A stretch of 64,000 bases of DNA from Desulfatibacillum alkenivorans DSM 16219 (GTDB taxonomy: Bacteria; Desulfobacterota; Desulfobacteria; Desulfobacterales; Desulfatibacillaceae). The stretch is from assembly GCF_900142135.1 (NCBI RefSeq), contig NZ_FQZU01000013.1, positions 62,001 through 126,000 of the forward strand, in the 5' to 3' direction. Below are positions 1 to 64,000 of the stretch, in pieces. How positions within the stretch are numbered: the stretch's first letter is position 1; every line of letters begins with the position of its first letter. The notes under the pieces are model-generated. The model worked only from the letters and a program-made list of their open reading frames with translations, searched no databases and was not told where the DNA came from. Both the position numbers and the translations under genes were made by a program.

Positions 1-2
1 CT

Positions 3-158
3 GGCGCGGGCTGGCGCGACTTCCTGGTTCGCCATCCCCATGACATTGTGTTGATATACAGGGGCGGCGCCCTCCACAAATCCATGTCCAGGGAGCCGGG
101 CTGGCGGGAAATCTATAAGGATGAAAACACCGTGATATTTTCAAAGGAAGGTGGATGA
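3..158 (+). CDS. C-terminal end of a polytopic membrane protein (partial, cut by left edge)
   Basis: Frame 3 is open from the window edge to a TGA at 156-158, giving 51 residues. The tail (WRDFLVRHPHD...GWREIYKDE..VIF) resembles the end of the next protein (EEYLTKYPHE...PDWLLAYKGD..LVF), so the two look like tandem paralogues. The stop overlaps the next ATG (ATGA at 155-158), which suggests translational coupling. Nothing can be said about function beyond what is said for the next gene. Confidence 0.7.
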   Translation, partial: GAGWRDFLVRHPHDIVLIYRGGALHKSMSREPGWREIYKDENTVIFSKEGG

Positions 159-1669
159 TAGTGGTCAGGTTCATCGAATCAAAAGCAACTGTTTGGGCCG
201 CTTTCATTCTGGTCGCGTTCTCCTATGCCATGGGTCTGATCGTCTCTCTTGCCGATCCGGATTTATGGGGTTACATGGCCTTTGGCTACACCTTCTGGAC
301 GGAGCCGGGCTTTCCGTATACGGACCCTTTTTCCTACATGCCCGTCAACCCTGTATGGATTTACCACGAGTGGCTTACCGGGGTAATCTTTTTCCCTTTG
401 TACGCAGGTATCGGGGAAGAAGCCCTGCAGGCATTAAGATATATTTTCGCCTTTTTGACGCTTTTTCTGGCCTACGCGGCGGCGAAAAAGCGCGGTGCTA
501 AAACGTCCTTGGCCTTGCTTGGTCTTTTTTTTCCCGCATTCGCTATTTGCACGGGATTCGGACCGGTGCGCGCCCAGGTGTTCACCTATTTCTTTTTTGC
601 GCTCACTCTCTATCTGCTGGAGACTTGCCGGCTGAGCCAGCGGTTCAAGCCCCTCTGGCTCTTCCCGCCTGTAATCCTGCTTTGGTGCAATCTCCACGGC
701 GGTTTTGTAGCCGGATTGGCCATAGTCGGCCTTTATGCAGCAGGGGAGTTCTTATCCCGAAAACCCTGGAAGCCCTATTTGTTCATCCTGGCGCCGTGTC
801 TGGCCGCCACTTTGATCAATCCTTACGGCTGGACCTACTGGACTTATTTGGTCAAGGCAATTCTAATGCCCAGGCCCGAGATTTATGAGTGGATGTCCAT
901 CTGGAAAGCCATGTCCATGGGCTTCAAACACCTTGCCATTCCGCTTTTTATGGGGCTTTTTCCTTTAGCTGTGCTCTTCTGTCTAAAGCCTCTTCAAAAG
1001 AACTGGTCCGCCGTGCTGGTTTTGGCCGCCGTGAGCTGGATGGCATTCTCGCACATGAGGCACATCCCGTTCATGGGGATTGCCATGGCGGCGCTTTTGC
1101 CTTCCGGGGCTGATTATTTCATAAAGACCAAGTCCAGGGAAGCCTCCATACTATTGGGCGCGGCCTTGCTTTCCATGGCCTGCCTGGCGGTGTTGAACGC
1201 CAAGGTGGTCTGGGCGCATTTTCATTATCCGCAGGTATTACGAAATCCTTTGTCCATAGAAGCGCTGCCCGAAAGCCAGGTATTGCCCGGGCAGATGGCC
1301 TACCCGGTGGACGGCGTTGCTTTCATCAGGGAAAAAGGCTTGCACGGCAATATTCTGACGGAATTCGACTGGGGGCAGTTTGTCATGTGGTCCTTGCCGG
1401 ATTCCAAAGTGTCCATGGACGGGAGGTACGAAACCGTATACCCTGACAAGGTCTGCCGGGAGTACTTCGCCTTTGCTTACGGAAAGCCGGGCGCGGAGGA
1501 GTATTTAACCAAGTATCCCCACGAAATTGCGCTGCTAAAGGAGCGGTCCGTAACCAGCGCGCAGCTTGCCGCCTCTCCTGACTGGCTTCTCGCATACAAA
1601 GGCGACGGCTGCCTTGTGTTTTTAAAAAATCTTTTTCTTGAGAAAATTACGAAAAAGGCAATCCCATGA
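155..1669 (+). CDS. polytopic inner-membrane protein, GT-C-like
   Basis: This 504-residue protein has about ten hydrophobic segments and a soluble C-terminal part from about residue 370. The early loop carries an acidic DPDLWGY motif followed by DPFSYM and HEWL. Together these recall the first periplasmic loop of GT-C-fold glycosyltransferases and related bacterial membrane proteins of unknown acceptor. The C-terminal domain (VDGVAFIREKGLHGNILTEF, then a DGRYETVYPD stretch) is also typical of that group. If it is a GT-C enzyme it would transfer a sugar from a lipid-linked donor on the periplasmic side, but substrate and activity are inference. It overlaps its predecessor and the following M20 gene by 4 bp each (ATGA), so the three are probably co-translated. 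Confidence 0.6.
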   Translation: MIVVRFIESKATVWAAFILVAFSYAMGLIVSLADPDLWGYMAFGYTFWTEPGFPYTDPFSYMPVNPVWIYHEWLTGVIFFPLYAGIGEEALQALRYIFAFLTLFLAYAAAKKRGAKTSLALLGLFFPAFAICTGFGPVRAQVFTYFFFALTLYLLETCRLSQRFKPLWLFPPVILLWCNLHGGFVAGLAIVGLYAAGEFLSRKPWKPYLFILAPCLAATLINPYGWTYWTYLVKAILMPRPEIYEWMSIWKAMSMGFKHLAIPLFMGLFPLAVLFCLKPLQKNWSAVLVLAAVSWMAFSHMRHIPFMGIAMAALLPSGADYFIKTKSREASILLGAALLSMACLAVLNAKVVWAHFHYPQVLRNPLSIEALPESQVLPGQMAYPVDGVAFIREKGLHGNILTEFDWGQFVMWSLPDSKVSMDGRYETVYPDKVCREYFAFAYGKPGAEEYLTKYPHEIALLKERSVTSAQLAASPDWLLAYKGDGCLVFLKNLFLEKITKKAIP

Positions 1670-2826
1670 TAAACGCAACCTGGAAAACGATGACGGCGGA
1701 CGCCGTGGCTCTGCGCCGAACCTTGCACGCCAGTCCGGAGCTAACCTGGCAGGAGCACAACACCGCCCAAATAATTCGCCGGGAGTTGGACCGCGCCGGC
1801 ATCGCCTGGCGCGAATGCGCCGGAACAGGCTCCCTGGCCGTGCTTGCACCAAAGGCGCCCGGCCGTCATATCGCCCTCAGGGCGGATATGGACGCCATGC
1901 CCATCACCGAAGCTACGGATCTGCCCTGGGCCTCGGCCGCGCCGGGCTGCATGCACGCTTGCGGACATGACGGCCATATAGCCGCGCTTACGGCTGCGGG
2001 GTGGTGGCTGAAAAAGCATGAAAGCCGCCTTCCCGGGCCCGTGACCCTCATCTTTCAACCTGCGGAGGAAGGAGGCCACGGGGCCCGCCGCATGATTGAG
2101 AACGGCGCCCTGGACGGCGTGGACGCCGTTTTCGGCTGGCACAATTGGCCCGCCATCCCCATGGGAAAAGCCATATGCCCGGATGGTCCGGTCATGGCGG
2201 CTAATGGAACGTTTCGCATTACAATCCGGGGCCGGGGCGCTCACGCCAGCCAGCCCGAAGCAGGCCGAGACCCTGTTTTGGCGGCATCCGCCGTGGTGCA
2301 GGCGCTTCAACAGATCGTCAGCCGGCGTCTGGCGCCCCAGCATGCCGCCGTGGTCAGCGTTACCTCCATTGTTGCGGACAGCCCGGACACCGTGATCCCG
2401 GAGGAGTGCGTCCTGGGCGGCTGCATTCGTTTCGCCCGCAATACCCTGCGTCCCGTACTGCTTGACCTCATAACCGAAACCGCCGTCCAAACCGCTTCCG
2501 CTTACGGGACAGAGGCGACGGTGGAGCACATCCCCAGGTATGGGGCCGTGGTCAATGAGCCGGAAAGCGCCGGCCTGGGCCGCGCCGCCCTTAAAGAAGT
2601 CCTTGGGGCGGAATGGCTTGACGACGCCATGCTGACGCCCGTGATGGCTTCCGAGGATTTTAGCTACTACCTGGAGCAAAAACCGGGCGCTTTTATGCTT
2701 ATGGGGGCGGGAGAGGAAGGGCGGCGCTGCGAGCCCTGCCACAGTCCGCGTTATGATTTCAACGACGCCCTGATTCCCCTGGCCGCCAAGGTCTTTTTTC
2801 AACTGGTCAAGGCCCCCATGCCTTAA
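1666..2826 (+). CDS. M20D-family amidohydrolase, candidate N-acetyl-diaminobutyrate deacetylase
   Basis: A 386-residue metal-dependent amidohydrolase of peptidase family M20, subfamily D (hippurate hydrolase/N-acyl amino acid deacylase type). The metal-site motifs are visible: MHACGHDGH near residue 100, PAEEGGHGA near 137, HNWP near 160 and SEDFSYY near 332. The dimerisation lid lies between about residues 180 and 290. There is no signal peptide, so it acts in the cytosol. The start is the ATG overlapping the upstream stop. The genes after it (aminotransferase, M24 protein, aldehyde dehydrogenase) match steps of ectoine breakdown, whose missing step is removal of acetate from N-alpha-acetyl-diaminobutyrate. 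An M20 enzyme could do this (DoeB2-type annotation). Against this, a 381-bp gap separates it from them and it overlaps the membrane-protein gene upstream. The family assignment is firm and the substrate is inferred. Confidence 0.85.
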   Translation: MINATWKTMTADAVALRRTLHASPELTWQEHNTAQIIRRELDRAGIAWRECAGTGSLAVLAPKAPGRHIALRADMDAMPITEATDLPWASAAPGCMHACGHDGHIAALTAAGWWLKKHESRLPGPVTLIFQPAEEGGHGARRMIENGALDGVDAVFGWHNWPAIPMGKAICPDGPVMAANGTFRITIRGRGAHASQPEAGRDPVLAASAVVQALQQIVSRRLAPQHAAVVSVTSIVADSPDTVIPEECVLGGCIRFARNTLRPVLLDLITETAVQTASAYGTEATVEHIPRYGAVVNEPESAGLGRAALKEVLGAEWLDDAMLTPVMASEDFSYYLEQKPGAFMLMGAGEEGRRCEPCHSPRYDFNDALIPLAAKVFFQLVKAPMP

Positions 2827-3207
2827 AATTCCAGCATATTGTGCTTTTTCTTTGAACAAAGGAAGAATTCATACAGCGTGTTGTAGATGCGTCAGTTCCT
2901 TTCCCTCAATTCCGCATTCACGAAAACGCCTTTCAAAGCGGTGCGTAATATCAATGAAGTTGGTTATATACATATCTGTCGGCATTGGCCTTGCCCAAAA
3001 TATGTCCTTGCAGGTTTTCAACCGGATTTGAGTTGATTGATTTCGCATGTTATCCTTTTCTATGTAAATATCATACAGGGCGGTGGGCGATATGCAGATT
3101 ATCGTCCGCCGCCTTCTTCAGCAAACCTGATCCGGCGCCCTGGTTTTACTCCCAATCAGGCCGGTTCACGATAAAGCTGTTGAAAAAAGAACGGAAAGGA
3201 GTCTTGC
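2827..3207 (+). other. 381-bp intergenic region with a strong hairpin upstream of the aminotransferase gene
   Basis: No convincing gene. It holds a 14-bp hairpin (arms 3079-3092 and 3100-3113, two G-T pairs, 7-nt loop) and, further upstream, a sigma-54-like -24/-12 match at 2980-2995. The aminotransferase ribosome-binding site (AAAGGAG, about 3196-3202) closes the region. The hairpin lacks a T-tract, so it may be a leader structure rather than a terminator. Confidence 0.5.
2980..2995 (+). promoter_or_regulatory. possible sigma-54 (-24/-12) promoter for the aminotransferase-M24-ALDH operon
   Basis: CGGCATTGGCCTTGCC has GG and GC at the spacing of the -24/-12 consensus (TGGCAC, N5, TTGC). The first T and the end of the -24 box are off consensus. 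It lies 212 bp before the ATG, so it would imply a long leader containing the 3079-3113 hairpin. It is a weak call, and no activator gene adjoins it. Confidence 0.3.
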
Positions 3208-4464
3208 ATGAGTATTTTTGAAGACAGAGAATCCAACGTACGAAGCTATTGCAGGGTTTATCCCACCGTGTTCGCCAGCGCATCCAATGCGCGGCAGACG
3301 GATGAAGCGGGAAAGTCATACATTGATTTTTTTGCCGGCGCCGGAGTGCTCAATTACGGGCACAATAACGAAGGCATGAAAAAAGCCCTGGTGCAGTTTA
3401 TTGAGGCCGACGGGGTGGCCCACAGCCTGGACACCTACACAACGGCAAAACGCGAATTTTTGGAAAAGTTCGTCTCCGTCGTCCTGGAGCCGAGAAACAT
3501 GCCGCATAAAATAGCGTTTACCGGCCCGACCGGAACCAACGCCGTGGAGATCGCCCTCAAGCTGGCGCGCAGAGTAACCGGTAGAACGGCCGTCGCCGCA
3601 TTCAGCCACGGCTTCCACGGCATGACCCTGGGGTCCCTGGCGTGCACGGCCAACTCCTATTTTCGCAACGCCTCCGGAGTTCCCCTGGACCACGTGGTCC
3701 ACCATCCTTTTGACGGCATGAACCAGACCGGCGCCCAGGCCGTTCAGGAACTGCGGGATATTTACGAGGACTCCTCCAGCGGACTGGAGCCCCCCGCCGC
3801 ATTTTTAGTCGAGCCTATTCAGGCGGAGGGCGGCGTGAATGTTGCCACCCAGGAATGGCTGCTTGCCTTGCAGCAGTTGGCGAAAGACCTGGGCGCCTTG
3901 CTTGTGGTGGACGACATCCAGGCGGGGTGCGGACGCACCGGCTCCTTTTTCAGTTTTGACGGCATGGGCCTGGAGCCTGACATTGTTATCCTGGCGAAAG
4001 GCATAGGAGGCTTTGGCACTCCGCTGGCCATGAACCTGATCAAACCCGAGCACGATGAACATTGGTCGCCCGGGGAGCACACAGGCACCTTTCGCGGCCA
4101 GGGTTTTTCCTTTGTGGCCGGCAGGGAGGCCCTGACCTATTTTGAAGACGATGCTCTGATGAACGATGTCAAAAGAAAAGGCGCCGTGATGGAGCAAAAG
4201 CTCCGGGATCTGGTTGAAAAGAATCCGGGAAGAGGCATGACGGTCCGTGGAAAAGGCATGCTTCTGGGCCTGGACGTGGGGGATGGCGCCCTTGCCAAAA
4301 AGATGGTGGCCAAATGCTTTGAGAAAGGCCTGCTCCTGGGCGCCTGCGGCACGGGAGGCCGGGTGCTTAAACTCATTCCGCCTTTGACCATCCCGGACGA
4401 AGACCTGATGGAAGGGCTCTCCTTGTTCACCATGGCTGTGGAGGAGGGGTTGGGGGAATCATGA
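3208..4464 (+). CDS. ectB: class III aminotransferase, EctB/DoeD-like (2,4-diaminobutyrate aminotransferase)
   Basis: A 418-residue PLP enzyme of aminotransferase class III. The N-terminal stretch (FEDRESNVRSYCR, then YIDFFAGAGVLNYGHNN) is characteristic of the EctB diaminobutyrate/2-oxoglutarate aminotransferase family, and the length matches EctB. GPTGTNAVE, SHGFHG, VDDIQAGCGRTG and the PLP-lysine motif ILAKGIGG (about residue 264) are present. EctB runs aspartate semialdehyde to L-2,4-diaminobutyrate. The reverse direction is the DoeD step of ectoine breakdown. The following M24 and aldehyde dehydrogenase genes, and the absence of ectA and ectC beside it, argue for the catabolic direction here. 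It has a good AAAGGAG site, and its stop overlaps the next start by 4 bp. The family is secure. Direction of use is inference. Confidence 0.82.
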   Translation: MSIFEDRESNVRSYCRVYPTVFASASNARQTDEAGKSYIDFFAGAGVLNYGHNNEGMKKALVQFIEADGVAHSLDTYTTAKREFLEKFVSVVLEPRNMPHKIAFTGPTGTNAVEIALKLARRVTGRTAVAAFSHGFHGMTLGSLACTANSYFRNASGVPLDHVVHHPFDGMNQTGAQAVQELRDIYEDSSSGLEPPAAFLVEPIQAEGGVNVATQEWLLALQQLAKDLGALLVVDDIQAGCGRTGSFFSFDGMGLEPDIVILAKGIGGFGTPLAMNLIKPEHDEHWSPGEHTGTFRGQGFSFVAGREALTYFEDDALMNDVKRKGAVMEQKLRDLVEKNPGRGMTVRGKGMLLGLDVGDGALAKKMVAKCFEKGLLLGACGTGGRVLKLIPPLTIPDEDLMEGLSLFTMAVEEGLGES

Positions 4465-5723
4465 AAAAACGCGATGATATGACCTTTCCCTTTGATGAGT
4501 ATGAACGCCGGGTGGAAGCCTTGCGCGAGCGTATGGTGGCGAGGCTGCTGGACGCCGTAATTATCACGGACCCGGAAAACCTCATGTACCTGACGGACTA
4601 TCAGACCACCGGGTACTCCTATTTTCAAGCCCTGGTGCTCCCCCTGGAAGGGGAGGCCTTTATGATTACCAGAGCCATGGAGGAGTCCAATATTCTGGAG
4701 CGTACATGGCTGGAGCTTTCCCGGCCCTATCCGGATACGGGCGACGCCATCCAGATGCTGGTCGGCGCTCTTAAGGAGTTCGGCCTGTCCGGCAAAGACA
4801 TCGGTTATGAGCGCAACAGCTATTTTTTTCCAGCCTACCATCAGGACAGCATTCATACCACCTTCACCAATGGCCGCCTGCTTGACTGCTTCGGCATTGT
4901 GGAGCAAGGCCGCATAAGAAAGTCCCCTGCTGAAATTGACATCATGAAAAAAGCGGCCAAAGCCACGGAGGCCGGCATGAGAGCCGGATTCCAGGCCGTG
5001 CGCCCAGACATCACGGAGAACGAAATCGCCGCGGCCATCAGCCACGGCATGTTCTGCGCCGGAGGCGAGGCCCCGGCCGTGATGCCTTACGTCACTTCCG
5101 GCCCCCGCACCATGATCGGCCACGCCACCTGGGAAGGCCGCAAGGTGCAACCGGGAGAGCATGTTTTCCTGGAAGTCGGGGGCTGCTATCGGCGCTACCA
5201 CACGGCCATGATGCGCACGGTGGTGCTGGGGGAGTTGTCCGAATCCATGGAAAAAGCCGAGGAGCGCATGAAACTGGCCCTCAAGCAGGTCAAGGCGGCT
5301 TTGCGCCCGGGGCTGACGGTTTCCGACGCCGACAATATCGTGCGCAACATCATAGCGGAAAACGATGTGGGCGCCAGCCTCATCACCCGCTCCGGCTACT
5401 CCATTGGCATCGCCTTCCCGCCCAGTTGGGACGAGGGATATATAGTCAGCCTCAAACAAGGCGACTCCCAGGTCATCCAGGAGGGAATGACCCTCCATTT
5501 GATTCCCTGGATGTGGGGGGTCGACGGCGATAAAACCTGCGGGATTTCCGACACCGTGTACATTACCAAGGACGGCTGCCGGTCTTTCTTTGATTTTGAC
5601 GAGGATTTTCTGGTCCTGGAAAAATACGGCGCCCCAACGGAAAAAGCCGGGGCGCCCTGCCCCCCGAAGGAGAAGCCGGCGCCCCAGGAGAAGGAAACGG
5701 AAGATCCTCAACCCGACGAATAA
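4461..5723 (+). CDS. doeA: M24-fold (creatinase-like) hydrolase, probable ectoine hydrolase DoeA
   Basis: A 420-residue protein with a creatinase N-terminal domain (about residues 10-150, TDPENLMYLTDYQTTGYSYF) and a pita-bread M24 catalytic domain (about 165-395). At the two positions where aminopeptidases have metal-binding Asp it reads LEVGGCYRRYHTAMMRT. The metal ligands are therefore not conserved, as in creatinase and ectoine hydrolase, which do not need metal. DoeA opens the ectoine ring to N-alpha-acetyl-diaminobutyrate in the cytosol. A Pro/Glu/Lys-rich tail of about 30 residues follows the catalytic domain. The gene overlaps the aminotransferase stop by 4 bp and precedes an aldehyde dehydrogenase, which fits an ectoine operon. 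A prolidase or creatinase-like enzyme for another substrate is the alternative. Confidence 0.72.
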   Translation: MKKRDDMTFPFDEYERRVEALRERMVARLLDAVIITDPENLMYLTDYQTTGYSYFQALVLPLEGEAFMITRAMEESNILERTWLELSRPYPDTGDAIQMLVGALKEFGLSGKDIGYERNSYFFPAYHQDSIHTTFTNGRLLDCFGIVEQGRIRKSPAEIDIMKKAAKATEAGMRAGFQAVRPDITENEIAAAISHGMFCAGGEAPAVMPYVTSGPRTMIGHATWEGRKVQPGEHVFLEVGGCYRRYHTAMMRTVVLGELSESMEKAEERMKLALKQVKAALRPGLTVSDADNIVRNIIAENDVGASLITRSGYSIGIAFPPSWDEGYIVSLKQGDSQVIQEGMTLHLIPWMWGVDGDKTCGISDTVYITKDGCRSFFDFDEDFLVLEKYGAPTEKAGAPCPPKEKPAPQEKETEDPQPDE

Positions 5724-5754
5724 AAACAAATCATTCCGTGCATAAGGAGGAAGT

Positions 5755-7125
5755 ATGCTCAAAGCGGTTGATCCCAATACGGGACAATTGATCCATGAAT
5801 ACGAACCAGCCGGAACTCAGGAAATTGACGGCATCATCGCCAAGGCAGCCGCTTCGTTTGATCAATGGAAGCGGCAAAGTTTCGGCGAGCGGGCTGCGGT
5901 GTTAAACGAAGCGGCCTCATATATGCGCACCAATGCGGAAAAACTGGCCCGGCCCATGACCCGGGAGATGGGCAAGCCCGTCAAGGAAGCCTTGGGCGAG
6001 GTGAATAAGGCGGCCTGGTGTGCGGAGCACTACGCACAATATGCGGAAGAGTATCTGGCCCGGGAAACCATCGAGTCGGACGCCGCTCTTAGTTACGTAA
6101 TCTATCAGCCCTTGGGCCCCATACTGGGGGTTCTGCCCTGGAACGCCCCTTTTTGGCTGGCCTTTCGGTTTTGCGCTCCCACGCTTATGGCCGGAAATAC
6201 CTGCCTGATGAAGCACGACTCCCATGTTCCCCAATGTGCGCGGGCTATTGCAGGCGTATTTGACGCCGTGGGCGCCCCTCCGGGCATCATGCAGAATTTG
6301 CCCGTTAAAAGCGCCCAGGTGGAAGCCGTCATCAGGGATCCCCGGGTTCGCGGCGTTTCTCTCACAGGCTCCACCGCCGCCGGAAGCGCCGTCGCCTCCA
6401 TTGCGGCGTCGGAAATCAAGCCCGCGCTTTTGGAATTGGGGGGATCGGACCCAAGCATCGTTTTAGCAGACGCGGACCTGCCCAAGGCCGCCGACCTCAT
6501 CACAACCATGCGCATCATCAATGCCGGGCAATCCTGCATTGCAGCCAAGCGGGTCATTGTGGAAAGACAGGTGTATGATGTGATGGTGGATTTGCTTGCG
6601 GAACGCTTAAAAGCCCTGAAAGTGGGGGATCCGGCCGACATGGAGACGGACATAGGCCCCATTGCCAGGGGGGATTTGAGAGACGACCTGCACCGCCAGG
6701 TCAAAGAAACGGTCCAGGCCGGGGCGCGTTGCCTGCTTGGAGGGAGCATCCCCGACGGGCCGGGGTATTTTTACCCCGTAACCCTTCTGGCTGACGTCGA
6801 CCCGTCCATGGTCGCCGCTTGCGAGGAAACCTTCGGCCCGGTCATGGTGGTCATGGCGGCGGAGGACGCGGATCAGGCCTTGAAAATGGCCAATGACACC
6901 CCCTACGGCCTGGCGGCGAGCGTCTGGACGGATTCCCAAAGAGGCGAATCCATTGCCTGGGAGCTGGAAGCCGGGCAGGTGGCTGTGAACGGGCTGGTAA
7001 AGACGGATCCCCGGCTGCCCAGCGGGGGCGTTAAAAAATCAGGATACGGCAGGGAACTGGGGCCCCATGGCATCCGGGAGTTCGTAAACGCCAAGCAAAT
7101 CTGGATAGGGCCTGCAAAAACCTAG
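5755..7125 (+). CDS. NAD(P)-dependent aldehyde dehydrogenase, candidate aspartate-semialdehyde dehydrogenase DoeC
   Basis: A 456-residue aldehyde dehydrogenase of the succinate-semialdehyde dehydrogenase type. The Rossmann part has GPILGVLPWNAPFW and LTGSTAAG (about residue 202). The catalytic Glu is in LELGGSDPSIV (about 221-231) and the catalytic Cys in NAGQSC (about 256-261). The C-terminal motif GGVKKSGYGRELG is intact. It is slightly short because the family's variable N-terminus is trimmed. A strong AGGAGG lies just before the ATG and the gene is 31 bp after the M24 gene. In ectoine breakdown DoeC oxidises aspartate semialdehyde, the aminotransferase product, to aspartate. That assignment rests on context. 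By sequence alone succinate semialdehyde is equally possible. Confidence 0.8.
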   Translation: MLKAVDPNTGQLIHEYEPAGTQEIDGIIAKAAASFDQWKRQSFGERAAVLNEAASYMRTNAEKLARPMTREMGKPVKEALGEVNKAAWCAEHYAQYAEEYLARETIESDAALSYVIYQPLGPILGVLPWNAPFWLAFRFCAPTLMAGNTCLMKHDSHVPQCARAIAGVFDAVGAPPGIMQNLPVKSAQVEAVIRDPRVRGVSLTGSTAAGSAVASIAASEIKPALLELGGSDPSIVLADADLPKAADLITTMRIINAGQSCIAAKRVIVERQVYDVMVDLLAERLKALKVGDPADMETDIGPIARGDLRDDLHRQVKETVQAGARCLLGGSIPDGPGYFYPVTLLADVDPSMVAACEETFGPVMVVMAAEDADQALKMANDTPYGLAASVWTDSQRGESIAWELEAGQVAVNGLVKTDPRLPSGGVKKSGYGRELGPHGIREFVNAKQIWIGPAKT

Positions 7126-7139
7126 ACGTTTGCCCGGGG

Positions 7140-8666
7140 TTAGCTGCTTGTGCGAATGTCCTTGCTGCCTTTGGGGGGCTCCCACCGGAGGCCGCCTTTG
7201 AATCCGTAGGCCTTATACAGGTAAACCGTACGGACGAGTTCCGGCTCGGCCTTAAAGGGTCTTTTCCGGTATAGCTCCAAAGGCACGGGAGCGCTTACGG
7301 ACTCAAACACCTTGCGCAGCTTTTTCACTTCATTATCGTGGCGGGAAACCCCAACGGCGTCCATGCCCATCAGGTCTTCGTCCTTCCACCAGTAATCGTA
7401 GACATTGGGGCGCTTCCATTTGTTGATGGAAACCGTTTCGGGCCGGCCCGGGACGTAAAAGGCCAGTTCGCTGGCTTCCTGGTAGCGGAAGCCAAAGAGA
7501 AAGGTGTTGTCCGGGTCGGGCATTTCCGCCTGCATGGCGGCGGCTTTTTCTCCGATTTCGTCCCAGCCGCCCAGTTCCGTCGCAGGGCGGTCCAGGTCTG
7601 GAGAAAGGGGAAGAATGGGAAAGACGACCTGGACCAGAACCAGGATGGTGAAAGCGTAGGAAATTCCCAACGTCCATTTCCATAGCCTGGGTTTGGCGTT
7701 GGAGAAAAAGGCCGCAGCCAGCAAGCAGGCGCCCAAGTAGGCGGCCCCGGGCCAATTGCCGTAAATCCGGGTATGGAACGAAAGCAGGGTGAATCCGGCG
7801 AACATGGGGAAGGAGGTCCAGAAGAGCAGGGGGATGATCCACTTGCGCCGGTTGTAGTTCCTTTTGATAACGCGAATCCAGGCCCACAGCGCCAGGATGA
7901 AGACCAGGGGCGACAAAAGCGCGGCCTGGCTGCCCATGAGGTCCCCGAAATACTTAAAATGGAGGGTGAAAGACTCGCCGGCGCCTCCGATATATGCCAC
8001 GTGCCTGGCGGAATTCCAGCCATGGGCGGCGTTCCAATAGAGGACCGGAGCAAACATCAGCAAACCGAAGACAACGCCTGCATATGGCTTGATGGAAGCC
8101 AGCCGGCCCCTGTGCTCTTTGGAAAAGATCATGTAGATCAGCAGGCCGGGCCCAAAAATGACCATGGTGAATTTGGACAGCAGCCCGAACCCGAACCAGA
8201 AGCCCGTGCTCAGCCATTGCTTCCACTCATGGTCCTCGCACGCCCTGGCGCCGTGCCATGTGGCCCCGGCCCAGGCCATGGCCTGAAGCCCGTCGCAGGT
8301 GGCCAAAAGGCCGCCTACGTTGAATTCCAGGACGCCTTGGGTCAGCAAGGCCGCGGCCACGGCCACGCGGCCGGAAAAATACCGTCCCGCCAGGAGAACC
8401 AGATACGCGCTGGCGACGCCCATGGAAAGCACGGAGGGCAGGCGCACGGCGAATTCGTTAACGCCGAAGATTTCCGTGCTGAGCCTTATGGCCCAGCCCA
8501 GCAGGGGGGCCTGGTCGTGGTAACCCCAGGCCAGATGCCTCCCCCACTGCCAGTAATTCGTTTCGTCCGGGGACAATAAAAAGGCCGCAGAATACACAAG
8601 GCGAAAGATCGTCCACCCCAGTATCCAGGCCAAGGCCAGCCTTGTATACTTTGAATTGTCTTCCAA
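7140..8666 (-). CDS. GT39/GT83-like (PMT/ArnT fold) membrane glycosyltransferase
   Basis: A 508-residue integral membrane protein with roughly ten to twelve hydrophobic segments. The first periplasmic loop carries SPDETNYWQWGRHLAWGYHDQAPLLGW, whose D-E-x-x-Y-W and H-D-Q-x-P residues mark the PMT_2/ArnT group of GT-C enzymes. These use polyprenyl-phosphate sugars to decorate lipid A, glycans or proteins at the outer face of the inner membrane. The C-terminal soluble domain begins near residue 370. The ATG lies 3 bp after the thrS stop, so the two are one transcription unit and the glycosyltransferase may be translated with thrS. The acceptor cannot be told from sequence. Confidence 0.75.
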   Translation of the reverse strand: MEDNSKYTRLALAWILGWTIFRLVYSAAFLLSPDETNYWQWGRHLAWGYHDQAPLLGWAIRLSTEIFGVNEFAVRLPSVLSMGVASAYLVLLAGRYFSGRVAVAAALLTQGVLEFNVGGLLATCDGLQAMAWAGATWHGARACEDHEWKQWLSTGFWFGFGLLSKFTMVIFGPGLLIYMIFSKEHRGRLASIKPYAGVVFGLLMFAPVLYWNAAHGWNSARHVAYIGGAGESFTLHFKYFGDLMGSQAALLSPLVFILALWAWIRVIKRNYNRRKWIIPLLFWTSFPMFAGFTLLSFHTRIYGNWPGAAYLGACLLAAAFFSNAKPRLWKWTLGISYAFTILVLVQVVFPILPLSPDLDRPATELGGWDEIGEKAAAMQAEMPDPDNTFLFGFRYQEASELAFYVPGRPETVSINKWKRPNVYDYWWKDEDLMGMDAVGVSRHDNEVKKLRKVFESVSAPVPLELYRKRPFKAEPELVRTVYLYKAYGFKGGLRWEPPKGSKDIRTSS

Positions 8667-8669
8667 AAA

Positions 8670-10580
8670 TCAGAACTCCACCAGGTCCGGGTTTCGGGAT
8701 TCTATGTGCGGGAGGACCTTGTTCAGGAAGTCGCCGATGGTCACCCCGTATTTCACCTTGCCGTCCAAAGTGCGGACCGCAAGGGTTTGGGCTGCTTCCT
8801 CTTTGCCGCCTACGGTGAGCATGAGCGGAATTTTAGACAACTGGGCGTCGCGCACCTTTTTGTTGATGCTTTCGGCCCGCAGGTCGATCTCCATGCGCAA
8901 TCCCGCTTCCTCCAGCTTGGCTTTCACCTCTTTGGCGTATCCGGCCACGTCGTCGTTCATGGCCAAAACCACCGCCTGGCACGGAGACAGCCACAAGGGG
9001 AACTTGCCGGCGTAATGCTCGATCAGAATGCCCAGGAATCGCTCAATGGAACCATAGATGACCCGGTGGATCATCACCGGCCGGTGGCGCTGGTTGTCCG
9101 CACCCACGTAGGTGAGGTCGAACCGCTCGGGCAGGTTCATGTCCAACTGGATGGTTCCGCACTGCCAGGTCCGGCCCAGGGCGTCCTTGATGTGGATGTC
9201 TATCTTGGGTCCGTAGAAGGCGCCGTCGCCCTCGTTGATTTTATAATCGCGTCCGGATTTGTCCAGGGCGGCCCGGAGCCCCTCCGTGGCTTTTTCCCAT
9301 TGCTCGTCCGTGCCGATGGATTTCTCCGGCCGGGTGGAAAGCTCCAGATGAAAGCCCAAGCCGAATGTGCTGTACATTCTTTCCACAAGCTGCAACACGC
9401 CCAGGATTTCGTCTTCGATCATTTCTTCGGTCATGAAGATGTGGGCGTCGTCCTGGTGAAAAGCGCGGACCCGGAACAGACCGGAAAGCACGCCCGAAAG
9501 CTCGTGGCGGTGAACCAGGCCGATTTCTCCCGCCCGGATGGGCAAATCGTTATAGGAGTGGTGTTTGGTCTTGTACAAGAGCATGCCGCCGGGGCAGTTC
9601 ATGGGCTTGATGGCGTAGTCGAAATCCTCGATCAGGGAGGTGTACATGTTCTCCCTGTAGTTCTCCCAATGTCCGCTGCGTTCCCAAAGGCCTTTGTTGA
9701 GCATGATGGGGGTTTTGGTTTCTACGTACCCGGCTTTTTTATGCTCTTCCCGCCAGTAGGCTAAAAGCGCGTTCCAAAGCTCCATGCCCCGGGCGTGAAA
9801 AAAAGGCATGCCCGCCGCTTCCTCATGAAAGCTGAACAGGTCCAGGGCGGTTCCCAATTTTCTGTGATCCCGCTTTTTGGCTTCCTCCAGCAGATGGAGG
9901 TAGCTTTTCAGCTCTTTTTTATCGAAAAAGGCGGTCCCGTACAGCCGCTGCAGCATGGGCCGCTCCGAATCCCCTCTCCAATAAGCGCCCGAAACCTTCA
10001 TGAGCTTGAGGGTCTTAACCAGTCCGGTGTTGGGAACGTGAGGGCCGCGGCACAGGTCGGTAAAGCCTCCCTGCTCGTAAATGGATATGGTTCCGTCTTC
10101 CAGTTCGCTGATCAGCTCGGTTTTAAACGCGTTGTCCTTGTAAAAGTCCAGGGCCTCGGCTTTGCTCAGGGTTTTCCGTACAAAGGGTTTTTTTGCTTTT
10201 ATAATCTTGTTGATTTCCTGCTCTATCTTGGGAAAGTCGTCTTCCGAGATGGGCGGCATATCAATGTCATAATAAAAACCGTCCTCAATCACCGGCCCGA
10301 TGGTCAGCTTGGCGTCGGGATACAGGTTAAGGATCGCTTCCGCCATTACGTGAGCAGCGCTGTGACGCATGATGTCCAGACCCTGCTCGTCATTGGTAGT
10401 GATGAAAACAACCGAGGCGTCGGTTTCTATAGGCGTGGACAGGTCCGTCAACTTGCCGTCCACCTCCATGGCGACGCAGTTTCTGGCAAAACCTTCCGAA
10501 ATGCCCTTGGCCACGTCTTCTCCGGAGACGGGGCCGTCAGACTCCACAATTGTTCCATCAGGCAGGGTAATGTTGATCAT
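8670..10580 (-). CDS. thrS: threonine--tRNA ligase
   Basis: A 636-residue class II aminoacyl-tRNA synthetase that charges tRNA-Thr. In order it shows a TGS domain (1-62), the second additional/editing domain with HSAAHVMAEA and CRGPH, then the catalytic core with KPMNCPGGML, HRHELSGVLSGLFRVRAF (motif 2) and IHRVIYGSIERFLGILIEH (motif 3). The anticodon-binding domain follows. I chose the ATG at 10580 (MINITLPDG) because a GGAGC ribosome-binding site precedes it and it matches the usual start. The open frame extends 14 codons further. It is not followed by infC-rpmI-rplT as in many bacteria but by the glycosyltransferase gene. Confidence 0.97.
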   Translation of the reverse strand: MINITLPDGTIVESDGPVSGEDVAKGISEGFARNCVAMEVDGKLTDLSTPIETDASVVFITTNDEQGLDIMRHSAAHVMAEAILNLYPDAKLTIGPVIEDGFYYDIDMPPISEDDFPKIEQEINKIIKAKKPFVRKTLSKAEALDFYKDNAFKTELISELEDGTISIYEQGGFTDLCRGPHVPNTGLVKTLKLMKVSGAYWRGDSERPMLQRLYGTAFFDKKELKSYLHLLEEAKKRDHRKLGTALDLFSFHEEAAGMPFFHARGMELWNALLAYWREEHKKAGYVETKTPIMLNKGLWERSGHWENYRENMYTSLIEDFDYAIKPMNCPGGMLLYKTKHHSYNDLPIRAGEIGLVHRHELSGVLSGLFRVRAFHQDDAHIFMTEEMIEDEILGVLQLVERMYSTFGLGFHLELSTRPEKSIGTDEQWEKATEGLRAALDKSGRDYKINEGDGAFYGPKIDIHIKDALGRTWQCGTIQLDMNLPERFDLTYVGADNQRHRPVMIHRVIYGSIERFLGILIEHYAGKFPLWLSPCQAVVLAMNDDVAGYAKEVKAKLEEAGLRMEIDLRAESINKKVRDAQLSKIPLMLTVGGKEEAAQTLAVRTLDGKVKYGVTIGDFLNKVLPHIESRNPDLVEF

Positions 10581-10783
10581 TTTACGCTCCACATATATGA
10601 AATTTTTTCGCGATAACCGCATTTTCTGAAACTAAGCAATATACGCGCCGTGGTCAAGGCTATTGTTAAAGGGCGGGCATAATTCATGCAAAAAGAACTT
10701 TGGCGCTTAATAACAAGGACTTAATGGCCGATATAACACGTTAAGGCCCCGCGCCGGGAATGGGCGCCGCCGGTTATTGCAAG

Positions 10784-10812
10784 TTGACCTTGATCCCATT
10801 CCGCTTTATAGT
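10784..10812 (+). promoter_or_regulatory. sigma-70-type promoter for the small membrane protein gene
   Basis: TTGACC (10784-10789), a 17-bp spacer and TATAGT (10807-10812). It lies 70 bp before the ATG at 10883, with GGAGG between. Confidence 0.65.
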
Positions 10813-10882
10813 GCCTGAAAAAGAGCCGTGGAAAAGGGTTTGGCTCAAAGTCCGTTAGAATTTGCAGTTTGGAGGCGTAAGA

Positions 10883-11170
10883 ATGGATTTCGCTCAACTG
10901 GAAGCTATTTACTCTACGCAACTGTCTATCCCCATGTACCAGATCGGCCTGCTGCTGCTGATCAGCACTCTGGCTTTGCTGTTTGGGCGGATCAAAGTTG
11001 CACTCATCAACAACTATCTGTTCGCCCTGTACTGGGGCTACATCCTCAACCGGGCGGTCCTGGTGGGCGACAACCTAGAAAAAGTCAGCTATTTCACCGC
11101 CCTGTATTTCGGCTTTGGCATTATTATCGCCATCTTCGCCGTCGTAGGATTCATGACCCACAGCGACTAA
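10883..11170 (+). CDS. small integral membrane protein, function unknown
   Basis: A 95-residue hydrophobic protein with about three transmembrane segments (around residues 16-32, 40-56 and 70-90) and short polar ends. I start it at the ATG at 10883 because GGAGG (10871-10875) sits 7 bp before it. A frame-consistent TTG 21 bp upstream overlaps that site and is less likely. It has its own promoter and is followed by hairpins shared with the convergent lipoprotein gene, so it is a single-gene unit. I do not recognise a family. Confidence 0.7.
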   Translation: MDFAQLEAIYSTQLSIPMYQIGLLLLISTLALLFGRIKVALINNYLFALYWGYILNRAVLVGDNLEKVSYFTALYFGFGIIIAIFAVVGFMTHSD

Positions 11171-11192
11171 ACCAATCCGGCCACAAAGAAAA

Positions 11193-11221
11193 CCCCCAAC
11201 GCAATATGTGTGCCTTGGGGG
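11193..11221 (+). terminator. hairpin after the small membrane protein gene
   Basis: CCCCCAA (11193-11199) pairs with TTGGGGG (11215-11221) across a 15-nt loop, 22 bp after the stop. There is no long T-tract, so termination is plausible but not certain. Confidence 0.45.
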
Positions 11222-11256
11222 CTTGGGGATCGAAAAATCCCGTCATTGCCGGCGGA

Positions 11257-11275
11257 CGGCGCGATTTTTGCGCCG
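11257..11275 (-). terminator. hairpin at the 3' end of the lipoprotein gene
   Basis: CGGCGC (11257-11262) and GCGCCG (11270-11275) form a 6-bp stem around a 7-nt loop immediately after the lipoprotein stop on the minus strand. It is short and the call is tentative. Confidence 0.35.
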
Positions 11276-12391
11276 CTACCGCTTCGCCTTGGAATCCTTG
11301 GGGGGGAAGAAGTACGGCTCTTCCCAGCCGTATTCGTTTATTATAAACCACTGGTCCTGGTCCACATAGTGAACATAGGTGTTGGATATGGCGTTATCCC
11401 CTGCAATGGCGCCAGCTCCGGAGGCGGCCTCATAGGCTTCGGACTCACCCGCCTTTTTGGAAATCGGCGCCCGCTCATGCCATAAAGGCATGAGAACATG
11501 CTCGACATTGCCGGCCTTAAGATAGGAATAGATGGTCTGTGCATACGACACGTTCGCGGTGACTTCCCGAACCCCCTGAAACAAATCCACCTTCTCAATC
11601 TCGTAAAGTTCTCCATCCACAAACCAGGCTACTTGAGCGTAGGCGTCGTAAATGGAATCATCGCCCTTGTTGGTATAGTCCAACTCGATGGCATACATGG
11701 GAAAATAGTCGGGAACCTGATCGAGTATTACCAGATAATCATAATATTCCTGCCCATAATATTCCAAAGCGGTTAGTTCGAAAGCCTTTTTGGTTTTAAA
11801 CTCAATTTCATTTTCAGGATTTTTAACGTCCTCGCCAATCTTGCTGACCAGGCATTTAGGAGCAATCTCATAGCGGTCCAGATCCGCCAAGGCTCCGCCG
11901 AAACCCACCATAAAATACCCCGTCTCGCCGGTGGCGAGGCAATATTGGCTATACCCGCTGCTCGCCAGCAGCAAAGGCCTCTGGGAAAAGATGCTGGCCC
12001 CATTTACAAAAATCATAGCGCCGTTTACGTCATAAAAACGCGCCTTAACCGCGCAGTCATAGGCTACATTTTTGCCTGTGTATTGAACCTCTCCAATAAC
12101 GATATTGGTTCCTACGCTGTTTGTAGTCAAGTGGGATGATTTGAGGATTAGATTGTTGGCCTCTCCGTCGTCCGATGTATTATCCACTACGCCTCCGCCT
12201 GAAGAGGAGCCGCCGGAAGAGCCTCCGGAGCCGCCGGTTCCGGCCGAGCCGTCATAACTGGGAATAACACCATCGTCGTTGCCCTTACCTTCTGTTCCGC
12301 AACCTGCTGCAAAGATTAAACAAAAAAAAGCAGCCATGATTAAGCACAGGCCGCTTGCCTTTCTTCGGGAACCAAATAACATGGGCAGCAT
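11276..12391 (-). CDS. secreted lipoprotein with Gly/Ser linker, function unknown
   Basis: A 371-residue protein with a lipoprotein signal: a basic start, a hydrophobic stretch and a lipobox ending FAAGC near residue 31. A low-complexity Gly/Ser linker follows (about residues 50-70), then a folded region with mixed beta character. The linker would hold the domain away from the membrane. The folded part contains a FxLK-like domain (NLILKSSHLTTNSVGTNIVIG) and two Asp/Tyr-rich segments, but I do not recognise a family. It is a monocistronic minus-strand gene convergent with the small membrane protein. Confidence 0.75.
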   Translation of the reverse strand: MLPMLFGSRRKASGLCLIMAAFFCLIFAAGCGTEGKGNDDGVIPSYDGSAGTGGSGGSSGGSSSGGGVVDNTSDDGEANNLILKSSHLTTNSVGTNIVIGEVQYTGKNVAYDCAVKARFYDVNGAMIFVNGASIFSQRPLLLASSGYSQYCLATGETGYFMVGFGGALADLDRYEIAPKCLVSKIGEDVKNPENEIEFKTKKAFELTALEYYGQEYYDYLVILDQVPDYFPMYAIELDYTNKGDDSIYDAYAQVAWFVDGELYEIEKVDLFQGVREVTANVSYAQTIYSYLKAGNVEHVLMPLWHERAPISKKAGESEAYEAASGAGAIAGDNAISNTYVHYVDQDQWFIINEYGWEEPYFFPPKDSKAKR

Positions 12392-12626
12392 TTGACGAAA
12401 ATCCTTTCTGGCGTGGAAGCAAGCAGCAGCCTAGGCTCGACAGTGTCGAACTCAAGAAGCATTGGCGCGCTTCAGGCGTAAACCCCTCAGGCGAACTTTT
12501 ACGTCCGCCACTTTACTGCCTAAACCGCTGCTCAGTATTATTCAGGATATGACCGGGAAGTAGTATTTTGTCAAGTATTTTCAACATAAAGGAGGCGAAA
12601 TAACAGGTGTGGGCATGTAAGGCGTG

Positions 12627-12941
12627 TTAGTCGGCGATGGTTTTTGAAAAATCCGGGATGGTTTCCGGCTTTCCAGCCTCCATATACTTGTTCTCTCCGG
12701 ATCTGGCTGTAACATTTTCGTAAACGCCGTTATCTCTTCTCACCAGTTTGGTAAATCCCAGGTCCTTCAGCTCGCTGTTCGTCTTGGGCGTGTTGATATT
12801 GCTTCTGGATATTATTTTTCTCACCGGCCCGCCGCATTCCGGGCATCTGGTCAGCGGGTTTTCCCGCATGGACTGAACCGCTTCAAACACGGCGCCGCGG
12901 CCGCAAGGCTCGCCAAGGTGTTCATATTCATAAATCGCCAT
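12627..12941 (-). CDS. FmdB-family zinc-ribbon protein
   Basis: A 104-residue protein beginning MAIYEYEHLGEPC. It has the FmdB/CxxC regulatory layout with a CPEC pair near residue 37. The usual N-terminal CxxC is changed: one Cys remains in GEPCGRG, so the zinc site may be incomplete. I chose the ATG at 12941 because it has a GGAGAT site and starts with the family's YEYE motif. The longer frame adds 29 unrelated residues. Family function is poorly defined, and the name comes from a formamidase operon regulator. It is divergent from the GAF-cyclase gene. Confidence 0.75.
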   Translation of the reverse strand: MAIYEYEHLGEPCGRGAVFEAVQSMRENPLTRCPECGGPVRKIISRSNINTPKTNSELKDLGFTKLVRRDNGVYENVTARSGENKYMEAGKPETIPDFSKTIAD

Positions 12942-13161
12942 GATTATCTCCCTGAAAAAACACTGATAAAATCCATTTTGGCAAAATTCATGCGCATTAA
13001 ATCCGTTGAAGAGCCCATTGCTTGACACTAGTTCATTTTATCCCATATACTGGTTAGTATATACAATGATTTGTATTTTTTGTCCATGGGGAGTACATTT
13101 CACCGCCAGACAAATATTAGGCTTACCTTCAAAAAACAACCCAATTTTAAAGGACGGGACC

Positions 13162-14832
13162 ATGGCGTCAACCATCAACTTCAAGCGTTTGGTGCAAACG
13201 GACGCTGCGCATGTCTTGGAAGATCTGGCCGAAGCCCTTCGGCTGCCTGCTTTAGTGGTGGACTCCGCCAAACGGACCTTGTGGGGCGATGCAAAGGCCA
13301 AGGCGTCAGGGGGCGAATTTCCCGTATGGCTGGCCGGCCGCATTATCGGCTATGTTTTAGGCCCTCCGCAGTCGTACTGCATGGCCTCCCTGCTCTCCCA
13401 TCTTTCCCAACAGGAATTGGAAAAACGGGAAGCCATGGAGCAAGTGCTGGACAAGGAATCTGAGATCAGCCTGATTCACGAGATCCACTCCAGGCTGGGC
13501 GCCAGCCTGGATGTGGCGGAAATAGCCATGGCCCTGGTGGACGAGGCCACCAGCACGGTGGAGTCCACGGGCGCTTCGGTAATGCTGCTGAATGAGGAAA
13601 CCGGCAGGCTGGAAATTGCGGCGGCCTTTGGCAGAAAAATGAATGATCGCCCCGTGCTGAAGCCCGGCGTCGGCATAGTGGGGGACGTTTTGCTGACCGG
13701 GATTCCCGAGGTGGTGCCCGACGTGTCCCAGGACGCCCGGTACGTGCCCGGCTCTTATCCCATATGTTCGTTGATTTGCGTGCCCATTGCCGCTGCGGAC
13801 AGGATTATCGGCGCCATCAACATCAGCAATCAGAGGCCGGCCAATTACGGCGAGCCCGAGGTAAAGCACGTGCTCGCCCTGGCGACCCACGCGGCGGCGG
13901 CCATAGACAAGGCCCGGCTGCATCAGACGGCTCTTAAGGAAACCTGCGCACCGCCGGCGCCTGAAGCGGCGCCTCCGGCCAAGGGCGCGGCGCGGCTTCT
14001 GTGCCGGATAGGGGGGAACGGCGATTCCGCCAAGGCGTGCTGTAAGGAGACGGCGTCGATCCTGTTTTCGGGCATTCGGGCGTACTCCGGTCATTATGAC
14101 TCCATGGGCGTTGAGGAAAATTTTTCTTTCATCAACGATTATGTAGACGCCATCGGCCTGCCCGTCCTGAGAAACAACGGCGTTATTGGCGATTTTCGGG
14201 GCGACGGCATAATGGCCTTGTTTCCGGACATGGAGGGTAAAGGGCCGGAACAGGCGGTTAGGGCCGCCATAGAAATGCACCGCGACTTGCGGGATTTCTC
14301 GGAGCAGCGCAGAAAGGCCGCCAAGCTGCCTGTGGACATGGGTATCGGGATTCACACCGGGAGTATTTCCGTCGGCCATATTGAACTCGGCGGAGAGCGG
14401 GAAAGCGTGGTTTTGGGGGAGGCCGCCGGCATCGCCGCCAAGTTGGAGAGGCTTTCCAAAATTTACGGCCTGCGCGTGGCGGTTTCCGGGGCCACATGGG
14501 AGGCTCTTCCTAAAGGGAAGATCTACGGCTTGCGTGAGGCTGACATGGTCGCCATGCCGGGCAAGGACGCCGCCGTCACCTTGTACGAGGTGTTTGGGGC
14601 CGACCCCCGGGGCATGCGGGAGAGCAAAGCAAAGAATTTGAGCGCCTATGAAGACGCTTTAGGCCTGTTCAGGACCCGGGAATGGGAGAAGGCCGGAAGG
14701 ATTTTCGCCAGGCTTCACGAATTTATGCCGTTTGACAAGCTGAGTCTGATATACTGGAGGCGCTGTCAGGCGTTTATCAAATCTCCTCCGGGCAACGGCT
14801 GGGTCGGCGTATCCCGGCTCTCTGACATGTAG
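13162..14832 (+). CDS. GAF-domain protein with degenerate class III nucleotide cyclase domain
   Basis: 556 residues: a small N-terminal domain (1-80), a coiled linker, a GAF domain (about 115-255), a class III adenylate/guanylate cyclase homology domain (about 298-480) and a C-terminal extension. The cyclase motif that should read LFSDIR is LFSGIR, so the first metal Asp is Gly304. The base-selecting Lys is replaced (GDFRGDG), and the transition-state Asn/Arg pair is missing (GEAAGIAAKLE). It is therefore probably not a cyclase but a nucleotide sensor or partner subunit. I start at the ATG at 13162, where AAGGACGGGACC supplies the ribosome site. The frame extends 52 codons upstream without a good site. 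The intact cyclase 1 kb downstream is a natural partner candidate. Confidence 0.85.
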   Translation: MASTINFKRLVQTDAAHVLEDLAEALRLPALVVDSAKRTLWGDAKAKASGGEFPVWLAGRIIGYVLGPPQSYCMASLLSHLSQQELEKREAMEQVLDKESEISLIHEIHSRLGASLDVAEIAMALVDEATSTVESTGASVMLLNEETGRLEIAAAFGRKMNDRPVLKPGVGIVGDVLLTGIPEVVPDVSQDARYVPGSYPICSLICVPIAAADRIIGAINISNQRPANYGEPEVKHVLALATHAAAAIDKARLHQTALKETCAPPAPEAAPPAKGAARLLCRIGGNGDSAKACCKETASILFSGIRAYSGHYDSMGVEENFSFINDYVDAIGLPVLRNNGVIGDFRGDGIMALFPDMEGKGPEQAVRAAIEMHRDLRDFSEQRRKAAKLPVDMGIGIHTGSISVGHIELGGERESVVLGEAAGIAAKLERLSKIYGLRVAVSGATWEALPKGKIYGLREADMVAMPGKDAAVTLYEVFGADPRGMRESKAKNLSAYEDALGLFRTREWEKAGRIFARLHEFMPFDKLSLIYWRRCQAFIKSPPGNGWVGVSRLSDM

Positions 14833-14841
14833 GAAGAATAA

Positions 14842-15711
14842 ATGTGGATCATGCTTGCTCTGGCCTGCGGGTTCTGTCTGGCGACATCAGACATGCTGTG
14901 CAAAAAAGCGTTGGTCAAGGAAGACTCGCTGACTGTGGCCTGGGCTCGCCTGGCCTTTGCCGGTCCTTTTTTGGCGGTTTTTATTTTTTCCGGCGAAACG
15001 CCCAGCAACCCGCCCCTGTTCTTGGCGTGGCTGGCTGCTTTGGTCCCTCTGGAAATACTGTCTCTATTCTTGTACATGGGCGCCCTAAAAAGATCGCCTT
15101 TATCCCTGACCGTGCCTTTTTTGGCGCTGACGCCCGGATTCATCATCCTTACGGGCTGGCTCATCCTGGGCGAAAAAGTGGACTCCGCCGGATTGGCGGG
15201 CGTCGGGCTGGTGACGGCGGGCGCCTATGTTCTGACGGCCACGGACAGACAATCCGGCATTCTGGGGCCTGTAAAGAATTTTTTCAGCGAACCCGGGTGC
15301 CTGATGATGGCGGGGGTGGCGGCAATCTATTCCGTCACCGCGTCGGGAGGAAAGAAACTCATCCTCTTGTCCTCCCCTCTTTATGTGGGATGCGTGTATT
15401 TTTTCACTGTGCTGCTGGCTTTGTCCGTTATCGTCGCATTAAGGCCGGGAGGCCTGAAACGGGTGCGCAGCTTGCTGGGAAGCAAGCTGATGTGGGCCCT
15501 GGGCGCCAGCCAGGCCGGCATGATCGCCACCCACGTCCTGGCCATATCCATGGCGCCGGCCGCCCACATGGTGTCGGTAAAAAGAAGCTCTTTGTTCTTT
15601 GGCGTGCTGTATGGAATTCTGGTATTCAAGGAAAAAGACGCCCGCTACCGGGCGCCTGGCAGCCTGATCATGTTGGCTGGAGTGATGGTTTTGGGGTTTG
15701 CTGCGCCGTGA
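14842..15711 (+). CDS. EamA/DMT-superfamily transporter
   Basis: A 289-residue inner-membrane protein with ten hydrophobic segments in two five-helix EamA halves (about 1-135 and 145-289). It belongs to the drug/metabolite transporter superfamily, usually exporters of small metabolites or amino acids. The second half has the ALGASQAGMIATHVLAI stretch, and a conserved Lys-Arg pair (VKRSS) comes before the ninth helix. AGGAAG precedes the ATG, 9 bp after the GAF-cyclase stop, so the two are probably co-transcribed. The substrate cannot be predicted. Confidence 0.85.
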   Translation: MWIMLALACGFCLATSDMLCKKALVKEDSLTVAWARLAFAGPFLAVFIFSGETPSNPPLFLAWLAALVPLEILSLFLYMGALKRSPLSLTVPFLALTPGFIILTGWLILGEKVDSAGLAGVGLVTAGAYVLTATDRQSGILGPVKNFFSEPGCLMMAGVAAIYSVTASGGKKLILLSSPLYVGCVYFFTVLLALSVIVALRPGGLKRVRSLLGSKLMWALGASQAGMIATHVLAISMAPAAHMVSVKRSSLFFGVLYGILVFKEKDARYRAPGSLIMLAGVMVLGFAAP

Positions 15712-15713
15712 AT

Positions 15714-15734
15714 CACTAAATTTAGTGTTTTTTT
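15714..15734 (+). terminator. Rho-independent terminator after the EamA gene
   Basis: CACTAAA/TTTAGTG (15714-15727) is a palindromic, AT-rich stem followed directly by seven T (15728-15734). The stem is weak but the T-tract is good. Confidence 0.6.
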
Positions 15735-15863
15735 AGGCCTAGAGTTTGCAAGAACTCTTTTTTGTTGCTAATAGTCTCTCTTGGTGACACACTGATTCTC
15801 TTGGCTGGCGTAGCCCGTTCGAAGTGCTGACCTGTTGATACTTTTATACAATGTGTTGTAATT

Positions 15864-17348
15864 ATGGAAAAAGTTGACCCTACGATCAGGAACACCGAAA
15901 AACGGATCTGGCATCTGATCCTGATGTCGGTAGCGGTCATTCTCTACCTGACTCTCGGAATCCTGAGCCTAAAATTTTCAGGATATTGGCCAAGCTCTAC
16001 TGAGGGCGACATTGCTCCGACTTTTATCAACTATGTCATTGCACTGTCCATCCTTATACTGTTGTTCTGCGCCTACGTCATTTATCAGCAACGAAACCTC
16101 CTCAGTTTTTCCCGAACCTTCTCCATCGAACGGAAAACCAGAGAGACGCTTTCCAGAAACGTGGAAGTGCTGCGGGCTCTTCTGGAAGTAAGCTCCGGCA
16201 TTAACTCGCAAAAGGACCTGCCGGACATCCTGGACACCATCACCCAGGAAATGCTCACCTGCTTCCGGGCCGACCATTCCTCCATCATGCTCTTGGATCA
16301 CCGCTCCAAAATCCTGGCCACCAAAGCCTCGTTCGGAACCGGGGCGGAGTACGCCCAGGACGCTCTCATTCCGCTGGGAAAAAGCATTGCAGGATGGGTG
16401 GCGGCCAACTCCCAGCCCTTGCTGCTGAACGGCCAGGTGGATATTTCCGCCTTTCCCGGCGCCACGCAAAAGGAGCGGACCATCAGCTCCTCCTTGTGCG
16501 TGCCCCTGAAAATGGCGGAAAAAAACGTGGGCGTGCTCAATGTCAACCTGGTGGACAGGGATTGGACCTTTTCGGAAGACGACCTCAAGCTCTTGACAAT
16601 CTTTGCAAATAACGCAGCCGTGGCAATTCATAACTCATTGTTGTTGCAGGAAAAAGAGCGTAGAATCAGGCTGCAGACCATGCTCGGGCAGCTGCATTCC
16701 CCTCAAATTGTGGCCCAATTGGTCGATAAAATAGAAGACGGGCAGCGTCCAAACGTGATTCGCGAAAAGGTCAAGCTGACCATTTTGTTTTCGGATATTC
16801 GGGGCTTCTCCGACATGCTTAACGTGGCCCAGGCCGAAGATATCATGGCGTTTCTGGATGAGTTCTACAACGTTATGAACAAGGCTGTGTTTGACAATGA
16901 AGGCAGTATCGACAAGTTCATCGGGGACGAGGTCATGGCCTTTTTCGGGGCGCCCATCGCCCTGGAAAACCCCACGGATAACGGCTTAAGAACGGCCCGC
17001 GAAATGGTTACCTATTTTCAGGAGCTGCGCTACAAGTTCGCCAAACGCTCTCCCGCCTTCGCCCGGCTGGGGTTGGGCGTCGGCATGAATACCGGTGAAG
17101 TCTTTGTGGGAAACGTGGGCTCCAAAACCCGTTACGAGTATACGGTGATCGGCACGGCGGTGAATCTGGCCAGGCGGTTGTGCGCTTCGGCCAAGGGGGA
17201 TCAAATCCTTACAACCAAGGAAACCCTCAAGCACATCAGCTACAGCGTCGGCGCAACACATGTTGGGGATATGGCATTCAAAGGCATCAGGGACAAGGTC
17301 CACGTCCACGTTATCGACATGCGGCGAAGGAAAAAAGGCGCCGCATAG
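15864..17348 (+). CDS. membrane-bound GAF-domain adenylate/guanylate cyclase
   Basis: 494 residues: two transmembrane helices (about 15-36 and 50-70), a coiled linker, a GAF domain (about 100-255) and a class III cyclase catalytic domain (about 300-490). The catalytic residues are intact: LFSDIRGFS (metal Asp311), DKFIGDEVM (base Lys and metal Asp355) and YTVIGTAVNLARRL (Asn and Arg). It should make a cyclic nucleotide, probably cAMP, at the inner membrane in response to a GAF ligand. The ATG has a weak ribosome site. It stands after its own terminator-separated gap, and its nearest relative is the degenerate cyclase upstream. Confidence 0.9.
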   Translation: MEKVDPTIRNTEKRIWHLILMSVAVILYLTLGILSLKFSGYWPSSTEGDIAPTFINYVIALSILILLFCAYVIYQQRNLLSFSRTFSIERKTRETLSRNVEVLRALLEVSSGINSQKDLPDILDTITQEMLTCFRADHSSIMLLDHRSKILATKASFGTGAEYAQDALIPLGKSIAGWVAANSQPLLLNGQVDISAFPGATQKERTISSSLCVPLKMAEKNVGVLNVNLVDRDWTFSEDDLKLLTIFANNAAVAIHNSLLLQEKERRIRLQTMLGQLHSPQIVAQLVDKIEDGQRPNVIREKVKLTILFSDIRGFSDMLNVAQAEDIMAFLDEFYNVMNKAVFDNEGSIDKFIGDEVMAFFGAPIALENPTDNGLRTAREMVTYFQELRYKFAKRSPAFARLGLGVGMNTGEVFVGNVGSKTRYEYTVIGTAVNLARRLCASAKGDQILTTKETLKHISYSVGATHVGDMAFKGIRDKVHVHVIDMRRRKKGAA

Positions 17349-17477
17349 AAAATGCTGTATTTTAATAGCTGAATCTGGTAAATCAAATTACCCGGATCGC
17401 TCTGATATTGAATTTTATGAAGGACTAGGCTTGGCGGCTCTCCTGTGAGTTAGGACGACCAGGCCGTAGAGGCGCAG

Positions 17478-18512
17478 ATGGATCTGAGAACTCGCATACA
17501 AAACCTTTTCAAGGAAGCAGAGATCTACCGCCAGCAAGGGCTTTACGGGGAAGCTAAGAAAAAATACCTGATTGTAGCGAACTTCCTAAAAAAGAACGAC
17601 AATATTACCAACCGCGAACAGCTGCTGGACGCCATCACCAAAAAAATCTCCGCGATCGACAAAGACATCACGGAGTTGGACGATGTGGCGAGCCCTGAGG
17701 AAATGGCTTCTTCCAATGTTCAGGATCTGGTTAAAGGCTTTTTTTCCACTTCGACCTCCCAAAACAAGAACAAAGGGGCCGTCGCCTTTAAAGGCGCCGT
17801 GGCCCTGGCCCAGTTGAGGCAGTTCGAAAGAGCCCTGGTAGAGTTTGAACGCTTGGTGCCCAACGAATCCGTTCGCGTGCCGGCGGCGAAAAACGTCCTC
17901 AAGTGCTACATGGCCCTGGGAACTCCGGATAAGGGCATTTCCCAATACGATTCCTGGCTCCGGGACGACATGTTTACGGATGATCAAATAGAATCCGTCA
18001 GGGTCTTCTTTGAAGACCTCCTGAGAAACAAAGGCCTCTCCGTGAGCATGGAACGGAGGCGGCAAGATGCGGTTGCAACGCCTCCGGCCGCGCCTCGAAG
18101 CGCTTCGGCTCCGCCCGCCATGGACCAACCGGCCGCTGCGGCGCCCAGCGCAGAGGATACCTCCGCTCTCATGGAAGCCGCCGAAGCCGCCGCCGAAGAA
18201 GCCATGGACGACGATCCCATCGAAATCTGCTCCCTGGAAATCACCTACGACGCCGGGCCGGAAAAAGGCCAGACCGTGGAGATTGAGGTGGATCAGCAGA
18301 TAGGAAACAAGCTCACCATGGTGATTCCAGGAAAAAACAAGGAATATGTGGACAACCTCGGCATCGGCCAAAGACTGGACGACCTTCAGTTTTTCTCCCA
18401 CTTCATCATGTTTCGCGGGGCGGGGGTGGTCCTTTCCAAAAGCCAGATCAACTCCGGGGTCAACAAGGGCGACTACAGCTTGGTCCTGCGCATGGAAACC
18501 CAGACCAACTAA
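17478..18512 (+). CDS. TPR-type protein with a C-terminal beta domain, function unknown
   Basis: 344 residues with an N-terminal helical repeat region (about 1-180; EAEIYRQQGLYGEAKKKY and AQLRQFERALVEFERL look like TPR helices). An Ala/Pro-rich linker follows (about 195-240), then a C-terminal domain of about 95 residues (ICSLEITYDAGPEKGQTVEIE...) that looks all-beta and may be PilZ-like or similar. No signal peptide is seen, so it is cytosolic. It overlaps the next gene by one base (TAATG), which indicates coupling with a membrane protein and perhaps a shared complex. I do not recognise a named family. Confidence 0.7.
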   Translation: MDLRTRIQNLFKEAEIYRQQGLYGEAKKKYLIVANFLKKNDNITNREQLLDAITKKISAIDKDITELDDVASPEEMASSNVQDLVKGFFSTSTSQNKNKGAVAFKGAVALAQLRQFERALVEFERLVPNESVRVPAAKNVLKCYMALGTPDKGISQYDSWLRDDMFTDDQIESVRVFFEDLLRNKGLSVSMERRRQDAVATPPAAPRSASAPPAMDQPAAAAPSAEDTSALMEAAEAAAEEAMDDDPIEICSLEITYDAGPEKGQTVEIEVDQQIGNKLTMVIPGKNKEYVDNLGIGQRLDDLQFFSHFIMFRGAGVVLSKSQINSGVNKGDYSLVLRMETQTN

Positions 18513-19138
18513 TGCCTTTTATTGCATGGCTGAATACCGCGGAAAGCATCTACGACATCCCGGGCCTGAAATGGACTCGAGGAAAAATCCCGGCCCAGTT
18601 CGCACTGGGCCTGCTTTGCGGCGCCTGCCTCCTGGCCATGATCTTCTTCCTCTTCTCCAAGGAGCTTGATCCCCACGAATTCATCCTGTTCTTTCTCCGC
18701 CCAAACGTCCCCATTATTGTCTCCATGATCCTGGCCCTGGCCTCCGTCCTGGTTCTTTCCGGCCTCTTTTGCCTGGCCCTCAGCTTTTTCGCCTTTGGAT
18801 TCTACTCCTGGACAGGCGCCGCCCTCCACATGAGAATCCCCTGGGCCGCCCACAGATTTCGCGCCCTGTCTCTGGCCGTTTTTTACACATGGAGCTTCAC
18901 CGCCGTTCTCAACACAGCCTTGTTCGTCTTGAACCGGACGGATTTGGGAAGCCGCCTCTTTGTGGTGTTTTATACCGGCAAGGGCTTTGAATTCTTATAC
19001 CAATTCCTCGCCGTCCCCGGCTTTTATCATGCGGTTTTGGGAATAGCCTACCCTGCCGCCGAAGTCCTGGCATACCTGACCCAGTCCCATCACCGCGCCT
19101 CCAAAATCGTTCGCCTCCGGAACCAATTGAAAACTTGA
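18512..19138 (+). CDS. integral membrane protein, function unknown
   Basis: 208 residues with five or so hydrophobic segments (around 27-47, 63-100, 112-135 and 158-185) and a basic C-terminus. The ATG overlaps the preceding TPR gene stop (TAATG at 18510-18514), so it is translated with it. The helix layout recalls small Yip1-like bacterial membrane proteins, but I do not see a diagnostic motif. Confidence 0.65.
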   Translation: MPFIAWLNTAESIYDIPGLKWTRGKIPAQFALGLLCGACLLAMIFFLFSKELDPHEFILFFLRPNVPIIVSMILALASVLVLSGLFCLALSFFAFGFYSWTGAALHMRIPWAAHRFRALSLAVFYTWSFTAVLNTALFVLNRTDLGSRLFVVFYTGKGFEFLYQFLAVPGFYHAVLGIAYPAAEVLAYLTQSHHRASKIVRLRNQLKT

Positions 19139-19832
19139 CTATTGTAGAAAAATGTGGTTCTATCGGTAAAATTCAACGGACGTCCAAAAATGATTCGCTT
19201 CTCCCTGGCCCCAGCAGTGTTTGATCCGGGTTTCAAGCTGTCAAGCGCGCCAGGCTGACTTTCAATGGAAATCCGTTGTGCAGGCAGGTGCTTGCAGTCG
19301 CCATCTTGTTCAACCTTTTTTTAAAAAGGGCCTTGGATGGAAGGGCCGCCGGCCAAGCGGCGGCTTCCATGGCCGCCCATTGGGGGATGGGCGCTATGGA
19401 CAACATTATTTCGTGCTCGAAAAGCAGAATGTTTTTCGGGGTAATGCGGCCCTCGACGTCTTAAGAAGTTTTCAAAAGGACAAAGAGGGCTGCACGAAAT
19501 AATGGCTGCTTTCGGAAGTAATAAACTGAAAATAGACTCTATTCATCTGCCGGGAGGGCTTTCTGAAAACCGGCTCAACCGGCTTTTTGGGATCCAGGCC
19601 CCCTGTGTTCTCATTTCATCCTGTTCACCTGGTTTTTACTGCGCGGACCGTCCTGGAAAACCAACCTGCAGATAAAGTGAAATTGGGCTTGAACTTATGG
19701 TCTACAAAATGGTAGATAGAATCATACACGTTCTAATAACTGCCGGAGTCTCGCCGACCCCTGTCTAATCTTGGCTGCAACGCCCAATCTCCGGAATGTG
19801 GAAATTCCGGACCTAATCAAGAGGATGCTCAA
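19139..19832 (+). other. 694-bp intergenic region without a recognisable gene
   Basis: No coding frame here has a ribosome site or a family signature. A frame at 19221-19502 has coding-like stretches (YGQHYFVLEKQNVFRGNAAL), but its start has no ribosome site and it matches nothing I recognise, so at most it is a decayed fragment. GC-rich self-complementary sequence lies around 19340-19370. An 8-bp hairpin (19790-19797 with 19804-19811) stands just before the TRAP protein gene. Confidence 0.4.
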
Positions 19833-20867
19833 ATGCGCCGACCTTATTCCTTTTGCCTGGCCCTGGCCCTTGCGCTTGCAATATGCTTCCAATTCACCCC
19901 TTGCACCCATGCCGAAACCGGCGACGCCGCACAGATAGTGTGGAAAACCGGAACCCTGGCGCCTAAAAACGTCGGCTGGGCCATCTACGTGGACCAAATC
20001 CTGGTGCCTGAAATCAGAAAGGCCTCCGGCGACAAGGTCATCTTAAAGACCTACTGGGGCGGCATCATGGGCGACGACGTGCACGTTTTGGAAAAAGTGG
20101 ACAAGGGCATGCTCCAGGGCGCCGGTCTCAGCGGAGGCGGCACCTTTCTTGCCTGTAGAGAGTTCTCCGTCCTCTCCCTGCCTTTTTTGTTCCAAAGCTA
20201 TGAGGAAGTGGATTACATCCGCGAGAAAATGATGGACGTCTTTGACGGCTATATGGAAAAAAGCAACTTCGCCCTGATTACATGGGCCGACCAGGATTTC
20301 GACCAGGTGTATTCCATCACCAAGCCCCTGGCCAAAGCCGAAGACTTCCGGGGCGTTCGGTGCATCAATTGGGCGGGATTCATGGAAAACCAGACGATGC
20401 TGGCCCTTTCAGCCATTCCCGTTCCCACCAATGTGCCGGACGTGGCCGTTGAGATCAAACGGGACCAGGCGGACGGAAATATTGGCCCCGCCATTTGGGT
20501 GGTGGGCTCCCAGCTTTACTCCAAGTTCCGGTACGTCAACCCCATGAAGATCCGCTACTCTCCCGTGACCATTGTCATTTCCATGGACGCCTGGAACCAG
20601 GTGGACGGGGAGGCTCAGGCCAGCATTCGCGGCATTCGGGAGGACATTACAAAACGGTTTGTGGAAAAATCCAGGGCCGCCAACGAAAAATGCATGGAAG
20701 CCATGGTGCAATACGGCGTGGAATTGGTGCAATCAACCCCCGAAGAATTGAGTGAGTTGAAGAACCTGACCAGATCGGTCTGGACCGACCTGGCAGGCAA
20801 GGAATACCCCCAGCCTCTGCTCCAGGAGGTGCGCGGGCATCTGAACGAGTTCCGCAAGGGAAAATAA
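19833..20867 (+). CDS. TRAP transporter substrate-binding protein, DctP family (orphan)
   Basis: 344 residues with a Sec signal peptide (hydrophobic core about 8-22, cleavage near HAE at 27). A DctP-type periplasmic binding domain follows (TGTLAPKNVGWAIYVDQ, FLFQSYEEVDYIREKM, GVRCINWAG). The Arg-containing ligand segment of the family corresponds to FRGVRC. These proteins bind carboxylates and hand them to a DctQM permease. No DctQ or DctM gene lies nearby, so it either serves a distant permease or acts as a sensor. GAGGATG before the ATG gives a moderate ribosome site. A hairpin lies in its leader (19790-19811). Confidence 0.85.
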   Translation: MRRPYSFCLALALALAICFQFTPCTHAETGDAAQIVWKTGTLAPKNVGWAIYVDQILVPEIRKASGDKVILKTYWGGIMGDDVHVLEKVDKGMLQGAGLSGGGTFLACREFSVLSLPFLFQSYEEVDYIREKMMDVFDGYMEKSNFALITWADQDFDQVYSITKPLAKAEDFRGVRCINWAGFMENQTMLALSAIPVPTNVPDVAVEIKRDQADGNIGPAIWVVGSQLYSKFRYVNPMKIRYSPVTIVISMDAWNQVDGEAQASIRGIREDITKRFVEKSRAANEKCMEAMVQYGVELVQSTPEELSELKNLTRSVWTDLAGKEYPQPLLQEVRGHLNEFRKGK

Positions 20868-20884
20868 GGCAGCAGGAGCGTTGT

Positions 20885-21364
20885 ATGCAGGTTTTGGTTC
20901 TTTATTTCTCCAAGGGGGGAAATACCCGAGTTTTGGCGGAAGCCGTCGCCGCGGGCGTGGATGCGGTCCCCGGCGTGAGCGCGGTCTTGAAAAACACCGA
21001 ACAAGTCGCCAAGGAGGATTTTACCCAGTCCGCCGGAGTCATTGCAGGATCTCCCGTCTATTTTGGGGGGATGGCGGCGGAGCTTAAAATGATTTTCGAC
21101 GACTTTGTCAGTACGCGCAAGCAAATGGAAAACAAGGTCGGGGCGGCCTTCACCACCTCGGGAGACGCCGCCGGCGGCAAAGAAACCACCATGCTGTCCA
21201 TCATCCAATGCATGTTCATCTACGGCATGATCGTCGTGGGCGATCCCATGAGCGCCACCGGGCATTACGGCGTGGCCTGCGTGGGCAAGCCGGACGAGGC
21301 TGTTCTGGAGAACGGAAAAAAACTGGGCCGCAGAGTGGCGGAATTATGCCTGAAGGTCGGATAA
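20885..21364 (+). CDS. flavodoxin-like protein (FMN-binding, WrbA/flavodoxin type)
   Basis: 159 residues with the flavodoxin fold. The N-terminal YFSKGGNTRVLAE corresponds to the FMN phosphate loop, and AGSPVYFGGM (about 55-64) to the second FMN-binding loop. The length matches short-chain flavodoxins or small NAD(P)H-quinone reductase subunits. It probably carries electrons or reduces a quinone in the cytosol. It lies 17 bp after the TRAP protein gene and 22 bp before the next membrane protein, so all three may form one unit. Confidence 0.8.
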   Translation: MQVLVLYFSKGGNTRVLAEAVAAGVDAVPGVSAVLKNTEQVAKEDFTQSAGVIAGSPVYFGGMAAELKMIFDDFVSTRKQMENKVGAAFTTSGDAAGGKETTMLSIIQCMFIYGMIVVGDPMSATGHYGVACVGKPDEAVLENGKKLGRRVAELCLKVG

Positions 21365-21386
21365 CCCTTTTGTTCGGCGAATTAAG

Positions 21387-21995
21387 ATGATCCCTGTTCT
21401 TTGCATTACCGCGTTTATGATCGCCGGAGAATCCACTGGATTTATCGGGCTTCCCGTCAGGGCCGCCTCCCTTGCCAGCCTAATCGTTATTGTTCTGTAT
21501 TTTTTGTCGATGGCCAAGAAAGACGCCGCCTCCCCCGTCCTGAAAACCATGGTGATTTTCCTGGCCCTGGAAGCCGCCGGGGTCTGGCTGCTTCCCCAGG
21601 AGCCCAGGGTGGTCTTCGGAAAGCTGGCCATAGTCCTGTTGTACACTTTACTTTTCGCCATGGCTGTCATCCCTTTGATTGGCGGAAAAGCGCCCTTTAC
21701 CACGTTCTTCGCCAAAAAGGACGCCCCCGAAGAGGTCTGGGAGACCGATATATTCAAGCAAATCAACAAGCATATGACCAAGTTCTGGGCCTTTTTGTTC
21801 GTCGTTTGCGGACTCTTCGCCCTGACGCCCCTGATTTATCCTTTTTTAGACGTCCTGCCCTGGTCCCTGGTTTTCCGGTTGGGCCTTCCCGCGCTGCTGC
21901 TGGCCGGTCTGGGCCGCGCCTTCAACAAAAAGTACCCGGATTACTACATGAAAAAGATCGGCCCGGCCCCCCAGGAAACGCCTGCTCCTGAATAG
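21387..21995 (+). CDS. integral membrane protein, function unknown
   Basis: 202 residues with five hydrophobic segments in two groups (about 1-80 and 130-180), separated by a polar, charged loop (FFAKKDAPEEVWETDIFKQINKH). The C-terminus is basic then Pro-rich and probably cytoplasmic. It is the last gene of the TRAP protein/flavodoxin group and is followed by a shared terminator hairpin. No family recognised. Confidence 0.65.
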   Translation: MIPVLCITAFMIAGESTGFIGLPVRAASLASLIVIVLYFLSMAKKDAASPVLKTMVIFLALEAAGVWLLPQEPRVVFGKLAIVLLYTLLFAMAVIPLIGGKAPFTTFFAKKDAPEEVWETDIFKQINKHMTKFWAFLFVVCGLFALTPLIYPFLDVLPWSLVFRLGLPALLLAGLGRAFNKKYPDYYMKKIGPAPQETPAPE

Positions 21996-22042
21996 CCTGC
22001 GCCTCACGGCATTTTACAGCCAGCCTGATTCATACACAAAAA

Positions 22043-22086
22043 AAACGGCCCTGGCGAAATCCTCAAAAGATTCCCCGGGGCCGTTT
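22043..22086. terminator. bidirectional terminator between convergent genes
   Basis: AAACGGCCC (22043-22051) pairs perfectly with GGGCCGTTT (22078-22086). An A-tract on the left and T-rich sequence on the right let it serve both the membrane protein gene (plus) and ettA (minus). Confidence 0.75.
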
Positions 22087-22129
22087 GTATGTTCCGACTC
22101 TGTTCACGGCGGCGTTGCGCCGCTCCCTT

Positions 22130-23803
22130 CTATTTGGTCAACTTTCTATGGCGCACCCGGTGAGGCGTGTCCGCGGCGGAGCCGAGTCTCTTGCGGCGGT
22201 CCGCTTCGTAGTCTGAAAAGTTTCCGGGATAATAGATGACCTGGCTGTCGTCTTCAAAGGCGATGACATGGGTGGCCACTCTGTCCAGGAACCAGCGATC
22301 ATGGCTTACCACAATGGCGCTGCCTGCAAAATTGTCGATGGCTTCTTCCAGCGCCCGCAAGGTGTTCACGTCCAGATCGTTGGTCGGTTCGTCCAAAAGA
22401 ATGACATTGGCGCATTGGGCCAGCATTTTCGCCATATGAAGCCGGTTGCGCTCGCCGCCGGATAAAGTCTTGACCTTCTTTTGCTGGTCCGACCCGGCGA
22501 AGTTAAAGCTGGACGCATAGGCCCGGGAGTTGACCTGCCTGTCCCCCAGCACCAGGATGTCGTTTCCGCCGGAAATCTCCTCCCACACGGATTTTTCGCC
22601 GTCCAATACATCCCGCGATTGATCCACATAAGCCATTTTTACGGTCTGGCCGATGACAATCTCTCCGGAGTCGGGCGTCATGGCGCCGGTGATCATCTTG
22701 AGCATGGTGGTTTTGCCGGCGCCGTTGGGGCCTATTACGCCCACGATGCTGCCTGGCGGGATAAGCATGGACAGGTTGTCAATAACCAGCTTGTCTTCAA
22801 AGGCTTTGGATACGTTTTTAAATTCAATGACGTTATCCCCCAGCCTGGGCCCGGGGGGGATGTAAATTTCCAGATCCTCCCGCCGTTTTTCGTATTCAGC
22901 GCCCAAGAGTTTTTCGTAGGCGTTGACCCTGGCCTTGCCTTTGGCTTGCCTGGCCTTGGGGCTCATGCGGATCCACTCCAACTCCCTGGCCAGGGTGCGC
23001 TGGCGTTTGGATTCGGCTTTTTCCTCCTTCTCCAGGCGGTCTTTTTTCTGTTCAAGCCACGAGGAGTAGTTTCCTTTCCAGGGAATGCCGTGCCCCCGGT
23101 CCAGTTCGAGAATCCAGCCGGCCACGTTGTCCAGAAAATACCTGTCATGCGTCACTGCGATGACCGTGCCCTTGTAATCCCGCAAATGCCCTTCCAGCCA
23201 GGCCACGGTTTCCGCGTCCAGGTGGTTGGTAGGCTCGTCCAAAAGCAGGATGTCCGGCTCCGTAAGCAACAGGCGGCATAATGCCACCCGCCGCCTTTCA
23301 CCGCCTGAAATCACCGAAACCGGCGTGTCCGGCGGCGGGCACCGCAGCGCTTCCATAGCCAGTTCCAGTCTGCTGTCCAATGTCCAGGCGTCGGCGGCGT
23401 CCAGGGCGTCCTGGACCTTGGCCTGCTCCTCAACCAGGGCGTCGATGTCTGCGTCCGGATCTCCAAAGGAGTTGTTGATCTCCTCAAACCGGGCCAGCAG
23501 ATCCACGATGGGCTGCACCGCTTCCTCCACGACCTGTTTGACGGTTTTTTCATTATCCAGTGCAGGCTCTTGCTCCAAAAGCCCCCGGGAATATCCTTTG
23601 GAGAGCATGGTCTCTCCCAGATAATCGTTGTCCAGCCCGGCCATGATTCGCAGCAAGGTGCTCTTTCCCGACCCGTTGAGGCCAAGCACCCCGATTTTGG
23701 CGCCGTAATAAAAACCCAGGGAGATGTCCCGTAAAACCTGTTTGTTGGGGGGATGCACCCGCCCAACGCCCACCATGGAATAAATCACCTGTTTGTCGCT
23801 CAT
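22130..23803 (-). CDS. ettA: energy-dependent translational throttle protein (ABC-F)
   Basis: 557 residues with two ABC ATPase domains and no membrane segments. Walker A motifs are GLNGSGKST (about 40) and GPNGAGKTT (about 351). Signature motifs are SGGERRR and SGGERNR, and Walker B reads LLLDEPTNHLD and LLDEPTNDLD. The P-site tRNA interaction linker is present between the domains (residues about 240-320, rich in Lys/Glu/Arg, LARELEWIRMSPKARQAK). Length and linker match EttA, which binds the ribosomal E site and couples translation start to ATP level. The gene stands alone on the minus strand. Confidence 0.93.
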   Translation of the reverse strand: MSDKQVIYSMVGVGRVHPPNKQVLRDISLGFYYGAKIGVLGLNGSGKSTLLRIMAGLDNDYLGETMLSKGYSRGLLEQEPALDNEKTVKQVVEEAVQPIVDLLARFEEINNSFGDPDADIDALVEEQAKVQDALDAADAWTLDSRLELAMEALRCPPPDTPVSVISGGERRRVALCRLLLTEPDILLLDEPTNHLDAETVAWLEGHLRDYKGTVIAVTHDRYFLDNVAGWILELDRGHGIPWKGNYSSWLEQKKDRLEKEEKAESKRQRTLARELEWIRMSPKARQAKGKARVNAYEKLLGAEYEKRREDLEIYIPPGPRLGDNVIEFKNVSKAFEDKLVIDNLSMLIPPGSIVGVIGPNGAGKTTMLKMITGAMTPDSGEIVIGQTVKMAYVDQSRDVLDGEKSVWEEISGGNDILVLGDRQVNSRAYASSFNFAGSDQQKKVKTLSGGERNRLHMAKMLAQCANVILLDEPTNDLDVNTLRALEEAIDNFAGSAIVVSHDRWFLDRVATHVIAFEDDSQVIYYPGNFSDYEADRRKRLGSAADTPHRVRHRKLTK

Positions 23804-24112
23804 AAGGCTCCTGTTCCTTAGTTTATAATTGCCGGATTTTGGCGTGCGCTGCTTCCCTCAAGGAGAAAAGCGCACAGTAATATTCTGTTCTCATGCTCGA
23901 TTTTTGCCATGTTCCCTGTTTTTTGGCAAGACGTTTTTCTGCGCGTTCGCGGCCAGGCCGGCGCCCTGGACGCCCTCTGCCAAGGCCAATTCACCCCATG
24001 GACCCGCGCTCTTCCTTGTGGTATCATGCAAAAAAAAATGGGAACCGCCCGCATGATCGCCGGGCGAGAAAAATGGCCTTAACCTGAATGAATGTTGATG
24101 GAATAATCGCCT
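23804..24112 (+). other. 309-bp intergenic region between divergent ettA and the Sel1-repeat gene
   Basis: Short AT- and GC-mixed sequence. Several small frames occur, but none has a ribosome site with a family match. It must hold the promoters of both genes. I could not pick a convincing -35/-10 pair. Confidence 0.4.
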
Positions 24113-25819
24113 ATGAAACGCCTCATGATGTTCTTCCCGCCGAATTTCGCCGCCGTTGAAAAAAAAGCCTTTAAACAATTCGGGGCAGCCCTGTTTTTCG
24201 TTCTTCTGGCATTAGTGGTCATCTCAGGGTGCCGCCATGCCGAGGACGGACCATCGGCCTCAAACCAGGTCGTCCAGGCAGGGGCTTCAGACCTGGTGGT
24301 CAAGGTCGTCAAACAAAGCCCCATGGCCGTCCTGAAAGTCAAACTGAGCATCGGCGGCCAGGAACTGGGCGTCATGGAAGCCGGCCAGGCCAGCGGGGCG
24401 ACGGCCAACTGCCGCCTTTTTTCCGCTCCTGAAGGCCCCTATAAACTGGTCATGGACCTGAGCACCCAGAATCAAAACTCCGTGTCCCTGCAGCATCGCC
24501 ACGAAGTGGATCTGGACGGAGAGCCGGGCTTTACGGACTATGTGGTCATTTCGCTGGGCGGGCCTGGCGATGAAACCACCACCCGCGTGGGAACGTTCAA
24601 GATCGCCTCCCCTTCAGCGGAAAAGTTAAAAGATAATGCGGCGGCCGGAGAGTGCACCCCTTTTACGGAAATTCGTCAGGATGCGGAAAACTACGCTCTC
24701 AGAGCCGCGGTGGAGGACGACGTCCTGGTGCAGACTAAGGCCAAAGCCCAATCCGGCGATCCTGAAGCCCAAATGCAAATGGCCAGGATGTATCTTGGCG
24801 GCGCAGGCGTGGAAAAGGATGCGCAAAAGGCTCTGGATTGGGCTCTACAAGCGGGAAACAGCGGTTACATTCCCGCCCAGATGCTGCTTTCGGCGGGCTA
24901 CCTTAAAGGCTTTTTTGGAGAGACCGACAATCCCAAAGCCTTTGCATGGGCCCAAAAAGCCGCCGCCCAGGAGGACCCCAAAGCCATGGCCCTGTTGGCC
25001 TCCTATTATAAAATGGGCGTAGGAACTTCCAAGGATCCGGAAAAAGCCTTTGAATGGTTCCTGAAATCCGCGGAAAAAGGCCACATGGTCTCGCAGATTG
25101 TGGTGGGAGAGGCCTATTATAAGGGGCTAGGAACAGCCCAGGATTTGACCAAGGCCTTTGAATGGCGGCTTAAGGCGGCCTACGGAGGCTCCCCCGCCGC
25201 CGCCAATACGGTCGGGCAGATGTACTACCGCGGAGAAGGCGTGCCCCGGGACCTTGACAAAGCCTTCACCTGGCTCCAATGGGCCGCGGAAAGGCGCAGC
25301 GGAAACGCCTGCGCAACCTTGGGCCTCATGTATTTTCAAGGCCTGGGCGTTGAAAAAGACCCGGCAAAAGCCGTTGAATGGTTCAGCAAAGGCGCCGCTC
25401 TGGGGAATATCCTGTGCATGAGCAACCTGGGCAACTGCTACCTGGCGGGCGCGGGCGTGGAACAGGATAAAGAAGCGGCCAAACAGTGGCTGGCCAAGGC
25501 CGGAAAAAAAGGGTACGCCCCGGCCATCAACAAGCTGGCCCTGATCTTCCTTCAGGAAAAGGATCCGCAAAAAGCAGCGGGGTGGGCCGCCGTCACCGCC
25601 AAGGCGGGCAATGCAAGCGGCGTCTATCTCCTGGGTTTGGCCCAGGCCCAGGCGGGAAACATGGAAAAAGCCCTGGAGACTCTGGGGGCGGCCGCCAAGG
25701 CGGGGCATAAGGGCGCCGCCGAAGCCATTGAGAAAATCAACGTTCTCAAAACCCAGCCGGTTCCCGAAGACGGGGCCCCGGAAATCGTACCGGCCGACCC
25801 GGCCTCCGAGGAGGAATAA
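24113..25819 (+). CDS. Sel1-repeat (SLR) lipoprotein
   Basis: 568 residues. A lipoprotein-type N-terminus is seen, with a long basic leader, a hydrophobic core and a lipobox-like VISGC at about residue 40. A beta-rich domain follows (about 45-190), then about ten Sel1-like repeats (about 205-535; repeats such as GDPEAQMQMARMYLGGAGVEKD and SGNACATLGLMYFQGLGVEK). Sel1 repeats form alpha solenoids that bind other proteins, often at the cell envelope. The C-terminus is acidic and Pro-rich. A Rho-independent terminator ends the unit. The partner is unknown. Confidence 0.85.
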   Translation: MKRLMMFFPPNFAAVEKKAFKQFGAALFFVLLALVVISGCRHAEDGPSASNQVVQAGASDLVVKVVKQSPMAVLKVKLSIGGQELGVMEAGQASGATANCRLFSAPEGPYKLVMDLSTQNQNSVSLQHRHEVDLDGEPGFTDYVVISLGGPGDETTTRVGTFKIASPSAEKLKDNAAAGECTPFTEIRQDAENYALRAAVEDDVLVQTKAKAQSGDPEAQMQMARMYLGGAGVEKDAQKALDWALQAGNSGYIPAQMLLSAGYLKGFFGETDNPKAFAWAQKAAAQEDPKAMALLASYYKMGVGTSKDPEKAFEWFLKSAEKGHMVSQIVVGEAYYKGLGTAQDLTKAFEWRLKAAYGGSPAAANTVGQMYYRGEGVPRDLDKAFTWLQWAAERRSGNACATLGLMYFQGLGVEKDPAKAVEWFSKGAALGNILCMSNLGNCYLAGAGVEQDKEAAKQWLAKAGKKGYAPAINKLALIFLQEKDPQKAAGWAAVTAKAGNASGVYLLGLAQAQAGNMEKALETLGAAAKAGHKGAAEAIEKINVLKTQPVPEDGAPEIVPADPASEEE

Positions 25820-25871
25820 AGACTCCGGACAGAAATTTCTGGCAGTATTTTTGAGTAATCCGGCTTTTTTG

Positions 25872-25907
25872 GGGGGAAATGCATTTTTTTTGCATTTCCC
25901 CCTTTTT
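25872..25907 (+). terminator. Rho-independent terminator of the Sel1-repeat gene
   Basis: GGGGGAAATGCA (25872-25883) pairs perfectly with TGCATTTCCCCC (25891-25902) around a 7-T loop, and TTTTT follows (25903-25907). It is the strongest simple terminator on the plus strand in this half of the window. Confidence 0.9.
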
Positions 25908-26383
25908 ACCTGTGGGCGCCAATGGAAAAAATATTCAGAGTGGTATTTTTAAGTCCTGAACATGTTTCAATTATCAATTGAAGCCTGATATAATATGGGT
26001 CGACTAGACTAAAGAGCTTAGTTAAAATTTGGATAAAAATATCGAATTTTAATTTTTATTATTAAATTAAGCCATTGAAGAACAGGCGGCTGATTTTGCC
26101 CAGTCGATGATTTTGTGAAGCGGCTTTTAAGGAATACATATAAATTTCGTTAAATTTTATAATTACTGTATTAAATTACTCACAACCAGCAACAAAGGGT
26201 GGATAAATTGAAATGTAGTCCGGCGTGTGCAATCGTAATCCTAATAATTGCTATAGAGTTCATCACTATTCTCTAAAAAAGTCGGCCGCCATCCTTCCCT
26301 TTTATTAGAAATAGTCAATAAATCAAGTAGTTATTCCTTTTCTCCTGCCGGGTCCTCCGCCCCTTTTTATCGGGTCAAAGTGC

Positions 26384-26402
26384 GATAATGATTATCATTT
26401 AA
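26384..26402. promoter_or_regulatory. Fur-like iron-response operator
   Basis: GATAATGATTATCATTTAA matches the 19-bp Fur box (GATAATGATAATCATTATC) at about 16 of 19 positions, allowing either A or T at the centre. The left half is identical to the consensus. It ends 4 bp before the -35 hexamer of the surface-operon promoter, a position suited to control of that promoter. Confidence 0.65.
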
Positions 26403-26406
26403 AATG

Positions 26407-26436
26407 TTGACAGGAAAAATGACCTTAGTTTATGCT
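26407..26436 (+). promoter_or_regulatory. sigma-70-type promoter of the surface-protein locus
   Basis: TTGACA (26407-26412) is a perfect -35. After an 18-bp spacer comes TATGCT (26431-26436). It lies 80 bp before the ATG of the giant gene and directly beside the Fur-like box. Confidence 0.65.
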
Positions 26437-26516
26437 CATACCAACTATGCATGGCGGTCCCTCTGTGCTGTTCATGCTCCATCTCTGTTAGAAAAAGTTA
26501 AATCAGGCTGTATTCG

Positions 26517-29500
26517 ATGTATCGCCATGTATTAATGACATTAATGGTAGTGTGCTCCCTCGCTTCGACCGCGCTGGCCGGCCCGCTTTCCATCACCCAA
26601 ACCATACCCGACGCCTTTATCAATGACTCCATTGCAGGCTCCCAGGGGCAAACCTACCAACTTGCCGCGTCCAACCCCACAGCCCTGACTTCCACTAACG
26701 TCGCATTTTCCGTGGATATTCCGGCGGGCTTCTCCTACGTGGCCGGAACCTTGACCAATGACGCAGGCCTTACCCCAAATGTTACGGCCGGCGATCCTTT
26801 TATCATCAATTTCAACGAAGGCCTGACCCTGGCCCCCGGGGACAGCATCAACATGACTTATCGCCTGGCCACGGATTGCACCGCGGTGCCCGGCCAGCAG
26901 CTGATTTCCGTAACCGCAAACTACGACGAGCCCGAATCCCCGGATTCCAACACCTCCCTGGTGACCATCAAATCCGGCCTCATTCTGGTGGATTTAATCG
27001 CCGTGTCCCCCAATCCCTTCAATGTGGAGGTGGGCGATACGGTCCGATTGACCGCCAGGATTACCAACGACGGCGACGGCTCGCTATTCAAAATAAACTT
27101 CAACGCCAATTGGGGGGCGGATTTCTCCAATCCTTCGCTGGTAGGCGGGACTTTGACTCCGTCCCTGAACGGCGGTCAATATGAAATCGTCACCGGGGAA
27201 ATACCGGCGGGCGAAAGCCGGGAGTTTACCTTTGAGTTGGATGTGGCGGGGTGCGACGATTTGGCCATAGACGTGGAGGCGGAAGATCCCTGCGATCCCG
27301 GCACGGTTTACACGGACGACAATTCGCCCTTTCTGACGCTCAAGCAGCCCAACATCTCCATCGGAACCGCCAATGCTTCCCTGGATTATTGCGGAACCGG
27401 CGACATGGCCCTGACGATCCAGAACGTGGATTCGCCAGTGGGAACGAGAGGGACCGCCTACAACTTCACGATTTCCACAAGCCTTCCCGGCGACGTGGTA
27501 GTGGACAGCGTATCCGCCGGCTGGACCCATGACGGCTCGGGCGGCTTTACCCTGAACGGCGGAAGCATCGCCCCGGGAGATACGGAAACCCTGACCATAA
27601 CCCTTGCCGCCTCGGACCCCTGCGGCGGCGCCTCCGGCATGCTGATTTTCTCCCCGGCCTATACCAACGCCTGCGGCGACATATTTGCGCCTCCGGTGGT
27701 TTACGCCTCTTACGACAGTCAGACCGGCCCGACCATTGACCTGGAAATGACCTACACCCCGGACGGCGGAGACCCCGAGCGCGTCTTCCTGAACGAACGG
27801 GTGGAGTTCACCATCACGCCCTCCCTGACCGAAGCGGCTGAATGGACGGGCAATATCATAATAACGGACGTCTTCCCCTCCACGTTGATTAATCCCGCGA
27901 CGGTCGCACCTCTTCCCGTGGGGACAATCGACCTGACCGGGAACACGCTCACCTGGACCCTTACCCCGGCTCAGGCGGCCGCGTCTCCCAGTCTGATCAT
28001 TGAAACCGTCACAACCAACGACCCCTGCGAGGCGGGCGCCTACATCAACAACACGGCCAATATCATCAACGCCCAGACCTCCTGCCCCTGTCCCGAGTCG
28101 GCCAGCGCTTCCGCAAGCATGTATCTGCAAAGCAAAGAGCCGCCGGCGGGCGTGGAACTGGACGAAACCAAAGAAATTCTCAATACCCTGGCTGAGGGCA
28201 GTTTCAACGTTTGCCCTTCGTCCGACGTCCAATACTCCGTTGTGTTGAACTTTGATGCAGGCAGCGCCGGCGTATGGACCAATTCTTACATGCAGGACGA
28301 CATGCAGGGCGGCCAGGTTTATGCGGCAAACTCCCTGACATATGACGCAGGAAGCGGATTCACCTCCGTTCCCGGAGCGAATATAACCTCGGTCTCGCCG
28401 CTGACTGTAGACCTGGGCTTTTTAAACGCCGTGACGGGCGGGGACGCCGTAGCCGGCAAGTCCGTGACCTTTCAGTACGAACTCACTGTCAGCAACGCAG
28501 CTCTCACGCCTTGCGAGCCAGCCGGCTCTTTCTTGTCGGAAACCGAGGTTTACGTTTCCCAATCCACGGCCGGATGCTCCGAAGCGGGCGGCAGCCGTTT
28601 TTTCCTGGGAGTACAGGTTCCCGTTTCCCGTGCGGCTCTGGATATTGGCATTGATCTGCAAACCAATTCCGTTTCCAGGTCCCAGCCTCTGACCTCGGCG
28701 GACACTCAGCCGGTTCACGTAAGCGTTGACAAGCTGACCGCATGGAACGCCAACAATGTGGTGGTGACCGTAGACACCTCCAACTATGAATACCTGGGAA
28801 ATCCCACCTACGTGGGCTTTGGCGCCCAGACGCCATCGGTTTCCCATGTGGGGAACGATTTGACATTCACGTTCGCCGCTCCGCTGGGCTCGGGTGAGTC
28901 AGGCGATATATATTTTGATGCAGTAAAAACCTGCACCAATGACTATTCCATATCCGCCCGGGTGGATTACGAAGACGACTGCGGCCAGCCCTGCTCGGAC
29001 ACTGCAGGCGACTCTCCCACCGTGCAGCTGGCAGGCGATCTCAGGGTGAACGCCACCCCGGCCCAGGTGCAGGCCAGTTCCGGGGAGCTCATGTGGACCT
29101 TTTACATCACCAACAAAGGTTCGGGAACGGCCTACAACGTCATCCTTACGGAAGAGTTGGACAAAATGTTCAACTACGTCAGTTCCACCGTGGACGGAGG
29201 CGCGGGCGCCCCGGTCACGGCGGACGGCGGAGCGACCTGGGATATCACCTGGGAACTGGGTTCTCTCGCCCCGAACCAGGTGGCGGAAGTGCAGGTGAAC
29301 GCGGAACTCACGGGCCAGTCCTGCGATTTTTCCAACGCCAGCAATGTCATTGCCGAATACGGCTTCTATGATGATTCCGCTGTGTACACTGCGTGCGAGA
29401 CGGAAACGGCGGCCACGGTGCCTGTATTCACCCAACCGCCCTCCCTCATGACTCTGACCAACGCATCGGGCGGCGTGACTTTGTGCGGCAGCGGAAACAT

Positions 29501-32500
29501 CAACCTGACCCTCAAGAACAACGGACGGACCCACAACTACAACGTGGTGGTTACCCAAAACCTGGGAACCACCGGCCTGGATTACGTTCCGGGGAGCGCA
29601 ACCCTCAGCATTAACGGCGGGGGTCCCGTGGGCATTGCCAATCCTAATGAATCCGGCGCCGATCTCACCTGGACGTCCGATTCGGGGCAGACCTACTATG
29701 TCGCGGCTTTGGAGGACATGGATATCGGGGACGTCTATGTCATTTCTTTTCAGGTCTCCGCCCAGGAGGAGTTCAACGCCAACCAGCTTATTTCCGCCGC
29801 GGCCAATTGGGAAAAGCCCTGCGAACGCGATGGCGTGGGCACCGGCGTGGCGGGCGGAGCAGGCTTTGACGTGCCCATTGACCGGCCCGAAATCACCGTC
29901 ACGAAAACCGGTTGGAACGTCACGGCCGGAGACGGAGAAGCCGACCGCGCCAATACTGTCTACGGCGGGCAGGGCGACACGCTTATCTGGCGGGTGGACA
30001 TTGCCAATAACGGCAGCGCAACCGCTCAGAACGTGGTCTTGCGGGACGCCATCGGCGGGAATTTTGATCTCACCCGCTGGGACGACAATGCAAGTTTTTC
30101 CAGTCCCGACGTCCTGGCCGGAACCGATACCGGCTATATGTCCATCCCGGACATCCCGGCGGGAAATTCCGTTAGCTATTATTTTCAGGGAACCGTTCAA
30201 GGCGTTTGCACCAATCAGACCAACACAGCCTATGCGCAGTGGGGCTGCGGCGCCTCACCCCTGACCGAGCCGGATGACGGCGACGACCCCGCTTATCTGG
30301 TCACCGTGCCCGATTTCAGCAACGCGGTCAATATCACCCAGGCGATCACCAACCTGGCGGAAACCGCCCCGCCGGACGTCAACGGCAAGGTGGTCATTAC
30401 CGTAACCAACGGCGGCGGCTCGGCCGAAAACCTGGTGCTTACCAATGATTTGCCCGCGGGCTTCAGTATTGATACATCGGCCTTTACGCCAACCCTGGAT
30501 CATAACGGCGTATTTGTAGGCAACCCGACAGTCACGGGTTCGGCTTCGGCGCCGATTTTCACCTTTGATCCTCTGCTGACGCTCCTCCGGTACGGAGAAT
30601 CCGCCACCCTGACTTTCCAGATAGTCCAGACCGGGTCGATTGACTCCGCCGAAAACCAGGACGACCGCCAGGAAACCGCCGGCGACGGGCTCGACCCTGC
30701 TTTTCCGGCTACCAGCAACAATGCGGTCACCCTGGATTACGAAAACACCTGCGGCGCCTCTTTTAGCGCAACGGATAACGTGAGCGTCAATCCCCGCACC
30801 CCGGACCTGGATATTGATATCAACCCGGGCGTTTCCATCGTAAGGACTGTCAGCGGAACAGGCGATACGGAAACCTTTGCCATTCGGATCAGCAACCGCG
30901 GCGACGCAACAGCAAATAACGGAACCCTGACGGTGGATGTGGGCTCCGGCTTTACGGTAACCGGAAGCGGCGGCATGACCGACAACGGCGGCGGCAACTA
31001 CACCTTGAGCCTGGCCTCCATCAACGCAGGGGCCAGCCGGACTATCACATTCAACCTCACCGTGGCCAATGAAACCAATCCCCTGACCTTTCACGCCCAG
31101 GTGGAGGGCATGATAAAGGACGCCTCCGGCGCGGACGTCGATCTATACTCCCTGGACACCATCCGGGCCCGGATTGTCGGGTTCCGTATGGAAAAAAACC
31201 TGGTTTCCACCACAGAAGCCGATTCAGTCGACCCCGGGGTGTTTATCGGTGAAGATGTTACCCACGAAATTCTGGCCACCTGGTTCGGCATGGACGGAGG
31301 CGAATCCGTCACCAATATCACCGTGACTGACGCCATGGCCACAGGAACCGGCATCCTGGGCGCGGCTGCCACAGATTCTCCCAATGGGGCCGCCATCAAC
31401 TCCATGCCAGCCCCGGCGCCTTATGGCACGGGAAATGTCGTCATGGATGTGGACGACTTTACGGTATTCGGGGCCACTGCCGAGTTCCGCATGATAGTGG
31501 GCTCCCGTGTGATGAACCAGGATCAGAACGCCGAAAGCGGCAATAACGTGGATGGAACCAAACTGACCAACACGGCCTCGGCTCAGTTCGCCTATCTGGG
31601 TACCACCTACAACACATCCACCTCCGGCTTCACACTCGAGGCCGACAGGCAGGACACCGTCACTGTCAGCACCCCAAGCATCTCCATAACCAAGCAGGTG
31701 CGCAACCTTACCGAAGGCGAGGTAGGTTACGCGGACTCGACTTCGGCGACGGCGGGCGACACTCTGGAATACTCCATCACTATCGCAAACGCGGCGGGCC
31801 GCGCGCCAGCCTACGACGTGGAAGTATCGGACGCCGTAAATGCCAAATTCCAGTTGCTGAACATGGCTGTGGACGGATTGGATAACGACGGAGACGGCAT
31901 TACGGACAGCGGGGATATTGGAGAGCAAAATTTTGGCGGTTACGGCGCAGCTATTTCCTTTGACGATTCCATGAACGCCGCCCTGGACAAAATGGACCCC
32001 ACGGACAGCGTGACCTTCAAGTATCAGGTGTACGTCGGAACCACGGTCAACCCCAACGAAACCATCCAGAACACGGCCACCGTAACCTACGACACCTTGG
32101 ACGAGGCGTCGGGCAGCCAGACCGGCGGTATGGACGTTGCCAGCGGCGAGGAAGCCGGAGCCAGGGATTATTCCGTCACAGCCAATGCGGACGCGGACAT
32201 TGAAGCCGTGGACGTCACCGGCTCCAAAGCCATCCTGGCCGCGTCCTACACGCCCCTGGGCGGCGGCGCTCCCTTTGCCGGCCCTCAGGACGTGGTCATC
32301 GGCGAGGAAGTGCAATATCAACTCAAATTCACCGTGCCTCCGTCCACCCTGGAAAACTGGGTTTTGGAAGACACTCTGCCCGACGGCCTCACGGCCATTG
32401 AAGGTTCCACATTCTCATTGCCGGCGGGATTTATTCCAGGCGGGAACATCGTCCCCGCCATCACGGATAATGGCGGCCAGTCGGTCATTACATGGGATTT

Positions 32501-35500
32501 CAGCGCATTCGGCGATCAAACCCTGACCCCGGCCGCAGGCGAGCAGACCATCACGGTCAATTTCATCGCCCGGGTGGAAAACACGGCCGGAAACCAGGCC
32601 GGAACCAATCTGAACAACACCGACGCCGAGGTGAGGTATGAACTCAACTCCGTGCCCCAGACCGTGGAACTGGTGGACGTCAACCTGGTGGTTCGCGAGC
32701 CGGCCGTTACGATCACAAGAGAAGTGAGCCCTTCGGCTAACGTGGACGCAGGCGACAAGCTGACGGTGAGCATTACGGTGGAAAACACAAGCACGGTGAC
32801 GGCCCACAATGTGCGCGTGACCGAAGACTTCACCGCCGAGGATTTCAACTATGTCGCGGGCGAAGTGGGCGGAACCATCCCGGACACCGTGGACGAATCC
32901 AACGCCGACGCCCCGTTTTTTGTGTACGATACCTTAAATGCAGGCCAGTCCAAGACGTTTACCTATTCCATTTTGGTGGATACGGACGTCCAGCCCCAGG
33001 AGAACCTGTCCAACACGTCCTATTGCTCCTGGACTTCTCTGGCGGATGACTCCGTCGCTCTGAATACGGCTACCGGAACCATCGGCGCCGACGGCGCGGC
33101 TTTGGGCATGAGAAACGGCGACATTCCCGGCGACGGCGGCTTGAACGACTATGAAGACTCCGATGTGTTCAATGTCGCCCTGGACGTGGGCATTGACGTT
33201 GATCCAATTACCGCAGCCAAGGCGGATGAAGGCCTTGTCGCGGGATTTCCTGCAAACGTTCCCGGCGCCAGGCGCGCTTTTTCCATCACCATTGATCTGC
33301 CCGAAAGCACAACCAACGACCTCGTGGTCACGGACCAGCTAAACGCCGGATCGGCGGGATTGGTGTTGGAAAACAACGCAACCTATGACGTGACGTATAC
33401 CTTCACCGGAATCCTTTCCGTCAACGGCTCCGCCGTAGCAGGCTTCGCCGACTCCAATGACGTGGAAGCCGCGCTCATCGCATTCGCCGCGGATCAGGCG
33501 ACAGGAACCGTTATCTGGAATTTCGGAACCGTGATTACGGACGAGGAAGACGACACCCTGGGCGGCGTATTGGACCCACGAATCGTTATCAATTACGCAG
33601 CCCGTATAGACAACGTTGCGGACAACCAGGCCGGAACCGCCCACGACAACCTGGGAACGGTCACCTACGACAACGGAGAAACCGCGGCGACCACCACGAT
33701 CAACGCGGGCGCCGTTTCCTTTACGGTCCTTGAACCCCAGCTCACGGTAACCAAGGAAGGCCGGAACATCACCCGGAGCGATGGAGACTTTTCCTCCATG
33801 ACCGCGCCTGACGCAGGCGACATCCTGGAATACCGGGTCACCATTGCAAACGGAAATACGAACGCCTTTACGGCTTACGACATCAATATTCAGGACTCCC
33901 TGCCCGAAGGCCTGGCTCTCACGGCTGATCTTCCTGTTGGCGATATCACGACCGCCCCGGACGTTACGGGCGACGGAACAGCCGGAAACGCCGAGACCCT
34001 GGTTTGGGGACGCACCCAGGCTACGCCCTTGAGCATTGATCTGGCTGCCGACTCCTCCTTGCAGTTCACCTATCAGGTGGAGGTTTTAAGCGCTGCGGAG
34101 CCGGGCCAGGAATTCGCCAACACCTTGGATATTGACTGGACCTCCCTGTCCGGCGCAAACGCCGGCGAACGGGACGGCGCCGGCGGCGTGGACGACTACA
34201 CGGATTCCGATTCGTTCACAACAACCAACAGGGATGACACGACTTTTTCCAAGGCTCGCACCTCCGACACCTACGGCCCGGCGGATAATGACGTGCGCAT
34301 CGGCGACTTGGTCACCTTCACCCTGACCGTGGGCCTGACCGAGGGCGTGACAAGCAGCCTGGTTGTGGAAGACGCTCTTCCGGCCGGCCTGGCTTTTTAC
34401 GACACCGTGTCCCTGAACGGGGACGCGGCGGCGCCGTACTCCAGCGCGAACAACTTTACTTATACCGATATTCCGTCCGGCGATACGCCCGCTACCGGGC
34501 AGACCGGAACCGTAACCTGGACCATGGGCGACGTGACCAACGCCAACGCAAACACGGCGGGCGTGGATGCCTTCACCATTGTGTATCGCGCCAGGATAGC
34601 CGACGCCGTGGGCTTCGGCCTCACGCCGTCCACCCAGACCGTGTCCAATGCTGCGGACCTCAACTATGTGGAGTACGATAATTCGGCCCAGCAGTTAAGC
34701 GATTCCGTCAGCATAGACATTGTGCAGCCGGTCCTGGAATCCGCCAAGGCCCTGGCGGCGGGGCAGACCGAACTGGTCAATCCCTCGGGAAACGTCTCTT
34801 ACGAAATTACCATCACCAACACCGGCGACGCAGCAGCCTATAACACGGTGGTCGCAGACACCCTGCCCGCAGGCATGAGGATGACGGCGCCGGCTTTTGT
34901 TTCGGCAACCTTGGGCGGAGCGCCGGTCGCCCTGGCGCCGCTTAACTTTAACGCGGCCGCCGGATCGGTTTCCTGGACCCTTACGGACGCCCAGGCCATC
35001 CTGCCCGGCGAAAGCCTGGTGATCGAATACCAAGCCACCGTGGACGATCGCGTGAAAGCCGGAACCCAACTGACCAACCAGGCCGGCGTGGTTTCCTATT
35101 TTTCCAAGGAAAGCGCAGACCCGGACGAAAGAAGGCAATATCCCGCTTCTGCCAAGTCGTCCGCCACGGTCACCGTGTTCGGCATGCTGTTTACGCCTAA
35201 TCACGAGCAGACCACCCAGGCGGGGACAAGCATCCATTACATCCACCAGGTGGACGTCTACGCCGCCGGAACCACGGCGGATCTCTCCTTTAGCGCTGCA
35301 TCCGCCCAGAGCCTTGTCTGGACCGTCTACTACGACACCAACGGATCCGGACAGCTGGACGCCGGAGACGCCAGGTACACCAACGGAACTTCCTTTGCCA
35401 CGGGCGAATATACCTTTTTCATGCGCACGGTGGTTCCCAACCTGGTGACCGACGGCTGGAGCGACACGACCGTATTTACAGCCAGCCTGCAATCCGGCCC

Positions 35501-35939
35501 CAATATCCAGACGCGCACCGTTACCGACATCACCCGGGTGGTCCTGACCGGCGGTGAAGGCGCGGGCGAGGTCACGGCGGCCAAAGAAGCCGCCATCGAC
35601 ACGGATTGTGACGGAGACCTGTCGGACGAACTGGTCATTGACGCAACCTACGAAATCCTGAAAGACGCCGAGCCCGGAGAATGCGCGGTATACCGCATTA
35701 CCTTCGCCAATCAGGGCACGGGAACCATAACCAACGTAAAGGTAGTGGACGATGTGGTGGATTACTCCACCTACGTGGGAGGCTCCGCCGAATTTGAAAA
35801 CACCCCGGCGGGCCTTACGGAAACGGCAATCACAGAGCCTGCCGACGGCGCCATGGGCACGGTGACCTGGACCTATGGCGGAAGCCTGGAACCGGGCCTG
35901 TCCGGCAGCGTGAAATACACCGTAAAAATTGACGAATAA
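26517..35939 (+). CDS. giant secreted DUF11-repeat surface protein
   Basis: 3140 residues, with a Sec signal peptide cleaved after ALA at about residue 21. The rest is a chain of beta-sandwich modules of the DUF11/conserved-repeat (TIGR01451) type, recognised by phrases such as YSITIANxxGRAPAYDVEVSD and VVEDALPAGL. The first half (to about residue 1440) has paired Cys in most modules. From about 1720 two module types alternate, giving an A+B unit of roughly 340 residues three and a half times over. The last 250 residues hold a module with the IHYIHQV motif and a terminal module (CDGD..., PGEC, ending KYTVKIDE). There is no LPXTG, no transmembrane anchor and no autotransporter barrel. It is probably an extracellular fibre or adhesin held by the barrel protein of the same operon. 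The ribosome site is weak. Confidence 0.85.
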   Translation: MYRHVLMTLMVVCSLASTALAGPLSITQTIPDAFINDSIAGSQGQTYQLAASNPTALTSTNVAFSVDIPAGFSYVAGTLTNDAGLTPNVTAGDPFIINFNEGLTLAPGDSINMTYRLATDCTAVPGQQLISVTANYDEPESPDSNTSLVTIKSGLILVDLIAVSPNPFNVEVGDTVRLTARITNDGDGSLFKINFNANWGADFSNPSLVGGTLTPSLNGGQYEIVTGEIPAGESREFTFELDVAGCDDLAIDVEAEDPCDPGTVYTDDNSPFLTLKQPNISIGTANASLDYCGTGDMALTIQNVDSPVGTRGTAYNFTISTSLPGDVVVDSVSAGWTHDGSGGFTLNGGSIAPGDTETLTITLAASDPCGGASGMLIFSPAYTNACGDIFAPPVVYASYDSQTGPTIDLEMTYTPDGGDPERVFLNERVEFTITPSLTEAAEWTGNIIITDVFPSTLINPATVAPLPVGTIDLTGNTLTWTLTPAQAAASPSLIIETVTTNDPCEAGAYINNTANIINAQTSCPCPESASASASMYLQSKEPPAGVELDETKEILNTLAEGSFNVCPSSDVQYSVVLNFDAGSAGVWTNSYMQDDMQGGQVYAANSLTYDAGSGFTSVPGANITSVSPLTVDLGFLNAVTGGDAVAGKSVTFQYELTVSNAALTPCEPAGSFLSETEVYVSQSTAGCSEAGGSRFFLGVQVPVSRAALDIGIDLQTNSVSRSQPLTSADTQPVHVSVDKLTAWNANNVVVTVDTSNYEYLGNPTYVGFGAQTPSVSHVGNDLTFTFAAPLGSGESGDIYFDAVKTCTNDYSISARVDYEDDCGQPCSDTAGDSPTVQLAGDLRVNATPAQVQASSGELMWTFYITNKGSGTAYNVILTEELDKMFNYVSSTVDGGAGAPVTADGGATWDITWELGSLAPNQVAEVQVNAELTGQSCDFSNASNVIAEYGFYDDSAVYTACETETAATVPVFTQPPSLMTLTNASGGVTLCGSGNINLTLKNNGRTHNYNVVVTQNLGTTGLDYVPGSATLSINGGGPVGIANPNESGADLTWTSDSGQTYYVAALEDMDIGDVYVISFQVSAQEEFNANQLISAAANWEKPCERDGVGTGVAGGAGFDVPIDRPEITVTKTGWNVTAGDGEADRANTVYGGQGDTLIWRVDIANNGSATAQNVVLRDAIGGNFDLTRWDDNASFSSPDVLAGTDTGYMSIPDIPAGNSVSYYFQGTVQGVCTNQTNTAYAQWGCGASPLTEPDDGDDPAYLVTVPDFSNAVNITQAITNLAETAPPDVNGKVVITVTNGGGSAENLVLTNDLPAGFSIDTSAFTPTLDHNGVFVGNPTVTGSASAPIFTFDPLLTLLRYGESATLTFQIVQTGSIDSAENQDDRQETAGDGLDPAFPATSNNAVTLDYENTCGASFSATDNVSVNPRTPDLDIDINPGVSIVRTVSGTGDTETFAIRISNRGDATANNGTLTVDVGSGFTVTGSGGMTDNGGGNYTLSLASINAGASRTITFNLTVANETNPLTFHAQVEGMIKDASGADVDLYSLDTIRARIVGFRMEKNLVSTTEADSVDPGVFIGEDVTHEILATWFGMDGGESVTNITVTDAMATGTGILGAAATDSPNGAAINSMPAPAPYGTGNVVMDVDDFTVFGATAEFRMIVGSRVMNQDQNAESGNNVDGTKLTNTASAQFAYLGTTYNTSTSGFTLEADRQDTVTVSTPSISITKQVRNLTEGEVGYADSTSATAGDTLEYSITIANAAGRAPAYDVEVSDAVNAKFQLLNMAVDGLDNDGDGITDSGDIGEQNFGGYGAAISFDDSMNAALDKMDPTDSVTFKYQVYVGTTVNPNETIQNTATVTYDTLDEASGSQTGGMDVASGEEAGARDYSVTANADADIEAVDVTGSKAILAASYTPLGGGAPFAGPQDVVIGEEVQYQLKFTVPPSTLENWVLEDTLPDGLTAIEGSTFSLPAGFIPGGNIVPAITDNGGQSVITWDFSAFGDQTLTPAAGEQTITVNFIARVENTAGNQAGTNLNNTDAEVRYELNSVPQTVELVDVNLVVREPAVTITREVSPSANVDAGDKLTVSITVENTSTVTAHNVRVTEDFTAEDFNYVAGEVGGTIPDTVDESNADAPFFVYDTLNAGQSKTFTYSILVDTDVQPQENLSNTSYCSWTSLADDSVALNTATGTIGADGAALGMRNGDIPGDGGLNDYEDSDVFNVALDVGIDVDPITAAKADEGLVAGFPANVPGARRAFSITIDLPESTTNDLVVTDQLNAGSAGLVLENNATYDVTYTFTGILSVNGSAVAGFADSNDVEAALIAFAADQATGTVIWNFGTVITDEEDDTLGGVLDPRIVINYAARIDNVADNQAGTAHDNLGTVTYDNGETAATTTINAGAVSFTVLEPQLTVTKEGRNITRSDGDFSSMTAPDAGDILEYRVTIANGNTNAFTAYDINIQDSLPEGLALTADLPVGDITTAPDVTGDGTAGNAETLVWGRTQATPLSIDLAADSSLQFTYQVEVLSAAEPGQEFANTLDIDWTSLSGANAGERDGAGGVDDYTDSDSFTTTNRDDTTFSKARTSDTYGPADNDVRIGDLVTFTLTVGLTEGVTSSLVVEDALPAGLAFYDTVSLNGDAAAPYSSANNFTYTDIPSGDTPATGQTGTVTWTMGDVTNANANTAGVDAFTIVYRARIADAVGFGLTPSTQTVSNAADLNYVEYDNSAQQLSDSVSIDIVQPVLESAKALAAGQTELVNPSGNVSYEITITNTGDAAAYNTVVADTLPAGMRMTAPAFVSATLGGAPVALAPLNFNAAAGSVSWTLTDAQAILPGESLVIEYQATVDDRVKAGTQLTNQAGVVSYFSKESADPDERRQYPASAKSSATVTVFGMLFTPNHEQTTQAGTSIHYIHQVDVYAAGTTADLSFSAASAQSLVWTVYYDTNGSGQLDAGDARYTNGTSFATGEYTFFMRTVVPNLVTDGWSDTTVFTASLQSGPNIQTRTVTDITRVVLTGGEGAGEVTAAKEAAIDTDCDGDLSDELVIDATYEILKDAEPGECAVYRITFANQGTGTITNVKVVDDVVDYSTYVGGSAEFENTPAGLTETAITEPADGAMGTVTWTYGGSLEPGLSGSVKYTVKIDE
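31671..35180 (+). repeat. about 1-kb tandem super-repeat (A+B DUF11 module pairs) within the giant gene
   Basis: A-type modules begin near residues 1719, 2062, 2407 and 2738 (openings PSISITK, PAVTITR, PQLTVTK, PVLESAK). B-type modules begin near 1900, 2230 and 2577 (openings TGSKAI, TAAKAD, FSKART). Spacing is therefore 330-350 residues per A+B pair. A modules share a G-x-R-x-G...DY.DSD tail. Repeat identity is at protein level and the DNA has diverged, so the array is old rather than recently expanded. Confidence 0.75.
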
Positions 35940-35954
35940 AGGCGGCGAAAGTCC

Positions 35955-38795
35955 ATGAAGCAAAAAATCACCCAGCAGCGTCGAATACAACGGGCATGGC
36001 TCCATGCCCCGGCCCTGGTGTTTTTGATTGTCATGGGCCTGGGCCTCGCCCTGGCCGCAATGCCTGACGCGGGAACGAAAATCGTAAACCAGGGCTCCGT
36101 TTTTTATACGGACGAAAACGGCGAGGACCGCCAGGCTTCAACCAACCTGGTGACCCTGACCATCAGACAGGTCTATGCGGCGAGCCTGGAAGGCGATCGT
36201 TCCGCCTACGCCTCCCCGGACGGCGAAGCCCTGATGTTCCACACCCTGACTAACCAGGGCAACGGCCAGGACGTCTACTGCGTATCCGTGGCGGAAGCCG
36301 CCGGGGACTCGGGCGATTTTGAACGGCTCCAGGTGGTTTTGGACGAAAACCAGAACGGCGCCGTGGATGACAACGAGGAAGTACTGCATATTTCCGGCCA
36401 GGCCGGATACGGAACCGTTACCCTGGATAGGGGCTCGGCAGCTTCCTTAATCGTGGTGGGCAAGGTTCCGTTCGGCGCCGTGGACGCCCAAAATTACGGC
36501 GCCGTGCTGACCGTTCAGGCCCAGGAAGGGACCGGCGCCTGCCAGAACGGCGGGGTGACCGACGGCGGCGCCAACGCGGACGGCTCCGCAGACACCAACC
36601 AGGATACGGTTATCATCACCAACGACGGCGTGCTGACCATCACCAAGACTTCCGTCTACCAGGAAAGCGGGGCCGGAACGGCCGACGATACGATCCTGTA
36701 CACGGTCCGGATTGAAAACCAGGGAGCCAATGACGCCAAGGACGTGGCGGTGACCGATGACCTCCCCATCGGGACGGCTTACCAGGACGCCTCTTTGGCG
36801 GTGAACGGCGACTGGACGACCAACGCCGGGGACGACGGAAACGATGGATTGGACGGCCAGGAGCCCACCCACGACGCAGCGGTTCCCGGAACCATATCCG
36901 GCTTGATCGACCTGCTTCCGGCAGGCGATTCCGTGAGCTTTTCTTATGTGGTGGACCTGGACGACGACCTGGAAGGCGGCGCCCTGATACAGAACTTTGC
37001 AACCTGCCAGGGCGACCTGGATAACGATCCGCTAACCACAGAGCCGGAAGTCAAGTCAAACACCACGGAAGACCTTTTTCCGAAGGTTTACGGCGTTGAA
37101 ATCGCCGACACCGGCGCAGGCGCTTTGGCGGGAGTAAATGACGGCGGTGACGACGACGCGGCCAACGACAGCCAATTGGTGGATCAGGTTAATCAGGGCG
37201 AGTCCGTCATCTTCACAAATATCGTAACCAACCAGGGCAACCTGGAGGACAGCTTCAACCTGGCCGTCACCGCGACCGGCTTTCCCGCCGGGACTGTTTT
37301 TGTGTTCTACAATGCTTCGGGCGAAGTCCGGCTTTTGGACACAAACGGCGACGGAACTATCGACACCGGCCCCGTGGCTTCGGGCGCCTCGGTCAACGTA
37401 ATTGTCAAAGCAGTGCTTCCCTCTAACGCTTCACTAGGCGGGCCTTACACTGCAACGGTTACAGCGACCTCAGCCCTGGATCCCTCTGGCTTGCCTGCCG
37501 CGGATACGGTCACGGAAACCCTGACGACCATCGTCTCCCACATCGTGGATATCGCCAACAGCAATCCCGCGCCTGGCTTCAACGACGGCGGGGTCGCCAA
37601 TGCTGACACGCCTCCGGCTGTGGTCAACTCCCTTTCCGCAGTTCCGGGGCAAACCGTCATCTTCACCCTGTATGCCGTCAACGAAGGCAGCTTTCAGGAC
37701 GATTACGAGCTTTCCGCCTGGGCCGATGTCACAGGCTCCGTGGCGCTTCCCGACGACATCCAGGTGGAATTCACCCTGCCGGGAGGGGAAACCGTCACCC
37801 ACACGGGCCCCCTGGATTCCGGCGAGGTTTTTTCCTATTACGCCAAGGTCACGTCGTCCGAAGATCGCGCCACCGGGGCGGTCACCATATTTTTCACGGT
37901 TAAGTCGCCCGTCACCCTGGCTCAAGACGTCAAGGCGGACCAGCTTGTGGTGGCGACGGACGAAAGCATCGCTCTTAGCCCCAATCAGCGTGCGCCCATC
38001 TATCCCGGTTCCGTGGTCCATTACCTCCATTTGCTTCAGAACACGGGTAACACCCAGGAAGACGTTACCGTTTACGTCGAAAGCCAGTCCCACTTGAGGA
38101 ACGAACTGGAATATCCCACGGCCGCTCTGGGCTCCGAGGTTACCGCCTGGACCAAGACGGAAAACCTGAACATCGGCGATAACGTGGTGATTTTCGACTC
38201 AAGCGCAGCCTCCTGGATAACCGTCGCCCTGGTGGATGACGGCGCAGGCGGCCTTGCCATTCCCATGGATCCGGGCGATCACACCAACATCCGGGTGCGC
38301 GTCCAGGCTACGCTTAACGAGGTGGAGTTCACCCGCGACCTGCTGGTCCTGAGGGCCGATGTGGCTGTGGGCTCTGCAACAGCCAGCGTGCTGGACATCA
38401 CCACCGTCAACGGAACTCAATTGACCATCACAAAAACCGGCGCCGTGGATAACAATTGCGACGGAACGCCGGACACGGTCTTTGGCACCGGAACCCTGGA
38501 AGCGCTTCCCGGCGAATGCGTGATCTGGAAGCTGGAAGTGGTCAATCTGGGCCAAGAGCCCATCTGTCAGGTGGAAGTGCATGACGGCGCCGTGGCGTTC
38601 ACCACCCTGGACGGGGCGCCGGCCATTATATCCGAGCCTGCTCCCGGTGGAACCGGAAGCTGCGTGGTGAATGGTCAGGACTTTGATTGCACCGTCGGAA
38701 ATCCCTACGACATTGATAACAATGGCGGGAACGAATCTTTTTGCCTCCAGCCAGGAGAACAGGCGGAAATCCGTTTCCGCGTAAAGGTGGATTAA
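35955..38795 (+). CDS. secreted DUF11-family protein, paralogue of the 1002-residue protein
   Basis: 946 residues, 15 bp after the giant gene. The signal peptide has a basic start and hydrophobic core (about 17-34). An N-terminal domain (IVNQGSVFYTD, VYAASLEGDRSAY, LTNQGNGQDVY) is shared with the 1002- and 1994-residue proteins. A DUF11 module follows (about 225-360), then a module opening YGVEIADTG...AGVNDGGDDD, one opening VDIANSNPAPG, a VVHYLHLLQNTGN module and a terminal module (CDGTPD, LPGECVIWK, ending RFRVKVD). DENQNGAVDDNEE and DTNGDGTIDTG look like calcium-binding loops. No membrane anchor. It is probably a second structural subunit of the same surface assembly. It lines up with the 1002-residue protein over almost its full length. 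Confidence 0.82.
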   Translation: MKQKITQQRRIQRAWLHAPALVFLIVMGLGLALAAMPDAGTKIVNQGSVFYTDENGEDRQASTNLVTLTIRQVYAASLEGDRSAYASPDGEALMFHTLTNQGNGQDVYCVSVAEAAGDSGDFERLQVVLDENQNGAVDDNEEVLHISGQAGYGTVTLDRGSAASLIVVGKVPFGAVDAQNYGAVLTVQAQEGTGACQNGGVTDGGANADGSADTNQDTVIITNDGVLTITKTSVYQESGAGTADDTILYTVRIENQGANDAKDVAVTDDLPIGTAYQDASLAVNGDWTTNAGDDGNDGLDGQEPTHDAAVPGTISGLIDLLPAGDSVSFSYVVDLDDDLEGGALIQNFATCQGDLDNDPLTTEPEVKSNTTEDLFPKVYGVEIADTGAGALAGVNDGGDDDAANDSQLVDQVNQGESVIFTNIVTNQGNLEDSFNLAVTATGFPAGTVFVFYNASGEVRLLDTNGDGTIDTGPVASGASVNVIVKAVLPSNASLGGPYTATVTATSALDPSGLPAADTVTETLTTIVSHIVDIANSNPAPGFNDGGVANADTPPAVVNSLSAVPGQTVIFTLYAVNEGSFQDDYELSAWADVTGSVALPDDIQVEFTLPGGETVTHTGPLDSGEVFSYYAKVTSSEDRATGAVTIFFTVKSPVTLAQDVKADQLVVATDESIALSPNQRAPIYPGSVVHYLHLLQNTGNTQEDVTVYVESQSHLRNELEYPTAALGSEVTAWTKTENLNIGDNVVIFDSSAASWITVALVDDGAGGLAIPMDPGDHTNIRVRVQATLNEVEFTRDLLVLRADVAVGSATASVLDITTVNGTQLTITKTGAVDNNCDGTPDTVFGTGTLEALPGECVIWKLEVVNLGQEPICQVEVHDGAVAFTTLDGAPAIISEPAPGGTGSCVVNGQDFDCTVGNPYDIDNNGGNESFCLQPGEQAEIRFRVKVD

Positions 38796-38828
38796 GAAAC
38801 CATGATCCGCTTTGTCAGGAGAACAACC

Positions 38829-39323
38829 ATGCGCAAACAAATATCCAAAAGAATCCTCGCCCTGGCGGCGTTGGCGATCCTGGCTATGTGCGCAACTGCT
38901 TTTGCAGGCCCTCTGGAAAGCCTGATGGAAACCCTTTTGGTGACAAAAGACGCCGCAGGCGCCGAGGTTCTGAAAAAAACCGACGCCGCTTATCCCGGAG
39001 ACATCGTGGAGTACCGCACGACCTACCGGAATGCCGGCGACTCAGCCCTGAGCGGTTTGGTGGTCCAGATTCCCGTGCCTCCCAATACGACCTATGTGGC
39101 CGGATCGGCCGCATCTTTGGTCGTGCATGATCTTTTGATCAGCATTGACGGCGGCGCAACCTGGGATGAAGAGCCCGTCAAACGCATGCGCCAAGGCGAG
39201 GACGGAGAAAAAAAGGAAATCATTATCGGCCCCGAAGAATACACGCACATCCGGTGGGTTCCCAAAAGAGCGATCCAGCCCGGAGAAGTGCAGGTGTTTC
39301 GGTGCCGTGTGAAAATTTCATAA
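38829..39323 (+). CDS. single-module secreted DUF11-like protein
   Basis: 164 residues: a signal peptide (cleaved after AFA, about residue 26) and one beta-sandwich module. The module (YPGDIVEYR, TTYVAGSA, ending FRCRVKIS) resembles the terminal module of the three larger proteins (PGECAVYR, YVGGSA, KYTVKI). The protein is thus a free-standing copy of their common C-terminal unit. I start it at the ATG at 38829 because AGGAGAACAACC precedes it. A longer frame from 38802 lacks a good site. It may act as a minor subunit, cap or initiator in assembly of the fibre. A hairpin after it may limit read-through to the next gene. Confidence 0.75.
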   Translation: MRKQISKRILALAALAILAMCATAFAGPLESLMETLLVTKDAAGAEVLKKTDAAYPGDIVEYRTTYRNAGDSALSGLVVQIPVPPNTTYVAGSAASLVVHDLLISIDGGATWDEEPVKRMRQGEDGEKKEIIIGPEEYTHIRWVPKRAIQPGEVQVFRCRVKIS

Positions 39324-39342
39324 ATTAAAATAGTTAACTTTT

Positions 39343-39374
39343 AATCCCGGCCTCCTGCCAAGGCCCGGGATTTT
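39343..39374 (+). terminator. intra-operon hairpin, possible partial terminator
   Basis: AATCCCGG (39343-39350) pairs with CCGGGATT (39365-39372), extended by CCT/AGG around a bulged C, and followed by TTTT. It lies 20 bp after the single-module gene and 37 bp before the next ATG. It could end transcription or attenuate it between the two halves of the locus. Confidence 0.6.
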
Positions 39375-39410
39375 GCGCCAAAAAACCTTATTACACTACT
39401 GGAGGATGTT

Positions 39411-42400
39411 ATGAAAACCTGGAACCCTAACCGGCAAAATAGCTGGAAAACCGTATTTGCGGTTTTGTTGGCATTGTGCGTCCTGCCGGGCGTTGCTTTG
39501 GCGACTGGAACTAGCGCGGGGGAGCGTATTCAGAACCAGGCCACTGCAACTTACGTGGATGCAAACCTGAACGCCCAGACGGCCCAGTCCAATATCGCGA
39601 CCGTGGAAGTCGGGCAGGTTTATTCCGCCACTTTGGCTGAAGACCGCTCTCTTTACGCGGCTTCCGGCCAGTCCGTAAACTTTTCTCATGTGCTGGCCAA
39701 CACCGGCAACGGAGAAGACACCTACACCATCGCCCTGGCCCAAGGCATTTCCGGCGGCGATGACCTCGATTTTGATAATCTGGCCGTGTACATCGACCAG
39801 AACGGCGACGGCGTGGCCACCGCCGGTGAAACGTTGATAACCAACGGCGGCGGAACCGGCACGGTAACCCTGCAGGCCGACACCCAGTTGGACCTGGTCG
39901 TGCTGGCCAAGCTGCCAACGTCCACTCCCGGCCAGACCGCCGGCGCCACCCTGACGGTTACGCCCACCAGCGGAACCGTTGACGACCTCACCGCAGGCAA
40001 CGGCGTGGATACCCTGGACGGCACCAACGAAGACCTGGCAACGGTGACTGACAATGCGGTCCTGAACGTCAACAAGTCTTCCACCTACAACGATCAGGGC
40101 ACCGACTCCATCGTGGACGATACGGTCACCTTTGTGGTCACCATCACCAACACCGGCCCGGTGGCGGCTTACGACGTGGAAATTCAGGACGCCCTGGATC
40201 TCACGGTGTTTGACGTAACCGACGTGACCGACATCGTAATCAACGCTACCGAGGGCGATTACGAAGACACCGCCGCAGACCCTGCGGAAGGTACGGCCAA
40301 CACGGACACTATCAACGGCTTTGACCCCATTGCAGTCAACGACGCCGACAACGACTCCACAACAGGCGACTTTGGCGTGCGCGGCCATGACGACGTGTTG
40401 AACGCCGACGAGACGATTTCCTTCACCTACACGGTTCCCGTTATTGCAACCTTGCCCGCCGGGACTCTGCTCCGGAACTCCGTGAACATCCGGGGCGACA
40501 AAAATGACGACGGCGATGACGACGACGCAGGCGAAAACGTCACATCCAACATCACCACCCAGATCGTTCCGCAGGTGTACGGCGTGACCGTCACGGATAC
40601 AGGCGTAAACGGCGCCGCCGGCGTAAATGACGGCGGCGACGACGACAGCCTGCCCAACGACACCCAACAGGTCAACACCGCCGCTTCCGGCGAGCAGGTT
40701 CTGTTCAAGAACATCATTACCAACAACGGCAACGGAACCGACACCTTTGAACTGACTGCGGTGAACGGGAATTTCCCGGCAGGTACGGTTTTCAGCTTCT
40801 GGCAGGCCGATGGAACCACCGCCCTCCTGGACACCAATGACGACGGCGCCGTGGACACAGGCCCCATGGCTGCAGGCGAAGTAAAAACCATTATGATCAA
40901 AGCCCAGTTGCCCGCAGGCGCTTATGACGGCGACGGAAGCAACGCAGGCTCCTTTACCGCTACGGTGGCCGCAACCTCCGCAGGCGACGCAACCACGTTT
41001 GACGATGCAACCGAGGAACTGCTCACCATTACCGCTCCTATGGTTGACCTTTCCAACGAAGCAGCGGTTGGCGCCAGCACTCCTGACGGAAACCCCCTCA
41101 CCAACGAAGACGCCTATCCGGTCGTGGGCAGCGAATCCCCCACCACCACGTATGATGCCGCGCCCGGCGTAGCCGTGAACATCCCCTTGACCATCCAGAA
41201 CGACTCCGGCGTGCCGGACTCTTTCCAGCTTACCGCGGGCGGAAGCTGGAACGGCGCTGTCCTGGGCGGAATGCCCACGGGGTGGTCCTATGTGTTCAAA
41301 AGCACGGCAGGCAACACCATCACCACCACGCCGGCGGTCTCCGCGGGCGGAAGCTACTCTTTCTACCTGAAGGTGACTGTGCCTTCCACCGCCGTGTACG
41401 CCCTGGCCGATTACTCCTCGGACTTTGACGGAGACGCAACGGTTGAAACCATTGACGGGTCCTCCCCGGCTGACGGCGACGGCGACTACCCCATCTTTAT
41501 CCGGGTCGTCTCCACCAATACGGGCGCTTCGGATATCAAGCTGGACGCCATTGACGTGACCGATTCTGAAAAGGTCACCCTGCAGGCCAACCAGACCGGA
41601 CAGATTCAGCCCGGCGGCTCCATCGCCTATCCTCACACCCTGAGGAACGACGGCAACACCGTGGAAGCCTTCACCCTGTCCGCCGTGAACAGCCTGAGCG
41701 CCTCCGGTTGGGGCAACAACATCCTGGTGGACACAACGGGCGACGGCTCCGGCAACAAGCCCTTCTCCACCCTGGCCATCACGGACAGCGTGTTCTACAC
41801 GGACGCCGCCGGCGCTTATGTTTCTCAGGTGTTCGGCCAGACTGTGGCCAACAGCCTGGTTTTCGCTCCGGGCGAAAAACTGGCTATCTCCGTTCTGGAA
41901 TTCGCGCCCTCCAGCGCCCCGGACGGAACCCTGGACATCCTGACCATCACCGCCACTTACAATGCAGGCGCCTCCAAGGTTGTGAACATTGACCAGACCA
42001 CGGTTATCCAGGGCCAGATTCGTCTGTCCAAGACCGTGGCCGTGGATGCGGCATGCAACGGCGTCGCTGACGAAGCCTTTGCTGTGGAAGCGGCCTCCAA
42101 GGCCAATCCCGAAGAATGCGTGTCCTGGCGTCTGGTGGTCACCAACGAAGGTACGGCCGCCGCCGATGACGTGGTCATCTACGACACCGTGCCTGCTTTC
42201 AGCGACTACGTGCCCGGCTCCCTGCTGAGCGGCGCGGGCGACTTCGGAACCACCGCCAACCCCGGCGCTTCCCTCATCGCCCATACGGACGCTGACGATG
42301 CGGAAGCCCGCGCGGACGGCTATAACGCCAAGGTGGTCGGCGACAGCATCACCTTTGAACTCGGAACCATTGCTTCCGGCGCATCCGTTACTTTGCAGTT

Positions 42401-42419
42401 CCAGACCAAGGTGCAGTAA
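39411..42419 (+). CDS. secreted DUF11-family protein (1002 residues)
   Basis: 1002 residues, with a signal peptide cleaved after ALA near residue 31 and a strong GGAGG ribosome site. The N-terminal domain has IQNQATATYVD, VYSATLAEDRSLY and LANTGNGEDTY. A DUF11 module follows (about 220-375), a module opening YGVTVTDTG...AGVNDGGDDD, a VPDSFQL module, a module with SIAYPHTLRNDGN and the terminal module (ACNGVAD, PEECVSWR, YVPGS, ending QFQTKVQ). Domain order is the same as in the 946-residue protein, so they are tandem paralogues. The sequence is very Asp/Asn/Thr/Gly-rich and acidic, with calcium-loop-like DQNGDGVATAGE and DTNDDGAVDTG. No anchor. The strong ribosome site suggests it is the abundant subunit, which is inference. 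Confidence 0.82.
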   Translation: MKTWNPNRQNSWKTVFAVLLALCVLPGVALATGTSAGERIQNQATATYVDANLNAQTAQSNIATVEVGQVYSATLAEDRSLYAASGQSVNFSHVLANTGNGEDTYTIALAQGISGGDDLDFDNLAVYIDQNGDGVATAGETLITNGGGTGTVTLQADTQLDLVVLAKLPTSTPGQTAGATLTVTPTSGTVDDLTAGNGVDTLDGTNEDLATVTDNAVLNVNKSSTYNDQGTDSIVDDTVTFVVTITNTGPVAAYDVEIQDALDLTVFDVTDVTDIVINATEGDYEDTAADPAEGTANTDTINGFDPIAVNDADNDSTTGDFGVRGHDDVLNADETISFTYTVPVIATLPAGTLLRNSVNIRGDKNDDGDDDDAGENVTSNITTQIVPQVYGVTVTDTGVNGAAGVNDGGDDDSLPNDTQQVNTAASGEQVLFKNIITNNGNGTDTFELTAVNGNFPAGTVFSFWQADGTTALLDTNDDGAVDTGPMAAGEVKTIMIKAQLPAGAYDGDGSNAGSFTATVAATSAGDATTFDDATEELLTITAPMVDLSNEAAVGASTPDGNPLTNEDAYPVVGSESPTTTYDAAPGVAVNIPLTIQNDSGVPDSFQLTAGGSWNGAVLGGMPTGWSYVFKSTAGNTITTTPAVSAGGSYSFYLKVTVPSTAVYALADYSSDFDGDATVETIDGSSPADGDGDYPIFIRVVSTNTGASDIKLDAIDVTDSEKVTLQANQTGQIQPGGSIAYPHTLRNDGNTVEAFTLSAVNSLSASGWGNNILVDTTGDGSGNKPFSTLAITDSVFYTDAAGAYVSQVFGQTVANSLVFAPGEKLAISVLEFAPSSAPDGTLDILTITATYNAGASKVVNIDQTTVIQGQIRLSKTVAVDAACNGVADEAFAVEAASKANPEECVSWRLVVTNEGTAAADDVVIYDTVPAFSDYVPGSLLSGAGDFGTTANPGASLIAHTDADDAEARADGYNAKVVGDSITFELGTIASGASVTLQFQTKVQ

Positions 42420-42595
42420 CGGATCGGATGTACAGGTTCTTGTGACATCCTCCTACGTGCAATCGGGAGTGTGTTTTGAGGTTTTCAAGGCGCAAATCAA
42501 CGGGAGTCCGGCCGGTCAAAGGGCCGGCCGGAACCCCGGCAAATTTTAAAGCCGAGGCAGGGGGCTTCCCCGGCCAAGGCAAGGGTACAGGGTAC
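42420..42595 (+). other. 176-bp structured leader before the barrel gene
   Basis: A perfect 9-bp GC stem, TCCGGCCGG (42507-42515) with CCGGCCGGA (42524-42532) around an 8-nt loop, is followed by a smaller GGGG-CTT-CCCC hairpin (42561-42571) close to the ribosome site. There is no T-tract. The stretch is open in the barrel frame from 42476 but lacks signal-peptide character there. I do not recognise a known riboswitch. Confidence 0.5.
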
Positions 42596-45500
42596 ATGAT
42601 CCGGCATAAGTTTTTATATATCGTTGTGGCAGTCCTGGCGTTGCTCCTGGCAGCAGCATCGCCTTCTTGGGCCGTCACTCCAGCCGGGGTGCTCATTACC
42701 AACCAGGCGACCGCCACGTATTTTGATACGGGCAAGGAAATCGCCGGCAAGACATTGTCCAATATTTCCCTGGTCACAGTAGGGAACTTGTACGCCTTGT
42801 CTTTGGAAGCGGATCAAAGTCAGGACGCGGCGGCCGGGCAATATATCAACTTTCAACATACCTTAACAAACACCGGCAACACGGCCGATACTTATAGCTT
42901 AAGCTATGCCAACCAGCCCGGAGACGACTTTGACTTCGACACGGTGACCATCGCCCTGGATACAAATCAAAACGGGCTGATAGACGACGGTGAGCCTGAG
43001 ATAACCGAAACGGATCTCATTCCGGCGGGCGAATCCATTTACCTGGTCTTGGGCGGCAGCGTCCCGGGCACGTACGTGGCCGGCCAGACCGGAGTTATTG
43101 TCATTACCGCTCAAAGTCAGACGGCGGCTGCTGTTTCCAGCAGCAACACGGATACGGCAACCCTTAATTCCAATGAGGCGGTTTTTCAGTTTTCCAAAAA
43201 CAGCGACCCGGAATGCGACGAAGCCGTACACCCAGGCGAGGATATCACCTACTCCATCACCCTAACCAATGTGGGAGGCGCTGCACCGGACTTTCGGGAT
43301 ATCGTGGTGGACGGCGTTATCGAAACAGGCTTTTTGGTGGAAGACCCCCTGCCTCCCAATGTGGTTGTCGCCCTGGACGTCGATGCCCTGGCGGCGCCTG
43401 TGGGCTCCAAAGTGCTGGTAAAGTTGGATGGCTCGGGCGTCAATGATTGGATTTCGTTTTCCAATGCAACCGAAAACGATTTGATTGAACGGGTTGGCGT
43501 ATTGTTTCCGGACACCGCTTTGGGATCCAACGAAAGCGCTTCCTGGCAGTTTACCGTAAGGGTAATAAGCGAAATCACCCCTGGAACCACGATTGTCAAT
43601 CAAGCTGAGATCGACAAGGACGGCGACGGCTTTACGGATTTGTACTCCAATGAGGCCTGCAATACCCTTGAGGAAGGCGTGGAAGACGATCCGGAAGCGG
43701 AGAACGAAGCTGTTATCAGATTCCTGGAGCCGGTCTATTCCCTGAGAGTCAATTCCACGGCCCCTGATTTTGAGGACGATGACGATTACCAGGATGCCGG
43801 TCTGTACCGGCTGTCCTCGTATCCCACCTACGACGAGGTTCGGGACGGCGTGTACCTGGAGGTTCACTCCTCCAGCCTGAACACCAGCCCGGTGGCTGCG
43901 GACGTGATTGTGGTGCACGTGGTTTCCATGCTGACCGGCGACGACGTCTACGTGCAACTGGAGGAAACCGGCCCCAACACTGGCGTTTTCCGTTCCAGGG
44001 TTCCCATAACGCTGGATACGGATCAGACCTCCGGCGGAGGAACCTGCTCCGCGGCCAACGCAGGCGGATGCGTGCTGCAAAGCATGTCCCGCGACACCTT
44101 GCGGGCCACTATCGAAGATCCCGGCACGGGATTCGTCCTGGTGGACGCGGCCGTCGTAGATCCCTTGGGCGTGGTTTTCGACTCCGTTACCTTGGACCCG
44201 GTGGCGAACGCAACCGTATCCATCCGCACCTCGGACGGCCAGCTTGCTTTGGACCCGGATACGGGCGGGACGTCTGTAATCGAACCCCAACTGACCGGTC
44301 CGGACGGCGAATACCAGTTCCCAAGGGTCTATCCCGGGACATACTATATTCACGTGCAGCCGCCCGGTGGACTCAATTTTCCCTCTGTTACTCCGGCCCA
44401 TACCTTTGCGGGCCAGTATACGGTCAACGCGTACTCCTACGGCCAGAACGGACGGCAAAAAACGCCCAATTCCGGGGAATTCATTTTGTCGGCGGGAGAT
44501 CCGGCGTTGATCGTGGACATACCGCTTGATCCGGATAATGACGGCCGCTTTGTGCTGGAGAAAACCACCACGGACTCTTCGGTCCAGGTGGGCGACTTTG
44601 TGCCTTACACCCTGACGGTGCGCAACAACGCCGGCGCCAAGCTGTTTGATACCACCGTGCGCGACGAAATCCCCTATGGCTTTAAATATGTGCGGGGCAG
44701 CACCAAGTACGACGGCGAAAAAGCCGGCGACCCCAAAGGCGAAAAAGGTCCGGTGCTTGTGTTTGACGTTGGAACCCTTGATGACGGCCAGACTTTGGAA
44801 ATCACCTACGTGCTCATGGTGACCCCCGGCGGCCTGGATTCCGACGGGGTCAACAAGGCTCAGGCTTTTACCGTGACAGGCCGGGGGGTCAAGTTCAACT
44901 CCGTCAAGGTCCAGGCCATGGTGGACATCGAGCAGGACGGCTTGTTTTCGGATCGCGCCATCCTGTTTGGTACGGTTTTTGTGGATGAAAACGCAAACAA
45001 GGTAAAAGACGAAGACGAATTGGCCGTGGGCGGCGTAAGGATTTATCTGGAAGACGGAACCTGGGCCATTACCGACGAAAAAGGCCAGTACTCCATTTAT
45101 GGACTCAAGCCGGGCGCCCACGTGGTCAAGCCCGATCCCATCACTTTGCCCGAAGGCATGAAGCTGTCGGCCATTGACAACCGGTTTGCCAAAGACCCAG
45201 AGTCCCGGTTTGCGGATCTGGTGGAGGGCGATTTTCACCGGGCGGATTTTGCCCTGCTTCCGCCCGAGGAGAACGCCGAAGCTCTTTACGAAGCCATTAA
45301 AAAACGCAATGCATCCCTGGACGACTCCTGGGTGTACGAAGCCGCCGTGGAGTTTGACGGCACGGTCTTTGACGATACGGAATACGAAAAAGACCACACG
45401 CCGGCAAGCGCGGACGGCGACATATCCTCCGGCGTCGCCTATCCGGCCGATAAGGCTTTGTCCGATCCCGCAGCGGGAGCGCCCAAGGCGGAGGCCGCTG

Positions 45501-48500
45501 AAACGGCTCAGCCCGTTTCCAAGGCCATGCCCAAGGTCGAGGACGTCGCAAGGCGGGCAACCGCGCAGCAGGCCAAGGAAGGCGCGTTTATATGGCCTGC
45601 CGGAGAGGTCGCGCGAGACGGCCGTTTTATGGTTGTCATCCCCAAGGGGATCGTTCCCGTCCTTAGCGTAAACGGCAAGGAAGTTCCGTCCAATAAGTTG
45701 GGCGAACAGGTTTTGAATAATGCAACGCGCGCTCAGGTTTTGGCCTGGTACGGCGTGCCCCTGGAGCCCGGCCCTTGTGACGTGACGGTTTCGGGCAAGG
45801 ATATGTTCGGCAACCTGAGGGCCCTGGCCCAAAAGACGTTCGCCCATCCAGGGCCGCCCAAGACCCTGAGAATCGTCCCTTCCGCATCCAGCGTTCCCGC
45901 GGACGGCGGCAAGTCCTCCATGCCCGTTGAAATTCAAATCAACGACAAGGACGGGATAGGCGTGCTGGGCGTGCATTTTGTCACTGTGGAGGCCTCCGAC
46001 GGCCGGTTCCTGGAGCCTGACATCCAGTCCAAAGAGCCGGGCCATCAGGTCCGCGTGGAAAACGGCCGGGCCATGCTTCATCTGCAAAGCAGCTTCAGGG
46101 CGGGCGAGGTTGACCTGGCAGCTACGGCCGGGACCGGTTTAAAAGACAAAACCCAGGTGAGATTCGCCGCGCCGCTCAGGCCCATTGTGGCGGCCGGCCT
46201 GGTGGATTTTTCCGTGCATTTCAACGACATCTCCGAGGAATCCATTCTGCCTACGGATCAGGCGGACTCTTTTGACGAAGAACTGGATTACCGGGGCCGG
46301 GGCGCGGTCTTCCTCAAAGGCAAGGTGAAGGGCGACGTGCTTTTGACCCTGGCTTACGATTCGGATAAAGATGAAGATGAAACCCTGCTTCGGGATATCG
46401 ACCCGGACGAATACTACCCCATTTACGGGGACGCCTCGGTGAAGGGCTACGACGCCCAAAGCCGCAGCGCGCTTTATGTGCGTCTGGAAAAGAATAACAG
46501 CAGCGTCATGTGGGGCGATTACCGCACGGATTACAACGAAAAAAGCCTGGCTCGGGTGGATCGCACCCTCACGGGCGCCAACGCCAATATCGAAGTGGGC
46601 GGGACCAAGGTTTCCGGCTTTTATGCAGAGCCTGACTACGAACGCAGGACCGAGGAAATCCGGGCCAACGGCACGGCGACCTTCTACCGCATCTCCGGCG
46701 CGCCCATCGAGGAAAACAGCGAAACCATCGAGCTCATCACCCGCTCCAGGGACAACCCGGGCCTGATCATAAACACTGTATCCATGACGCGCCTGGACGA
46801 TTACCAGATCGACCCCGTAAGCGGTTATATTACGTTTCACGACGCCATCGCCTCCGTGGACGAAAATAACAATCCCCAGTACATCCGCATTTCCTACGAT
46901 ACGGAAGGCGGGGCCGAGCGCCATGCCGTCTGGGGCGCCAGGGCGGAGCAGCAAATTACGGAAGACTTGTCCGTTGGCGGAACTCACACCCAGGATGAGC
47001 ATCCCGAGGACGGCAGCCGGATTTCCTCCGGGTACGTCAAATACAAGATTAAAGACAAGCACGACGTGGAAGCGGAATACGCCCATATGGTGCATAAAAA
47101 CGGAGATCCCTCCGGCGACGCCATTCGCGTGGACATGGAAAACCAGTGGCACGACAAGTTCAGCACAAAGGCTGAATTCGTGACGGCGCAGCCGGGGTTT
47201 GACAACTCCAGCGGCTCCGGCTCGGCAGGGCGTCAGGAATTGACCGCCGAAGCCGAATACCGGCCTTACACGCACACCACGGTCACCTTGGAAGGCTTGG
47301 AAAGCAAGGATCTCCAGGGCGAGGACGAGCGGATTTCAGCCGGCCTTCTGGCGGAGCGCAAGTTCGGCCTGTGGCATACCGAGGCGGGCGGCCGGTTCAT
47401 CCGTCAGATGGAGACCTCGGACACCGCGGAAGAAGACATATACACCTATCGCCTGGGCCTGGGCAGGGACTTCTACTTGCTTAAACGCAAGGGACAGGCC
47501 GGCGTGTCATGGGAGCAGGACGTCTCCGACGCCGGCAGACGCTCCCTGGAAGCCAACGCCGACTGGCAGGTGCACAAGATGGTCAAGCTTTACGCCAAGC
47601 AGGAGTTGATAAACAGTCTTTCCGGCGTCACCAGCTTGTCCAGCGACGTGGACCGCTCCACAACCACATTCGGCGTGTCCTCTGACTTCATGACCAATAC
47701 CAAGGCCTACTCGGAATATCGCATCCGGGGCGGCTCCAGCGGCCGCGAGCAGGAAAGCGCCACGGGCGTCCGCCGCACTATCGACCTTCAGCCGGGCTTG
47801 TCCTTTTCCCCTCAGTTGGAGTACGTCAACACCCTTGACGGCGAAAACGCAGGCGATGCCTTTTCCGCTTCCATGGGCATGGTGGATAAGAGGTCCAAAC
47901 ACAGCAAAAAATCAGGCCGGCTGGAAACCCGCCTTGGCAAGGACAGCAATATGTACGGCGTGCGTGCAGCCTGGGCGACCCGGTTTTCCAGAAACTGGAC
48001 CGGCGCCGTCAAAGAGGAATTTAATATTGAATTGCCCGACGAAAGCCCGGACGTGCTTCGCCAGGCTCTCACCCTGGGGATAGCCCGCCGGCCCGTCACG
48101 ACCAACAAGTACCATTGGATCGGGATGTACCAGTGGAAGGAATCCCGCAATGCGGACAGCGTGGACTCCAAACGCGCCCACATTGTGTCGTCGCACCACA
48201 ACTATCAGGTCAGGGAAGATTTGATTCTTTCCGGCCGGTTGGCTGGAAAGTGGCAGCGGGTCATGCTTTTTGAGAATTATTACGAGTCTTTTACCTCGTT
48301 GGGTGGGCTTCGGTTGATTTTTGACATCACCGAGTGGCTGGACTTTGATATCCACGGCGGCGCCCTCAATACCGACGGAGACTCCACCCGCTACTCAGGC
48401 GGCGCGGCGATTTTTTTCAACGCCTTCAAGAACGCGCGTCTGGGAGTGGGTTATAATTTCGCCGGGTTCACGGACGAAGACCTGGACGCGGAAAAGTACT

Positions 48501-48580
48501 ACGCCGAAGGACTGTATTTCGGCCTGAGCTACAAGTTCGACGAGTCCTTGTTTGAATGGCTGGCGCCGGACGAGGATTAG
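42596..48580 (+). CDS. outer-membrane beta-barrel protein with N-terminal DUF11/SdrD-like domains
   Basis: 1994 residues from the ATG at 42596 (MIRHKFLYIVVAVLALLL, signal peptide cleaved after SWA, residue 26). The frame is open 40 codons further but without signal-peptide character. Domains: the shared N-terminal domain (ITNQATATYFD; about 28-170), a DUF11 module (about 195-340), a beta region (about 375-520), a carboxypeptidase-regulatory-like domain (about 530-610), another DUF11 module (about 650-775), an SdrD B-like domain (about 787-850, FVDENANKVKDEDE), a linker, an Ig-like domain (about 1090-1190) and about 800 residues of alternating beta strands with aromatic girdles. The last region contains YGDASVKGYDAQ, WGDYRTDY and DYQIDPVSGYITF motifs typical of very large outer-membrane barrels. 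It lacks a C-terminal Phe. I infer that it anchors or exports the DUF11 proteins encoded upstream. Confidence 0.8.
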   Translation: MIRHKFLYIVVAVLALLLAAASPSWAVTPAGVLITNQATATYFDTGKEIAGKTLSNISLVTVGNLYALSLEADQSQDAAAGQYINFQHTLTNTGNTADTYSLSYANQPGDDFDFDTVTIALDTNQNGLIDDGEPEITETDLIPAGESIYLVLGGSVPGTYVAGQTGVIVITAQSQTAAAVSSSNTDTATLNSNEAVFQFSKNSDPECDEAVHPGEDITYSITLTNVGGAAPDFRDIVVDGVIETGFLVEDPLPPNVVVALDVDALAAPVGSKVLVKLDGSGVNDWISFSNATENDLIERVGVLFPDTALGSNESASWQFTVRVISEITPGTTIVNQAEIDKDGDGFTDLYSNEACNTLEEGVEDDPEAENEAVIRFLEPVYSLRVNSTAPDFEDDDDYQDAGLYRLSSYPTYDEVRDGVYLEVHSSSLNTSPVAADVIVVHVVSMLTGDDVYVQLEETGPNTGVFRSRVPITLDTDQTSGGGTCSAANAGGCVLQSMSRDTLRATIEDPGTGFVLVDAAVVDPLGVVFDSVTLDPVANATVSIRTSDGQLALDPDTGGTSVIEPQLTGPDGEYQFPRVYPGTYYIHVQPPGGLNFPSVTPAHTFAGQYTVNAYSYGQNGRQKTPNSGEFILSAGDPALIVDIPLDPDNDGRFVLEKTTTDSSVQVGDFVPYTLTVRNNAGAKLFDTTVRDEIPYGFKYVRGSTKYDGEKAGDPKGEKGPVLVFDVGTLDDGQTLEITYVLMVTPGGLDSDGVNKAQAFTVTGRGVKFNSVKVQAMVDIEQDGLFSDRAILFGTVFVDENANKVKDEDELAVGGVRIYLEDGTWAITDEKGQYSIYGLKPGAHVVKPDPITLPEGMKLSAIDNRFAKDPESRFADLVEGDFHRADFALLPPEENAEALYEAIKKRNASLDDSWVYEAAVEFDGTVFDDTEYEKDHTPASADGDISSGVAYPADKALSDPAAGAPKAEAAETAQPVSKAMPKVEDVARRATAQQAKEGAFIWPAGEVARDGRFMVVIPKGIVPVLSVNGKEVPSNKLGEQVLNNATRAQVLAWYGVPLEPGPCDVTVSGKDMFGNLRALAQKTFAHPGPPKTLRIVPSASSVPADGGKSSMPVEIQINDKDGIGVLGVHFVTVEASDGRFLEPDIQSKEPGHQVRVENGRAMLHLQSSFRAGEVDLAATAGTGLKDKTQVRFAAPLRPIVAAGLVDFSVHFNDISEESILPTDQADSFDEELDYRGRGAVFLKGKVKGDVLLTLAYDSDKDEDETLLRDIDPDEYYPIYGDASVKGYDAQSRSALYVRLEKNNSSVMWGDYRTDYNEKSLARVDRTLTGANANIEVGGTKVSGFYAEPDYERRTEEIRANGTATFYRISGAPIEENSETIELITRSRDNPGLIINTVSMTRLDDYQIDPVSGYITFHDAIASVDENNNPQYIRISYDTEGGAERHAVWGARAEQQITEDLSVGGTHTQDEHPEDGSRISSGYVKYKIKDKHDVEAEYAHMVHKNGDPSGDAIRVDMENQWHDKFSTKAEFVTAQPGFDNSSGSGSAGRQELTAEAEYRPYTHTTVTLEGLESKDLQGEDERISAGLLAERKFGLWHTEAGGRFIRQMETSDTAEEDIYTYRLGLGRDFYLLKRKGQAGVSWEQDVSDAGRRSLEANADWQVHKMVKLYAKQELINSLSGVTSLSSDVDRSTTTFGVSSDFMTNTKAYSEYRIRGGSSGREQESATGVRRTIDLQPGLSFSPQLEYVNTLDGENAGDAFSASMGMVDKRSKHSKKSGRLETRLGKDSNMYGVRAAWATRFSRNWTGAVKEEFNIELPDESPDVLRQALTLGIARRPVTTNKYHWIGMYQWKESRNADSVDSKRAHIVSSHHNYQVREDLILSGRLAGKWQRVMLFENYYESFTSLGGLRLIFDITEWLDFDIHGGALNTDGDSTRYSGGAAIFFNAFKNARLGVGYNFAGFTDEDLDAEKYYAEGLYFGLSYKFDESLFEWLAPDED

Positions 48581-48643
48581 GTTAATTCGGGCGGTTTCGC
48601 CCGTTGCATATATTTTCCCTGTGGGAAGATGTCAAAAGGGGAT

Positions 48644-48680
48644 GGAAAAGCCCCGGGGCCATGGGCCTCGGGGCTTTTCC
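48644..48680. terminator. strong terminator hairpin closing the surface-protein locus
   Basis: A 17-bp stem (48644-48660 with 48664-48680, one G-T pair) surrounds a 3-nt loop and ends in TTTTCC. Its AAAAG/CTTTT ends make it usable from both sides, for the barrel gene (plus) and the reductase gene (minus). Confidence 0.85.
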
Positions 48681-48744
48681 TATTCAAGGGAGAGAGTGAG
48701 TGTGAGCCTGTTTTGTACGGACAGGCTAATCCGCTGACAAATAT

Positions 48745-50472
48745 TTAAACCGGATTGTTGAAATCCGGGGCGCTTTTCTTAAGCATGCCGTATCCGCCCT
48801 GGATGTTGACGGTGTCCGTAATGCCGTGACTGGCCAGCAAGCATTGCGCTTCATACGACCTGGGCCCGGTGTCGCAAATCAGGCACAACTGGCCGGTCCC
48901 GTACCCGTTTCCGTTGATCTCGCCGATCCGGGCGGCAAGCTGGTCCTGAGGGATGTTGACCCACCTGTCGCCGAAGCGTTCCACAAAAGGCTGGGATTCG
49001 GGTTTGCCCCGAACGTCCAGAACGTGAGCCTTGGCCTCGTCAAAGAGCTTCAGAAAATCCGCCACGTCAATGGGCTTGTTTTTGCCCTTAAGAATGTTGT
49101 CCAAGGCATTGCCCGCATTGTTTACAATATCCATGGCCGAAGCAAAGGGCGGCGCATAAGTGACTTCCAACGCCGTGATGTCCGAAACGTCCGGTCCGAA
49201 AGGCAATACCGCGGACACGGCGTCCACCCGGGCTTTTACGGCGTCGCCGTTATGGCCCACGGCCTCCACGCCGAGCACCTTGTGGGTGGTTTTATCCGCA
49301 ATGAGCTTCATGTACATCAATTGGTTGGTGGGGTAAAAATGGGCGCGATCCGCCTGCACAACCACAGCATGCACCGGATCGAATCCAGCGTCTTGGGCCT
49401 GGGCTGCGGTCAGGCCGGCCGAGGCCACGCCCATCTCGAATGCCTTGAGGCAAAAAGCGCCTACGCTGCCTTTAAACTGGGCGTTTCCGCCGGCGATGTT
49501 CGTGCCTATCACCCGGCCTTCCCGGTTGGCCAAAGAACCGAAGGCCATGGGAACTTTTTGGCCGCTGATCAAATGAGTCAGTTCAATGCAGTCGCCTCCG
49601 GCGAAAATATTCGGGTCCGAAGTCCGCAGGGTGTTGTCCACCAGAATGCCGCCGTGCGGCCCAATGGCCAGCCCGGCTTTTGCCGCCAAATCGGCGTTGG
49701 GCCTGACCCCGACAGCCAGCACGACCAACTGGCAGGGGATATCCCGCTTATTGGTCTTGACGCCTTCCACGCCGGTTTCAGGCGTCCCCACAATCCGGGT
49801 TACGGACTCGCCCAGAAGAATCCGGACGTCATGCTCCTCCATATGGTTTTTTACAATCAGGCCCATGTCCGGCCCGATGGCCGTGGGAAGTAAATGCTCC
49901 ATCATTTCCACCAGGGTGGTTTCCACCCCCCATAGGTCGGCCAGGGCTTCCGCCATTTCCACGCCGATGGCGCCGCCGCCGATAACCACCGCCGACTCCA
50001 CCTGGCCCTTGGAAATTTTTTCCTTAATCTCCTTGGCGTTATGCAGATTGGCCACCACGGACACGCCAGGCAGATCCGCCCCGGGAATGGGCGGTACAAC
50101 CGGGTTGGCCCCAGTCGCCAGGACCAGCTTGTCGTAATCCAGCGTTTTTTCTTCACCAGTCGCCCGGTTGCGCACGCTGACGGTCTTGCCTTTTCGGTCT
50201 ATATCCGTCACTTCCGTCCGGCTAAGGACGTTCACGCCCTTGACGGTCTTAAAAAAACGATCGTCGCGAATGGCGTGTGAACTGGTGGAGTACAAGCCTT
50301 CCAGGTCGGCGACGTCCCCGCCCACATAATAAGGAATGCCGCATCCGCCGTAGGAAATCAGGTTATCGCGATCTATCAGGGTAACATGGGCGGACGGGTC
50401 CAGGCGCCTTAACCGGCAAGCCACCTTGGGTCCGAGAGCCACGGCCCCTATGATTAAAACTTTTTGTCCCAT
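48745..50472 (-). CDS. CoA-disulfide/persulfide reductase fused to rhodanese domain
   Basis: 575 residues. The N-terminal part is a pyridine nucleotide-disulfide oxidoreductase: VLIIGAVALGPKVACRLR binds FAD, SYGGCGIPYYVGG carries the single active-site Cys of CoA-disulfide reductases, and VVIGGGAIGVEMAEAL binds NAD(P)H. The C-terminal part (about 475-560) is a rhodanese domain whose loop CDTGPRS has the active Cys in the CxxGxRS pattern. This is the layout of CoADR-Rhd/NADH-dependent persulfide reductases (Npsr), which reduce CoA or protein persulfides and polysulfides. It is the last gene of a minus-strand operon after DsrE-like and TusA-like genes, so persulfide handling in the cytosol is likely. 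GAAGGTGA before the ATG supports the start. Confidence 0.9.
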   Translation of the reverse strand: MGQKVLIIGAVALGPKVACRLRRLDPSAHVTLIDRDNLISYGGCGIPYYVGGDVADLEGLYSTSSHAIRDDRFFKTVKGVNVLSRTEVTDIDRKGKTVSVRNRATGEEKTLDYDKLVLATGANPVVPPIPGADLPGVSVVANLHNAKEIKEKISKGQVESAVVIGGGAIGVEMAEALADLWGVETTLVEMMEHLLPTAIGPDMGLIVKNHMEEHDVRILLGESVTRIVGTPETGVEGVKTNKRDIPCQLVVLAVGVRPNADLAAKAGLAIGPHGGILVDNTLRTSDPNIFAGGDCIELTHLISGQKVPMAFGSLANREGRVIGTNIAGGNAQFKGSVGAFCLKAFEMGVASAGLTAAQAQDAGFDPVHAVVVQADRAHFYPTNQLMYMKLIADKTTHKVLGVEAVGHNGDAVKARVDAVSAVLPFGPDVSDITALEVTYAPPFASAMDIVNNAGNALDNILKGKNKPIDVADFLKLFDEAKAHVLDVRGKPESQPFVERFGDRWVNIPQDQLAARIGEINGNGYGTGQLCLICDTGPRSYEAQCLLASHGITDTVNIQGGYGMLKKSAPDFNNPV

Positions 50473-50490
50473 GTTAAATCACCTTCTTTC

Positions 50491-50850
50491 TTACAGGCTG
50501 ATAACTGCGCTTTCACAGGAAAGACGAATCAGTTCCGTAGCAGGAGCCATTCTGGCGCCGTCAATCAAATCTTCTTCAGCAACGCGGCGAGCCTTGGCGC
50601 AAGGCGTGCACACCAAAATGGGCACTTCATGGGCCTGCAGGTAGGTCAACAGGTCGTCGGCCACGTCGCCGGTGGCGGCGCGGACATGCTCGATCAGGCC
50701 TTCTTTGGCCAGATACACGGCTTCATCCAGCAAAAACATGGTCACTTCCTTGCCTTCCTTATGGGCCACGGTGGCCAGATGAAAAGCGCGGGTGGAACGA
50801 TTGGTGTTATTGGTGCCGCAGGAAAGAGCGATAAGAACTTTGTTGGTCAT
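50491..50850 (-). CDS. DsrE/DsrF-like sulfur-relay protein
   Basis: 119 residues with the DsrE fold: the N-terminal strand KVLIALSCGTNN, a helix with FHLATVAHKEGKEV, MFLLDEAVYLAKEG, then HEVPILVCTPCAKAR with two Cys. DsrE proteins carry sulfur as a Cys-persulfide. The Cys in LVCTPCAKAR occupies the usual active position. I start at 50850, because AAAGGA lies before that ATG and would be inside the gene if the ATG at 50868 were used. It lies between the TusA-like and reductase genes (18 bp before the latter), and this order suggests a persulfide relay. Confidence 0.85.
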   Translation of the reverse strand: MTNKVLIALSCGTNNTNRSTRAFHLATVAHKEGKEVTMFLLDEAVYLAKEGLIEHVRAATGDVADDLLTYLQAHEVPILVCTPCAKARRVAEEDLIDGARMAPATELIRLSCESAVISL

Positions 50851-50886
50851 GGTCTGGTTTCCTTTCATTATAGGCTCGGCGCCTGT

Positions 50887-51117
50887 TTAAAGTTTTCGGA
50901 TGACAGTCCTGTATCCGTTTTCATTCTGGTAATTATCCTCAACAGAGACCACTTCAAATCGTCCGGCCGGAAGTATGGTCTGGATATCCGACGCCGGGCC
51001 TGAGTCGTTGCATATGATCTCCATGGATTCCCCTGACTCCATCTTGTGGAAGTGATTGGTCGCCTGAAGCAACGAAAGCGGTATGATCGTGTCTCTTAAA
51101 TCAAATTGTTTCATCAT
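50887..51117 (-). CDS. TusA-fold protein lacking the CPxP cysteine
   Basis: 76 residues that align to the TusA/SirA fold: FDLRDTIIPLSLLQATNHFHKMESGESMEI, then a C-terminal beta-strand half (RFEVVSVEDNYQNENGYRTVIRK). The family's DxRGxxCPxP loop reads DLRDTIIPLS, so the sulfur-carrying Cys is replaced by Ile and the Pro is kept. The only Cys (EIICNDSG) is elsewhere. It may be a non-sulfur-carrying scaffold or regulator for its DsrE and reductase neighbours. I start at 51117 because the longer frame begins inside the sigma-54 promoter, and a GGGGCC site precedes this ATG. First gene of the operon. Confidence 0.7.
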   Translation of the reverse strand: MMKQFDLRDTIIPLSLLQATNHFHKMESGESMEIICNDSGPASDIQTILPAGRFEVVSVEDNYQNENGYRTVIRKL

Positions 51118-51169
51118 GCGTTCAGGCCCCTTTAATGTTTTGCCTTGCCCTAAAGTCATCCTCCTTATT

Positions 51170-51185
51170 GGCAAACTTGGCGCCA
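51170..51185 (-). promoter_or_regulatory. sigma-54 (-24/-12) promoter of the sulfur-relay operon
   Basis: Read on the minus strand, TGGCGCCAAGTTTGCC matches TGGCAC-N5-TTGCW, with the GG and GC 10 bp apart. It lies just over 50 bp before the ATG of the TusA-like gene, placing the start of transcription near 51158. A divergently transcribed sigma-54 activator gene begins 170 bp away, as expected. Confidence 0.75.
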
Positions 51186-51305
51186 GAACGATTAAAGATT
51201 TAATTAAAATTGCCTAAATTTTTGAATTTAAACAAAAATTTTAGGGGTTCTTGGCGCTGCATATGGATAGGCAGGTAAAATCTTCTGGCTATAGTGGTCC
51301 TGATG

Positions 51306-51345
51306 TGTTAACTTGTTAAACAGAGTTGATGTTAATTTTCTTAAC
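51306..51345 (+). promoter_or_regulatory. two TTAAC/GTTAA inverted repeats, possible activator sites
   Basis: TTAAC-TT-GTTAA (51308-51319) and GTTAA-N5-TTAAC (51331-51345) lie just before the ATG of the sigma-54 activator and about 120-190 bp upstream of the -24/-12 element. That is a normal distance for enhancer-type binding sites. The call is tentative. Confidence 0.4.
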
Positions 51346-51357
51346 ATAGGTGAACAC

Positions 51358-52755
51358 ATGAACAGCTCAGACCTGAACCTCTATTGGAAAACCGTGGTGG
51401 ACACCATCCAGGACGGCGTAATGATCGTCAGCCCGGAAGGAACCATCATATCGGTGAACAAGGGATTTGAAACCATCACCGGCTACTCCCAAAGTGAAGT
51501 TCTTGGGCAGTCCTGCACCTTGCTGGGGTGCAGTTCGTGTGAAATCGCCAGAAACGCGGAGGGCTGCCACTGGTGCGTGATGTTCAAGCACGGCAGGCTT
51601 CGGAGGCAGCGCTGCGCCCTGATTCGCAAGGACGGCACGCCGGTCCGGATTGTGAAAAACGCCTCTGTGCTGAAAGACGGCGAAGGGCAGATTATCGGAG
51701 CGGTGGAGACCATTACGGACATCACCGACCTGACGACCAAGGAAAGCCTGATTGCCTCCTATCGTCAGGAGTTGGACGCCCAGGACCGGTTTTACGGCAT
51801 GATCGGGGCTTCGGCGCCCATGCAAGCCCTGTTTGAGCTGATTCGCAACGCCGGCCAATCGGACGCGCCGGTGATCATCTTTGGAGAAAGCGGAACGGGC
51901 AAGGAATTGATCGCCAAGGCCATTCACGAGGCCGGGTCCCGCAGCCGGTCTCCTTATATAAAGGTGAATTGTGCAGCTTTGAACGAATCGTTGTTGGAAA
52001 GCGAGCTTTTCGGACATGTAAAAGGTTCGTTCACAGGCGCGCACAGGGACCGGGAAGGGCGGTTTGAGGCTGCGGATAAAGGGGACATCTTTCTGGACGA
52101 AATAGGGGATTTGCCCCTGTCCACCCAGGTCAAACTCTTGCGGGTGCTGGAGGAGAAGGTGGTGGAAAGGGTGGGGGACCACAGGCCCATCCAGGTGGAC
52201 GTGCGCATTATATCCGCCACCAACCGGGATTTGCAGGCCCTTATTGCCAAAGGCGAATTCCGCGAGGATTTTTTCTACCGGATCAACGTCATTCCCCTGC
52301 GGGCGCCTTCGCTTCGGGAGCGCAAGGAGGACATCCCGCTTCTGGCCAGGTCTTTTTTCAACCGCATCCGCATGAAAAGCGGCAAGGACATCCAGGGGAT
52401 TTCCAGAGAGGCTATGGACGCCCTGGTCAATTACAACTGGCCGGGTAATGTGCGGGAGCTGAAAAGCGCCCTGGAGTTCGCCTTTGTCTCTTGCCATGAG
52501 GAGTTGATCGAGCCCCGGCACTTGCCCGCGCCCATAGCAGCGCAGCCGGATTGCGCGCCGCCGCAGCCTTTCCCTTTGCATAGCAGGGGGCCTGGCGGCG
52601 CCACATTGGATCAGGTTAAAAAGACGCGCCTGATAGAGGCCTTAACCTCAGCCAGGGGCAACCAATCCGAGGCGGCCAGAATCCTGGGAATCTCCCGCAC
52701 CAGCGTCTGGGCTCAGGCCAAGCGCTACGGCGTCAACCCGGCGGATTATGCTTAA
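51358..52755 (+). CDS. sigma-54-dependent transcriptional activator with Cys-rich PAS domain
   Basis: 465 residues: an N-terminal PAS domain (about 8-125), an AAA+ central domain (about 140-375) and a Fis-type helix-turn-helix (about 420-465, QSEAARILGISRTSVW). The AAA+ domain has GESGTGKE (Walker A), GSFTGA (contact with sigma-54), GDIFLDEIGDLP (Walker B) and the arginine-finger region FREDFFYRIN. Six Cys lie within about 40 residues of the PAS domain (QSC, LGC, SSC, EGC, HWC, QRC), which suggests redox, metal or sulfide sensing. I start at 51358, where AGGTGA precedes the ATG. It probably activates the divergent TusA/DsrE/reductase operon. The signal is unknown. Confidence 0.9.
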   Translation: MNSSDLNLYWKTVVDTIQDGVMIVSPEGTIISVNKGFETITGYSQSEVLGQSCTLLGCSSCEIARNAEGCHWCVMFKHGRLRRQRCALIRKDGTPVRIVKNASVLKDGEGQIIGAVETITDITDLTTKESLIASYRQELDAQDRFYGMIGASAPMQALFELIRNAGQSDAPVIIFGESGTGKELIAKAIHEAGSRSRSPYIKVNCAALNESLLESELFGHVKGSFTGAHRDREGRFEAADKGDIFLDEIGDLPLSTQVKLLRVLEEKVVERVGDHRPIQVDVRIISATNRDLQALIAKGEFREDFFYRINVIPLRAPSLRERKEDIPLLARSFFNRIRMKSGKDIQGISREAMDALVNYNWPGNVRELKSALEFAFVSCHEELIEPRHLPAPIAAQPDCAPPQPFPLHSRGPGGATLDQVKKTRLIEALTSARGNQSEAARILGISRTSVWAQAKRYGVNPADYA

Positions 52756-52763
52756 AGAGGAAG

Positions 52764-53168
52764 TTAGGCTGGTTTATCCGAGTCCAGCACCCCCCGAATC
52801 ATGGACGCCATTTCCTGCTTGACGATGGGCTTCATGAGAAAGCCTTTGACGCCGATGGCCGCCGCGTTCTCTTTGTTGATGCGTTCGCTGAACCCGGTGC
52901 AAATGACAATGGGGATGTCGGGGCGTATTTTCTTCAATTCCACGGCGAGTTGGTCGCCGGTGAGGTGGGGCATGGCCATATCGGAGATGACCATGTCATA
53001 GGAATCTGATTCGGTTTTGAATTTTTCCAGAGCGTCCTCGCCGCTGAGTTGCACAGTCACCTGATAACCCAGCCGCTCCAGCATGACCTGCCCGATTCGC
53101 GCGATGGCGGGCTCGTCGTCCACCAGCAGGATGCGTTCATTTTGAGCATTATATGAAATCGATACCAA
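52764..53168 (-). CDS. single-domain response regulator (CheY-like receiver)
   Basis: 134 residues forming one receiver domain: VDDEP (acidic pocket), DMVISDMAMP with the phospho-acceptor Asp, CTGF and LMKPI with the conserved Lys. There is no output domain. The start is uncertain: a TTG at 53168 follows a stop codon and has no clear ribosome site. No histidine kinase adjoins it, so it is an orphan receiver, perhaps the detached receiver of a phosphorelay. Confidence 0.8.
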   Translation of the reverse strand: MVSISYNAQNERILLVDDEPAIARIGQVMLERLGYQVTVQLSGEDALEKFKTESDSYDMVISDMAMPHLTGDQLAVELKKIRPDIPIVICTGFSERINKENAAAIGVKGFLMKPIVKQEMASMIRGVLDSDKPA

Positions 53169-53228
53169 TGTTATAATTTATCAGAGGGGGTTAGGTCCAG
53201 CTTTTTCATGGAAGCAGTAAAAAGACAG

Positions 53229-53261
53229 CCGAGTCCGGTTTGCCTGGCAAACCGGACTTGG
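53229..53261 (-). terminator. terminator of the thiolase/DUF35 unit
   Basis: A 15-bp stem (53229-53243 with 53247-53261, one G-T pair) around CTG on the plus strand. On the minus strand TTTTT follows within 10 bp. It lies after the DUF35 gene in the direction of transcription. Confidence 0.8.
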
Positions 53262-53372
53262 AGTAGTCGGCGTTAAAAAAAATGGTCGGAGAGATAAAAA
53301 AGGTAAATTTAGGGCTTGACACGTGTGTTATAATATCCGCCTTCCCAATTCAAACAATCTCTTCCCTACATT

Positions 53373-53777
53373 TTATGCAGGCCTAAACTTCGGCAGGGTG
53401 CATTCCTCCGAGACGTCGTCCCAATGCACCTGGACCGGCATGTCGCAGGCCAAGGATTCGTGGGGGCATTCCACAATGTTGGTGATCAACATGGGGCCTT
53501 CCTCCAACTCCACAATGGCGACCACGTAAGGAACCTTGTCCGCAAATTCGGGGTGAAAGGGCTGGTGGTATATCACGTAGCTGTATATGGTTCCTTTGCC
53601 GCCCGACTGAACCATTTCCACTTCCTGGGAATGGCAACGGGGGCAAAGAATGCCGGGAGGCCAGCGGATTTCTCCGCACTCGGCGCATTTCTGAAACAGC
53701 AGTTCATGATTCCGGCATCCTTCCCAAAAGGGCTTGGAGTCGGCGTCAGGCGTGGGCGTAAGATCGTTATAGGTCAT
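53373..53777 (-). CDS. Zn-ribbon/OB-fold (DUF35) acyl-CoA partner protein
   Basis: 134 residues with an N-terminal rubredoxin-like zinc ribbon (CAECGEIRWPPGILCPRC, two CxxC pairs) and a C-terminal OB fold (TIYSYVIYHQPFHPEF). DUF35 proteins pair with thiolase-like enzymes, as in BbsA/BbsB of benzylsuccinate breakdown, and form part of the acyl-CoA binding complex. It follows the thiolase-like gene by 5 bp and is the natural partner of it. The substrate is not predictable. Confidence 0.85.
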   Translation of the reverse strand: MTYNDLTPTPDADSKPFWEGCRNHELLFQKCAECGEIRWPPGILCPRCHSQEVEMVQSGGKGTIYSYVIYHQPFHPEFADKVPYVVAIVELEEGPMLITNIVECPHESLACDMPVQVHWDDVSEECTLPKFRPA

Positions 53778-53782
53778 GGCGG

Positions 53783-54946
53783 CTACCCCTTTTTAAGTAC
53801 AAAGCAAGCATGAGATTGGAGGATTCCTCCGTTGTCGCTGGCCAGGATGACTTCCGGCGGCTTGGTTTGGGTCTGGGGCCCAAGCTGCCTGTCGCCGCAT
53901 TGGCCGCGAAGCTGCATGACCGCCTCGGCAATGGGAGTCAGGCCCATGAAATACGCCTCGGACAATTGCCCGCCCGATGTGTTGACGGGCATGCTTCCTC
54001 CGGGCTCGATGGTTCCGCCCTTAAGCCAGTCTCCGCCTTCCCCAGGCCCGAAAAAACCATAGTCCTGCAAGGTGATTTCCACGGTGTAGGAAAAGCAGTC
54101 GTAAATCTGGCAGGCGTCCACGTCTTTCAGGCTGACGTCCGCCATTTGCAGGGCTTCCTTCCCGGCCTTTTTTGCGCCGGTGGGGCCGGCCATATATCTT
54201 GCCTGCCCGATTTCACGGGAGGGATTCTGCTGTCCCATGCCGGAAATCAAAACTGCGGGCTGCCTCAAATCCCTGGCCCTCTCGGCCGAGGTGACGATGA
54301 TGGCCCTGCCTCCGTCGCTGACAAGGCAGATATCCACCAGGCGGAAGGGATCGGCCGCCATGGGGGCCTTAAAATAGTCTTCCTCAGCCAAAGGCTTTTT
54401 GCCCATGACGGAGATGGGATTCAAGGCCGCCCATTTCCGCTGTCCGGAAGCAATGCGCTGCCAGGTTCCCGGTCCTGTCCCGAACTCGTGCATGGCCCTT
54501 CTGGCCGCCAGGGCGTATCCGCCCACAGCGCCGAAATGGCCGAAAGCCGCCTCGTTTCGGGTCATCTGAAAGAGCATTTGGGCCATGCCGCCGCCCCACA
54601 AGGCGCTGTGGCCGTAGGTGATGACCACGTAGTTGCAAATCCCGGCGTCAAGCACGCCAACTGCGTGCTGTAAATGAATGCGGGATCAGTTGGCGTCCTG
54701 GCTCAGGTAGGACGGCTCAATGCCAAGGTGCTGGGCGATGTGTTGCGGGGTGACGTCAGGCTCGCCCGGGCAGGGGGGAAAGTGACGATAGGCGATGAGG
54801 CCGTCAATGTCCTCTTTTTTCAGGCCTGCGTCTTTGATGGCGTTGGCCGTGGCTTCCAGATGAAAGCTCAACGACGTCCGGTCCGGGACCTTGCCCTGGG
54901 GCGTGTATCCGACTCCCACAATGGCGTATTTGTCTTTCAAGCTCAT
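53783..54946 (-). CDS. thiolase-like protein interrupted in frame by UGA (candidate selenoprotein or nonsense allele)
   Basis: A 387-codon gene of the SCP-2/lipid-transfer thiolase group, the usual length for the family. From the ATG at 54946 (MSLKDKYAIVGVGYTPQGK, with AAGGA before it) the frame runs to a TGA at 54686-54688 (codon 87) and then stays open, in the same frame, to 53783. Family motifs lie on both sides (VLDAGICNYVVITYG after; QIYDCFSYTVE and NTSGGQLSEAY later), so this is one gene. A 7-bp perfect hairpin begins 16 nt after the UGA (AGCACGC, loop AGTTG, GCGTGCT). By position the codon matches the Ser of the CxSG/GGAS thiolase motif, two residues past the catalytic Cys site, where this protein has Ala. 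Selenocysteine insertion is possible, and so is a nonsense mutation. Confidence 0.7.
54651..54669 (-). promoter_or_regulatory. candidate bacterial SECIS hairpin downstream of the in-frame UGA
   Basis: On the minus strand AGCACGC (54669-54663) pairs with GCGTGCT (54657-54651) around the loop AGTTG. The loop starts 23 nt after the UGA, has G in its first two positions followed by U, and the stem is 7 bp. These satisfy the published bacterial SECIS rules as I recall them (loop 16-37 nt from UGA, 3-14 nt loop, G near its start). Confidence 0.45.
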
Positions 54947-55078
54947 TAGAAAAGTCCTTGGGTTAAGAGAATTGTTAAGAACAAAAAAGCAGGTTGGCTT
55001 TTTTATAGTACCCAAGGCGAGCGGGGCAGGTCAAACACTCCATTGAAAGCAGGGATTCACAGGAATTTGCCTGGCTGC

Positions 55079-55558
55079 TCAGTCCTTGCAATCATCCACA
55101 TATTCGATGTTTTCAAATTCGCACCAGTCCATGGCTATTTTTTTAAGGGCTTGGTCTTTGAATTTGTACCAGTCCTCCTGCACTCCATGGTAGCGGATGC
55201 CGTTTTTGAAGCGGCGAAAGGCGCCGGCGCCCTGGATTGCATCGGCAAGGTCCTCGGCAACCCGATCGTTGTCCAGGGAGTTGATAAAATTTTCCATGAT
55301 GCGATATTCGTTGATTTCAAAATTGTCAGGCAACGCGGCAAAGGCCTCATCGTTTTCCAGGATCCTTTTCGCCAGTTCAAAATCTTCTTCCTGCCAATCA
55401 GACGAATTGTACCCTTCCTCTCCATCCTCAACATAGGAGAACACCTCATCGGCAATAAAAAACACCTTGCCGGTTTCCCTTTCCAGATAACTAGTGGCTT
55501 CATCAAAGTTCATGGACATATCGTCAATGATCGCCTTCAAGCTTGCTTTCGCCCCCAT
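55079..55558 (-). CDS. UPF0158 family protein
   Basis: 159 residues, acidic, beginning MGAKASLKAIIDDMSMNFDE. The conserved UPF0158 C-terminal pattern is visible (FRRFKNGIRYHGVQEDWYKFKDQALKKIAMDWCE). There is no signal peptide and no catalytic motif. A very strong AGGAGG site precedes the ATG. The family has no agreed function. It is a single-gene unit. Confidence 0.85.
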   Translation of the reverse strand: MGAKASLKAIIDDMSMNFDEATSYLERETGKVFFIADEVFSYVEDGEEGYNSSDWQEEDFELAKRILENDEAFAALPDNFEINEYRIMENFINSLDNDRVAEDLADAIQGAGAFRRFKNGIRYHGVQEDWYKFKDQALKKIAMDWCEFENIEYVDDCKD

Positions 55559-55665
55559 AATAACCTCCTATGATAGAATTTCTTGATCTGATTCCAGTAA
55601 GACAATGATATTTTGATTCTAAAGATTTTTTAAACAGAGTCAAGACGCTTCGTCCAAATAAAAAA

Positions 55666-55690
55666 GGCGCCTCCCTTGCGGGAAGGCGCC
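55666..55690 (-). terminator. terminator of groES-groEL
   Basis: GGCGCCTCCC (55666-55675) pairs with GGGAAGGCGCC (55680-55690), with one bulged A, around a 4-nt loop. On the minus strand a T-rich tract follows. Confidence 0.85.
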
Positions 55691-55728
55691 CTTGGACTTG
55701 CTCAATCAGGCTTTAGCCTGGGGGAATC

Positions 55729-57378
<1,650 letters not shown>

Positions 57379-57431
57379 CTATATTTCCTCCCTAATTTGG
57401 TGAGTTTTTACGAGTCCTGAAAAAAAGAAAA

Positions 57432-57719
57432 CTACTGCACGATGCCCAGTACGTCATCTTCGCGCATGATCAGGTATTCTTCACCCTCGATCTTCACCTC
57501 GGTTCCGGAATATTTGCCGAACAGCACGCGATCGCCCACTTTCACTTCCAGAGCGATCTTGGTTCCGTCTTCTGCATTTCTGCCCGGACCCACGGCTACG
57601 ATTTCGCCCTCGGCGGGTTTTTCCTTTGCCGTATCAGGGATGATAATTCCACCTTTGGTTTTGGTTTCTTCAGCCAGACGCTTTACCAGGATGCGATCTG
57701 CTAATGGTTGAAGTTTCAT
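57432..57719 (-). CDS. groES: co-chaperonin GroES (10 kDa)
   Basis: 95 residues starting [15 protein letters not shown]. It contains the mobile loop ([19 protein letters not shown]) and the [14 protein letters not shown] end. I start at 57719, with AGGAG before it. The frame is open 35 codons upstream but without family sequence. It leads groEL. I see no CIRCE element and no clear sigma-32 promoter in the 200 bp upstream, so the heat-shock control is unclear. Confidence 0.97.
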
Positions 57720-58049
57720 ACGCTGTCTCTCCTTTTTTTCTTTAATGTGGTGGCTTTCACACCGGCATTTTCCGTCTAAAGCGGCGCTCTGGCGTGAAAT
57801 GCAAGTTGCTATAAGGTTATCCAATTTTTGTTGGAGAAGTTAATCACCCAAAATGATTTGTAAAGAGGCTGATTTGATTTTTTTATGAAACCAAGTTCAG
57901 CCAACCCCCCCCCAGGCTCCGTATGTTTTCGCCGTACTTAACCATCAAACCCGGGAAAGTCTTTTCCCGGGCCTTCCGATCCCATAACTGTTCTAAAAAA
58001 ATCTATGCTTAGAAAGGGGGGGCCTGAAATGCAAAAGCCCCTGCCCGAA
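57720..58049 (-). other. 330-bp region between groES and the FmdB gene
   Basis: No gene. It holds the groES leader (an AGGAGA site near 57728) and a 9-bp hairpin listed separately. I looked for TTAGCACTC-N9-GAGTGCTAA and did not find it. Confidence 0.5.
57950..57971 (-). terminator. hairpin after the FmdB gene
   Basis: CCCGGGAAA (57950-57958) pairs perfectly with TTTCCCGGG (57963-57971) around a 4-nt loop. The T-tract after it on the minus strand is only three long, so it is a weak terminator. Confidence 0.5.
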
Positions 58050-58331
58050 TTACTCGGAGGAGCTGCTTTTGGCGCCGGCCCCGGCGGAGCAGCCGGCGGA
58101 ACAAGACGATTCCGTTTTGGATTCCGTCTTATCCTTGGACGCGGAAGCATTTTTTCCTGCGTAATCCGTTACATACCAACCCGTGCCCTTGAGATGGAAA
58201 CTGGAATTGGAAATGAGCTTCCTCAATTTTCCCGAGCAAAACTCACATGTTGTAAGAGGATCGTCAGAAAACTTCTGTAAGGCCTCCATGGTTTTTCCAC
58301 ATTCCGTGCATTCATACTCGTAGATCGGCAT
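58050..58331 (-). CDS. FmdB-family zinc-ribbon protein with Cys/Ser-rich tail
   Basis: 93 residues beginning [21 protein letters not shown], then CEFC (about 32), which gives the two CxxC pairs of the FmdB zinc ribbon. The C-terminal 35 residues are low-complexity, rich in Lys, Ser and Gly, with two further Cys ([13 protein letters not shown]). I start at 58331 because GGGAGAT lies before it and the family start MPIYEYE follows. It is a more complete relative of the FmdB protein at 12627-12941. Function is not established. Confidence 0.85.
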
Positions 58332-58502
58332 CTTTCTATCTCCCTGCTTGGCAGAACCGCCCTTGTTCTGTTTTTTCAATAATTTTAGACTCAAACGAGT
58401 GGTCTTCAAATCACATGATCAATATAGAGCGCCGTAAAAATTTGTCAAGGGCGGCAAAAAGCCATTTTTATAATTTTTTTTCTCCCAAACCAGGGCAGGC
58501 GC

Positions 58503-59981
58503 CTATTTTTCCGTAATTCGCTCCCAAAGACGCTGGCTTACAAACAGTTCCACCACGTCCTTATCCAATCTGCCCGACTCCACGTCCGACTGCAAAATGG
58601 CGCAGGCGCGCTCAGGAGGCGCCGCCTTCCTGTACGGCCTGTCTATGGCTGTCAAGGCGTCGAAGATGTCCACCATGGCCAGGATGCGGGCTTCCAGGGT
58701 GATTTCCTGATCGTGCAGATGGCGGGGGTATCCCGTGCCGTTCAGCATTTCGTGGTGCGAGGCCGCAATGTTGGGGACCGCTTCCAGGTGGCCGGTAAAG
58801 GGGATGTTTTTCACGATATTCAAGGTGTGCTCCACATGCCCCTGCATGGTCTTGTATTCCTCCGGGGTGAGATTGCCTTTTTTGACAGCCAGGTAGACCA
58901 TCTCGCCGTCCGTAAGCAAGGTGCGCTCGGTCCCCCCGGCGTCGTAAAAAGTCCTGGCGTGAAGCTGGCCTAAAAATTCCTCATCCTCGTCCGGGAGCCA
59001 ATTGGCCCGGTTGATATTTTTCAGGCGTTGGAAATCCGCTTTCAGCGCTTCGCGCTCCTTGGCCGTATCCTCCCGGGGATTTTTGCTTCCGGCGGCTGCA
59101 GCCTCGATAGCCAAACTGGCCGCGCAAAGGTTGAAGCGCTCCTCTATGGTTTCCTCCACCCCTGCAGGAAGGCGGAGATGCTTGTCCAAAATGGCTTCGG
59201 GAACGCCGATTTTTCCCAAATCGTGCAGCCAGGCCGAGTAGCTGAGCCTTTCCAGTTCATCCGCCGTAAAATGAATGTCCTTGAAGGGGCCGTCGTCCAG
59301 GCGGTTGATTTCCTGTGCAATGACAGTGGCGTACTCCGCAACACGGCGGGAGTGGCCGGCCGTATGGGGGCTTCGAGCGTCGATGGCGGAGGCCGAATAG
59401 CGGATCAAGGCCTCAAACAGGCTCTTGATATAGGATATGAGCCGGGCGTTTCGAATGGCCACGGCGGCCTGGGAAGCCAAAGACATGGTCAGGCTGATGA
59501 TGGACTGGGGAAAAGGAACCACCTTGCCGTCATCATTCTTGGCGTTGATAAGCTGAAGCACTCCCAGAACCTCGCCGTCCGGCTCTTTCATGGGAACCAC
59601 CAGCATGCTCTGGGACCGGTAATTGTTTTTCTGGTCGAAATCCCGGTTGAACGAAAAGGGCAGCCTGTCGGAAAGCATGTACACGTCTTCGATATCCAAC
59701 AACTCCCCGTTCAGGGCGACATATCCCGCAATGCTTCGCGAATCCAGGGGGATAGGCACGGGCTTGAACGCCCCCCTGGCGCCCTTGCCGTTAAGCGTGT
59801 CGTTTTGGGCGATGCGAAAATACAGCTGATCCTTTTCCAGAGTGTAAAGGCTTCCGGCATCTGCATTGGTGAAGCCCCTTGCTTCCGTAACGATCAGGGC
59901 GAGCAATTTCTCAAGCTGGATTTCGTTGGAAAGAGCAATGCCTATTTGGTTGAGCCGTTCAATCTGGGGGTGCAATTCCAT
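58503..59981 (-). CDS. GAF-HD-GYP domain protein, probable cyclic-di-GMP phosphodiesterase
   Basis: 492 residues with a GAF domain (about 15-180) and an HD-GYP domain (about 195-480). The HD motif is HDLGKIGVPEAIL and the GYP motif HHEMLNGTGYP, both complete. The HD-GYP domain has an insertion of about 90 residues between them (EEDTAKEREALKADFQRL and neighbours), longer than in typical members. HD-GYP proteins hydrolyse cyclic-di-GMP (or cGAMP), controlling motility and biofilm. The GAF domain would sense a small molecule. The start ATG lies close to the window's tRNA-Gln terminator, and the gene is a single unit. Confidence 0.88.
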   Translation of the reverse strand: MELHPQIERLNQIGIALSNEIQLEKLLALIVTEARGFTNADAGSLYTLEKDQLYFRIAQNDTLNGKGARGAFKPVPIPLDSRSIAGYVALNGELLDIEDVYMLSDRLPFSFNRDFDQKNNYRSQSMLVVPMKEPDGEVLGVLQLINAKNDDGKVVPFPQSIISLTMSLASQAAVAIRNARLISYIKSLFEALIRYSASAIDARSPHTAGHSRRVAEYATVIAQEINRLDDGPFKDIHFTADELERLSYSAWLHDLGKIGVPEAILDKHLRLPAGVEETIEERFNLCAASLAIEAAAAGSKNPREDTAKEREALKADFQRLKNINRANWLPDEDEEFLGQLHARTFYDAGGTERTLLTDGEMVYLAVKKGNLTPEEYKTMQGHVEHTLNIVKNIPFTGHLEAVPNIAASHHEMLNGTGYPRHLHDQEITLEARILAMVDIFDALTAIDRPYRKAAPPERACAILQSDVESGRLDKDVVELFVSQRLWERITEK

Positions 59982-60095
59982 GCTTCACGTTCCATAAACC
60001 TGTTTTAATTCCGGCGCCGGCGATTTCCGGCGCATTGCCGGATATCTGGATAAGCAAAAGCCGTTCCAAACAAAACTGATGCTAAAAACAAAAAA

Positions 60096-60122
60096 GGGGC
60101 GTCTGAAGAAGTCAGACGCCCC
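60096..60122 (-). terminator. terminator of tRNA-Gln
   Basis: GGGGCGTCTGA (60096-60106) pairs perfectly with TCAGACGCCCC (60112-60122) around AGAAG. On the minus strand six T follow directly. It lies 15 bp after the CCA end of the tRNA. Confidence 0.9.
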
Positions 60123-60136
60123 AGGTTCTTCATATT

Positions 60137-60210
60137 TGGCTGAGGGACAAGGATTCGAACCTTGGTTAACGGGGCCAGAACCCGTCGTCCTGCCGCTAGA
60201 CGATCCCTCA
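60137..60210 (-). tRNA. tRNA-Gln (anticodon CTG)
   Basis: A 74-nt cloverleaf on the minus strand. The acceptor stem is TGAGGGA/TCCCTCA, with encoded CCA. The anticodon arm is ACGGG-TTCTGGC-CCCGT, giving CTG, which reads CAG (Gln). The T arm contains GGTTCGAATCC. A consensus promoter lies just upstream and a terminator just downstream, so it is a single-gene unit. Confidence 0.95.
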
Positions 60211-60227
60211 GCAAAATTTACCCAAAA

Positions 60228-60256
60228 ATTATAAATGCGGCGGCCTGTGTTGTCAA
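60228..60256 (-). promoter_or_regulatory. consensus sigma-70 promoter of tRNA-Gln
   Basis: Read on the minus strand: TTGACA (60256-60251), exactly 17 bp, TATAAT (60233-60228). Transcription would start about 10 bp before the tRNA. It shows that this genome uses the textbook hexamers. Confidence 0.9.
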
Positions 60257-60444
60257 GGGGGGAATCCGGAAAAACAGGAAAAAATCCTGAAAGGCGGCCC
60301 CAACCAAGCCTCAATCGCGCTGGGCGGACAATCTCTTAGATGAAAATTTAATTAAGCGCAAGCCCTATGTTCCAAATTCTTGCAAACTACCTTTCCCCGG
60401 TCTATATTCGGCAGATTCTTAATCAAGCTGCGGAGGAGAATTTT

Positions 60445-60810
60445 ATGGATCTGCAAACAGTGACGGCTTACCTGGACAAGAAACAGGGCGCGGTTCAGGA
60501 CTTTCCCTTCGGCCCGGACGCCATGGTTTACAAAGTCATGGGAAAAATGTTCGCCCTCATCGCTCTGGAAAGCTCCCCCCTGCGTATGAACCTCAAGTGC
60601 GACCCGGATCACGCCCTGGCTCTCCGAAGCATATATCCCTCCGTATCGCCCGGATACCACATGAACAAAAATCATTGGAATACCGTGATCCTGGACGGAA
60701 CCATTCCCTCCGATCATCTCTTTGACATGATGGACGACTCTTACGACCTGGTGGTCGCAGGCCTTAAAAAAGCCGACCGGGAAAAACTGAGCCGAAAGCC
60801 CTCCGAATAA
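60445..60810 (+). CDS. MmcQ/YjbR-family DNA-binding-like protein
   Basis: 121 residues starting MDLQTVTAYLDKKQGAVQDFPFGPDAMVYKVMGKMFALI. The KMFALI and NKNHWNTVILDG stretches are typical of the YjbR fold, which resembles a double-wing DNA-binding domain. The ATG at 60445 has GGAGG before it. The frame is open 26 codons upstream without a site. Function is not known for the family. It is divergent from the tRNA-Gln gene. Confidence 0.85.
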   Translation: MDLQTVTAYLDKKQGAVQDFPFGPDAMVYKVMGKMFALIALESSPLRMNLKCDPDHALALRSIYPSVSPGYHMNKNHWNTVILDGTIPSDHLFDMMDDSYDLVVAGLKKADREKLSRKPSE

Positions 60811-61009
60811 CTCCCCCGTTCCATGGTTTTTCATGGTGCAACCCAACCCGGCGGAACTTCAAACATTGCGCAAGCCATCCTGAGTTTGATGAAAATCCGG
60901 CGGCGCAATACAGGTCTTTGCTTTGCCTATGGTGGTGTAATATGGTATCGTGCCGTGCTTTATTACACCCCCAAACAGCGTTTCGGGGAAGATGCAACAG
61001 GAGTGGATA

Positions 61010-61912
61010 ATGAAACGGATTGTCATCGTCTCCATGGCGCTTTTGCTCAGCGCCTGCTCGTATCCAGGGCTTGAAAAACAATATATGAACAGCCCTGTCA
61101 GGGAGCTGGTGCTTCGGGCCATGGCGAAAGACATGGCGGAAGGGCTGCAGGCTGACTGGGAAGAGTCTATGGGAAAGGCGGAAACGGGCGACGCCTCCGT
61201 CGACGCCATTAAAGGCAGGCAATACAGGCGGCTTGTCATGGAGGCCTTTGACCCCGAACGATTTGAAGAGCTTATTTATGAGTTCCTGGATGAATCCTTG
61301 ACGGAAAGAGTTCAGGTCAAGATTATAAAATGGGATAACAGCCCCCTGGGGCGCAAGGTAGCGCACATTGAAAGGGCGAAAAAAAATGCTGCTCCGGATT
61401 ATTCCAAGGAGGCCGTTCAGGAGGCCTTGGGCGTACACGGAAACGCGGCAAAGAGAACTGCCCTGATTTGGGATTTGGTGGACGCAGTGGGCATGCCTTC
61501 TTTTTTGGCGCAAGCCACGGAGGATATGGGCGCCGCCATGGCCGCGGCCATCCAGGTGGAGCATGATGCGGCTTGGGAGGACGTGGAGGATATGCGGGAC
61601 GACTTGATCAACGATATGGGTCTCGATATCCGGGATTTGCGCCTGGAGCGGTTCAATGAAACGGCGGTGGATCTCAAAGAGCTAACAGACAGGGAGATCC
61701 TAACCATGATCGATCATTATCGAAGCCGTGAAATGCAGTCTTATTTGCAAAACTTGTACAAGGCTCTCAATACCGGCATGAAGGAGCTCGGGGCCAAAGC
61801 CGGAGAAGCGATTGTCACGTTGATCAACCAGGAGGTTGCCTCGGTTCCAATCGCCCCTCCGGCGCTTCCGGCCGTAGTGTCTGAGGGCGGTAATCCCATA
61901 TCTTGGGGATAA
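61010..61912 (+). CDS. lipoprotein, DUF2059-like
   Basis: 300 residues. The signal peptide MKRIVIVSMALLLSAC ends in a lipobox (LSAC). The helical body carries FEELIYEFLDESLT and WDNSPLGRKVAHIE, a DUF2059-type motif, followed by a long helical region and an Ala/Pro-rich end. I start at 61010, where CAGGAG precedes the ATG. The longer frame has no site. It resembles the next gene (SPLGRK versus TPLGKK), so the two are tandem paralogues. Envelope location is likely. Function unknown. Confidence 0.75.
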   Translation: MKRIVIVSMALLLSACSYPGLEKQYMNSPVRELVLRAMAKDMAEGLQADWEESMGKAETGDASVDAIKGRQYRRLVMEAFDPERFEELIYEFLDESLTERVQVKIIKWDNSPLGRKVAHIERAKKNAAPDYSKEAVQEALGVHGNAAKRTALIWDLVDAVGMPSFLAQATEDMGAAMAAAIQVEHDAAWEDVEDMRDDLINDMGLDIRDLRLERFNETAVDLKELTDREILTMIDHYRSREMQSYLQNLYKALNTGMKELGAKAGEAIVTLINQEVASVPIAPPALPAVVSEGGNPISWG

Positions 61913-62026
61913 GCGAATATCGCCCGTGATTTTTTGCATTTGCCTGGATAGTATGGTAGCCTTGCCGATGGGAATGAAAGCCCCGCCTTTGATTCCGGCC
62001 TTGGGTCGTTGGTTCAGGAGAAAAAA

Positions 62027-62911
62027 ATGAAGAAATATGCGCTGGCTGTTTTTCTTATAGCGGCATGCCTTTGTTCATGCACGGCCGCATCCGTGCGTTC
62101 GAAGGCGTCCGTGGACGAAATCCGGGATTTGATGGTCAAGTCCGGAATAGAGCAGCAGTTTCAGTCCATAGAAGACCAGTGGAAGGAAGGCATTGAAGGG
62201 GCAATGGAAGACGCCATGATTTCGGGCCGGTCTCAAAATAACGAGGCCGTTCAGGAAATGGTCAGCCGTTTGTCCGAAGCCCTCATAGAATCCATGGATG
62301 CCCAGCGTTTTCATGATCTCGTATTTCAAAATATCCAGGATAAAATGAATTCCCGGGAGGTGGCGTTCGTTGCCGACTGGTTCAGCACTCCCCTGGGGAA
62401 AAAAATTGTGAAAATCGAGCAGGACTACACCGAAGTCGGCGGAGCAGCCACGGCGGCGTCGGTTGGCTTAGCCTTGGCGCGCCATGATAATCCCAAAACC
62501 AGATCCGACCTTATTAAGGAGTATATAAAGGCCACCGCCTTGATGGATCGGCTTTACGTCCTGATGGAGAACATGGCTTTTGCAATTGCCTTGCCCATGA
62601 TCATGGCCTCCCCGCAGGAAGATATTTCTGTGGATGATGTAAGGTCCCTGGTTTTAGGCCAATTGCAAGCCCAAAGACCTGTTTTTGAAACGCAATGCTA
62701 TTATGATAATGTGGTATGCTATATGGGGCTTTCGGACGAAGAACTTGAGGAATACATCCGGTTTACCAAAGCAAAGGAAACTCAAAAGCTGCTGAGCGCG
62801 ATGATGGACTCCATGGAGCAGGGTCTTCAGGAAGTGGGCGACAAAGCGGGTAAAGCCGCCGCTGAAGTCGTAAAGGATATAAGGGAAAACGGGCCGGGAA
62901 AAAAGGCCTAA
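62027..62911 (+). CDS. lipoprotein, DUF2059-like (paralogue of the preceding gene)
   Basis: 294 residues with a lipoprotein signal (MKKYALAVFLIAACLCSC, lipobox LCSC). A helical domain carries FHDLVFQNIQDKMNSREVAF and ADWFSTPLGKKIVKIE, matching DUF2059. A second helical region (IRFTKAKETQKLLSAMMDSM) repeats the pattern of the first. CAGGAG stands before the ATG at 62027. It follows its paralogue by 114 bp. Function unknown, probably in the periplasm. Confidence 0.78.
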   Translation: MKKYALAVFLIAACLCSCTAASVRSKASVDEIRDLMVKSGIEQQFQSIEDQWKEGIEGAMEDAMISGRSQNNEAVQEMVSRLSEALIESMDAQRFHDLVFQNIQDKMNSREVAFVADWFSTPLGKKIVKIEQDYTEVGGAATAASVGLALARHDNPKTRSDLIKEYIKATALMDRLYVLMENMAFAIALPMIMASPQEDISVDDVRSLVLGQLQAQRPVFETQCYYDNVVCYMGLSDEELEEYIRFTKAKETQKLLSAMMDSMEQGLQEVGDKAGKAAAEVVKDIRENGPGKKA

Positions 62912-62957
62912 CCAACCGCCCGTTGCGTTATGCAGGGCCGCTGGCAGGATGATTGAT

Positions 62958-64000
62958 ATGAACTTAGCAGCCGAGCTTGATATCAATACGGATTTGGATG
63001 AGGAAATTGAGGGCCTGTTCAAGGACCTGGGAGAAGACGACGCCGTCGAGCACATGGTCATCCCGGACATGCCCGGACTTTCCGAAACCCTGCACAATGA
63101 AGAACAGCGCATGGACGTGTACAGGGTTCATCTGGTGGATTTCACCCGCCAGGTTTCCAGTTTTCTGGGCGCCTCCCTGTCCGGGGGGTTCCGGGCCACG
63201 GAGGCGGCCGTCACCCGGCTGGTGGAACGGCTCTCCGCATTGCACGAATTGGGCGACCACGTGGGCAAGGTCCTGATTCGTCACCGGGGCAGGGGCCTGG
63301 AAGGCGAGGGCGCCAATTCCGCCAAATACGACTACACTGTCTGCTTCGGCGCCCTGAAGCTGGACATCCCTTTACTGAAAGATGCGGAAAAACGCCTTGG
63401 CCAGCCTGCGGAACACGCCACCGTGGACTTTCGAAACGCCCTGAAAACCATGGGCTCCTACGGCATCCACACCCTGTACGCCTCCACCCTGCCGCACGAC
63501 GCCCAGGCCCGGCAGATGCTGCGCTTGTGCCTGAACGTGCTGGCCGATTACCTGCGCATGTTCCAGGAGGGAAAAAATCTCAAATACGAAGGCATTGACC
63601 CCTGGCAAGGGCTGCCTGTCGTCCTGAATCCCGCGGGATTTCCCGACCCCAATCTCACTTGCCTGGCAGCCGTAAACGGCTTAAAGCCAAGGACCGTCTC
63701 CCGCTTGGTGGATAAAATCGGAAGCCTCATGCTGGATGTGGGTCCCGGGCATCCGCTCAAGCAATACGCCAGCGTGTACGACGCCGTGTTTGGGTTCGAA
63801 AAGCTCTCCGACGTCCTGGTGCGGCCGCCCATGGAAATCAACAACGCCCGGTGGCTTATCAACGAGCATGAAAGCCAGCCCTTATCCGACTCCCAGGCAA
63901 GGCTGGTTCGCTTTTTGGCCCGGGAATTCCCCAACGGCTCCCAGGCGCCCGGCAAACTGGTGGACAGCCTGTACGCCACGGACTTCGGGTGCGTGAACTG
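62958..64000 (+). CDS. unrecognised protein, cut by the right edge
   Basis: An open frame from the ATG at 62958 (MNLAAELDINTDLDEEIEGLF) to the end of the window, at least 347 residues without a stop. GGCAGG lies before the ATG. It has no signal peptide or membrane segment. The N-terminus is acidic. The body is alpha/beta with a segment LKLDIPLLKDAEKRLGQPA, and a motif PPMEINNARWLINE near residue 300. I do not recognise a family. The C-terminus is missing. Confidence 0.6.
   Translation, partial: MNLAAELDINTDLDEEIEGLFKDLGEDDAVEHMVIPDMPGLSETLHNEEQRMDVYRVHLVDFTRQVSSFLGASLSGGFRATEAAVTRLVERLSALHELGDHVGKVLIRHRGRGLEGEGANSAKYDYTVCFGALKLDIPLLKDAEKRLGQPAEHATVDFRNALKTMGSYGIHTLYASTLPHDAQARQMLRLCLNVLADYLRMFQEGKNLKYEGIDPWQGLPVVLNPAGFPDPNLTCLAAVNGLKPRTVSRLVDKIGSLMLDVGPGHPLKQYASVYDAVFGFEKLSDVLVRPPMEINNARWLINEHESQPLSDSQARLVRFLAREFPNGSQAPGKLVDSLYATDFGCVN

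Follow-up and report, generated by a model that had tools for sequence, protein, structure and literature searches.

A thiolase-fold gene of Desulfatibacillum alkenivorans with an in-frame UGA codon probably read as selenocysteine and an adjacent DUF35 partner gene

Introduction

A thiolase-fold gene of Desulfatibacillum alkenivorans DSM 16219 is interrupted by a UGA at codon 87, and several lines of comparative evidence strongly support the recoding of this codon as selenocysteine (Sec), which would make the gene product a selenoprotein. We favor a selenoprotein over a nonsense allele because the aligned column holds only UGA or Cys in orthologues, a downstream hairpin is linked to UGA, purifying selection continues past the codon, and the selenocysteine machinery is present. 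The original prediction, made from the letters of a 64,000-nt stretch of contig NZ_FQZU01000013.1 (hereafter, the window), had called the gene a possible selenoprotein, and both the orthologue column and the Sec machinery bear this out. Regarding the explanation as a whole, we are highly confident that the gene encodes a SelB-recoded selenoprotein of thiolase fold, which would pair with DUF35, most likely performs aldolase-like carbon–carbon chemistry, and may use a Sec87 selenolate for it. The thiolase superfamily would thereby enter the selenoproteome and, if the assignment is true, there would be a selenoenzyme whose selenium may serve carbon–carbon bond chemistry. Because the Sec and the Cys version both occur naturally among relatives, the advantage of Sec over Cys is directly measurable. 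The case also has a practical side, in that gene callers reading UGA as a stop would split the gene in two in these anaerobes.

Results and discussion

Gene, UGA codon, and partner gene

The features discussed below are as follows (window coordinates).

53783..54946, minus strand: putative selenoprotein gene of thiolase fold, encoding 387 residues when the UGA is translated as Sec and ending with TAG
54686..54688, minus strand: UGA codon 87, presumed to be read as selenocysteine, in the motif DAN-U-SR
54651..54669, minus strand: predicted bacterial SECIS hairpin (5' arm 54669-54663; loop 54662-54658, AGUUG; 3' arm 54657-54651)
54095..54103, minus strand: codons 282-284, Tyr-Asp-Cys of YDCF, at the positions of the catalytic Tyr/Cys dyad in CtSal and of the base Tyr in TcLtp2
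53951..53953, minus strand: codon 332, the Tyr within SEAYF, which the alignment matches to Tyr344, the acid residue in TcLtp2
53373..53777, minus strand: DUF35 partner gene (ChsH2-type zinc ribbon and OB domain), directly downstream and intact

A mechanical list of open reading frames (ORFs) splits the gene into two ORFs, 54686-55015 and 53783-54655. The two halves nevertheless share one frame and join at the single UGA, as originally proposed, and the 387-residue reading from 54946 to 53783 on the minus strand was confirmed. The read-through product matches Pfam Thiolase_C_1 as well as 23 NCBIfam models, with PRK06158 ranked first and all of them below their curated cut-offs.

The DUF35 partner had been described as intact, and it is indeed an uninterrupted ORF (53777-53373). 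A DUF35 gene is adjacent in 46 of 48 orthologous loci, as it also is in the window; in one of the other two (L042) it lies approximately 360 nt away, and in the other (L054) no DUF35 was found in the 1,946 nt downstream. When ORFs of at least 80 amino acids were compared among the loci, with one greedy choice per overlap, no neighbor except DUF35 was common to more than six loci. Near the gene, at 48745-52755 of the window, ORFs that by their reading resemble a CoA-disulfide reductase/rhodanese, DsrE, TusA, and a sigma-54 type regulator were observed.

Residue 87 in orthologues

A pattern-based scan of one genome per species (84,980 species) yielded 56 loci. With the window added and L095, a 20-residue match, left unused, 56 genes were examined; codon 87 is UGA in 35 and Cys in 14, and the remaining 7 genes are distant or partial. 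L084 and L090 lack column 87. The UGA count includes L083, a partial match (307 of 387 residues, not a whole number of codons) that was excluded from the alignment, the codon scan, and both trees described below. A genome of the same genus (G001) has the same in-frame TGA in a gene of 78% identity. Further samples were then drawn from the class and the phylum: all 15 matches at E 1e-80 or better among 389 genomes of the class carry TGA, and 26 of 395 genomes of the phylum have a match, 17 with TGA and 9 with no stop. In the class of a Dehalococcoidales chromosome (G052, CP070645), 294 sampled genomes gave nine matches in eight genomes, none with a stop; four are orthologues at 61–65% identity and five are at 42–45%. 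All of these samples overlap the first scan, and removal of duplicates left nine UGA and eight Cys copies as new, to which one Cys gene read by eye (L147) was added, giving nine new Cys copies.

Altogether, the column corresponding to residue 87 is UGA in 44 and Cys in 23 non-duplicate orthologues, with no other residue and never Ser or Gly, a pattern that favors Sec. Exchange between Sec and Cys is a usual hallmark of selenoproteins, and some lineages use Cys in place of Sec87. The original prediction had also placed the codon in the Ser column of a GGAS motif. That placement holds against distant paralogues only, where 18 alignment rows have Ser, Thr, Gly, or Asn at column 87, whereas the orthologues have UGA or Cys throughout; these 18 rows are outside the family counts, and 16 of them are also outside the 48-orthologue tree. 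Separately, the five matches at 42–45% identity (L148–L152) form a related group, in which L151 is the same gene as L085. L151/L085 has GAS and L148, which keeps YDCF, has GAT, so that neither of these two has Cys or Sec; L149, L150, and L152 yielded no motif in automated reading.

To follow the two states along the phylogeny, a tree of 66 orthologues was built with column 87 masked and with L085, L088, and L148 as the outgroup. The Sec/Cys distribution takes four changes on this tree as compared with 19.1 for shuffled labels, and at least three of the four are forced by supported branches. A tree built earlier, and with more care, from 48 orthologues takes three changes; in it, two Cys groups branch from within the UGA rows. 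The Cys gene L122 falls within a supported set of six rows that includes the window gene. Because the outgroup rows sit on long branches, we make no claim as to whether Sec or Cys came first. Purifying selection is similar before and after codon 87, with dN of 0.02–0.18 against dS of 0.4–1.8 in seven gene pairs (six UGA pairs and one Cys pair).

SECIS hairpin

The hairpin described in the original prediction, AGCACGC-AGTTG-GCGTGCT, was found as described, with a perfect 7-bp stem that starts 16 nt past the UGA and a distance of 23 nt from the UGA to the loop. Two details required correction: G occupies only the second base of the loop (AGTTG), not the first two positions, and the estimate that such a stem would arise by chance in a percent of cases or less was too optimistic, since 1149 of 20000 synonymous shuffles (5.7%) had a 7-bp Watson–Crick stem at a permitted distance. 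In addition, 7 of the 363 codon positions of the gene have an equally long stem downstream, and 24 of 200 shuffles fold just as well as the window hairpin (folding z-score only -1.28). The single hairpin on its own is therefore weak evidence, and it is the comparative evidence that carries the case for a selenoprotein.

The published bacterial SECIS (bSECIS) model has a loop of 3–9 nt, an upper stem of 4–16 bp, a distance of 16–37 nt between the UGA and the loop, G in the first two loop positions, and a minimum free energy of at most -7.5, as given in PMC13188914. The window hairpin agrees with this model in every respect, having a 5-nt loop (AGUUG, with G second), a 7-bp stem, a distance of 23 nt, and a folding energy of -10.8 kcal/mol. 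Across orthologues, a hairpin in the same register at -3 kcal/mol or better is formed in 35 of 35 UGA genes versus 0 of 14 Cys genes. All 35 UGA genes in fact reach -6.5 kcal/mol or better in this register, and a few Cys genes fold in other registers, down to -5.9 kcal/mol. GU stands at loop positions 2–3 in every one of the 35 UGA genes and in 3 of the 14 Cys genes, and the loops of the former are AGUUG (26), GGUCG (4), CGUGG (3), and CGUGA (2). The nine further UGA genes each have at least six of the seven pairs together with a GU loop, and the most that was seen among the eight further Cys genes, which do not include L147, was five pairs in one.

The stem is not perfect in all UGA genes. 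The fourth pair is mismatched in 18 of 35 (A.C in 17 and T.C in 1) and the first is T.T in 6 of 35. The 18 mismatched genes form two short helices around the mismatch, at -6.5 to -6.9 kcal/mol in register; these hairpins fit the bSECIS model loosely, falling short of a continuous 4-bp stem and perhaps of the -7.5 limit. In several of the mismatched orthologues, a longer stretch folds best into a structure other than the hairpin. Covariation is slight, with one compensatory change, and carries little information in a stem that hardly varies.

Synonymous sites provide another view of the same stretch. Across the 34 UGA genes that could be scored, no seven-codon stretch is more constrained at synonymous sites than codons 94–100 (rank 1 of 251; mean z 9.44). 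The UGA genes use GCA at codon 95 in 26 of 34 (13% elsewhere), GTT at codon 96 in 26 of 34 (17% elsewhere), and GGC at codon 97 in 32 of 32 (40% elsewhere). The 14 Cys genes share too few residues for codons 94–100 to be scored as one stretch; their scores at codons 95, 98, and 100 are -1.1, -1.0, and -0.7, that at codon 99 is 3.7, and GCA is found at codon 95 in 4 of 14.

Selenocysteine machinery

The genome of D. alkenivorans (6.47 Mb, 100% complete, 0.11% contamination) was searched with profiles for selA, selB, selC, and selD, the genes that the original prediction had proposed to look for, and all four are present. They comprise SelB (contig C54, 384.7 bits; cut-off 242.25), tRNA-Sec (C25, 76.1 bits; also called by ARAGORN as tRNA-Sec with anticodon UCA), SelA (C90, 604.9 bits), and SelD (C17, 363.6 bits), the last with one in-frame TGA of its own. 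A short SelB-like match in the same genome (G000:C85) was rejected, being the start of an EF-Tu gene by frame reading. According to our proposal, the hairpin 16 nt downstream would direct SelB with Sec-tRNA to decode UGA-87 as selenocysteine.

In control genomes, the SelB model scored above its cut-off in 2 of 14 and the tRNA-Sec model passed its gathering score in 5 of 14, so that only tRNA-Sec matches of at least 69 bits were counted. SelB above the cut-off was found in 32 of 34 UGA-form genomes (L054 and L061 being counted as one genome) and also in 11 of 14 Cys-form genomes; the machinery alone thus does not separate the Sec and Cys forms. A tRNA-Sec of at least 69 bits was found in 28 of the 34 UGA-form genomes, and the lack of such a match in the other six is likely due to incomplete metagenome-assembled genomes (MAGs). 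Two UGA-form MAGs, G009 and G026, have no SelB above the cut-off. SelA and SelD, for which seven genomes were searched, are both present in G009 along with a 185-residue piece of SelB at a contig start; G026 has SelA and neither SelD nor a good tRNA-Sec, and the genome G387, which has the same gene as G026, is 71% complete.

Two side observations concern the machinery elsewhere. The chromosome G052 has SelA and a tRNA-Sec of 73.2 bits, with no SelB or SelD above the cut-offs, and its thiolase-like gene is of the Cys form. In two other genomes, a second SelB-like gene is immediately preceded by a second tRNA-Sec of divergent sequence (L154:261-1698 in G020:C135 and L155:1173-1262 in G013:C92). 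Both genomes carry another SelB above the cut-off. The second tRNA-Sec scores 53.4 bits with anticodon UCA at L154 and 44.2 bits, below the gathering score and with no ARAGORN call, at L155. Each tRNA-Sec and its SelB-like neighbor are possibly a duplicate Sec-decoding pair.

Alternatives to selenocysteine

The UGA might be a nonsense mutation or a sequencing error and the gene a pseudogene. Given the Ser, Thr, Gly, and Asn of the distant paralogues, one substitution in a Ser codon could conceivably have produced it, and a lone hairpin could be due to chance, as the shuffles demonstrated. A nonsense mutation had been regarded as an equally simple explanation, a view that we do not share: the same UGA recurs in 44 copies, the 23 other orthologues read all have Cys, the hairpin is retained in UGA genes only, and purifying selection extends past the UGA. 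We thus hold a pseudogene to be very improbable. Just as improbable is the production of two proteins, with an N-terminal fragment of 86 residues and a C-terminal fragment initiated internally, as the two listed ORFs would have it. The Cys orthologues are single unbroken chains, the predicted fold is continuous across residue 87, and the strongest synonymous constraint falls on the hairpin.

Least probable of all, in our view, is a general reassignment or readthrough of UGA in these organisms, an idea for which no support was found. Five UGA genes (L045, L047, L049, L071, and L074) themselves end at UGA, none of the 13 other family matches in the D. alkenivorans genome has an internal stop, and the hairpin accompanies UGA, not Cys. 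Taken together, these comparisons leave Sec as the preferred reading of codon 87, and the product would be a single 387-residue thiolase-fold chain.

Fold and active-site residues

An AlphaFold2 model built from 66 sequences has the thiolase fold (pLDDT 90.7, pTM 0.93). In this model, residue 87 is placed in the loop between a strand (80–83) and a helix (91–100), within a block (81–90) that is less certain (mean 79). In thiolases, the strand–helix loop before such a helix carries the nucleophile. The neighborhood of residue 87 is conserved, with Asn86 in 47 of 48 and Arg89 in 48 of 48 orthologues. YDCF (Tyr282 and Cys284) and Tyr332 are invariant in the 48 orthologues, as are five other cysteines besides position 87: Cys104, Cys207, Cys279, Cys284, and Cys350.

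These residues differ from those expected of a thiolase. The column of Ala85, which we take to be that of the thiolase nucleophile, holds Ala in 48 of 48 orthologues and Cys in the paralogues L009, L013, L020, and L024, and Sec is two residues further on (a loop register given by the alignment only). At column 332, all 48 orthologues have Tyr and 13 of 18 distant rows have His, which is presumably the thiolase active-site His. Hence, neither a nucleophilic Cys at the canonical column nor an active-site His is found. What is found instead are the features of DUF35-linked aldolases: a thiolase fold, the catalytic Tyr of YD[HC]F, an acid-type Tyr332 together with Cys284, and an adjacent DUF35 gene. 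The gene had been designated thiolase-like; the fold and the DUF35 partner agree with this designation, but as an enzyme name it is probably wrong and needs changing because Tyr282, Cys284, and Tyr332 resemble the catalytic residues of Ltp2 and Sal.

By its residues, the protein appears to share the build of the DUF35-linked aldolases, to which it adds Sec or Cys at position 87. It would be an acyl-CoA carbon–carbon lyase or synthase whose active site contains or adjoins a selenolate. Judging from residue conservation, its most likely reaction is the cleavage or formation of a C–C bond beside a CoA thioester, as catalyzed by the DUF35-linked retro-aldolases, by means of Tyr282, Cys284, and Tyr332. 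The chain would pair with the DUF35 protein of the next gene, as suggested by the adjacency of the genes and by the solved Ltp2-DUF35 and Sal-DUF35 complexes.

Possible role of Sec87

From the alignment and the model, we see about an even chance that Sec87 adds a selenolate to the active site, where it would act as a nucleophile or proton donor. The fuller proposal, that Sec87 is a catalytic selenolate in C–C chemistry on CoA thioesters, as a selenoester nucleophile or an enolate proton donor and not as a redox residue, is tentative and falls somewhat short of even. Its main rival is a redox switch in which Sec87 would pair with one of the five invariant cysteines. If the protein is a selenoprotein, Sec87 could be a redox or metal-ligand residue outside catalysis, for example in a selenenylsulfide off-switch with Cys284 under oxidation. 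Partner thiols do exist in the five cysteines invariant in 48 of 48 orthologues, and most uncharacterized selenoproteins are considered likely redox proteins in PMC13188914. However, there is no CxxU-type motif, and residue 87 is modeled in the loop ahead of helix 91–100, the loop that bears the nucleophile in thiolases, so that we regard such a role as rather unlikely.

A true thiolase, again given a selenoprotein, is slightly less likely still. Sec87 would then be the nucleophile acting from a shifted position and forming an acyl-selenoester. Column 87 holds Cys or Sec only, and the loop ahead of Sec87 is three residues shorter in the alignment than that of the Sphaerobacter structure 4u4e, which may bring Sec87 into place. 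On the other hand, Tyr332 stands where 13 of 18 paralogues have His, and the Tyr of YDCF is kept, as in aldolases.

Comparison with known systems

That no selenocysteine thiolase is known, as the original prediction had stated, is consistent with the sources consulted. No family named thiolase or aldolase is among the 119 prokaryotic selenoprotein families in Table 1 of a catalogue of May 2026 (PMC13188914), and none of the 23 matching NCBIfam models (June 2026) is named as a selenoprotein model. The word thiolase has no occurrence in the main text of PMC12013277 or PMC9312934. Five Sec genes are named for Desulfococcus multivorans in the relevant part of PMC5109826, with no thiolase among them. 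A literature search for a selenocysteine-containing thiolase returned no paper, and an annotated but unpublished RefSeq or GenBank entry may exist.

The nearest solved structures are 4u4e, the Ltp2-DUF35 complex 6ok1, and the Sal-DUF35 complex 9myr. The putative thiolase of Sphaerobacter thermophilus (4u4e) is the best match by both sequence (E 1.1e-66) and structure (Z 50.4); it differs in having the Ser of a GGSS motif where Sec87 is found here, and it is called putative with no function listed. The steroid aldolase Ltp2-ChsH2(DUF35) (6ok1) shares the thiolase fold (Z 50.1, rmsd 2.5 over 368 residues) and a DUF35 partner. TcLtp2 uses Tyr294 as a base and Tyr344 as an acid, as described in PMC12329534, and these align with Tyr282 and Tyr332. 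Unlike our protein, it has YDHF in place of YDCF and, by the register of the helix, Ala at the position of residue 87. Also unlike the Ltp2 system, no steroid genes were recognized beside the thiolase-fold gene among the nearby ORFs of the window and the shared neighbors. The bile acid aldolase Sal-Shy(DUF35) of Comamonas testosteroni (9myr) likewise has the thiolase fold (Z 49.5), and the catalytic dyad of CtSal, Tyr302 and Cys304 of YDCY in the account of PMC12329534, corresponds to Tyr282 and Cys284. It has Gln352 where Tyr332 is found here, no Sec is reported for Sal in the portion of the published account at hand, and its DUF35 belongs to the hydratase Shy as one of its domains, whereas a free-standing gene is present here. 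Most characterized selenoproteins have a thioredoxin-like fold, according to PMC13188914. What the gene has in common with the known prokaryotic selenoprotein families is an in-frame UGA followed by a downstream bSECIS, the existence of Cys homologues, and the presence of the Sel machinery.
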